From: Phenylobacterium sp.
Lineage (GTDB): Bacteria; Pseudomonadota; Alphaproteobacteria; Caulobacterales; Caulobacteraceae
NCBI RefSeq assembly: GCF_016793225.1
Contig: NZ_JAEUMN010000119.1
Span: forward strand, 1-33,420
DNA length: 33,420 nt
Direction: 5' to 3'
Positions 1 to 33,420 of the stretch are shown one piece after another; position 1 is the first letter of the stretch; each line of letters opens with the position of its first letter. Both the position numbers and the translations under genes were made by a program. The notes below the pieces were generated by a model. That model made no database searches. It saw nothing but the letters and a program-made list of their open reading frames with translations, and was not told where the DNA came from.

Positions 1-288
1 CGCACGCGCGTGCACCGGCGCTCGGCGATCGACCTGGGCGTACGCCCCGGCGCCGACGGCCCGGCCTTCGATCTCGCCTTCCTGGACCCGCCATACGCCA
101 GGGGCCTCGGCGAGCAGGCCCTCGCGCGCCTGGCCGCAGGCTGGCTGGCCGAGGATGCGGTGGTGGTCTTCGAGCGGGGCGCCGGCGAGCCTGCGTTCGA
201 CGCGCCCGGCTTCGCGCTCCTGGACGTCCGCGACTACGGCGCGGCCAAGGTCCACTTCCTGCGGTTCAATCCTTCGCCGGCCGGATGA
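1..288 (+). CDS. rsmD: 16S rRNA (guanine966-N2)-methyltransferase RsmD, C-terminal part
   Basis: This is the 3' end of a gene that begins before the window; the reading frame is open from base 1. RsmD methylates guanine 966 of 16S rRNA in the small ribosomal subunit with S-adenosylmethionine as donor. The fragment contains the N6/N2-methyltransferase motif DPPY (in FLDPPYARGLG) and the typical RsmD ending with an acidic strand (VVFERG) and a closing KVHFLRF strand. The last 23 bases overlap the 3' end of the convergent VOC-family gene. The family call rests on the DPPY motif and the C-terminal pattern, since the SAM-binding N-terminal half is outside the window. Confidence 0.85.
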   Translation, partial: RTRVHRRSAIDLGVRPGADGPAFDLAFLDPPYARGLGEQALARLAAGWLAEDAVVVFERGAGEPAFDAPGFALLDVRDYGAAKVHFLRFNPSPAG

Positions 289-670
289 CCACGCTGTCCG
301 CCGAACGCGTCGACGGGCCGTGGAAGACGGCCTCGATGTTGTTGCCGTCGGGGTCCAGCAGGAACGCCGCATAGTAGCCGGGATGGTAGTCGCGCTCGCC
401 CGGCCCGCCGTTGTCCCGGCCCCCGGCGGCAAGACCCGCGGCATGGAAGGCCTGGACCATGGCGTGGTCCTTCGCCTGGAAGGCCAGATGGACGTGGGTG
501 GCCGGGCCGCCATGGTCGATCCAGAGTTCGTCGGCCTGCAGGTGCGTCTCGTCGCTCACGAAGGGGACGCCGAGCACGCCCAGGACGGCCTCGTAGAACC
601 GCCGCGTGGCCGCGAGGTCGCTGGCGCGCAGGTGGACATGGTCGATCAGGCGACCGGTGTGGACGTCCAT
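266..670 (-). CDS. VOC-superfamily (glyoxalase/bleomycin resistance-like) protein
   Basis: A 134-residue single-domain protein with the beta-alpha-beta-beta-beta vicinal-oxygen-chelate pattern. It has an N-terminal IDHVHLRASDLAATRRFYEAVLG with the His metal ligand, a central HVHLAFQA strand, and a C-terminal FLLDPDGNNIEAVFH with the Glu metal ligand. VOC proteins of this size bind a divalent metal and act as lyases, dioxygenases or drug-binding proteins; the substrate cannot be told here. The ATG at 670 is chosen because GGAG lies 6 bases upstream and the fold begins right after it; the frame is open further upstream but that part is not conserved-looking. It is divergent from the MerR-TipAS regulator at 750, with a dyad between them, so joint control is plausible. 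Confidence 0.85.
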   Translation of the reverse strand: MDVHTGRLIDHVHLRASDLAATRRFYEAVLGVLGVPFVSDETHLQADELWIDHGGPATHVHLAFQAKDHAMVQAFHAAGLAAGGRDNGGPGERDYHPGYYAAFLLDPDGNNIEAVFHGPSTRSADSVVIRPAKD

Positions 671-692
671 CGGGGGCTCCGTCGGGGTGGTC

Positions 693-723
693 TTGACCCT
701 AACGTGGCGTGAGGGCGGACGGC
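693..723 (+). promoter_or_regulatory. Candidate MerR-type operator/promoter
   Basis: TTGACC at 693-698 is a possible -35 element. An imperfect 8-bp dyad, CCCTAACG (697-704) TGG CGTGAGGG (708-715), follows directly with one mismatch, leaving about 19 bases before the expected -10 region at about 718-723. A dyad inside an over-long spacer is the hallmark of promoters activated by MerR proteins, and the next gene encodes one. The -10 sequence itself is poor, so this is a candidate only. Confidence 0.4.
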
Positions 724-749
724 TCCCGGACGGCAAGGGATCGATCGAC

Positions 750-1523
750 GTGGGCGGATATACGGTCAAGCAGGTGGCGAAGCTGTCGGGCGTCTCCGTC
801 CGCACGCTGCATCACTACGACGCCATCGGGCTCCTGAAGCCCGCTGGCGTCCGCGCGAACGGCTACCGCGAGTACGGTCGGGACGAGCTGCTGCGCCTGC
901 AGCAGATCCTGTTCCATCGGGAGCTGGGCTTTCCGCTGGAGCAGATCCGGCGGGTGCTGGATGCGCCCGGGTTCGACCGCGTCGCGGCGCTGAAGGCGCA
1001 CCGCGCGCGGCTGGACGCCGAGGCGAAGCGCTACCGGCGGCTGCTGCGCACGATCGACGACACCCTCGCCGCCCTGGAAGGAGCGAAGACGATGAACGAG
1101 ACGGCGATGTACCGGGGCTTCGACCCCGAGGAGCAGGCGAAGCAGGAGGCGTGGCTGGTCGACCGCTACGGCCCGGGGGTGCAGGCCTCGATCGATGCGG
1201 TGAAGGCCCGGCAGAAGTCCTGGACGCAGGCCGACTTCGACGACGCCCAAGCTGAGATCGCCGAGATCGAGGCGGACTTCCGGCAGGCGCTGGCGGAGGC
1301 CTTGCCGGCCGGCTCGCAGGTGGTGCAGGCGCTGACCCGCCGCCATTGCGCCTGGATCGCAAAGTCCTGGCCCATGCCGGTGTCCCGGGTCGCCTACGAG
1401 AACCTGGCGGCCCTCTATGGCGAACATCCCGACTTCCGCGCCCGCTACGAGGCGCAGGCCGAGGGACTGACCAACTACCTGCAATCCGCAATGCGCGTCT
1501 TCGCCGAGCGCGAACTCGCCTGA
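750..1523 (+). CDS. MerR-family transcriptional regulator with TipAS effector domain
   Basis: A 257-residue regulator. Residues 1-70 form a MerR winged helix (GGYTVKQVAKLSGVSVRTLHHYDAIGLLKP, then the wing GYREYGRDELLRLQQI). A dimerisation coiled coil follows at about residues 75-115, and a C-terminal TipAS-type all-helical domain occupies about 130-255 with the typical pattern of Trp and acidic residues. In TipA-like regulators this domain captures thiopeptide antibiotics or other ligands; the ligand here is unknown. The GTG at 750 is preferred over an ATG at 606 because it sits immediately before the MerR domain and has AAGGGA 9 bases upstream. It faces away from the VOC gene, a common arrangement for a drug- or toxin-responsive pair. 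Confidence 0.85.
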   Translation: MGGYTVKQVAKLSGVSVRTLHHYDAIGLLKPAGVRANGYREYGRDELLRLQQILFHRELGFPLEQIRRVLDAPGFDRVAALKAHRARLDAEAKRYRRLLRTIDDTLAALEGAKTMNETAMYRGFDPEEQAKQEAWLVDRYGPGVQASIDAVKARQKSWTQADFDDAQAEIAEIEADFRQALAEALPAGSQVVQALTRRHCAWIAKSWPMPVSRVAYENLAALYGEHPDFRARYEAQAEGLTNYLQSAMRVFAERELA

Positions 1524-1554
1524 CGCGCGTCGGGCGCCGCACCCGAGCGCGTTT
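1524..1554 (+). terminator. Possible terminator after merR-tipAS
   Basis: A 10-bp stem pairs CGCGC(G)TCGGG (1524-1534, one bulged G) with CCCGAGCGCG (1542-1551), followed only by TTT. It lies right after the stop codon at 1523 and between convergent genes. The short T run makes it a weak candidate. Confidence 0.4.
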
Positions 1555-1585
1555 GGACGCGAAATCCCCGTTTCCCGTTCCGCCC

Positions 1586-2707
1586 TCAGGCGTCCTGGAG
1601 CCAGCTTTCGGAGCGCATCTCCTGCAGGCGCGAAGCCGTGCGCTCGAACTCGAAGGCGCCATCGCCGGCCGGGTAGAGCTCGGTAGGCTCGGCCCCGGCC
1701 AGCACGATGAGGTGGGTCTTGGCCTCGTAGAGCGCGTCGATGAGGATCACCAGCCGCCGGGCTTCCTCGCGGTTGGCAGGGCCCATCTTGGGAAGACCCT
1801 CCAGGAAGATCGTGTGGAAGCGGTCGGCGATGGCCACGTAGTCGTTGGGGCCGAGGGGAACCTTGCACAGGCTGTCGAAGGTCGCCCGCAGGAGCCCGCC
1901 CGCGGCCCGCGGGAACACCAGCTTCCGGCCCAGGACCTCGACCGTCTCGCCGTCCTCGTCCTCGGGCCCCAGCATGTCTGTCCAGAGCGCGTCGAAGGCC
2001 GCAACCTGCGCGGGGTCATGCCACGCGAACCAGGTGCCGGCCGCGCGGAGGCGATCCAGCCGGTAGTCATGCGGCCCGGCGATCGTGACCACTTCGGTCT
2101 TGCGCTTGAGCACCTCGATGAACGGCAGGAAGAGCTGCCGGTTGATGCCGTTGAGGTAGAGGTCGTCCGGCATCCGGTTGGAGGTCGCCACCAGCACCAC
2201 GCCGTGGCCGAACAGCGCGTCGAACAGCCGCCCCAGGATCATGGCGTCGGCGATGTCGGTGACCTGGAACTCGTCGAAGCAGAGCAGCCGCGCCTGGCCG
2301 GCGATGAGGTCGGCGACCGGCGGGATCGGGTCGTCGCCCTTGTGCTGGCCGAAGGTCCGCCGCCGCGCGTCGCGATCGCCCTTGCGCCAGGCGTCGATCA
2401 GCCGGTGCACCTCGCCCATGAAGACGTGGAAGTGGGTGCGCCGCTTCTTGAAGCCGGACACCGCCTCGTAGAACAGGTCCATCAGCAGCGTCTTGCCGCG
2501 GCCGACCGGGCCGATGAGGTAGACCCCGCGGGGCGCCTCGTAGTGGCGGCGGCGCAGCATGGCCAGGATGCCGCCCTCGGGCTCGTCGTCCGACAGGTCG
2601 GTCTCGAGGCGGATGAGGGGCCGGAGCGCCGCGGCCTGGGCCGGGTCCGGGCGGATCGATCCGTCGCGGATCTTCGCCTCGTAGGCGGCTTGCAGGGCGG
2701 AGGCCAT
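1586..2707 (-). CDS. zapE: Cell division protein ZapE / AFG1-like ATPase
   Basis: A 373-residue AFG1-family P-loop ATPase. The Walker A motif is GPVGRGKT at residues 66-73, the Walker B is LLCFDEFQVTDIADA, and a sensor-like VLVATSNRMPDDLY follows; order and length match ZapE of proteobacteria (about 370 aa). In E. coli ZapE associates with the Z-ring and destabilises FtsZ polymers; the mitochondrial homologue LACE1/Afg1 works in quality control of respiratory-chain proteins. The ATG at 2707 begins MASALQAAYEAK, the usual ZapE start. The frame stays open upstream to 3274 only because it runs antisense to the next gene. It converges with the MerR gene (62-bp gap). Confidence 0.93.
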   Translation of the reverse strand: MASALQAAYEAKIRDGSIRPDPAQAAALRPLIRLETDLSDDEPEGGILAMLRRRHYEAPRGVYLIGPVGRGKTLLMDLFYEAVSGFKKRRTHFHVFMGEVHRLIDAWRKGDRDARRRTFGQHKGDDPIPPVADLIAGQARLLCFDEFQVTDIADAMILGRLFDALFGHGVVLVATSNRMPDDLYLNGINRQLFLPFIEVLKRKTEVVTIAGPHDYRLDRLRAAGTWFAWHDPAQVAAFDALWTDMLGPEDEDGETVEVLGRKLVFPRAAGGLLRATFDSLCKVPLGPNDYVAIADRFHTIFLEGLPKMGPANREEARRLVILIDALYEAKTHLIVLAGAEPTELYPAGDGAFEFERTASRLQEMRSESWLQDA

Positions 2708-2797
2708 CACCGTCCGGCCTAGCGGGCGGCGGGGCGAATCGCAAGGAACGGGCGGCGTCCGGCGGGGTTGACCCTTGCGAACAAGGGAGAGCCTTTC

Positions 2798-3364
2798 ATG
2801 GCCGATCAAACCAAAGACACCTTCTCCACGGACGCCGCTGCGGCCAATCGCGCCCGCATGCAGGGCGGCGGCGTCGGCCAGCACGAGATGGACGCCCAGC
2901 GCGATCCGGGCCGCCTCGAGACGGCGACGAACCCCGAGCAGCGAAGCTTCCAGGGCGATCTTGACGAGGCGACGAACGGCGACCGCCCGCAGCAGGCGGA
3001 CTTCGGCGATGCGTCCACGGACGGAGATGACGCCGCCGCGGATGACGAGGACGCCGAGGACGAGCCTGGCGCCGCCGCTGCGGAGGCGCGCCGCGACGGG
3101 TGGGGCCTCAACCCCAATCTCGGCCGGGACGAGGCCGACATCCATGCGATCGATGGCGACCTCGGCGCCGGGACGCCGGCCAATGTCGACATCCACAAGC
3201 TGGGTCAGCCCGACAACCCCGAGGCGGACTGGGGCGAGGCGGGGGACCCCGAGGCGGTGTTCTCGTCCAACCACACCCGTCGCGCCGACCGGATCGAGGC
3301 GGAGCGGGGCCAGGGGATCAAGACCCGGCGGCTGAACAAGGACACCATCAGCCGGCGGAGCTGA
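2798..3364 (+). CDS. Hypothetical acidic, Asp/Glu/Ala-rich protein
   Basis: A 188-residue soluble protein without signal peptide or membrane segment. The ATG at 2798 has a good ribosome-binding site (AAGGGAGA, 7 bases upstream). The middle (about residues 70-105) is strongly acidic and low complexity (DGDDAAADDEDAEDEPGAAAAEA). It is followed by a more ordered part with repeated N, D and G residues (GWGLNPNLGRDEADIHAIDGDLGAGTPANVDIHKLGQP) and a basic tail ending RRLNKDTISRRS. Codon use is like that of its neighbours and the start is well placed, so it looks like a real gene. I do not recognise the family; it may be lineage-specific and largely disordered. Confidence 0.7.
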   Translation: MADQTKDTFSTDAAAANRARMQGGGVGQHEMDAQRDPGRLETATNPEQRSFQGDLDEATNGDRPQQADFGDASTDGDDAAADDEDAEDEPGAAAAEARRDGWGLNPNLGRDEADIHAIDGDLGAGTPANVDIHKLGQPDNPEADWGEAGDPEAVFSSNHTRRADRIEAERGQGIKTRRLNKDTISRRS

Positions 3365-3554
3365 GGCCCATCGCGCGATGATGCTGGCGGCGCCGATCCT
3401 GGGTCGCCGTGGCCATGGAGCCGCTCATCGAGGTCGGGGAGGCTGTCAGGCGGTCGTCTGCCTGATGGCCTTCCTGGCCGCTCCGGCGAGCACGTGCGCC
3501 GCGATCGGCCGACAGCTTCGCAAGCCGGATCGCCGCCGCTAGGTTGCGCCGGGC

Positions 3555-4361
3555 ATGACTCCCGTCTCGTTCACCGGCCTGCCGATCGACCGCCACTCGT
3601 CGTTCCTGCGCGGAGCGGCCAAGGCGCCGGCGGCGATCCGCGCCGCGCTTCACTCGCCTCACAGCCATCTCGCCGCCAGCAACGGGCTCGATCTCGTCGA
3701 TCTGTTGCGCGACCTGGGGGATGCGCCCATCCGCGACGACGCCGTGGACTTCCACAGGATCGTGGAGGCCGCGCGCGTGGCGTTCGAAGCGGGGCCGGCG
3801 GTCTTCCTGGGCGGCGACCACATGGTGACCTATCCCATCCTGCAGGGCTGGTCCGAGGCGGCGCGGGCGCCGCCGCAGGTGGTGCACATCGACGCCCATC
3901 CGGACCTCTACGCCGACTTCGAGGGCGATCCGCTGAGCCACGCCTCGCCCTTCGCGCGGATCCTCGAGAAGACGCTGTGCGCCGGGCTGACCCAGCTCGG
4001 CATCCGCACCCTGAACGCGCACCTGCGCGAGCAGGCCGGCCGCTATGGCGTCCGCGTCTTCTCGCCCGCCGACCACGGCGCGGCCCTCTCGCTGCTGCCC
4101 AGCGGCCCCACCTACATCTCCATCGACCTCGACGGGCTGGACCCGGCCTACGCGCCCGGCGTCTCGCACCACGAGCCCGGCGGGCTGACCACGCGCGAGG
4201 TCCTCGACGTGATCTGGAAGACGCCCGGGCCGGTGATCGGCGGCGACATCGTGGAGCTCAACCCCGACCGTGACATCAACGGCATGACCGCGACGCTGGC
4301 GGCCAAGCTGATGAAGGAACTGGCGGCCCGGATCAGCGCCGACGCGGCGTCGCTCCCCTGA
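3555..4361 (+). CDS. Ureohydrolase (arginase/agmatinase family)
   Basis: A 268-residue binuclear-manganese ureohydrolase that would release urea from a guanidino compound (agmatine, arginine, guanidinobutyrate or similar). All three signatures are present: GGDHMVTYP with the first metal His, HIDAHPDLY with the second cluster, and SIDLDGLDPAYAPGVSHHEPGG with the two late Asp ligands. The N-terminal GLPIDRHSSFLRGAAKAP is typical of the agmatinase/formimidoylglutamase branch rather than eukaryote-like arginase. Substrate specificity cannot be read from the sequence. The ATG at 3555 has no clear Shine-Dalgarno sequence (GCCGGGC precedes it). It stands alone, convergent with mmsA. Confidence 0.85.
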   Translation: MTPVSFTGLPIDRHSSFLRGAAKAPAAIRAALHSPHSHLAASNGLDLVDLLRDLGDAPIRDDAVDFHRIVEAARVAFEAGPAVFLGGDHMVTYPILQGWSEAARAPPQVVHIDAHPDLYADFEGDPLSHASPFARILEKTLCAGLTQLGIRTLNAHLREQAGRYGVRVFSPADHGAALSLLPSGPTYISIDLDGLDPAYAPGVSHHEPGGLTTREVLDVIWKTPGPVIGGDIVELNPDRDINGMTATLAAKLMKELAARISADAASLP

Positions 4362-4415
4362 CCGGCAGGACCCGCATCTCCGCCTTGGCGGCGAAGCGGA
4401 TCGGGAGCGGCGAGG

Positions 4416-5912
<1,497 letters not shown>

Positions 5913-5974
5913 GCCGGCGCTTTTAGGCTGCTCGAACGCGCCAGCCTAGGGGCTAAGCGTGCACCGCAGGTGCG

Positions 5975-7180
5975 TCAGGCCGCCTGCGACGCGGCCGGCT
6001 CGGCGGCGGGCTCCTCGAAGAGGTCGTACACCTCGGCCGTCACGTACGGCGCCGTCGTGGAATGGCGGAAGCGGTAGCCCAGGTCGACGCAGGCGTGCTC
6101 GATCGTGGAGCCCTGGACGGCGTCGGGCGCGACTCCACGCGGCCGCACGCGGCCGATGTAGCGGTCGAACAGCAGCTTCAGCGAGCAGCCGAGGCCGTGG
6201 CTGACGGTCTTGAACAGCCGGCCGTCGATCTTGTCCTGGCCGATGATGTCGAGCTCGGCCTCGAAGCCGGCCCGTGCGAGCGCGGCCTGCTGCCGCCGCT
6301 TCACGTCGGGCGGAGAGACGGTGTCCCAGGCGGCGTTGACCATGAAGTACTGGGTTCCGCCGTCGGCGGCGGCGGCGCGCTGCGTCGCGATGTGGGGCGG
6401 GTAGCGGACGTCGCGGATCAGGTCGCGGTCGCGGCTGTAGAAGTCGGGCGCATTGCGGTCCGTGAGCGTCCAGGCGCTGCGCGTCCGCGCGTGCAGGTTC
6501 AGTCCCTCGAAGCCGATGGTGATCTCGGGAAGGTCGCCGATGGCCAGGAAGTTCATGGGCGGCTGGGCATAGGACGAGTTGTCGATGATGGCCGCCAGCG
6601 TCGAGGGCGCCATCTTCGCCATCAGGTGCGCGATGTAGGCCCCGTGCGACGATCCCAGCGCCACGATGCGGGCGGCGTCGAACGGCGGCGCGTTCTCCAG
6701 GAGGTCGCCGATCACCATCAGGTGGTCCAGCGCCTGGAGGATCCCGAAGTTCTGACGCTCGCCGTGCGCCGGGTCGATCCAGACCTTGGGCGCGATGTCG
6801 GCCTTCGCCGCCGCCAGACCCCGGACCACGTCGCGGAAGTTCGTGATGTCGCGCACCTTGGCCTTGGCCAGGAGCGCCGCGCCGATGAGATAGGCCTGCT
6901 CGGACGGATCGATGGAGATCGCCCCCCCGTTGGTGGGGCGGGCGTGGAAGGCATGGTAGCGCACGGTCACGGCGCCCATGCCGGTGGTCTCGACGATGTG
7001 GCGGCGTAGCCCGGCGCTGTAGTCGCTGTTCGTGTCGTCGCCGAAGCCTGCGATCACCAGCACAAGCCCGGGGGCCTCGCCCTCCTGCGGCCAGGTGATG
7101 TCGTAGGCGAGGCCGGCCGAGCGGGGCTTGCCCGCCTCGACGTCGACGGCGCCGTCGATCTCGCGCGTGATCTCGATCAT
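5975..7180 (-). CDS. Uncharacterised alpha/beta-hydrolase-like protein (possibly DUF2920)
   Basis: A 401-residue cytoplasmic protein with an alpha/beta-hydrolase layout. An early strand-turn reads LVLVIAGFGDDTNSDY (oxyanion-loop region), a nucleophile-elbow-like VALGSSHGAYIAHLM follows in the middle, a later strand ends VNAAWDTVSPP (candidate acid), and a late KTVSHGLGCSL carries a candidate catalytic His. The pattern resembles DUF2920, a family of unknown function found in some epsilonproteobacteria and alphaproteobacteria, but this match is from memory and uncertain. The ATG at 7180 is supported by GGAGGG 4-5 bases upstream. It follows the same strand as mmsA with a 62-bp gap, so it could be co-transcribed; that does not by itself define its substrate. 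Confidence 0.7.
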   Translation of the reverse strand: MIEITREIDGAVDVEAGKPRSAGLAYDITWPQEGEAPGLVLVIAGFGDDTNSDYSAGLRRHIVETTGMGAVTVRYHAFHARPTNGGAISIDPSEQAYLIGAALLAKAKVRDITNFRDVVRGLAAAKADIAPKVWIDPAHGERQNFGILQALDHLMVIGDLLENAPPFDAARIVALGSSHGAYIAHLMAKMAPSTLAAIIDNSSYAQPPMNFLAIGDLPEITIGFEGLNLHARTRSAWTLTDRNAPDFYSRDRDLIRDVRYPPHIATQRAAAADGGTQYFMVNAAWDTVSPPDVKRRQQAALARAGFEAELDIIGQDKIDGRLFKTVSHGLGCSLKLLFDRYIGRVRPRGVAPDAVQGSTIEHACVDLGYRFRHSTTAPYVTAEVYDLFEEPAAEPAASQAA

Positions 7181-7326
7181 GGGGCCCTCCGCCGCGGTCC
7201 GAGGGTCGGCGAACGTGGTTAACCGATCGGAAAGAGCCGAGCCCGCGGGCAACCGTCGCCAGGCTGTCGGGGCGGATGCGGTCCAGGGTGACGCTCGAGG
7301 CCGTAGCGCGCCCTGGCGCGGGGCGC

Positions 7327-7353
7327 GTGACTTCAGGGGGCGGCTCCGCTATA
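7327..7353 (+). promoter_or_regulatory. Candidate promoter of the his leader-hisSZG operon
   Basis: GCTATA at 7348-7353 resembles the alphaproteobacterial housekeeping -10 (GCTANAWC type). GTGACT at 7327-7332 is a partial -35 with a 15-base spacer. The expected transcription start near 7360 would place the leader-peptide ATG (7365) at or within a few bases of the 5' end, so the leader mRNA may be leaderless or nearly so. No experimental start is known. Confidence 0.4.
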
Positions 7354-7364
7354 GGGCGCCCGTC

Positions 7365-7442
7365 ATGACGCGGATCGCGCATCATCACGGCCATCACCAC
7401 CATCCGACCCGGGCGGGTTCGGAGCGGGTGCGCGCGGCCTGA
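7365..7442 (+). CDS. hisL: Histidine operon leader peptide
   Basis: A 25-residue open frame, too short for routine gene calling, beginning MTRIAHHHGHHHHP and ending in TGA at 7440-7442. Seven of the 25 codons are histidine (7380-7388 and 7392-7403, interrupted by one Gly), whereas His is rare elsewhere. Its job would be to sense charged tRNA-His: ribosomes stall on the His run when histidine or HisS activity is low. The stop codon lies just past the first arm of an antiterminator hairpin and 12 bases before a terminator-like hairpin, which is the classical attenuator geometry. It precedes hisS, hisZ and hisG, the gene set expected to respond to histidyl-tRNA. Confidence 0.85.
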   Translation: MTRIAHHHGHHHHPTRAGSERVRAA

Positions 7443-7459
7443 CGCCGACCCCTTCCGAA
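7418..7459 (+). promoter_or_regulatory. his attenuator: antiterminator hairpin
   Basis: TTCGGA (7418-7423) can pair with TCCGAA (7454-7459), and GGGT (7426-7429) with ACCC (7448-7451), across a 2-by-2 internal loop. The 3' arm of this hairpin includes the first bases of the left arm of the downstream hairpin (7455-7486), so the two structures exclude each other. A ribosome stalled on the His codons ending at 7403 would leave the first arm free; a ribosome reaching the stop at 7442 would cover it. Confidence 0.65.
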
Positions 7460-7492
7460 GCCCCGCCGAACGCGGACGGGGCTCGGCTCTTC
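7455..7492 (+). terminator. his attenuator: terminator hairpin
   Basis: CCG(A)AGCCCCG (7455-7465, one bulged A) pairs with CGGGGCTCGG (7477-7486), and the loop holds a further CCG/CGG pairing around AACG. The stem is very stable but is followed by CTCTTCC rather than a proper T run, so termination may be weak or assisted. It lies 47 bases before the hisS ATG. Confidence 0.6.
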
Positions 7493-7532
7493 CAGCTTCG
7501 TCCGTCGCCTCAGACCCCTGAAGAGACGACCG

Positions 7533-9056
7533 ATGAACGACCTGTCCCCAAGCAGTTCCTTGAGTGAGACCGTCCCAGAGGCTAAGCGGCCCGCCATGAG
7601 CGAGCGCCCGCAAGCCCGTACGCCCCGCGGATTCATCGATCGGCGCGGCCGCGACGTCGTCGCCGAGCGCGGGATCCTGAAGGCCGTGAGCCAGGTCTAC
7701 GAGGCCTGGGGCTTCGAGCCGCTGGAGACCGGCGCGTTCGAGTATGCCGACGCGCTGGGCAAGTTCCTGCCCGACGCCGACCGTCCGAACGAGGGCGTCT
7801 TCGCGCTGCAGGACGACGACGAGCAGTGGATGGCGCTGCGCTACGACCTGACCGCGCCGCTGGCGCGCTTCGCGGCGCAGAACTGGGAGACCCTGCCCAA
7901 GCCGTTCCGCCGCTACGCCTTCGGGCCGGTGTGGCGCAACGAGAAGCCGGGGCCGGGGCGCTTTCGCGAGTTCGTGCAGTGCGACGCCGACACGGTGGGC
8001 TCGGCGCGCCCGGAAGCCGACGCCGAGATCATCGCCATGGTGGCCGAAGGGCTGGAGGCCGCGGGCCTGCCGGCCGGCTCGGCGGTCATCAAGATCAACA
8101 ACCGCAAGCTCCTGAACGGCCTGATGGCCGCGGCGGGCGTGGCGGACGAGGGCCAGAAGCTCGCAGTGCTGCGTGCGGTGGACAAGCTGGACCGCCTCGG
8201 CCCCGACGGCGTGCGCCTGCTGCTGGGGGAGGGCCGGATGGACGAGTCCGGCGCCTTCACCAAGGGGGCGGGTCTCAGTGCATCGGCGGCCGAGCGCGTG
8301 CTGGCGTTCACCGCCGCCGGCGTGGGCGGCCGCGCCGAGACGCTGGCGAAGCTGGCCGACGTGGTGGGCGGCTCAGCCGAGGGCGATGAGGGTCTCGCGG
8401 AACTGGCGGCGATCGATGCGGCCCTGAAGGGCCTGGGCGTGGGACCCGACCGCGCGATGGTGGACCCCTCGGTCGTCCGCGGCCTCGAGTACTACACCGG
8501 GCCGGTCTTCGAGGCCGAGCTGCTGCTCTCCACGCTCGACGACAAGGGCCAGGCCATGCGCTTCGGCTCCATCGGCGGGGGCGGGCGCTACGACGACCTG
8601 GTCGCCCGCTTCACCGGCGAGCGCACGCCCGCCACGGGCTTCTCGTTCGGCGTCTCGCGCCTGGCTGCGGCGCTCCGGGCGGCCGGTCGCGATCTGGCGC
8701 AGGCCGCGCGGGGGCCGGTGGTGGTGATCGCCTTCTCGCAGGACCGGATGGCCGACTACTTCGCCGTCGCCCGCGAGATCCGCGCAGCGGGCATACCGGC
8801 CGAGGTGTACCTGGGCGCCTCGGGCATGAAGGCGCAGATGAAGTACGCCGACCGTCGCCTGTCGCCGGCGGCGATCATCGTTGGCGACGACGAACTGGCC
8901 GCGGGGACCGTCACCGTGAAGGACCTCGACCTCGGCCGGGAACTGGCCGCCAAGGTGACGGACAACGCCGAATGGCGCGGTCAGCGGCCCGGCCAGCAGA
9001 CGATCCCGCGGGCCGAGCTGGTCCCGGCGCTGCGGCGCATCCTGGACGCCGGCTGA
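7533..9056 (+). CDS. hisS: Histidyl-tRNA synthetase
   Basis: A 507-residue class II aminoacyl-tRNA synthetase that charges tRNA-His with histidine in the cytoplasm. Motif 2 is RRYAFGPVWRNEKPGPGRFREFVQCDAD (about residues 126-153). The histidine-specific loop is VVRGLEYYTGP (residues 314-324), and GGGGRYDDLVARF plus a C-terminal anticodon-binding domain (from about residue 400) complete it. It belongs to the longer alphaproteobacterial HisS type. The ATG at 7533 has GAAGAGACG just upstream; an internal ATG at 7596 is possible but has no comparable site. It is the first gene of hisS-hisZ-hisG, joined to hisZ by a TGATG overlap, and lies behind the histidine attenuator. Confidence 0.96.
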   Translation: MNDLSPSSSLSETVPEAKRPAMSERPQARTPRGFIDRRGRDVVAERGILKAVSQVYEAWGFEPLETGAFEYADALGKFLPDADRPNEGVFALQDDDEQWMALRYDLTAPLARFAAQNWETLPKPFRRYAFGPVWRNEKPGPGRFREFVQCDADTVGSARPEADAEIIAMVAEGLEAAGLPAGSAVIKINNRKLLNGLMAAAGVADEGQKLAVLRAVDKLDRLGPDGVRLLLGEGRMDESGAFTKGAGLSASAAERVLAFTAAGVGGRAETLAKLADVVGGSAEGDEGLAELAAIDAALKGLGVGPDRAMVDPSVVRGLEYYTGPVFEAELLLSTLDDKGQAMRFGSIGGGGRYDDLVARFTGERTPATGFSFGVSRLAAALRAAGRDLAQAARGPVVVIAFSQDRMADYFAVAREIRAAGIPAEVYLGASGMKAQMKYADRRLSPAAIIVGDDELAAGTVTVKDLDLGRELAAKVTDNAEWRGQRPGQQTIPRAELVPALRRILDAG

Positions 9057-10186
9057 TGCGGATCGAGCCCGCCGTTCCCGCGCAGGTGCTGGCCGCCGTG
9101 CGCGCGCCGCTGGAGAGTTCCCGCGCCGAGCGCGCCGACGCGCCCCTGCTTCAGCCGCTCAACCTGCTGCTCGACCTCGCCGGCGAGGCGATGCGCGCGC
9201 GGCTGTTCGTGGTCCAGTCCGAGGGCGGGACCGAGAGCTGCCTTCGGCCGGACTTCACGGTCGCCATCGCGCGCCAGCACCTGGAGCGCGGCCGCGCCGC
9301 CGGCGCCTACTGGTACGAGGGCGCGGCCTTCCGGGCCTCGGCCGGCGCCGACCGCCCCGAGGAGTTCGTGCAGATCGGGCTCGAGATGTTCTCGCCCGGC
9401 GGCGGGGGCGTGGAAGCCGCCGACGCCGAGATCGCCGGGCTGGCCTGGCGGGCGGCGGAGGCGGGCGGGCGCAAGGACCTGTCGCTCTGGTTGGGGGACG
9501 TGGCGCTGTTCGCCGCCTTCGTCGAAAGCCTGGACCTGCCCGACGGCCTGGCGGCGCGGCTGAAGCGCGTGGCCGGTCGGCCGCGCCTGCTCTGGAACGA
9601 ACTCAGCCGCGTCGGCGAGACCAGCGGAGACGGCGGCGGAACGCTGGCGGGCCTGCTGGCGGGCCTGCCCGAGGCCAAGGCCGCCGCGCTGCTGGAGGAG
9701 GTCTGGGCGCTGGCCGGCGTGGAGCCGGTGGGCGGACGCGGGCCGGCCGAGATCGCCGCCCGCCTGGTCCGCAAGGCCGAGGCCGCCAGGGCCCCGGCGC
9801 TCACGGCCGGGCAGGCCGACGCCATCCGCGCCTTCATGGCCATCGACGACGAGCCGAGCTACGCATTCGCCCAGGTGCGGCGCCTGGCGGGCGGCAACGA
9901 CGCCGCGCTGAAGGCGGCGCTCGCCGGATGGGAGAGCCGGCTCCTGGAGCTGTCGCGCGCCGCGCCGGCCGACCGGACGCGGTTCGCGCCCGCCCTCGGC
10001 CATGCCTTCGACTACTACGACGGACTGACCTTCGAGGTTCGGTCGGAGGCGCTCGGGGTCGAACGTCCCGTCGCCGTGGGCGGCCGCTACGACGGCCTGC
10101 TGGCGCGGCTCGGGGACGGGGCCGACACGCGCGCGGTGGGCTGCATGGTTCGGCCGTGGCGAGCCTGGACGGGGGGCGAAGCATGA
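9056..10186 (+). CDS. hisZ: ATP phosphoribosyltransferase regulatory subunit HisZ
   Basis: A 376-residue HisS paralogue without aminoacylation function, which in organisms with short-form HisG forms a hetero-oligomer with it and provides histidine feedback control of the first step of histidine synthesis. Class II-like core signatures remain: SCLRPDFTVAIARQHL, YWYEGAAFRAS (a degenerate motif 2), FVQIGLEMF, GHAFDYYDGLTFEV (the counterpart of the histidine loop) and VGGRYDGLLARLG. There is no anticodon-binding domain, as expected. The ATG shares one base with the hisS stop (TGATG), and the gene ends in an ATGA overlap with hisG, so the three genes are translationally coupled. Confidence 0.93.
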   Translation: MRIEPAVPAQVLAAVRAPLESSRAERADAPLLQPLNLLLDLAGEAMRARLFVVQSEGGTESCLRPDFTVAIARQHLERGRAAGAYWYEGAAFRASAGADRPEEFVQIGLEMFSPGGGGVEAADAEIAGLAWRAAEAGGRKDLSLWLGDVALFAAFVESLDLPDGLAARLKRVAGRPRLLWNELSRVGETSGDGGGTLAGLLAGLPEAKAAALLEEVWALAGVEPVGGRGPAEIAARLVRKAEAARAPALTAGQADAIRAFMAIDDEPSYAFAQVRRLAGGNDAALKAALAGWESRLLELSRAAPADRTRFAPALGHAFDYYDGLTFEVRSEALGVERPVAVGGRYDGLLARLGDGADTRAVGCMVRPWRAWTGGEA

Positions 10187-11133
10187 GCGGGCTCATCATC
10201 GCCGTGCCCTCGAAAGGCCGGCTGAAGGAGCAGGTCGAGGGCTGGCTCGCCGACAGCGGGCTGAAGCTGGACGTCTCGGGCGGCGCCCGAGGCTATGTCG
10301 CCAGCCTGCGCGGCGTCGCCGACGCGCAGGTGCGGCTGCTCTCCGCCGCGGACATCGCCGACGCCCTGGACGCGGGCGAGGTCCACCTGGGCGTCACCGG
10401 CGAGGACCTGCTCCGCGAGCGGGGCGAGGACCTCGACGCGCGCGTCCTGCTGCTGCGCCCGCTGGGCTTCGGCCGCGCCGATCTGGTGACCGCGGTGCCC
10501 AAGAGCTGGCTCGACGTCGACACCATGTCCGACCTCGAGGAGGTGGCGCACGAACTGCTGGCGCGGACGGGCCGGCGCATGCGCGTGGCGACCAAGTACC
10601 TGGCGCAGACCCGGGCCTTCTTCGCCCGCCACGGCGTCGCCGACTACCGGATCGTGGAGTCGGGCGGCGCCACCGAGGGCGCGCCGGCGACCGGCGCAGC
10701 CGAGATCGTCGTCGACATCACCACCACGGGCGCGACGCTCCAGGCCAACGGGCTGAAGGTGCTGGCCGACGGCGTCATGCTGAAGAGCCAGGCGCAGCTC
10801 GCGGCGAGCCTGCGCGCGACCTGGGACGCGACGGCTCTCGCCGCGGCCGAGCGCCTGCTGCGGATTGTCGAGGCGCGCGCCGCGGCGCTCCGGAGCGCGA
10901 CGCTGGCGTGGCCGGCGCGGTCGGACGCGGCTGAGGCCGCGGTGATCGAATCGCTGACCGCCGCGGGCGCCTCCCGCCGACCGAGCGGCCTCCTCGTCGA
11001 TTCGGCCCAGATCGCGGACGCCTCCCTGGCGCTCGCCGCCGCCGGCCTTGGACCGGTCACCGTTTCCCGCCCGGATTTCGTCTTTGACGTAAACTCGCCG
11101 GCTCTGGAGCTGCTGCGCTCACGCTTGTTTTGA
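10183..11133 (+). CDS. hisG: ATP phosphoribosyltransferase HisG with C-terminal extension
   Basis: A 316-residue enzyme condensing ATP with PRPP in the first step of histidine synthesis. The catalytic bilobal domain spans about residues 1-225: the start reads LIIAVPSKGRLKEQ, and the family signature SGGATEGAPATGAAEIVVDI runs into the PRPP loop TTTGATL. Short HisG proteins that work with HisZ usually end around 210-230 residues. Here about 85 more follow, Ala-rich then LLVDSAQIADASLALAAAGLGPVTVSRPDFVFD. This does not obviously match the ACT-like regulatory domain of long HisG. The start ATG overlaps the hisZ stop (ATGA). Confidence 0.94.
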   Translation: MSGLIIAVPSKGRLKEQVEGWLADSGLKLDVSGGARGYVASLRGVADAQVRLLSAADIADALDAGEVHLGVTGEDLLRERGEDLDARVLLLRPLGFGRADLVTAVPKSWLDVDTMSDLEEVAHELLARTGRRMRVATKYLAQTRAFFARHGVADYRIVESGGATEGAPATGAAEIVVDITTTGATLQANGLKVLADGVMLKSQAQLAASLRATWDATALAAAERLLRIVEARAAALRSATLAWPARSDAAEAAVIESLTAAGASRRPSGLLVDSAQIADASLALAAAGLGPVTVSRPDFVFDVNSPALELLRSRLF

Positions 11134-11147
11134 CGTGTGAGTCAAAA
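11128..11147. repeat. Perfect inverted repeat TTTTGAC-N6-GTCAAAA
   Basis: TTTTGAC (11128-11134) and GTCAAAA (11141-11147) are exact reverse complements around GTGTGA. The palindrome overlaps the hisG stop codon (11131-11133) and contains a GANTC methylation site (GAGTC, 11139-11143) and the putative -35 of the downstream promoter (TTGACG, 11130-11135). No T run follows, so it does not look like a terminator; an operator is more likely. A near copy lies at 11389-11409. Confidence 0.7.
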
Positions 11148-11159
11148 AACGGCGTAAAT
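11130..11159 (+). promoter_or_regulatory. Candidate promoter for the post-hisG RNA
   Basis: TTGACG at 11130-11135 and GTAAAT at 11154-11159 (in GGCGTAAATTTC) are separated by 18 bases and agree well with a housekeeping sigma factor promoter. The expected start is around 11166. The -35 sits inside the TTTTGAC-N6-GTCAAAA palindrome, so a protein bound there would compete with RNA polymerase. Confidence 0.5.
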
Positions 11160-11165
11160 TTCTAC

Positions 11166-11375
11166 GTGATGACGCATTCTTGAGGCCCAGGTGCGCGGAA
11201 AGCGCCTGACGCCCGTTGACTCGGGTAGAAAATTCCCGTCTTGTCACATTGCGAGAGACATGAAGGCGCAAGTCCTGAGGTCTCCGGCGTTTCGGGGAGG
11301 AAACGCCCGCTCATTCAGAGCGACTGCTCAAGGCGGCCCGCAGCGATTATCCCCCGCTGCGGGCCGATTCTTTTT
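11166..11375 (+). ncRNA. Candidate structured small RNA downstream of hisG
   Basis: The 312 bases between hisG and the next gene hold no convincing open frame but several local hairpins. These are CAGG-TG-CGC/GCG-CCTG (11188-11208), CGGG/CCCG (11222-11238), a perfect 8-bp GGCGTTTC/GAAACGCC stem with a GGGGAG loop (11286-11307), and a strong terminator (11334-11375). A plausible promoter lies at 11130-11159. The GGGGAG loop is complementary to the CCCCC in the terminator loop, so a loop-loop contact is possible. I cannot match it to a known family (not tmRNA, RNase P, SRP or a recognisable riboswitch). It could instead be only a long 3' untranslated region of the his operon. Confidence 0.5.
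11334..11375 (+). terminator. Strong intrinsic terminator (his operon / candidate sRNA)
   Basis: A perfect 11-bp stem, CGGCCCGCAGC (11334-11344) with GCTGCGGGCCG (11356-11366), encloses an 11-base loop ending in CCCCC and is followed by ATTCTTTTT. The T run is on the plus strand, so it ends transcripts coming from the hisG side. A second T run (11387-11392) follows shortly after. Confidence 0.9.
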
Positions 11376-11388
11376 CCGCTCCCGCATT

Positions 11389-11409
11389 TTTTCGACGTAG
11401 ACGTCAAAA
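11389..11409. repeat. Second copy of TTTTGAC-N6-GTC(G)AAAA motif (inverted)
   Basis: Read on the minus strand this is TTTTGAC GTCTAC GTCGAAAA: the same heptamer, six-base spacer and GTC/A-rich right arm as the palindrome at 11128-11147, with one extra base. GACGT/ACGTC is itself an internal palindrome (GACGTAGACGTC, 11394-11405). The two copies bracket the candidate small RNA. It lies 37 bases beyond the stop of the minus-strand M13 peptidase. Confidence 0.55.
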
Positions 11410-11445
11410 GGTCCGCGCGGCCTGAGGCGGCCGCGCGCCCGTCGC

Positions 11446-13521
11446 CTACCAGATCCGGACCCGCTTCTCCGGCGGGACGTACATCGGGTCGCCCGGCTTC
11501 ACGCCGAAGGCGTCGTAGAAGGCGTCGATGTTGCGCATCGGCAGTTCCACGCGGGCGACCGGGGGCGAGTGCGGGTCGCTCACCAGCACCTGCCGCATGA
11601 GGTCGTCTCGGTACTTGGCCCGCCAGACCTGCGCCCAGCCCAGGAAGACCCGCTGTTCCCCCGTCAGCCCGTCGATCACCGGCGCAGGCTGGCCCTTGAG
11701 CGAGACGCGATAGGCTTCGAGCGCCAGCACGAGCCCGCCGAGGTCGGCGATGTTCTCGCCCATGGTCAGGTCGCCGTTGATGCGCGCGCCGGGCAGGACC
11801 TCGGTCGCCGCGTACTGTTCCCCGAGGATCTTCGCCTGGGCGTTGAACTTGGCCTCGTCCGCAGGCGTCCACCACTCGGCCAGCCGGCCGTCGCCGTCCG
11901 ACTTGCGGCCCTGGTCGTCGAAGCCGTGGGTGATCTCGTGGCCGATCACGCCGCCGATCCCGCCGTAGTTCACGGCGGCGTCGCCCTCCGGGTCGAAGAA
12001 CGGCGGCTGCAGGATGGCGGCCGGGAAGACGATCTCGTTCTTGGTGGGCGAGTAGTAGGCGTTGATCGTCGCCGGGGTCATTTCCCATTCGCCGCGATCC
12101 ACCGGGCCGTTCATGCGCGTCACGCGGTGGGCCCACTCGAAGGCGGAGGCGCGCACGGCGTTGCCGTAGAGGTCGTCCTCGCGGATCTCCAGGGCCGAGT
12201 AGTCGCGCCACTTGTCGGGGTAGCCGATCTTGACGTTGAACTTGCCGAGCTTCTCCAGCGCCTTCGCCTTGGTCTCGGGGCCCATCCACGCCAGCGTCCG
12301 GATGCGTCCCGCCAGCGCCGTCTTGATGTCGCCGACCAGGGCCTCCATCCGCGCCTTGCTCTCGGCCGGGAAGTAGGCCTCGACGTAGAGCTTGCCGACG
12401 GCCTCGCCCAGGCTGCCGTCCACCACGCCCACCGCGCGCTTCCAGCGGGGCTGCTGCTGCGGCACGCCCGACAGGGTCTTCGAGCGGAACTCGAAGCGCG
12501 CCTGGTCGAACGCCTTCGAGAGGTAGGGCGAGGCCTGGTCGATGGTGGTGAAGGCGAGCCACGCCTTCAGGGTCGCGAGGTCGGTCTTGGCGAACACCTG
12601 CGCGATCTTCGGGAAGGCGGTGTTCTCGGCGACGACCACGCGCCGCGCCGGCGACAGATCCGCTCCGGCGAGGAAGGCCGCCCAGGGAAACCCGGGGGCC
12701 AGCTCGGCGAGCTTGGCGGTCTCGTAGGGATTGTAGGTCTTGTCGTCGTCCCGGCGCTCGGCGCGCGTCCACGAGACGCGGGCGATCTCGGTCTCCATCG
12801 CCAGGATGGCCTTGGCCTGGGCCTGCGCATCGGGCCAGCCGCCGAGTTCGAGCATGCGGGCGATATAGGCCTCGTACGCCGTCCGCTGGGGCGCGAACCT
12901 GGCCTCGAGGTAATAGTCCCGGTCAGGGAGGGTGATGCCGCCCTGGCCGAGATAGACCGCGTACTTCAACGGGTCCTTCGCGTCGTCATAGACCTGGGGG
13001 TCGAAGAAGCTGCGGCCGAAGCCCTTGGCCGTGGCGCCCATCAGGCGGGCCACGTCCTCGCGCGACCTGGCTGCGCGGATTCGGGCGAGATCCGGCGCGA
13101 GCGGCTTCGCGCCCAGCGCCTCGACCCGGGCCTCGTCCATGAAGCTCCGGTACAGGGCGCCGACCTGGGCCTCCGGCCCGGACTTCGCGGTGGACGCGGC
13201 GGCCCTGTCGATCACCGCCTTGAGCCGGTCGCGGGAGAGCTCGTCCAGCACGTTGAAGGCGCCGTAGGTCGAGCGGTCGGCCGGGATGGTCAGCCGGTCC
13301 ATGTACGCGCCGTTCGCGTACCGGAAGAACCCGTCGCCGGGCCGGACGCTGCGGTCCATGCCCGACAGGTCGAAGCCCCAGGCGCCCATTCGCGGCGCCT
13401 TGGTGAGGTCGCGGACGGAGGCTTCGGGCGCCGTGGCGGCGGAGTCGGCCGCCAGAGCGGCGAACGGCGCAGCCAGGACGAGCGCGGCCGCGGAGGCGGC
13501 GGCGAGCCAGAGGGTCTTCAT
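11446..13521 (-). CDS. Secreted M13-family metallopeptidase (neprilysin/PepO-like)
   Basis: A 691-residue zinc endopeptidase with an N-terminal signal peptide (MKTLWLAAASAAALVLAAPFAALA, cleavage likely before ADS), so it acts in the periplasm or outside the cell on oligopeptides. The zinc site is HEITH at residues 528-532 in GGVIGHEITHGFDDQGR, with the third ligand Glu589 in ENIADLGG. The substrate-binding motif INAYYSP precedes it, in place of the usual NAYY/F. The C-terminus ends in KRVRIW, a variant of the CRVW ending typical of the family. Length is normal for bacterial M13 enzymes (about 690 aa). It is a single gene on the minus strand, 87 bp before the copper operon's last gene end. Confidence 0.93.
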   Translation of the reverse strand: MKTLWLAAASAAALVLAAPFAALAADSAATAPEASVRDLTKAPRMGAWGFDLSGMDRSVRPGDGFFRYANGAYMDRLTIPADRSTYGAFNVLDELSRDRLKAVIDRAAASTAKSGPEAQVGALYRSFMDEARVEALGAKPLAPDLARIRAARSREDVARLMGATAKGFGRSFFDPQVYDDAKDPLKYAVYLGQGGITLPDRDYYLEARFAPQRTAYEAYIARMLELGGWPDAQAQAKAILAMETEIARVSWTRAERRDDDKTYNPYETAKLAELAPGFPWAAFLAGADLSPARRVVVAENTAFPKIAQVFAKTDLATLKAWLAFTTIDQASPYLSKAFDQARFEFRSKTLSGVPQQQPRWKRAVGVVDGSLGEAVGKLYVEAYFPAESKARMEALVGDIKTALAGRIRTLAWMGPETKAKALEKLGKFNVKIGYPDKWRDYSALEIREDDLYGNAVRASAFEWAHRVTRMNGPVDRGEWEMTPATINAYYSPTKNEIVFPAAILQPPFFDPEGDAAVNYGGIGGVIGHEITHGFDDQGRKSDGDGRLAEWWTPADEAKFNAQAKILGEQYAATEVLPGARINGDLTMGENIADLGGLVLALEAYRVSLKGQPAPVIDGLTGEQRVFLGWAQVWRAKYRDDLMRQVLVSDPHSPPVARVELPMRNIDAFYDAFGVKPGDPMYVPPEKRVRIW

Positions 13522-13608
13522 GGGGCGGATGGCATCCTCGATAGGCGGTCTGGCCGGACCATGCTCCGAAGGCGAGGTGTGACGCTCGTTACATTTTCGT
13601 CAGGAAAC

Positions 13609-14064
13609 TCAGTGCTGGTGCGGCGTTGCGACCGGCGGTCCCAGGCCCACGACGAACGCGGCCTTCACCCTCGCGCCGCTGGCGAAGACGAGGGTCGCGG
13701 GGAGGCTGTCGCCTGGTCCCAGCGGCCTGGCCAGGCCGACGAACATGAGGTGGTATCCGCCGGGCGCGAACGTGACACTTCCGCCGCCTGCCAGCGGAAC
13801 GCGCGACACCATCTGCATCGACGCCACGCCGTTGGTGATGCTCGACCGATGGATCATCGCCGTCCGGGCGGCCGGCGTCTCGACCGACACGAGGGCGTCC
13901 GCCGCGCGGCCGGGGTTCTTCAGGACCATGTAGCCCACGCCGGTGGCGCCCTGCGCGGCGGGGCGGCTCCAAGCGCCGGTGACCTGGGGCGGCGTGGCCG
14001 CCGCGGCGGGGATCGAAGCGGCCGCAACCGCGACCACGGCGGGGAAGATCAGGGAATGTCTCAT
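13609..14064 (-). CDS. Periplasmic copper chaperone PCuA(C)
   Basis: A 151-residue secreted copper chaperone that carries Cu(I) to cytochrome oxidase assembly in the periplasm. The copper motif H-x10-M-x21-H-x-M is exact: His72, Met83, His105, Met107. A signal peptide occupies residues 1-23 (to AAAA), and the protein ends in a His-containing tail (PHQH) that could add a binding site, as described for some PCuAC proteins. The ATG at 14064 has GAAGG a few bases upstream and starts only 7 bp after the stop of the ycnI-like gene, so it is the last gene of a copper operon. The longer upstream frame lacks a proper signal peptide start. Confidence 0.93.
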   Translation of the reverse strand: MRHSLIFPAVVAVAAASIPAAAATPPQVTGAWSRPAAQGATGVGYMVLKNPGRAADALVSVETPAARTAMIHRSSITNGVASMQMVSRVPLAGGGSVTFAPGGYHLMFVGLARPLGPGDSLPATLVFASGARVKAAFVVGLGPPVATPHQH

Positions 14065-14071
14065 GGCGCCT

Positions 14072-14626
14072 TCAGCGATGATGATCGTGGCTGGCGGCCG
14101 GCGATGCAACCGGGACCAGCGTGAGGACAGGGGCGGGGTGGCTGGGCCGCGGCCCGCCCGGCGGCGTCGGCTCGGCCCAGCGGACGGCCGTCTTCCCGCA
14201 GGACTGGATCGCCGGGAACGCCAGGGGCGCGGCGTCCGGCGGCAGCTTCACCAGCACGATGAACTCGTCGAACTGGTCCGCGGGCAGGGCGCCGCGCCAG
14301 ACGATGGCCGTCACGGTCTCGCCCTGGCGCTCGACCGTCAGCTTCCAGCCGGGCTTGGGCTGCGGTCGCGCCGCCCCCAGGCCCGGCGGCATCTCCAGCC
14401 GCAGTTGCGTGGTGCCCTGGGCCTCGCAGCCGTGGCCGACGCCGAAGCGCAGCACCTGGTACGCCCCGGCAGGGGCCGTCTGCGGCTGGATGCTGACGTG
14501 CGCGCCCGCCGGGCCCGCGCAGAGGAGCGCGGCGCCGGCGGCGAGGGTGATGCCGAGATCCGTCATGCGGAAGCTCGCGAGGCGGCGCGGCGCGCCGCCG
14601 GGGTTCGAGGGGCTCATTCCGGTCAT
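14072..14626 (-). CDS. YcnI/DUF1775 copper-binding protein
   Basis: A 184-residue exported protein of the DUF1775 (YcnI) family. After a long n-region and hydrophobic segment (LGITLAAGAALLCAGPAGA) the mature protein would begin HVSIQPQTAPAG. The N-terminal His (His43 of the precursor) is the ligand that in B. subtilis YcnI binds Cu(II) in a monohistidine brace with a Glu; a conserved PGWKL Trp is also present. This protein lacks the usual C-terminal membrane helix and instead ends HDHHR, a likely extra metal site. The ATG at 14626 overlaps the stop of the DJ-1 gene (ATGA), which favours it over ATGs at 14616 and 14566. It lies directly before the PCuAC gene. Confidence 0.87.
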   Translation of the reverse strand: MTGMSPSNPGGAPRRLASFRMTDLGITLAAGAALLCAGPAGAHVSIQPQTAPAGAYQVLRFGVGHGCEAQGTTQLRLEMPPGLGAARPQPKPGWKLTVERQGETVTAIVWRGALPADQFDEFIVLVKLPPDAAPLAFPAIQSCGKTAVRWAEPTPPGGPRPSHPAPVLTLVPVASPAASHDHHR

Positions 14627-15345
14627 CCGATGGCGAAGGGGTCGTCGTGGGGGTTCTCGCTCCACTGATACTCGAGGGCCCGGGCGAGGCCGCGGGCCGC
14701 GTCCTGCCCGTGAAGACGCGCCACGACGGCGAGCGCCATGTCGGTCCCCGCGGACACGCCGGAGGAGGTGACGTACTTGCCGTCCTCGACCCAGCGCGCG
14801 CGCTTCACCCAATCGACGCTCGTGTCCTGGGAGGCCGCGATGCTGAAGAACCGCTTGTTGGTCGTGGCCCGGCGGCCCTTCAGGAGCCCGGCCTTGGCCA
14901 GGAGCGCCGAGCCCGTACAGACGGACGTGGTGAGCTCGGTCCTGCGGTCCTGGTCGCGGAGGTACTGCAGGTAGGTCTCGTTCCGCAGTTCGGCGAGCGT
15001 GCCCGTCCCGCCCGGCGCCATCATGATGTCCAGCGGCGGCGCGGTGTCGAAGCTGTAGTCCGCCACCACCGAGACGCCCTGCGCCGACCGCACCGGGCCG
15101 GCGGACTGGGCGACCAGGATGACGTCGAGACCGGGCGCGTTGGCCCACATCTCCACCGGCCCGAAAACGTCGAGCACTTCGAAGTCGCGGTAGAGGACGA
15201 CCCCCACCACCTTCTTGCCGGCGCGGGGCTGGGCCTGCGCGGCGGGAAGCCCGGCCAGGGCCGCCGCGCCCGCGCCGGCCGCGGCGCGCTTGATCCAGGC
15301 CCGGCGCGTTCCGGCGCTCGCCGGCGAGTCCGTTTCGTTCGTCAT
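14623..15345 (-). CDS. Tat-exported DJ-1/PfpI-family protein (isonitrile hydratase-like)
   Basis: A 240-residue protein with a twin-arginine signal (TRRAWIKRAAAGAGAAALAGLPAAQA, Arg14-Arg15) followed by one DJ-1/PfpI glutamine-amidotransferase-like domain. The nucleophile elbow is SVCTGSALLAKAGLL with Cys143-Thr144. The residue equivalent to the DJ-1 Glu is Asp59 in FEVLDVFGPVEM, the Asp/Cys/Thr set known for isonitrile (isocyanide) hydratase and its GlxA-like relatives rather than for glyoxalase-type DJ-1. Export by Tat implies a folded periplasmic enzyme. It sits between the TonB receptor and ycnI in a copper operon, with GGAAGG before its ATG. The true substrate is unknown; isonitrile hydration is an inference from motifs. 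Confidence 0.85.
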   Translation of the reverse strand: MTNETDSPASAGTRRAWIKRAAAGAGAAALAGLPAAQAQPRAGKKVVGVVLYRDFEVLDVFGPVEMWANAPGLDVILVAQSAGPVRSAQGVSVVADYSFDTAPPLDIMMAPGGTGTLAELRNETYLQYLRDQDRRTELTTSVCTGSALLAKAGLLKGRRATTNKRFFSIAASQDTSVDWVKRARWVEDGKYVTSSGVSAGTDMALAVVARLHGQDAARGLARALEYQWSENPHDDPFAIG

Positions 15346-15370
15346 GGGATGCCTTCCGAGGTTGGAGGAA

Positions 15371-15393
15371 CCGCGGCGCGCGGGGCGCCGCGG
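15371..15393 (-). other. Intra-operon hairpin between TonB receptor and DJ-1 genes
   Basis: A perfect 9-bp stem, CCGCGGCGC (15371-15379) with GCGCCGCGG (15385-15393) and a five-base loop, lies in the 63-bp gap. On the minus strand it is followed by TTCCTCC, not a T run, so it is a better candidate for mRNA stabilisation, processing or partial attenuation than for full termination. Confidence 0.6.
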
Positions 15394-15408
15394 CCGTGGT
15401 TGCAGGGA

Positions 15409-17460
15409 TCAGAAATCGACCGTCAGGCCGCCGAAGACGGCGCGGCCGTCCCCGGGCCAGTAGGCCGCGCTCGCAGGACCGGCCAGGATCTGAGCCTGGA
15501 CGTTGGAGACGTAGTCCTTGTCGCCCAGGTTCCGGACATCCAGGAACACCGACACCCGCTTGCTCACGTTCCAGCCGGCCCCGAGGTTCACGATGGTGTA
15601 GGCGGGGGCTCTGGTCGTGTTGCGGTAGTCCACCCAGACCGAGGACGACGCCTCGATCGAGGGGGCCACGAACCACCCGGCCGGATGCTGGTAGCGCAGC
15701 TCGGCGCGGTAGAAGCGCTTCGGGGCGATCGGCAGCCGGTTGTCGCCGTACTGGCCGTCGTCGCGGAACCGGAAGTCGGACAGCGTCGCGGTCTGCCGCA
15801 GCCGCCAGCCCTCGGCGAAGGTCCAGTCGACCGTGGCCTCGAGGCCCTGGTGCACCGTGTCGTCGGCGTTGAACGTGGAGGCGGGGACGCCCGGAGCAAC
15901 GGTGAACTGCAGGAGTTCGCGGTCGAGCTGGGCGCGGTACAGCGTGATGTCCCAGAGGAACGGTCCGCGGCGGCCGCGGGTCCCGACCTCCGCCGTCCAG
16001 GCCTCCTGCGCCCGCACAGGCGCGAAACCCTGCCCCGTGGGCGACAGCGAGCCGTGGTTCGGCGGCTCCACCGAACGCGTCACGTTGGCGAACACCTGGG
16101 CGCCGCCCTCGTCCTCCCAGAGCAGGCCGATCCGGGGCGCGAACCAGTCGTAGCGCTTCGAGGCGCGGAGGTTGAAGGTCGAGGCGACGCCCGGGATCGC
16201 GGTCTGGCGGTAGTCGCGCTCGGCCATCCCCCAGGTTCCGCCCGCCACGACCGCCAGGCGCGGAACCACGAAGATCCGGCCCTCGGCGAAGACGTCGGCC
16301 GCCTCGGCGTTCTGCCGCGTGCGCGAGGTGGGCGCCCCGCGGGCCCCGCGCAGGTTGACGAAGAAGTTCGAGTCCAGGTCTCCCGACCGCAGCCACGCGC
16401 CGAGATAGGCGTCGGCCCGGCGTTCGCCGAGGGCGCCCTCCCAGTCGAGCCGGGCGAAGGCGCCGTAGTTGCGGCTCTCCTGGTCGATGACCTGGAAGAT
16501 CGGGTGGTCGAGGTCCTTCCAGACCCCGTAGACGGCGCCTTCGAACACCGTCGAACCGTTCAGCCGCCAGGTCGTCCGCAGCGAGGCGCGCACGCCCCGT
16601 TGATGGCGCCCCTGATCGTTGAGGTAGTTGCCGGGCGCGGGCTGGCGCGGGTTCGCCTCGACCTGGGCGCGCGTCAGGGCGCCGGGGATCTCCTGGTTGA
16701 TGTTCGACCCGTTCAGGATCAGCCGGACTTCCCGGTCCTCGCCGAACGTGCGGCCCAGGTTGAGCGAGCCGAACTGGATGTTCTGCTGGCTCTGCGGCCG
16801 ATAGCCCTGTCCGCGCTGGTTGCTGATCGCCATGAACACGTCCCAGTCGCCCACCTGGCGGGCCAGGGCGGCGTGTTCGCGATGCAGGCCGAAGCTGCCC
16901 CCGTCGACGCGGAGCCGTGTCTCGAAGCCGGCGTCGCGGCCTGTGGGCGTCACCATGTTGATCGCGCCGCCCAGCAGGGCTCCGCCGAAGCGCAGCGCAT
17001 TGCCACCGCGGTAGACTTCCGTGAAGCGGGTGATGAGCGGGTCTGCGATCTGGCTGTCGCCGAAGCCGTCCGCCTCGTTCAGGGGAACGCCGTCCTGGGC
17101 GATGAGGAGGCCGCGGTTGTGGTTGGCGTTGCCGAGCCCGGACCCGCGGATCGAGATCCGGATGTCGCCGCCCCACTTTCGTTGCGCGTAGACGCCGGGC
17201 GCGTCGCGCAGGATGTCGTCCAGGCCCAGGGCGAAACGGCTGGCGTAGGATTCCTGGGAGATCACCGAGACGGCGCCCGGCGTTTCGGACAGGCGGGCGC
17301 GGGCGTCGGCGACGACGGGCGGGTCTTCGGGATTTCGGGCCCCGGTGACGATGAGGGTGTCGACGGTGGTGGCGGCGTCGTCTTCGGCCCGCGCGGGGGC
17401 GGGGACGAGCACAGGTGCGGCGCAGGCTGCGACCAGCATGGCGCGAAGGAGGTTTGCCAA
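15409..17460 (-). CDS. TonB-dependent outer-membrane receptor, probably for copper
   Basis: A 683-residue outer-membrane beta-barrel receptor. A signal peptide (to PAPARA) is followed by a TonB box-like VDTLIVTGA, then the plug (about residues 55-180: GAVSVISQESYASR, RISIRGSGLGNANHNRGLLIAQDGVPLNEADG, EVYRGGNALRFGGALLGGAINMVTP) and a 22-strand-type barrel ending in the aromatic VDF. The start is TTG at 17460: it has GGAG 7 bases upstream and gives a signal peptide with a positive n-region, whereas the ATG at 17439 lacks both. The neighbours are a DUF2946-like gene, ycnI-like and PCuAC, so copper or a copper chelate is the inferred cargo; siderophore transport cannot be excluded by sequence. 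Confidence 0.92.
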   Translation of the reverse strand: MANLLRAMLVAACAAPVLVPAPARAEDDAATTVDTLIVTGARNPEDPPVVADARARLSETPGAVSVISQESYASRFALGLDDILRDAPGVYAQRKWGGDIRISIRGSGLGNANHNRGLLIAQDGVPLNEADGFGDSQIADPLITRFTEVYRGGNALRFGGALLGGAINMVTPTGRDAGFETRLRVDGGSFGLHREHAALARQVGDWDVFMAISNQRGQGYRPQSQQNIQFGSLNLGRTFGEDREVRLILNGSNINQEIPGALTRAQVEANPRQPAPGNYLNDQGRHQRGVRASLRTTWRLNGSTVFEGAVYGVWKDLDHPIFQVIDQESRNYGAFARLDWEGALGERRADAYLGAWLRSGDLDSNFFVNLRGARGAPTSRTRQNAEAADVFAEGRIFVVPRLAVVAGGTWGMAERDYRQTAIPGVASTFNLRASKRYDWFAPRIGLLWEDEGGAQVFANVTRSVEPPNHGSLSPTGQGFAPVRAQEAWTAEVGTRGRRGPFLWDITLYRAQLDRELLQFTVAPGVPASTFNADDTVHQGLEATVDWTFAEGWRLRQTATLSDFRFRDDGQYGDNRLPIAPKRFYRAELRYQHPAGWFVAPSIEASSSVWVDYRNTTRAPAYTIVNLGAGWNVSKRVSVFLDVRNLGDKDYVSNVQAQILAGPASAAYWPGDGRAVFGGLTVDF

Positions 17461-17489
17461 GGAAAGGCTCCAGAACAGCGAGATGACGG

Positions 17490-17511
17490 GCGCGCGAGCG
17501 GACTCGCGCGC
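17490..17511 (-). other. Intra-operon hairpin between DUF2946-like and TonB receptor genes
   Basis: A perfect 9-bp stem, GCGCGCGAG (17490-17498) with CTCGCGCGC (17503-17511) and a CGGA loop, lies between the stop of the DUF2946-like gene (17520) and the receptor start (17460). No T run follows on the minus strand. It may attenuate or protect the receptor message. Confidence 0.6.
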
Positions 17512-17519
17512 GGCGGCGA

Positions 17520-17891
17520 TCAGGCTTCGGAGCTGGGCGGACCTCGGGAGGGCGGCGGGGGCGCGGCGAGGCCGCGTCCGGGCCGCACGGCATAGACGAC
17601 CGGCGTGGGCGTCGCGGCAGGCGCGGTGTAGACGACCGGCTGCACGAGGGCGGACGGCGAGGCCGGCAGGGCGGGCGCTGCGCAGGCGGTGAGGCAGTGG
17701 TCGCAGCCGTGGGGCCGCTCCATCGGGGCGCCGGCGTCGTTCGCCGGCGCGGGGGCCAACCCCATGTCGGTGCAGATCGTCACCCCGGGGCCGCTCATCG
17801 CGCCGGCGGTCGCGAAGGTCGGGAACATCGCCTGCACGAGCAGGGCGAACACGGCGAACAGGGCGATGATCGCCCGGCGCTCGGCGCGCAT
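17520..17891 (-). CDS. DUF2946-like small exported protein
   Basis: A 123-residue protein with one N-terminal hydrophobic segment after a basic n-region (MRAERRAIIALFAVFALLVQAMFPTFATA), then VTICTDMG, a Cys/His cluster GCDHCLTAC and a C-terminal RGPPSS. This order (hydrophobic start, xICT, HCxxC-like centre, RGPP ending) matches DUF2946, a small family often next to TonB receptors and copper genes. The Cys/His cluster could bind a metal. The start at 17891 fits the signal segment; an upstream ATG at 17969 would add 26 residues and leave only 29 bp before the divergent antiporter gene. It is the first gene of the copper operon. Confidence 0.75.
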   Translation of the reverse strand: MRAERRAIIALFAVFALLVQAMFPTFATAGAMSGPGVTICTDMGLAPAPANDAGAPMERPHGCDHCLTACAAPALPASPSALVQPVVYTAPAATPTPVVYAVRPGRGLAAPPPPSRGPPSSEA

Positions 17892-17998
17892 GTTCGACTG
17901 TGCGGCGGTTCCCACGATGTCGGCTTCTAGACCCAGCGCGGGATTCCGCAAGTGGGCGACGTAGGCCATAGTGGCGCGACTGGCGGTTTGGAGAACGG

Positions 17999-19795
17999 AT
18001 GGCAGGCGAGGTTCAGCCCGGCGCGTACAAGGACGTGGTTCTGTTCCTGGCCACCGCCGGGGTGGTGGTCCCGCTCTTCCGGCAATGGCGCATCAGCCCC
18101 ATCCTGGGTTTCCTGGGCGCCGGGGTCGTGCTCGGGCCCTACGGCCTGGGCGCCCTGGCCCACGAGGTGTCGTGGCTCGACGCCTTCACCATCGAGAACC
18201 CCGACGAGCTCGCGCAGCTCGCCGAGTTCGGGGTGGTGTTCCTGCTGTTCACGATCGGCCTGGAGCTCTCGTGGGAGCGCCTGCGCTCCATGCGCCGCTA
18301 CGTCTTCGGCCTCGGCGCCCTGCAGGTGGGCGTGTGCCTGAGCATCACCGCCGTCGCGGCCTGGGTCTTCGGGCAGCCCCCGGCCGCCGCCATCGCGGTG
18401 GGCGCGGCCCTCGCGCTCTCGTCCACGGCCATCGTCATGCCGATCCTGGCCGAGCAGAAGCGCCAGCACTCCATGGCCGGCCGCGCGACGTTCTCGGTGC
18501 TGCTGTTCCAGGATCTGGCGGTCGCCCCGATCCTGGTCACCCTGACCCTCCTGGGCCGGCGGGGGGTCGAGGACTTCTCCTCGCCCAGCCTGCTGCTCTC
18601 GCTGGTCCCCGCGATCCTGGGCGTGGCCTTCCTGTTCGCCTTCGGACGCTGGCTACTGCGTCCGATGCTCCGATCGGTGGCCCGCGCGAAGAGCGAGGAG
18701 CTCTTCGTCGCCGCCTGCCTGCTGGTGGTGGTGGGAGCGGGGCTGGTCAGCGCGCTCACCGGGCTGTCGATGGCGCTGGGCGCGTTCATCGCCGGCCTGC
18801 TGCTGGCCGAGACCGAGTTCCGGCACGAGGTCGAGGTGCGGATCGAGCCCTTCAAGGGCCTGCTGCTGGGTCTCTTCTTCATTTCGGTCGGCATCGGCCT
18901 GAACATCCCGCTGCTGCTCGAGCGGCCCCTCGTGATCCTCGGGTCGGCCGTCGGACTGGTGGCGTTCAACACCGCGGTCGTCTTCGGCCTGGCGAAGGCC
19001 TTCGGCCTGAAGACGCGCAGCGCCATCGAGTCGGCGCTGCTGCTCGCGGGGGCCGGCGAGTTCGCCTTCGTCATCCTGGGCCAGGCGATGGACCAGGGGC
19101 TGGTCGCGCGCCAGGTGGGCCAGACCGTGCTGGTGGCCGCGACGCTCTCCATGTTCTCGATCCCGTTCCTGGCGCAGCTCGGCCTGCGGCTGGGGGGCCG
19201 CCGCGTGCGTCCCGCCGAGGAGCCGCCCGAACAGCCCGAGCCGCGCGAGTCGATCGCCGGCGCGCCGCCCAAGGTGCTGGTGGTCGGCTACGGGCGCGTG
19301 GGGCGGCTGGTGGGCGAGATGCTGAAGCGCCACGACATCGGATGGGTCGGCGCCGACCTGGACGCGCGGCTGGTCGAGCAGGGCCGCAGGGCCGGAGAGA
19401 CCATCTACTTCGGCGACGCGGCCCGGGCCGAGTTCCTGCTCCGATGCGGCCTCGCCGACGCTCCGGCGCTGGTGGTCACCATGGACGACCCCGAGGGGGT
19501 CGAGGCGATCGTCGCCGTCGCCCGCGAGGTTCGGCCCGACCTCACCATCGTGGCGCGCGCCCGCGACGCGCGGCACGCGCAGCGGCTCTACGACCTGGGC
19601 GCCACCGATGCGGTGCCCGAGACTGTGGAGGCCTCGCTGCAACTGTCCGAGGCCGTGCTGGTGGAGATCGGCGTCCCGATGGGGCTGGTGATCGCCTCCA
19701 TCCACGAGCGCCGCGACGAGTTTCGTCGCACCCTCAACCGGCCAGAGTCGCTGGGCGGCCGGACCCGCCGCTTCCAGCGCGAGCGGGAAGGCTGA
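17999..19795 (+). CDS. Kef-type K+/H+ antiporter (CPA2) with RCK domain
   Basis: A 598-residue inner-membrane monovalent cation:proton antiporter. About 12 hydrophobic segments span residues 10-395, including the family-typical LGFLGAGVVLGPYGLG, FTIGLELSWERLRSMRRYVFGLG and FFISVGIGLNIPLL. A linker then leads to a cytoplasmic RCK/TrkA-N Rossmann domain whose nucleotide loop is VVGYGRVGR (from about residue 428) with the acidic ribose-binding D in VGADLD. Organisation and length match KefB/KefC, which release potassium during electrophile or alkaline stress. No KefF/KefG partner is adjacent. The ATG at 17999 has TTGGAG a few bases upstream. It is divergent from the copper operon. Confidence 0.92.
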   Translation: MAGEVQPGAYKDVVLFLATAGVVVPLFRQWRISPILGFLGAGVVLGPYGLGALAHEVSWLDAFTIENPDELAQLAEFGVVFLLFTIGLELSWERLRSMRRYVFGLGALQVGVCLSITAVAAWVFGQPPAAAIAVGAALALSSTAIVMPILAEQKRQHSMAGRATFSVLLFQDLAVAPILVTLTLLGRRGVEDFSSPSLLLSLVPAILGVAFLFAFGRWLLRPMLRSVARAKSEELFVAACLLVVVGAGLVSALTGLSMALGAFIAGLLLAETEFRHEVEVRIEPFKGLLLGLFFISVGIGLNIPLLLERPLVILGSAVGLVAFNTAVVFGLAKAFGLKTRSAIESALLLAGAGEFAFVILGQAMDQGLVARQVGQTVLVAATLSMFSIPFLAQLGLRLGGRRVRPAEEPPEQPEPRESIAGAPPKVLVVGYGRVGRLVGEMLKRHDIGWVGADLDARLVEQGRRAGETIYFGDAARAEFLLRCGLADAPALVVTMDDPEGVEAIVAVAREVRPDLTIVARARDARHAQRLYDLGATDAVPETVEASLQLSEAVLVEIGVPMGLVIASIHERRDEFRRTLNRPESLGGRTRRFQREREG

Positions 19796-19800
19796 GCCCG

Positions 19801-19875
19801 ATGGCGGAGAGGCGCCGGAACCATGGCGCCCGGAAAAAAGCGGGGCGGGACGAGAACGCGCGGAACCAAGCGTAG
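19801..19875 (+). CDS. Possible 24-residue basic small protein
   Basis: A short frame starting 5 bases after the antiporter stop reads MAERRRNHGARKKAGRD and ends at 19875. Eight of its 24 residues are Arg or Lys. There is no clear ribosome-binding site of its own, but the close spacing would allow translational coupling to the antiporter. Nothing recognisable; it may be chance. Confidence 0.25.
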   Translation: MAERRRNHGARKKAGRDENARNQA

Positions 19876-20329
19876 CCTTGCGAGTTTGGGCCGTCAGACG
19901 CGGTGCGAAGCCGCGGTGGGGGCTTGGCCTGATGAAACGGGACGGATGGAGCGGCGACAGGGCGGACAACGCCTTCGCACGGCTGCGTCGTCTCGGCGTC
20001 TTGCCAAGGAAAACAACGGCCTCCCATCAGCAACCGGACGACCTCCGGGGCGGCAGGGGCGAGATCCTCGGAGGTGCTCGAAAGGGCTCCGTCGCGAGCG
20101 GGGACACAGCCTGGGGCCGTTTCCACATCGTTGTGTTTGCGATTCTACGAGAATACCGGCATCTGCATGGGCGTCAGAACAACGACGTCCTGGTAGAGCT
20201 TGGGAAAGGCTGGCGAAATTGCGGTCCCAGTGTGACCCTGGCGACACTTTCGCAACCGTCCGGCCTTGATATAAGAGCGGCCTGGGTCAAACGGCCGCAC
20301 CACCTGAGGGCAACGAGAGGGCTCTGATT
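19876..20329. other. Gene-poor intergenic stretch upstream of the OmpA-family gene
   Basis: No convincing gene is seen here on either strand: the open frames present have unnatural composition (Arg/Gly/Pro/Ser-rich, many Cys and Trp). The stretch has a 7-bp inverted repeat ACCTCCG (20041-20047)/CGGAGGT (20069-20075), one GANTC site (GATTC, 20141-20145), and a visible drop in GC content after about 20110 that suits a promoter region. A GATATAAG at about 20267-20274 is the best -10 candidate for the porin, giving a 5' untranslated region of roughly 50 bases; a -35 is not clear. Confidence 0.5.
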
Positions 20330-21532
20330 ATGAAGTTGAAACTCCTGGCTGGGGCCGCAATGGCTGCGGTGTTCGCCGCATCCGGAGCTGCGGCTCAAGA
20401 AGGCTGGTACGGCGCTGTGGACCTCGGGTACCACTGGCCGGAAGAGTTCGAGATGTCGTCCTCGAACAACGCGCCTAACGGTTCGCCCTACAACTGGGAC
20501 TTCAGCCAGGAAGAGGACTGGGCCGGCTTCGCTCGCCTCGGCTACCAGCTGACCGACAACTGGCGCGTCGAACTGGAAGTCGGCTATCGCGGCGGTGACA
20601 TCGAGAGCGTCCGCGGCGGCCAGAACCAGGCCATCGTCGGGCTCTGCACCCCGGGCGTGACGCGCACGGCTGCGGCTCCCGTCTGCGGCTCGCCGGACGG
20701 CGACGTCGATGCCTGGACGGTGATGGGCAACATCATCTACGACATCGCGCCGAACAGCGTCATCAACCCGTTCATCGGCGCCGGCATCGGCGTGAACCAC
20801 GTGACGATGGACGTGACGGGCCAGTTCTCCAACGTTCCGGTCGGAACCGCGGCGGCCAACGCGATCCAGAACCTGACCGTCGACGACGACGACACCGCCT
20901 TCGCCTACCAGTTCATCGCCGGTCTCGCCTGGCGCGCGACCGACCAGCTGCGGGTCGACCTGACCTACCGTTACCTGGCCGGCTCGGACGTCGACTTCAC
21001 CTCGGTCGGCAGCGTCGGCACGGGCCTGCAGCCGGGCGTCTTCTCGGGCGAGTACAAGGACCAGGCCGTGACGCTGGGCCTGCGCTACGTCTTCGCGACG
21101 CCTGAGCCGCCGCCCCCGCCGCCTCCGCCGCCTCCGCCCCCGCCGCCTCCGCCGCCGCCTCCCCCGCCGCCGCCGCCTCCGCCGGCCGCGGCCTACGAGG
21201 CCCGGCAGTTCATCGTCTACTTCCCGTTCGATCAGTACGTGATCACGCCGGAAGCCCAGGCGGTGATCACCGACGCCGCCAACTACGCCAAGGGCGGCAA
21301 CGCCACGCGCGTCGTGGTCGTGGGCCACGCCGACACCTCGGGCTCGGCGGCCTACAACGTCCGTCTCTCCGAGCGCCGTGCGAAGGCCGTGGCCGACGCC
21401 CTGGTCGGCTCGGGCGTGAACCAGACCTCGCTGTCGGTCGACTGGAAGGGCGAGACCATGCCCGCGGTCGCCACCGGCGACGGCGTCAAGGAGCCGCTGA
21501 ACCGCCGCTCCACGATCGACATCAACTTCTAA
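20330..21532 (+). CDS. OmpA-family outer-membrane protein with polyproline linker
   Basis: A 400-residue protein with three parts. A signal peptide (MKLKLLAGAAMAAVFAASGAAA) precedes an eight-stranded OmpA-like beta-barrel (about residues 23-255: EGWYGAVDLGYHWPEE, WRVELEVGYRGGD, NPFIGAGIGVNHV, LRVDLTYRYLAGSDVDF, ALGLRYVF-type ending). Next is an uninterrupted run of 26 prolines (residues 260-285), then a C-terminal OmpA/MotB peptidoglycan-binding domain (FPFDQYVITPEAQ, VVVVGHADTSGSAAYNVRLSERRAKAV). The Asp and Arg that grip diaminopimelate are present. It anchors the outer membrane to the cell wall. GAGAGGG lies 8 bases before the ATG, and a strong terminator follows. It is probably highly expressed. 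Confidence 0.94.
   Translation: MKLKLLAGAAMAAVFAASGAAAQEGWYGAVDLGYHWPEEFEMSSSNNAPNGSPYNWDFSQEEDWAGFARLGYQLTDNWRVELEVGYRGGDIESVRGGQNQAIVGLCTPGVTRTAAAPVCGSPDGDVDAWTVMGNIIYDIAPNSVINPFIGAGIGVNHVTMDVTGQFSNVPVGTAAANAIQNLTVDDDDTAFAYQFIAGLAWRATDQLRVDLTYRYLAGSDVDFTSVGSVGTGLQPGVFSGEYKDQAVTLGLRYVFATPEPPPPPPPPPPPPPPPPPPPPPPPPPPAAAYEARQFIVYFPFDQYVITPEAQAVITDAANYAKGGNATRVVVVGHADTSGSAAYNVRLSERRAKAVADALVGSGVNQTSLSVDWKGETMPAVATGDGVKEPLNRRSTIDINF
21107..21184 (+). repeat. 26-codon polyproline tract
   Basis: Seventy-eight bases contain only proline codons, mostly CCG with interspersed CCT and CCC, so the run is a low-complexity CCN repeat. It joins the barrel and peptidoglycan domains. Proline runs stall ribosomes and need EF-P; mixed codons suggest the amino-acid run, rather than the DNA repeat, is maintained. 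Confidence 0.95.
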
Positions 21533-21556
21533 GGTCGGTCGAAGACTGGAAGATCG

Positions 21557-21589
21557 GGGCCCGGCGGCGACGCCGGGCCCTTTTCTTTT
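21557..21589 (+). terminator. Intrinsic terminator of the OmpA-family gene
   Basis: A perfect 10-bp stem, GGGCCCGGCG (21557-21566) with CGCCGGGCCC (21571-21580), has a GCGA tetraloop and is followed by TTTTCTTTT. It lies 24 bases after the stop codon and before the convergent Lrp-type gene. Confidence 0.95.
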
Positions 21590-21628
21590 GCGCCTGCTTT
21601 CTTTTCGCCTGCCGCCGTGGGGAGCGAC

Positions 21629-22099
21629 TCAGAGCGGCAGCACCGTCGTGGACTTGACCTCCTCCAGCACCGCGTAGGTGCGGGTCTCGCGGACGCCGGG
21701 AATCCTCACCAGGACCTCCTCGAGGAACTTCCGCCAGGCGGTCAGGTCGCGGACCCGGCTCTTGATCAGGTAGTCGAACCCCCCGGCCACCATGTGGCAC
21801 TCCAGCACGTCCGGGGCCCGCCGTGCGGCGGCGGCGAAGGTTTCGAAGACCTCGGGGGTGGTGCGGTCGAGGACCACTTCCACGAAGATCAGGACGCCCC
21901 GCTCCACCATCTGCGGATCCACCAGGGCCGCGAACCCGGTGATGTAGCCGCTCTCGCGCAGGCGCCGGACACGGTCGGAACAGGCGCTGGGCGAGAGGTT
22001 GCAGCGTTCCGCCAGCTCGGCGTTGGAGATGCGGCCATCCGCCTGCAGCACCCGCAGCAGCCGCCGATCCGTATCGTCCAGCCGAAGATTGTTCGCCAT
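21629..22099 (-). CDS. putR: Lrp/AsnC-family regulator, probable PutR
   Basis: A 156-residue feast/famine regulator. An N-terminal helix-turn-helix (LDDTDRRLLRVLQADGRISNAELAERCNLSPSACSDRVRRLRESGYI) is followed by the ligand-binding RAM domain (about residues 65-150, with the VAGGFDYLIKSRVRD loop that forms the effector pocket). It is divergent from putA with about 100 bp between them, the arrangement of PutR, the proline-responsive activator of putA in alphaproteobacteria; the specific name rests on that context. The ATG at 22099 has GGGAG 6 bases upstream and starts at the usual point before the HTH. The adjacent PutA has no DNA-binding domain, so an external regulator is expected. Confidence 0.88.
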   Translation of the reverse strand: MANNLRLDDTDRRLLRVLQADGRISNAELAERCNLSPSACSDRVRRLRESGYITGFAALVDPQMVERGVLIFVEVVLDRTTPEVFETFAAAARRAPDVLECHMVAGGFDYLIKSRVRDLTAWRKFLEEVLVRIPGVRETRTYAVLEEVKSTTVLPL

Positions 22100-22202
22100 A
22101 TCCGACTCCCGGCCCAGAGAATCCGGTCCTGCGCACCAACTACCGTAGCACATCCGGCACAAGCTTCCTTACTCCGAAGCGTGTCAGCCGCTGGAGGCCC
22201 GC
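22100..22202. promoter_or_regulatory. Shared putR-putA control region
   Basis: This 103-bp divergent gap must hold both promoters and any PutR sites. It is less GC-rich than the flanking genes (for example CACAAGCTTCCTTACTCC at about 22159-22176), but I could not assign a -35/-10 pair or a clear dyad with confidence. Confidence 0.45.
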
Positions 22203-25200
22203 ATGGCGTTCGATCACCTGGACGACGGCAAGTTCGCCGACGAGCGCGCAGCCCTCGCGGCGCTGCTCGCATCGCGCCCGCTCGGCGAAACCGACCGCGA
22301 GGCCGTGCGGGCCGAGGCCGAGGCCCTGGTCCGGGCCGCGCGCAAGGCCGCGCGCAGGCAGGGCGTGGTGGAGAGCTTCCTGCAGGAATTCAGCCTCTCG
22401 ACCCGCGAGGGGCTGGCGCTCATGTGCCTCGCCGAGGCGCTGCTGCGCACGCCCGACGAGGAGACCCGCGACCGGCTCATCGCCGAGAAGATCGCCTCCG
22501 CCGACTGGGCGAGCCACGCCGGCCGGTCGGACTCGCTGCTCGTCAACGCCTCGACCTGGAGCCTGATGCTCACGGGCAAGCTGATCGACCCCGACGACGA
22601 GGCGCGCAACGACCTGCCGGGCTTCATCAGGCGCCTGGCCGGGCGCCTGGGCGAGCCGGTGATCCGCCGCGCCGTGGCGGCGTCGGTCCGCATCATGGGC
22701 GAACAGTTCGTGCTGGGCGCCACCATCGAGAAGGCCCTGAAGCGCGCCGCCGACGACGGCTTCGTCTGCAGCTACGACATGCTGGGCGAGGGCGCCCGCA
22801 CCGACGCCGACGCGGACCGTTACGAGGCGGCCTACGCCCGCGCGATCCAGGTCGTGGGCAAGGCCGTGAAGGACGAGGGGCCCGAGCGCGGCCACGGGGT
22901 TTCGGTCAAGCTCTCGGCGCTCTCGCCGCGCTACGAGGCCCGGCAGTTCGAGCGGGTGATGGCCGACCTCTATCCGCGCATCGTGCGGCTGGCGACCATG
23001 GCCGCCGAGGCCAACATCAACCTCACCCTCGACGCCGAGGAAGCCGACCGTCTCGTCATCTCGCTGGACCTGCTCGACCGGCTGGCCCGCGAGCCGGCGC
23101 TGGGTTCGTGGCGCGGTCTCGGCCTGGCGGTGCAGGCCTATCAGAAGCGGGGCCCGCAGACGATCGAGGCGGTGGCCGGCATCGCGCGGAGCACGGGCCG
23201 GCGGCTGATGGTGCGGCTGGTGAAGGGGGCCTACTGGGACTCCGAGATCAAGCGCGCCCAGGTGGCCGGCCTCTCGGGCTATCCGGTGTACACGACCAAG
23301 GCCGCCACCGACGTCTCCTACCTCGCCTGCGCCCGCGCGCTGCTCGCCGCGGCCCCGCATCTCTACGGACAGTTCGCCACCCACAACGCCCACACGCTGG
23401 CGGCCGTGCGGCTGATGGCGAGCCAGATGGGGCTGTCGCCCGAGTTCCAGCGTCTGCATGGCATGGGCGAGGCGCTCTACGAGGCGGCGCGCGAGCGCTA
23501 CGGCCACTTCCCGCTCAGGGTCTACGCCCCGGTGGGCAGCCACGAAGACCTCCTGCCCTACCTGGTCCGCCGGCTGCTGGAGAACGGCGCCAACACCTCG
23601 TTCGTGCACGCCCTGCTGGATGAGAAGACGCCTGTCGCCAAGGTCGTGGTGGACCCGGTCGGCGCGGTGGAAGCCGCCGGCGCGGGGCCGCACCCGCGCA
23701 TCCCCCTGCCGCGCGACCTCTACGGGCCGGCCCGGCGCAACTCGGCCGGTCTCGATCTCTCCGTCGCCGCCGTCCGCGCGGCGCTGGGCGCCGCCATCGC
23801 GGAGCTGCCGCCTCTCGACGGCGCGCCCATCGTGTCGGGCCTGTCGATGATGGAGGGGGCCGGCGCGCCCGTGGCCTCGCCCGCCGACCTCGACCGGCCG
23901 ATCGGCCGCGCCTGGTCCGCGACCCCCGCCCACATCGACGCCGCCTTCGGCGCGGCCCGGGCGGCGCAGCCCGGATGGAACGCCCGCGGCGGCGAAGGCC
24001 GGGCCCGGGTGCTCCGCGCCATGGGCGATGCTCTGGAGGCCGACCGCGACCGCCTGATCGCCGTCTGCGTGCGCGAGGCGGGCAAGACCCTGGCGGACGC
24101 CGTCGCCGAGGTGCGCGAGGCCGCCGACTTCTGCCGCTACTACGCCCATCTCGCCGAGCGGCAGTTCGCCGGGGCGGAGACCCTGCGCGGCCCGGTGGGC
24201 GAGACGAACCAGTTGCAGCTCCACGGCCGCGGCGTCTTCGTCTGCATCAGCCCGTGGAACTTCCCGCTGGCCATCTTCACCGGCCAGATCGCCGCCGCGC
24301 TGGCGGCCGGCAACGGCGTGCTGGCCAAGCCCGCCGAGCAGACGCCCCTGGTCGCGGCCGAGGCCGTGAAGCTGTTCCACGGCGCGGGCGTGCCCGCCGA
24401 TCTCCTCCACCTGCTGCCCGGCGACGGCGCCACGGTGGGCGCGGCGCTGACGGCGCACCCCGGCTGCGACGGCGTGGCCTTCACCGGCGGCGTCGAGACG
24501 GCCTGGGCGATCAACCGCGCCCTGGCGGCGCGCGAGGGGCCGATCGTCCCCTTCATCGCCGAGACCGGGGGGCTGAACGCCATGTTCGTGGACACCACGG
24601 CCCTGCGCGAGCAGGTGATCGACGACGTGCTCGTGTCCGGGTTCGGCTCGGCGGGGCAGCGCTGCTCGGCCCTGCGCCTGCTGTTCGTGCCGCACGACAC
24701 CGCGGACCTCATCATCGACGGGCTCAAGGGCGCCATGCAGACCCTCGTGGTGGGCGACCCGGCCGACCCGCGGACCGACATCGGGCCGGTCATCGACGCC
24801 CAGGCGAAGGCCGAGCTCGAGGCTCACGTCCAGGCGCTGGAGGCCGAAGGCCGGGTGCTCGCGCGGCTCGCCGCGCCGGACGGCGGGCACTTCTTCGCGC
24901 CCACCCTGGCCGAGCTCCCGGACGCGTCCCGCCTCCAGAAGGAGGTCTTCGGACCGATCCTGCACGTGGTCCGCTACGATCCCGCGCGGCTCGCCGAGGC
25001 GGCCGCCCCCCTGGTGCAGGCGCGCTACGGGCTCACGCTCGGCGTCCATTCGCGCATCGAGGCCTTCGCCCAGGCGGTGCAGCGCGCCGTCCCGGCCGGC
25101 AACGCCTACGTGAACCGCTCGATGATCGGCGCCGTCGTGGGCGTCCAGCCGTTCGGGGGCGAAGGGCTCTCGGGCACCGGCCCCAAGGCGGGCGGTCCTC

Positions 25201-25292
25201 ACGCGCTCCTGCGGTACGCCGTCGAGCGCGCCGTCAGCGTCAACATCGCGGCCCAGGGCGGCGACCCGGCGCTCCTGAACCTCGACCTCTAG
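22203..25292 (+). CDS. putA: Bifunctional proline dehydrogenase / P5C dehydrogenase PutA
   Basis: A 1029-residue two-domain enzyme oxidising proline to glutamate. The FAD proline-dehydrogenase barrel covers about residues 85-470 (VSVKLSALSPRYE, NINLTLDAEEADR, RLMVRLVKGAYWDSEIKRAQ, FATHNAHTLAAV, RRLLENGANTSFVHALLDE). The NAD-dependent P5C dehydrogenase covers about 530-1000 (VFVCISPWNFPLAIFTGQIA, AETGGLNAMFVD with the general-base Glu, nucleophile Cys821 in GSAGQRCSAL). Electrons go to the quinone pool at the inner membrane. There is no N-terminal ribbon-helix-helix domain, unlike E. coli PutA, so it cannot repress itself and fits control by the adjacent PutR. GGAGG precedes the ATG. Confidence 0.97.
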   Translation: MAFDHLDDGKFADERAALAALLASRPLGETDREAVRAEAEALVRAARKAARRQGVVESFLQEFSLSTREGLALMCLAEALLRTPDEETRDRLIAEKIASADWASHAGRSDSLLVNASTWSLMLTGKLIDPDDEARNDLPGFIRRLAGRLGEPVIRRAVAASVRIMGEQFVLGATIEKALKRAADDGFVCSYDMLGEGARTDADADRYEAAYARAIQVVGKAVKDEGPERGHGVSVKLSALSPRYEARQFERVMADLYPRIVRLATMAAEANINLTLDAEEADRLVISLDLLDRLAREPALGSWRGLGLAVQAYQKRGPQTIEAVAGIARSTGRRLMVRLVKGAYWDSEIKRAQVAGLSGYPVYTTKAATDVSYLACARALLAAAPHLYGQFATHNAHTLAAVRLMASQMGLSPEFQRLHGMGEALYEAARERYGHFPLRVYAPVGSHEDLLPYLVRRLLENGANTSFVHALLDEKTPVAKVVVDPVGAVEAAGAGPHPRIPLPRDLYGPARRNSAGLDLSVAAVRAALGAAIAELPPLDGAPIVSGLSMMEGAGAPVASPADLDRPIGRAWSATPAHIDAAFGAARAAQPGWNARGGEGRARVLRAMGDALEADRDRLIAVCVREAGKTLADAVAEVREAADFCRYYAHLAERQFAGAETLRGPVGETNQLQLHGRGVFVCISPWNFPLAIFTGQIAAALAAGNGVLAKPAEQTPLVAAEAVKLFHGAGVPADLLHLLPGDGATVGAALTAHPGCDGVAFTGGVETAWAINRALAAREGPIVPFIAETGGLNAMFVDTTALREQVIDDVLVSGFGSAGQRCSALRLLFVPHDTADLIIDGLKGAMQTLVVGDPADPRTDIGPVIDAQAKAELEAHVQALEAEGRVLARLAAPDGGHFFAPTLAELPDASRLQKEVFGPILHVVRYDPARLAEAAAPLVQARYGLTLGVHSRIEAFAQAVQRAVPAGNAYVNRSMIGAVVGVQPFGGEGLSGTGPKAGGPHALLRYAVERAVSVNIAAQGGDPALLNLDL

Positions 25293-25350
25293 CCGCGCGT
25301 CTCCGGCCCAATCGCGGAGCGGGCGCCACTTCCGGCGCGGCTTTGCGTTT
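25291..25350 (+). terminator. Possible terminator after putA
   Basis: AGCCGCGC (25291-25298) can pair with GCGCGGCT (25335-25342), enclosing a second hairpin CTCCG/CGGAG (25301-25319); TTGCGTTT follows. The large loop and interrupted T run make it a moderate candidate. It includes the end of the putA stop codon. Confidence 0.4.
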
Positions 25351-25382
25351 AGCTCGGCAGCGCAGCGGGGGTCGAGGGACGC

Positions 25383-27158
25383 ATGACACTCCAGCAGGCC
25401 CTGGCCTTCGGCCTGATGGGCCTCACCATCGTGGGCTTCATCTGGGGCCGGTGGCGCTACGATGTGATCGCGGTGCTGGCCCTGCTGGCGGGGGTCACGC
25501 TCAACATCGTCCCGGCCGAGTCGGCCTTCGACGGCTTCAAGAACGACATCACCGTCATCATCGCCTGCGCCCTGGTGGTGAGCGCGGCCTTTGCCCGGTC
25601 GGGCATCGTCGAGCGGGTGCTACGGCCGCTGGCGCCGCACCTCAAGACCCCCGCCTCGCAGGTGATGCTCTTCGCCGGCGCGGTCACGCTGCTCTCCATG
25701 GTCACGAAGAACGTCGGCGCGCTGGCGATCATGATGCCGATCGCGCTGTCCGTGGCCAAGCGCACCGGCACGCCGCCCTCGCTGATCCTGATGCCGATGT
25801 CGTTCGGGGCGCTGCTGGGCGGCACGGTCACCCTGGTCGGCACCTCGCCCAACATCATCGTCTCGCAGGTGCGCGAGGAGATCCTGGGCCGGCCGTTCGG
25901 CATGTACGACTATGCGCCCGTGGGCCTCGGCGTCACGGCGGTGGGCCTGATCTTCCTCGCCTTCGGATACCGGCTCCTGCCCAAGTCCCGGCCCACGCGG
26001 GAGACCCTGGACGCGGCTCTCGGCGCCAACCCCTACGTCACCGAGGTCGAGGTGCCCCTCGGCTGGGAAGGCGGGCCGACCACCATCGGCAAGCTCGACC
26101 ACCTGGCAGGCGGCGATGTCACCGTGATGGCGCTGGTCCGCGACGGCAAGCGGCGGCCGTCGCCGCACGCCAACACCCGCGTGCGGCCCGGCGACATCCT
26201 GCTGCTCGAAGGCGACCACGAGTCCCTCGACTCCCTCATCGGCCGCCTCAAGCTGAAGCTCACCCGCGCGGATCGGCCCATCACGATGGAGGAGCCGACC
26301 GAGGAGGTCCGCATCGTCGAGGTCGTGGTCGGGCCCGAGTCCGTGATGGCCGGGCGTTCCGCGCGGCAGGAGGACCTGCATACGAGCCACGGGGTCAACC
26401 TCTTGGCCGTCAGCCGGGCCGGCTACCGCATTTCGAGCGAACTGCGCACGCTCAAGCTCCGGGCCGGCGACATGCTGGTCCTGCAGGGGGCCGAGCGGAC
26501 GCTGCCCGGCGCGCTGAAGACGCTGGGGCTGCTGCCCCTGGCCGAACGGGAGGTTCGCCTGGGCGGCCCCCGGTCGCTGGCGCCGGCGGTGATCCTGGCG
26601 GTGGCGATGATCCTGGTGGCGCTGAAGATCGCGCCCGTGGCGATCGCCTTCTTCGGCGCGGCCGTCCTGATGGTGGCGGTGGGCGCGATCCGCATGCGCG
26701 AGGCCTACACCGCCCTCGACGGACCGCTCCTCGTCCTGATCGCCTGCCTGATCCCGGTGTCCGAGGCCATCCGCGCCACGGGCGGCGCCGACCTCATCGC
26801 GGAGGGTCTGGCCTGGGCGTTCCGCGGGCAGCCCGGGATGCTTGCGCTGGGCGCGGTGATGGCGGTGGCCATGGCCGCGACGCCGTTCCTGAACAATGCC
26901 GCGACGGTGCTGATCGTGGCGCCGATCGGCGCCAGCCTGGCGAAGCTGCTGGGCTTCCAGCCCGAACCCTTCCTGATGGCCGTGGCGCTCGGCGCCGCCT
27001 GCGACTTCCTCACGCCGATCGGGCACCAGTGCAACACCCTGGTGATGGCCCCTGGCGGCTACCGCTTCGCGGACTATCCCCGGCTGGGCGCGCCGCTGTC
27101 GCTGATCGTCCTCGTGGTGGGCACCGTGCTCATCGGGATGGTCTGGCCGCTGAGCTGA
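25383..27158 (+). CDS. SLC13/DASS-type permease with two RCK_C domains
   Basis: A 591-residue inner-membrane transporter. An N-terminal set of helices (to about residue 200) includes the ion-transporter motif TLVGTSPNIIVSQ preceded by SMVTKNVGALAIMMPIALSVA. A cytoplasmic insertion at about residues 215-385 consists of two TrkA_C/RCK_C domains (VTVMALVRDGKRRPSPHANTRVRPGDILLLEGD and a second copy ending LRAGDMLVLQGAERTLPG). The C-terminal helices carry the second repeat motif ATPFLNNAATVLIVAPIGASLA. This layout is the SLC13-like group that transports sulfate, dicarboxylates or other anions; the substrate cannot be stated. GAGGG lies before the ATG. It is between putA and nrdA and probably transcribed on its own. 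Confidence 0.88.
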   Translation: MTLQQALAFGLMGLTIVGFIWGRWRYDVIAVLALLAGVTLNIVPAESAFDGFKNDITVIIACALVVSAAFARSGIVERVLRPLAPHLKTPASQVMLFAGAVTLLSMVTKNVGALAIMMPIALSVAKRTGTPPSLILMPMSFGALLGGTVTLVGTSPNIIVSQVREEILGRPFGMYDYAPVGLGVTAVGLIFLAFGYRLLPKSRPTRETLDAALGANPYVTEVEVPLGWEGGPTTIGKLDHLAGGDVTVMALVRDGKRRPSPHANTRVRPGDILLLEGDHESLDSLIGRLKLKLTRADRPITMEEPTEEVRIVEVVVGPESVMAGRSARQEDLHTSHGVNLLAVSRAGYRISSELRTLKLRAGDMLVLQGAERTLPGALKTLGLLPLAEREVRLGGPRSLAPAVILAVAMILVALKIAPVAIAFFGAAVLMVAVGAIRMREAYTALDGPLLVLIACLIPVSEAIRATGGADLIAEGLAWAFRGQPGMLALGAVMAVAMAATPFLNNAATVLIVAPIGASLAKLLGFQPEPFLMAVALGAACDFLTPIGHQCNTLVMAPGGYRFADYPRLGAPLSLIVLVVGTVLIGMVWPLS

Positions 27159-27190
27159 CGGCGCGGCGCGCGGGCCGTTCACAGTGTCGT

Positions 27191-27296
27191 GAATCGCCGC
27201 CCCGTTAACCCTGCTGCGCCGAGAGCGGCCGAATCCGCGTTAACGTCTCGTTAGCGAAAAAACCCGGGGACGGGCTGCTCGCCTCATTGACGAGTC
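27191..27296 (+). promoter_or_regulatory. GANTC cluster and CtrA-like site upstream of nrdA
   Basis: Three CcrM methylation sites (GAATC 27191-27195, GAATC 27231-27235, GAGTC 27292-27296) fall within 106 bp. TTAA (27240-27243) N7 TTAG (27251-27254) matches the CtrA consensus TTAA-N7-TTAA at seven of eight positions. A further TTAAC is at 27205-27209. In Caulobacter such sites tie transcription to DNA replication and cell-cycle stage. Confidence 0.5.
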
Positions 27297-27312
27297 GATG
27301 GGACCCATGTGT

Positions 27313-27354
27313 CCATATGTGGGTTGTTCGGGATGGGGCCGACACAACATCTAG
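27313..27354 (+). promoter_or_regulatory. Paired NrdR boxes upstream of nrdA
   Basis: CAACATCTAG at 27345-27354 matches the core of the NrdR box (CWATATATWG) at eight of ten positions, and CCATATGTGG at 27313-27322 at seven of ten. Their starts are 32 bases apart, three helical turns, as is typical for NrdR, the ATP/dATP-sensing repressor of ribonucleotide reductase genes. They lie 57-98 bases before the nrdA ATG. Confidence 0.65.
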
Positions 27355-27410
27355 GGGCTGGGACTGGGGCGGGAGAGCCAGGGTCCCGAATGGGAAATGG
27401 GTCCGAGGAC

Positions 27411-29270
27411 ATGAGTGAGGCGGCGAAGGTTGGGATTGCCGAGTCTTCTGAACGGGTTGCGCCGGCGCAGCCCGCGCGTCCGCAGCTGCAGCTGGTCCGG
27501 AAGGTCGAGGTGGATCGGTCGCGCGACGCGCTGCTGACCGACTTCGGCAAGACGACGCTGGAAGACCGCTACCTGCTCCCGGGCGAAAGCTACCAGGACA
27601 TGTTCGCGCGCGTCGCCACGGCGTTCGCCGACGACGCCGACCACGCCCAGCGGATCTACGACTACATCTCGCGGCTCTGGTTCATGCCGGCCACGCCGGT
27701 GCTGTCGAACGGCGGCGCCCAGCGCGGCCTGCCGATCAGCTGCTTCCTGAACGCCGTGCCCGACAACCTCGAAGGCATCGTCGGCGTCTGGAACGAGAAC
27801 GTCGCCCTGGCCTCCAACGGCGGCGGCATCGGCACCTACTGGGGCGGCGTCCGCTCGATCGGCGAAAAGGTGAAGGGCGCCGGCCAGACCAGCGGCATCA
27901 TCCCCTTCATCCGCGTGATGGACTCCCTGACGCTGGCGATCAGCCAGGGGTCGCTGCGCCGCGGCTCGGCCGCCGTCTACCTCGACATCCATCACCCGGA
28001 GATCGAGGAGTTCCTCGAGATCCGGAAGCCCTCGGGCGACTTCAACCGCAAGAGCCTGAACCTCCACCATGGCCTGTCGATCACCGACGAGTTCATGGAG
28101 GCGGTGCGTGACGGCGCCATGTTCGGCCTGCGCTCGCCGAAGACCGGCGAGGTCATCCGCGAGGTCGACGCCCGCTCGCTCTGGCAGAAGATCCTGGAGA
28201 TCCGCCTGCAGACGGGCGAGCCCTACCTGATCTTCTCCGACACCGTGAACCGCGCGATGCCGCAGCATCAGCGCGAACTCGGCCTCTCCGTCCGCCAGTC
28301 CAACCTGTGCAGCGAGATCATGCTGCACACCGGCAAGGACCATCAGGGTCTGGAGCGGACGGCCGTGTGCTGCCTGTCTTCGGTCAATGCCGAGACCTTC
28401 CTGGAGTGGCGCGACCACCCGACGTTCATCGAGGACGTCATGCGCTTCCTCGACAACGTGCTGGAGGACTTCATCGTCCGCGCGCCGCCGTCGATGAAGA
28501 ACGCCGTCTACGCCGCCCGCCGCGAGCGCAGCGTGGGCCTGGGCCTCATGGGCTTCCACTCGTTCCTGCAGAGCCAGAACGTGCCCTTCGAGAGCGCCAT
28601 GGCGAAGAGCTGGAACATGCGGCTCTTCAAGACCCTGCGCCGCCAGTGCGACGCCGCCTCGCGCAAGCTGGCCGCCGAGCGGGGGCCCTGCCCGGACGCC
28701 GCCGAGCGCGGCGTCATGGAGCGCTTCAGCCACAAGCTGGCCATCGCGCCCACCGCCTCGATCTCGATCATCTGCGGCGGGACCTCGGCCGGCATTGAGC
28801 CGATCCCGGCCAACATCTACACCCACAAGACCCTGTCGGGGACCTTCGCGGTCAAGAACCCCTTCCTCGACGCGCTGCTGACCGAGAAGGGCCAGAACAC
28901 CCCCGGGGTGTGGGATTCCATCCTGCAGAACGAGGGCTCGGTGCAGCACCTCGACTTCCTGAGCCAGGACGAGAAGGACGTCTTCAAGACGGCCTTCGAG
29001 ATCGACCAGCGCTGGGTGATCGAGCTGGCCGCCGACCGGACGCCCGACATCTGCCAGTCGCAGTCGGTGAACGTCTTCCTGCCCGGCGACGTCGACAAGT
29101 GGGACCTGCACATGCTGCACTGGACGGCGTGGGAGCGCGGCTGCAAGTCGCTCTACTACCTGCGCTCCAAGTCGGTGCAGCGCGCCAGCCATGCCGGCGG
29201 CGAGGCGCTCGCCGAGGTGGTCCACGCCGAAGGCAAGACCGACTACGAGGAATGCCTCGCCTGCCAGTAG
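27411..29270 (+). CDS. nrdA: Class Ia ribonucleoside-diphosphate reductase, alpha subunit
   Basis: A 619-residue large subunit that reduces ribonucleotides to deoxyribonucleotides. The active-site cysteines are present: Cys111 in PISCFLNAVPDNLEGI and Cys320/Cys321 in AVCCLSS (redox pair), Cys300 in SNLCSEIML with Asn298 and Glu302 (thiyl radical site), the radical-transfer pair in SLYYLRS, and the C-terminal shuttle CLAC (615-618). It is about 140 residues shorter than E. coli NrdA because the N-terminal ATP-cone is absent; residues 1-30 are Ala/Pro-rich filler. The ATG at 27411 with GAGG upstream is chosen because the longer frame from 27309 would place the NrdR boxes inside the gene. Confidence 0.95.
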   Translation: MSEAAKVGIAESSERVAPAQPARPQLQLVRKVEVDRSRDALLTDFGKTTLEDRYLLPGESYQDMFARVATAFADDADHAQRIYDYISRLWFMPATPVLSNGGAQRGLPISCFLNAVPDNLEGIVGVWNENVALASNGGGIGTYWGGVRSIGEKVKGAGQTSGIIPFIRVMDSLTLAISQGSLRRGSAAVYLDIHHPEIEEFLEIRKPSGDFNRKSLNLHHGLSITDEFMEAVRDGAMFGLRSPKTGEVIREVDARSLWQKILEIRLQTGEPYLIFSDTVNRAMPQHQRELGLSVRQSNLCSEIMLHTGKDHQGLERTAVCCLSSVNAETFLEWRDHPTFIEDVMRFLDNVLEDFIVRAPPSMKNAVYAARRERSVGLGLMGFHSFLQSQNVPFESAMAKSWNMRLFKTLRRQCDAASRKLAAERGPCPDAAERGVMERFSHKLAIAPTASISIICGGTSAGIEPIPANIYTHKTLSGTFAVKNPFLDALLTEKGQNTPGVWDSILQNEGSVQHLDFLSQDEKDVFKTAFEIDQRWVIELAADRTPDICQSQSVNVFLPGDVDKWDLHMLHWTAWERGCKSLYYLRSKSVQRASHAGGEALAEVVHAEGKTDYEECLACQ

Positions 29271-29302
29271 GCCCTCAGGCTCGCACAGGCTCCTGAAACG
29301 CC

Positions 29303-29329
29303 AGGCTCCTCCCGGCGAGGGGCGAGCCT
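29303..29329 (+). other. Inverted repeat downstream of nrdA
   Basis: AGGCTC (29303-29308) is the reverse complement of GAGCCT (29324-29329), with further C-rich/G-rich pairing inside. No T run follows, so it is not a standard terminator, though it lies 32 bases after the nrdA stop and may stabilise its 3' end. Confidence 0.35.
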
Positions 29330-29464
29330 GCGCGGCAGGGGAGGGACCGGCCGCTGCGAGCAAGGGCCGCGCGATTCACCCTGCCGCAATTCGCCCCAGG
29401 CGCTTTTGGCCTTGCCGGGGTCCCCGGCGTCGCGAACTATGACCCTCGGAACGGGGAGTAGCGC

Positions 29465-30121
29465 ATGCGTGGGGTCGCGCTCGTCGTCGCACTGGCAGGC
29501 TGCGCGGCCGCAGGGTCCGCCGCGGCGCAGACGCGTGTTCCCGATCTCACGGCCGCCCTCGACCTCAAGGACGCCGCCTTCGCCCGGGTCCCCCGGGGCT
29601 TCGACGACGACCGCCTGGACCGGGTGACGATCCGCGCCTGGCCCCGGGCGGTCAGCTTCTCGTCCGACACGCTGGAGTTCGAGGTCGCGCCGCACGCCGG
29701 CTTCGGCGTCTCCGATCGCGGGCGGGGCGCGGCCGAGGGCGGCGCGATGCTGACGGTCTCGCCGAAGACCCGCGGCGAGCGCGCCCTGGCGCACCTGCGC
29801 GACATGGGCGTGAAGGACGGCCAGGCGGCCTTCGGCGACACCGGGCGCTGGTACCTGTTCGCGGCCGCCAGCGGCCAGGCGGTGGGGCTCAACATGCTGC
29901 GCGGCGACCGCGGCGGCTGGGACCGCGCCGGGTGGTCCACCGACGCCGCCAGCACCCTGGTGGGCGACGCCCAGGTCGGCGTGGGCTGGCGCAAGGGGGA
30001 CGTGCAGAGCTCGTTCGGCGTCATCCACCGCGAGGTGAAGGGCAAGCACATGATCTGGGGCCAGCCCACCCGCGACGACACCGTCGCCGCCTTCACCTTC
30101 AGCTTCCGCCCGCAACGCTGA
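29465..30121 (+). CDS. Hypothetical exported protein
   Basis: A 218-residue protein with an N-terminal signal sequence (MRGVALVVALAGCAAAGSAAAQ). It contains a lipobox-like LAGC, so it could be a lipoprotein, or be cut after SAAAQ-region Ala by signal peptidase I. The rest is rich in short beta-strand patterns (DRVTIRAWPRAVSFSSDTLEFEVAPHAGFGVS, WYLFAAASGQAVGLNML, STLVGDAQVGVGWRKGDVQSSFGVIHREV, TVAAFTFSFRPQR), as in a small barrel or lipocalin-like outer-membrane-associated protein. GGGAG precedes the ATG. I do not recognise the family. It lies between nrdA and nrdB but has its own untranslated gap (194 bp). Confidence 0.7.
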   Translation: MRGVALVVALAGCAAAGSAAAQTRVPDLTAALDLKDAAFARVPRGFDDDRLDRVTIRAWPRAVSFSSDTLEFEVAPHAGFGVSDRGRGAAEGGAMLTVSPKTRGERALAHLRDMGVKDGQAAFGDTGRWYLFAAASGQAVGLNMLRGDRGGWDRAGWSTDAASTLVGDAQVGVGWRKGDVQSSFGVIHREVKGKHMIWGQPTRDDTVAAFTFSFRPQR

Positions 30122-30169
30122 CCATCGGCCTCGCCGCCGCAGGCGCACGGCTAGGCGGGGCGGCCCCAT

Positions 30170-30829
30170 CTAGATCCGGTCCCAGCCCTCGAAGAAGGGG
30201 TAGCGCTCGGCCCACAGCGCGGCCAGCCGCGGGTCGGCGTCGACGCGGCGCACGGCCTCGCCCATCCGCGGCGCCGCGGCGTAGAACCGCTGCCGCCTGG
30301 GACGGAAGCGCGACACCACCGCCACGTACAGGTCGAGCACGGTCAGCGCCTCGCCCAGGATGTACGGGCCGGGCTCGACCTGCCGCTCCATGATCGCCCA
30401 GCATTGGCTGATCCGGTCCTGGATCGCGGCGTCCATCTCGCCGTGGATGCGCGGGTCGACCACCAGGCGCGAGGGGTCGTCCTTGATCCAGTAGAAGGCG
30501 TAGATCGCGGCGCTGACGAAGCTCATCCAGCGCAGGAAGGCCGAGCGGCGCGGATCGTCCGGCCCCGGGGCGAGGCCCGCCTCCGGGTGCAGCTCCCCGA
30601 GCCGCACCAGAATGGCCGCGCTCTCGGTCATCACCTCGCCGCCGGGGAGCGCTAGTGCCGGCACCTGCCGCATGGGGTTGGCGGCCAGCACCCGGTCGCC
30701 CGCCGCCTGGTCGTCCTCGAAGGTGGGCGCCTCGACCACCTCGAACGGCGCGCCGATCAGCGTCAGCGCCGCCTCCACGGCCACGCCGCCTGAGCCGACG
30801 GCGGAATAGAGGACATATCCACCGGCCAT
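30170..30829 (-). CDS. Glutathione S-transferase family protein
   Basis: A 219-residue cytosolic protein with the GST layout. The N-terminal thioredoxin-like domain (residues 1-80) has the early YVLYSAVGSGGVAVEAALTLIGAPFEVVE, the cis-Pro NPMRQVPALALPGGEVMTESAAILVRLGE (glutathione-binding ES), and the C-terminal helical domain holds the N-capping box-like ALTVLDLYVAVVSRF. It would conjugate or reduce substrates with glutathione. Three in-frame starts lie close together (TTG 30835, GTG 30832, ATG 30829); the ATG is chosen because GGAG is 6 bases upstream. The protein sits on the opposite strand to the two nrd genes, and its promoter shares the gap with nrdB. Confidence 0.88.
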   Translation of the reverse strand: MAGGYVLYSAVGSGGVAVEAALTLIGAPFEVVEAPTFEDDQAAGDRVLAANPMRQVPALALPGGEVMTESAAILVRLGELHPEAGLAPGPDDPRRSAFLRWMSFVSAAIYAFYWIKDDPSRLVVDPRIHGEMDAAIQDRISQCWAIMERQVEPGPYILGEALTVLDLYVAVVSRFRPRRQRFYAAAPRMGEAVRRVDADPRLAALWAERYPFFEGWDRI

Positions 30830-30850
30830 CACCAACTCCGTGGAAAAACG

Positions 30851-30892
30851 CTACATACCGTGGGGTGGCCGCTTTACGACCACAACATGTTG
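30851..30892 (+). promoter_or_regulatory. Paired NrdR boxes upstream of nrdB
   Basis: CAACATGTTG at 30883-30892 is a perfect palindrome and matches the NrdR core CWATATATWG at eight of ten positions. CTACATACCG at 30851-30860 matches at seven of ten. The offset is again exactly 32 bases, as upstream of nrdA. A GANTC site (30926-30930) and TTAAC (30901-30904 region) lie between the boxes and the nrdB ATG. Confidence 0.65.
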
Positions 30893-30931
30893 AGACACTC
30901 TTAACCCCGTTCGCAGGGGGCGCGTGACTCG

Positions 30932-31990
30932 ATGAGCCAGACCACATCCAACGTCCAGGCGCTGCCGGGGCTCCTCACCCCGTCCTATGCCTACAAGCCC
31001 TTCCGCTACCCCTGGGCCTACGACTTCTGGAAGCGCCAGCAGCAGGTCCACTGGATGCCCGAGGAGGTGCCGCTGGGCGAGGACCTGAAGGACTGGGCGG
31101 TCAATCTCACCGACCGCGAGCGCAACCTGCTCACCCAGATCTTCCGCTTCTTCACCCAGTCGGACGTCGAGGTGAACGACAACTACATGGAGCGCTACAG
31201 CCGCGTCTTCAAACCCACCGAGGTGAAGATGATGCTGGCCTCGTTCTCCAACATGGAGACGATCCACATCGCGGCCTACGCCCTGCTGCTCGAGACGATC
31301 GGCATGCCCGATTCCGAGTTCACGGCCTTCCTCGACTACAAGGCCCTGCGCGACAAGCACGACTACATGCAGCAGTTCGGCGTCGACACCCACGCCGACA
31401 TCGCCCGCACGCTGGCCATGTTCGGCGGCTTCACCGAGGGCCTGCAGCTGTTCGCCAGCTTCGCCATGCTGATGAACTTCCCGCGCCACAACAAGATGAA
31501 GGGCATGGGCCAGATCGTCAGCTGGTCGGTGCGCGACGAGAGCCTGCACTGCGAAGGGATCATCAAGCTCTACCACGCCTTCAACAAGGAGACCGGCTGC
31601 GTCACGCCCTCGGTGGCCGACGACATCGTCGACTGCTGCAAGACGGTGGTGGGCCTGGAGGACAAGTTCATCGACCTGGCCTTCGAGGCCGGCGACGTGG
31701 CGGGCATGACCCCCGCCGACATCAAGGCCTACATCCGCTTCATCGCCGACTGGCGCCTGCGCCAGCTGAACCTGCCCGAGGTCTACGGCGTGAAGGAGAA
31801 CCCGCTCCCCTGGCTGCAGAGCATGCTGAGCGGCGTCGAGCACGCCAACTTCTTCGAGGCGCGCAGCACCGAGTACTCCAAGGCCGCCACCCGCGGCCAA
31901 TGGCACGGCAGCGAAGGCGTCTGGGCCGAATTCGACCGCATGCAGGCCAAGCGCGACGCCGCGCCGGAGGGGCTGATCGCAGGGGAGTGA
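30932..31990 (+). CDS. nrdB: Class Ia ribonucleoside-diphosphate reductase, beta subunit
   Basis: A 352-residue ferritin-like small subunit that houses the diiron-tyrosyl radical cofactor. Glu109 and His112 with the radical tyrosine Tyr116 are in SNMETIHIAAYALLLE (E-x2-H-x3-Y spacing as in NrdB). An upstream acidic ligand is in FTQSDVEVNDNYME, and the second helix pair is in GGFTEGLQLFASFAML and SVRDESLHCEGIIKLYH with Glu and His ligands. It ends in a variable tail that docks on NrdA. There is no N-terminal ATP-cone. It is 1.66 kb downstream of nrdA rather than adjacent, with its own NrdR-type promoter. Confidence 0.96.
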   Translation: MSQTTSNVQALPGLLTPSYAYKPFRYPWAYDFWKRQQQVHWMPEEVPLGEDLKDWAVNLTDRERNLLTQIFRFFTQSDVEVNDNYMERYSRVFKPTEVKMMLASFSNMETIHIAAYALLLETIGMPDSEFTAFLDYKALRDKHDYMQQFGVDTHADIARTLAMFGGFTEGLQLFASFAMLMNFPRHNKMKGMGQIVSWSVRDESLHCEGIIKLYHAFNKETGCVTPSVADDIVDCCKTVVGLEDKFIDLAFEAGDVAGMTPADIKAYIRFIADWRLRQLNLPEVYGVKENPLPWLQSMLSGVEHANFFEARSTEYSKAATRGQWHGSEGVWAEFDRMQAKRDAAPEGLIAGE

Positions 31991-32133
31991 TCCCCCGCCC
32001 GGGCCCGGCGGGCTCGCTTGGGGTCTCCGTGCGGCGACGTCGTCCGCGGAACGGCGGATGTCGGAAGGCCGCACTGCGGCGCGTCCTCCGGGCGCAAGCC
32101 CGCGACCAGCGGGTCGGAAGGCGGAGGCGCGGG

Positions 32134-32775
32134 ATGTCCAGGGTTCGGGTGGCGGGGTTCTCGGTCTCGGTCGACGGGTTCGGCGCGGGACCCGACCAGA
32201 GCCTCGAACATCCGCTCGGCCGGGGCGGCGAGGCGCTGCACCAGTGGATGTTCGGCACCCGCTTCTTCCACGACATGATCGGCGAACCGGGCGGCAGCGA
32301 CGGCGTCGACCAGGACTACGCCCATCGCGCCATGGACGGGTTCGGCGCCTTCATCCTCGGCCGCAACATGTTCGGGCCGGTCCGCGGCCCGTGGCCCGAC
32401 GAGAGCTGGACGGGGTGGTGGGGCGCCGATCCGCCATACCACGCGCCGACGTTCGTGCTGACCCACCATGCGCGCGCGCCCCTCGTCATGGAGGGCGGCA
32501 CCACCTTCATCTTCGTGACCGAGGGGCCGGAGGCGGCGCTGGCGCAGGCGCGGGCCGCCGCGGGCGGCCTCGACGTGAAGATCGGCGGCGGCGTCTCGAC
32601 CGTGCGCCAGTACCTGCGCGCCGGCCTGGTCGACGAGCTGCAGATCGCCGTGTCCCCCGTGGTGCTGGGCGAGGGGGAGCCGCTGTTCGCCGGCATCGAT
32701 CTGCCGGTCCTCGGGTTCCGCGTTCGCGAGCGCCGAGCCAGCGAGGACGCGATGCATGTGGTCCTGACCCGCTAG
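32134..32775 (+). CDS. RibD_C/dihydrofolate reductase-like oxidoreductase
   Basis: A 213-residue protein of the RibD C-terminal/DHFR-fold family, NADPH-dependent reductases that are rarely characterised. It starts with the strand VRVAGFSVSVDGFGAGPDQS. In the middle it has AFILGRNMFGPVRGPW (the nucleotide-binding GRxT/MxG-like turn) and FVLTHHAR, and it ends with DVKIGGGVSTVRQYLRAGLVDELQIAVSPVVLGEGEPLF, a pattern diagnostic of the family. The ATG at 32134 has GGAGG about 6 bases upstream and begins at the first strand. It follows nrdB by 143 bp on the same strand. Confidence 0.88.
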   Translation: MSRVRVAGFSVSVDGFGAGPDQSLEHPLGRGGEALHQWMFGTRFFHDMIGEPGGSDGVDQDYAHRAMDGFGAFILGRNMFGPVRGPWPDESWTGWWGADPPYHAPTFVLTHHARAPLVMEGGTTFIFVTEGPEAALAQARAAAGGLDVKIGGGVSTVRQYLRAGLVDELQIAVSPVVLGEGEPLFAGIDLPVLGFRVRERRASEDAMHVVLTR

Positions 32776-32874
32776 CCGCAGACGGCGCCGAGCCCTTCCG
32801 CTCGCCCTGACGTTGCGGCAGGCAGGTCGAACCGTCCGCGTGGTCAATACGGCTGTTGACCGTCAGTACCGTGA

Positions 32875-33147
32875 CGATGGGGTTCCCGGGCGCCGAACAT
32901 CGCCTTCATCAGTCCCAAGGGTGGCGCGGGCAAGACGGCGGCGGCGCTGCTGCTGGCCCTGGGCCTGGCCGAGCGCGGCGCACGCGTGGCGCTAATCGAT
33001 TCCGATCCGAACAAGCCCCTGGTGCGCTGGGGGGACCTGCCAGCTGCAAAGACTCAGCGAGAGGCACGATCACTTTCACATCATGCCCGAAGACATGCGC
33101 CCCGAGCTGCCTGTGCGTCTCAAGGTCCGCAATCCACGCCTACCTGA
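32875..33147 (+). pseudogene. Remnant of a ParA/MinD-type partition ATPase
   Basis: In this frame, NIAFISPKGGAGKTAAALLL continues ALGLAERGARVALIDSDPNKPLVRWGDLP, an unmistakable ParA N-terminus with deviant Walker A (KGGAGKT) and the A' motif with Asp. There is no start codon in frame after the stop at 32872-32874; the nearest ATG (32877) is one base out of frame. After about 48 residues the homology ends (near 33040) and the frame runs into a stop at 33145. Intact ParA is over 200 residues, so this is a broken fragment with an N-terminal frameshift and a lost C-terminus. Such ParA genes sit on plasmids and integrative elements. Confidence 0.75.
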
Positions 33148-33245
33148 CGCTCAGGGCGTCTGCTTAGTGCCAGTGCGCGGCCATGCGGCCGGCAGCGGCA
33201 GGCCGCTTTCGACCCGTTGCGGACGGCTGGAAAATCGTGAGGACT

Positions 33246-33278
33246 CCTCTCCCAAGCGCGGCAGCGCTGTGGGAGAGG
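33246..33278. repeat. Large inverted repeat (REP-like)
   Basis: CCTCTCCCA (33246-33254) pairs with TGGGAGAGG (33270-33278). Inside, AGCGC (33255-33259) pairs with GCGCT (33264-33268) around GGCA, giving 14 bp of almost continuous stem with one unpaired base; GGGAGAGGG follows. The CCTCTCCC...GGGAGAGG form resembles dispersed intergenic repeats common in this bacterial group. No T run follows on either strand. Confidence 0.6.
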
Positions 33279-33420
33279 CCGGGAGAGGGCGGCGCGGCTG
33301 GACGGGCCGAAGACGCCGCGTGGGACCCGGTCGCAGGTCAGGGGCGGAAAGCGCCTGATCCCGCTCGACGCCGCTCGATGTGACGCCCACGTCGGCTGGG
33401 GTCGGACTCGCGACAGGCGC
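33279..33420. other. Right end of window, no gene recognised
   Basis: Between the inverted repeat and the end of the window I see no start, motif or structure I can support. The open frames present are Arg/Gly-rich and run across the repeat. Confidence 0.4.

Follow-up and report, generated by a model that had tools for sequence, protein, structure and literature searches.

The output of the His_leader RNA (Rfam RF00514) of the enterobacterial his operon is an intrinsic terminator with a T run. Which of its alternative hairpins forms is decided by the position of the ribosome on a leader peptide ORF with His codons, as is commonly held and as stated in excerpts of PMC9413887. The same excerpts mention in general terms that in some attenuators a structure sequestering the ribosome-binding site (RBS) stands in the terminator's place, and that the repressor HisR is present in some Caulobacterales. 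His leader peptides also occur in bacilli upstream of a hisS paralogue and of hisZ; according to the parts of PMC2965389 drawn upon here they are candidate transcription attenuators in Firmicutes, the leaders of Firmicutes and of proteobacteria show no similarity, and the name Caulobacter is absent from the main text. In the alphaproteobacterium Sinorhizobium meliloti, the leader ORF trpL (rnTrpL) is leaderless and begins with the AUG of the transcript; here the amino acid is Trp and transcription attenuation releases an sRNA (PMC10117765, in part). Leaderless translation is also described as common in the Caulobacter group (PMC4117421, in part).

The window, i.e. the whole stretch of 33,420 nucleotides of Phenylobacterium DNA that was analyzed, contains a his attenuator that is real and conserved, while the switch itself is predicted by folding. 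As in RF00514, a leader peptide with His codons is combined with alternative hairpins, the choice of which is predicted to depend on the position of the ribosome. In contrast to RF00514, a T-run terminator is lacking (at most three T in 61 of 62 leaders), the target is hisS-hisZ-hisG and the predicted output is the start of the target gene. With the leaders of bacilli the element shares the His-codon leader before a hisS-family gene, but a translational read-out is proposed here; with S. meliloti trpL it is likened by its leader ORF, and with RBS-sequestering attenuators it would share an output of the leader peptide at the level of translation. Among the systems described in the excerpts of PMC9413887 there is none with five segments in a chain on a leaderless leader ahead of hisS, and no his leader of Caulobacterales was found in the literature searched, a search with most subscription papers outside its scope. 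The kind of control, amino-acid leader attenuation, is thus a known one, and what appears to be new is a translational read-out at hisS on a five-segment chain. The initial annotation had already set the element apart from the Rfam His_leader type and, indeed, RF00514 is absent among the matches to 7300-7560 at E up to 10. No T-box was matched there or, at gathering thresholds, in the whole window; identity with a T-box or another known RNA family was rejected, there being no such Rfam match.

Profile matches place hisS, hisZ and hisG consecutively on the plus strand downstream of the leader (Table 1). The initial annotation had read a 25-codon leader with seven His codons ahead of hisS-hisZ-hisG; this arrangement is confirmed, with the leader at 7365-7442, and the leader is conserved in relatives. 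The second in-frame ATG of hisS at 7596 coincides with the beginning of the conserved core, and the true start of hisZ probably lies further in than that of the listed ORF. Directly 3' of hisG, at 11253-11376, the window also holds an Rfam match to CrfA (RF01527, 52.9 bits), the carbon-starvation sRNA of Caulobacter. The elements of the putative promoter P1 were judged against what we take to be the consensus. Its -10 element GCTATAGG is situated 17 nt upstream of the leader ATG, a distance more frequent than any other in the 63 leaders: -10 elements of the [GC]CTA type lie 14-18 nt upstream of the leader ATG in 56 and 24 nt upstream in one, the -10 of the remaining six falling outside the regular expression used for the count. 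Because of this spacing, the transcript from P1 is predicted to start at the leader ATG or 1-3 nt upstream of it, and the near-leaderless start suspected earlier is supported to this extent, as a predicted start. Of 30 Phenylobacterium loci, 22 have a P2-like pair of promoter elements ahead of the inner hisS ATG, compared with 0.06 expected in shuffles. This suggests a second, leaderless hisS transcript that would provide basal, unregulated HisS.

Table 1. Features of the hisS leader region of the Phenylobacterium window
Feature	Position	Strand	Remarks
Predicted promoter P1	7327-7355	+	-35-like GTGAC (7327-7331), -10 GCTATAGG (7348-7355)
Rfam CC3513 (RF01528) match	7345-7407	-	38.0 bits, gathering threshold 40; opposite to leader
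Leader ORF	7365-7442	+	25 codons, MTRIAHHHGHHHHPTRAGSERVRAA*; starts 168 nt upstream of hisS ATG 7533
His codons HHHGHHHH	7380-7403	+	Predicted sensing site; seven His codons in the sequence
Segment 1 (GGCGGGTTCGGAG)	7412-7424	+	Pairs with segment 2; part of the antiterminator of the initial annotation
Segment 2	7453-7468	+	Pairs with 1 or 3 (folds, alignment)
Segment 3	7473-7486	+	Pairs with 2 ('terminator' hairpin) or 4 (folds, alignment)
Segment 4	7492-7507	+	Pairs with 3 or 5 (folds, covarying pair C7477:G7500)
Segment 5	7518-7538	+	Shine-Dalgarno (SD) sequence GAAGAG (7520-7525) and hisS start codon (7533-7535); closed in 4:5
hisS (histidine--tRNA ligase)	7533-9056	+	TIGR00442; start 7533 is the proposed target of leader control
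Predicted promoter P2	7560-7595	+	TTGAGT (7560-7565), GCTAAG (7581-7586); predicted leaderless hisS mRNA from 7596
hisZ (ATP phosphoribosyltransferase regulatory subunit)	8972-10186	+	NF008949, match from residue 29; ORF as listed
hisG (ATP phosphoribosyltransferase)	9928-11133	+	TIGR00070, match from residue 90; ORF as listed

Of 34 Phenylobacterium genomes, 33 have the leader ahead of hisS (30 loci plus L056, L057 and L059), and comparison of this region across these relatives showed the His run to be conserved. The sample represents 34 of 36 genomes, outside of which are G003, in which hisS extends across contigs, and G020, which gave no hisS match. The one locus devoid of a leader, L031, has an N-free sequence in which only P2 is present upstream of hisS, retained as a P2-like promoter recognizable by eye. 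All of the 30 Caulobacter loci likewise feature the leader with hisS downstream, in a sample that was chosen by RF01528 and is biased because this model describes the same locus. Each of the 63 leaders contains 5-8 His codons, and since both CAC (256) and CAT (143) are used, the third base of the codon is variable. A degenerate pattern of the His run, searched in a contig collection with one genome per species, yielded 32 exact matches. In 31 of these a hisS match starts 180-383 nt downstream, while the sequence of the remaining locus (L163) ends 187 nt past the His run. Among the 32 loci, hisZ is present in 22 and hisG in 17, the remaining ones mostly ending early; hisG occurs in all 17 loci that extend at least 3.5 kb downstream. 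The leader also precedes a hisS-like gene in four further genera (L135, L136, L137 and L139). It is rich in codons for the amino acid of its target genes, as is characteristic of amino-acid attenuators.

Outside the family, a leader of this form was not found in 24 genomes from other families of the same order, in a search with covariance model R1 or at 29 class-wide loci. At E <=0.001, R1 had matches in 26 of the 200 genomes searched from this order, and all of the matching rows stem from the family of the window. In family f2 of the same order, a different leader of 12 codons, MNTxLHHHHHHx or similar, resides upstream of hisS in six of six genomes (L036-L040 and L044); its His run lies directly before the last codon and the stop, and its hairpins differ. 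In 18 genomes from families f3 to f5 of this order no trustworthy his leader was detected upstream of hisS. Class-wide, hisS was found in 140 of 142 genomes, and about 450 nt upstream of it were read for 29 loci outside the genus. Short ORFs with at least three His in eight codons occur at two of these, one of which is plausible: in the distant alphaproteobacterium represented by L195, a possible leader MKNIVLNHTHHHTHAKHGLGN precedes the hisS match by 209 nt.

Downstream of the His codons, five segments make up a chain of alternatives, 1:2, 2:3, 3:4 and 4:5, in which neighbouring pairings exclude each other by sequence. When the RNA of the window is folded from 7407, corresponding to a ribosome at the fourth His codon, 1:2 forms by pairing of 7412-7424 with 7453-7467 and an extension of 7426-7436 with 7443-7451, together with 3:4 (7474-7486 with 7492-7503). 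Folding from 7455, with the ribosome at the stop codon, yields 2:3 (7455-7468:7473-7486) and a 4:5 pairing composed of 7497-7502:7532-7537 and 7504-7507:7527-7530, which encloses the start codon 7533-7535. The structures at 30 and 37 degrees are alike except for one lone pair. The antiterminator and terminator hairpins of the initial annotation both reappear in these folds, the former within a longer helix (7412-7417:7462-7467, 7418-7424:7453-7459 and 7426-7429:7448-7451) and the latter, 7455-7486, as 2:3, and folds and sequence agree that the two are mutually exclusive. That scheme comprised two correct pairings, but overlooked 3:4 and 4:5 and took the wrong pairing as output. The motif GCGGGNTCGG of segment 1 is read in differing frames among the leaders (..LAGS.. 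as opposed to ..RGIGR..), pointing at a constraint on the RNA. The letters of the stem closing the SD sequence, read by eye, also differ among leaders (CCUU/AAGG, CUC/GAG, AUCCCUG/CAGGGAU and GUCCUC/GAGGAC). In L080 from Caulobacter an insertion in the hairpin rewrites segments 2-4; structure counts therefore refer to the 63 leaders less this one.

RNAalifold, left unaided, chose 1:2 together with 3:4 for the 44 of the 63 leaders that were aligned. In this combination 97.9% of the cells are paired, compared with 43-57% when the helices are slid, and in the helix of columns 2-6 with 61-65 (1:2) the pairing holds for 219 of 220 cells. The core of 2:3 and 4:5 reaches 94.0%, compared with 26-44% when slid. 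Against dinucleotide shuffles, the mean z is -4.1 for 3:4 and -2.2 for 4:5, each being below -1 in 57 of 62 leaders; 3:4 is not significant in L013, L020, L022, L026 and L056, nor is 4:5 in L006, L013, L021, L058 and L083. The SD sequence is paired to 0.79 as opposed to 0.60 with shuffled loops, and 42 of 53 distinct sequences lie above expectation. Most paired columns are invariant. One pair of 3:4, C7477:G7500 (columns 76 and 104), covaries: among the 44 leaders of the alignment, 25 have UA and 19 have CG; L013 had seemed to be an exception on account of a misplaced pattern match and has G in the alignment, while in L024, outside the 44-leader alignment, C-A breaks the pair. When mapped onto a phylogeny of 58 hisS proteins, the switch at this position requires three changes, one of them being forced by well-supported branches. 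Covariation as the main proof was dropped, independent changes being too few on this tree, and both-sided changes and pair types are unexceptional in shuffles for 1:2 plus 3:4 (273/500, 495/500) as well as for 2:3 plus 4:5 (97/500, 77/500). The conservation of both arms, which the initial annotation had proposed to examine, holds as conserved pairing, while covariation is limited to one pair with few changes.

What could be the output of such a chain? No T run in the 10 nt following the 2:3 arm is longer than three in 61 of 62 leaders; the remaining leader has a run of four. The missing T run that had been noted for the single sequence is therefore general, and the termination of transcription assigned to 7455-7486 finds no support: segment 3 can also pair with 4, and 4 with the hisS start. 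The suspicion of a variant mechanism was justified. An intrinsic terminator, be it at 2:3 or downstream of segment 4, was rejected for lack of a T run.

Predicted accessibilities point to the hisS start instead. Removal of segment 2 raises the mean accessibility of SD and AUG from 0.27 to 0.49, with an increase in 61 of 62 leaders and a decrease in L024. If segment 2 is forbidden to pair, the mean rises from 0.28 to 0.40 (by more than 0.02 in 45 of 62) and that of the AUG alone from 0.24 to 0.51, while control blocks of 11 nt each, one in the 3-4 loop and one upstream, result in 0.31 (17 of 62 rise) and 0.28 (8 of 62), respectively. In folds that assume all RNA under and behind the ribosome to be unavailable, the 62 leaders average 0.26 with no ribosome, 0.28 with the ribosome at the first His codon, 0.42 at the fourth, 0.40 at the last and 0.27 at the stop; the default state free of ribosomes is closed. 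Stalling at the fourth His codon exceeds the stop-codon state in 57 and stalling at the last His codon in 47 of 62 leaders. The corresponding values for the window are 0.32, 0.32, 0.49, 0.29 and 0.29, i.e. there is no opening upon stalling at the last His codon and little at the first; L011 and L014 hardly change across ribosome states. As opening is strongest at the fourth His codon, the middle of the His run would be the effective sensor in the model, and the opening of hisS would be partial because a small hairpin at the SD sequence is still predicted in the open state. One of the alternatives closing the SD sequence and start of the target gene, the mark of a translational attenuator, is thus found by folding. 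In 45 of 62 leaders the ATG of segment 5 shares the reading frame of hisS. In the other 17 it opens an ORF of 6-27 codons that ends between -8 and +10 nt relative to the hisS ATG, a pattern as in translational coupling; in either frame, translation begun at this ATG can reach hisS. The constant spacing of +9 in Phenylobacterium may stem from the -10 element of P2 rather than from coupling.

Taken together, we consider it reasonably probable that the element attenuates hisS-hisZ-hisG at the level of translation, mediated by the ribosome and dependent on histidine, and that its leader ORF is almost leaderless; the response of the element to histidine supply is inferred. When charged tRNA-His is scarce, the ribosome would stall on the His codons, with the greatest effect in their second block, and leave segment 1 free. 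Formation of 1:2 would then allow segment 3 to take up segment 4, such that the hisS start in segment 5 is predicted to be open. With plentiful histidine, a ribosome at the stop codon would cover the 3' part of the leader including the inner half of 1:2 (7426-7451); 2:3 should form and 4 would pair with 5, closing the SD sequence and AUG of hisS. The untranslated mRNA would perhaps be lost to Rho or decay, by which control could extend to hisZ and hisG.

Rho could also play the leading part, with translation of the leader or stalling on it setting access of Rho to the C-rich stretch past the leader stop and the hairpins tuning this effect. The absent T run, the C-rich spacer downstream of the stop and the polarity on hisZ-hisG that would result all agree with such Rho-dependent attenuation, but it has no need for the pairing of SD and AUG, and we grant it a modest chance; the two mechanisms may also act together. 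Slightly less probable still appears classical transcription attenuation, in which 2:3 (7455-7486) would terminate despite its lack of a T run and 1:2 would be the antiterminator. The two hairpins exclude each other and occur in the correct order, and similar hairpins in leaders of acetyltransferase genes (see below) do end in T runs. As six such leaders carry T5-T6 behind the same hairpin, a terminator form exists, and the hisS leaders are without it. The shortness of the T runs in nearly all hisS leaders speaks against this explanation, which also fails to account for a conserved segment 4 that pairs with SD and AUG.

At the leader (7300-7560, E up to 10), CC3513 (RF01528) is the sole strong Rfam match; the next, P37, was taken as chance (21.3 bits compared with 50). 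RF01528 matches 76 of 249 genomes of the family, 47 of them above the cut-off, and among 14 control genomes that of Caulobacter vibrioides alone. In the 30 best genomes the RF01528 match is on the strand opposite to that of R1, and the reverse complement of the CC3513 consensus, as read from the alignment, consists of a promoter, an ATG and then codons for MARKPHHHGHHHHP. CC3513, which reportedly goes back to work of Landt from 2008, and the hisS leader occupy the same locus, but the former is annotated as a non-coding RNA on the opposite strand. The CC3513 family is the hisS leader locus annotated on the opposite strand, and because the complement of its consensus reads promoter plus leader, its conservation is due to the leader, at least in good part. 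Two earlier predicted non-coding RNAs of Caulobacter are stated to be translated (PMC4117421, in part). It is very improbable that an antisense sRNA is the conserved element and the His codons merely its complement: the Rfam strand speaks for it, but the alternation of CAC and CAT, the promoter-ATG spacing and pairing chain on the leader strand that extend past the sRNA match, and hisS downstream in 30 of 30 Caulobacter loci all oppose it, and a leader RNA and an antisense RNA could both exist. We give hardly any credence to a leader that mainly boosts hisS translation by reinitiation or ribosome hand-over independently of histidine sensing since, even though leader genes have been proposed generally to raise downstream translation (PMC4833913, in part) and short ORFs before hisS show the coupling pattern, this would not explain why each of the 63 leaders contains 5-8 His codons.

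The proposed translational attenuator of hisS has sister elements on a similar scaffold. At E up to 0.01, R1 matched 139 of 249 genomes of the family, including loci at asd and acetyltransferase genes, and 20 of its weaker or second matches were inspected. Eight are located before asd (L125-L129 and L132-L134) in Caulobacter and two other genera. These leaders are rich in Thr and contain Lys codons (Thr/Ile in L125), as exemplified by MSFAATKTITRKTAHLGGAAGVRAI from Caulobacter and MTKTITSKTTCLGGAVSGVRKV from genus g13. Most of them fold into a hisS-like chain, whereas in L133 no 2:3 forms when folding begins at segment 2, and by eye a T run is absent except for CCCTTTTCT in L125. In their codons the asd leaders of Caulobacter and genus g13 resemble SEP5 of S. 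meliloti, which is located in the 5'-UTR of a gene called 'aspartate dehydrogenase' and contains six Thr as well as three Lys codons (PMC10117765, in part). Six further matches, all in Phenylobacterium (L121-L124, L130 and L131), precede PRK10140-like acetyltransferase genes, an assignment made at 110-129 bits, under the model cut-off of 236. Their leaders comprise 25 codons with no single amino-acid run. In L123, L124, L130 and L131, 7-8 of the 10 nt after the hairpin are T, and TTTTTT follows it by eye in L121 and L122, which fall outside the regular expression; T5-T6 is thus found in all six. The sisters at asd and acetyltransferase genes score 33-46 bits with R1 and the hisS leaders up to 106, the weakest one inspected (L135) reaching 47, so that a common origin of the scaffold is likely rather than certain. 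Five sister elements scanned (L120, L121, L125, L126 and L132) gave no match in Rfam. At L120 (G000:C82:31095-31227; R1 39 bits), in the genome of the window itself, a GNAT gene (Pfam Acetyltransf_3) follows a leader MVRKAANPSGCNEATLVGLRDGRVRAI that has a similar hairpin. In L138, a leader MTRIAHNHTRLWTCLGGPGGARAS like a degenerated his leader is followed by a gene that looks by eye like a GNAT acetyltransferase and is truncated at the end of the contig.

It is tempting, if tentative and held with somewhat less than even confidence, to see in these elements a modular attenuator cassette of the Caulobacteraceae, with one pairing chain on which sensing codons and read-out are exchanged: His codons with closure of SD and AUG for hisS-hisZ-hisG, Thr (and Lys) codons with a similar read-out for asd and a T-run terminator for acetyltransferases, the Rfam 'sRNA' family being an antisense image. 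If this is true, attenuators acting on transcription and on translation would have turned into one another on a shared scaffold within a single family. The analysis yields, with R1, a covariance model that detects the sister elements at asd and acetyltransferase genes. Should the proposed mechanism hold, CC3513, so far a Caulobacter sRNA family, would now be tied to a leader, a terminator hairpin remade into a translational switch would be available as a testable case, and the histidine supply of Caulobacter and its relatives would be controlled by a leader peptide via translation of the synthetase gene.
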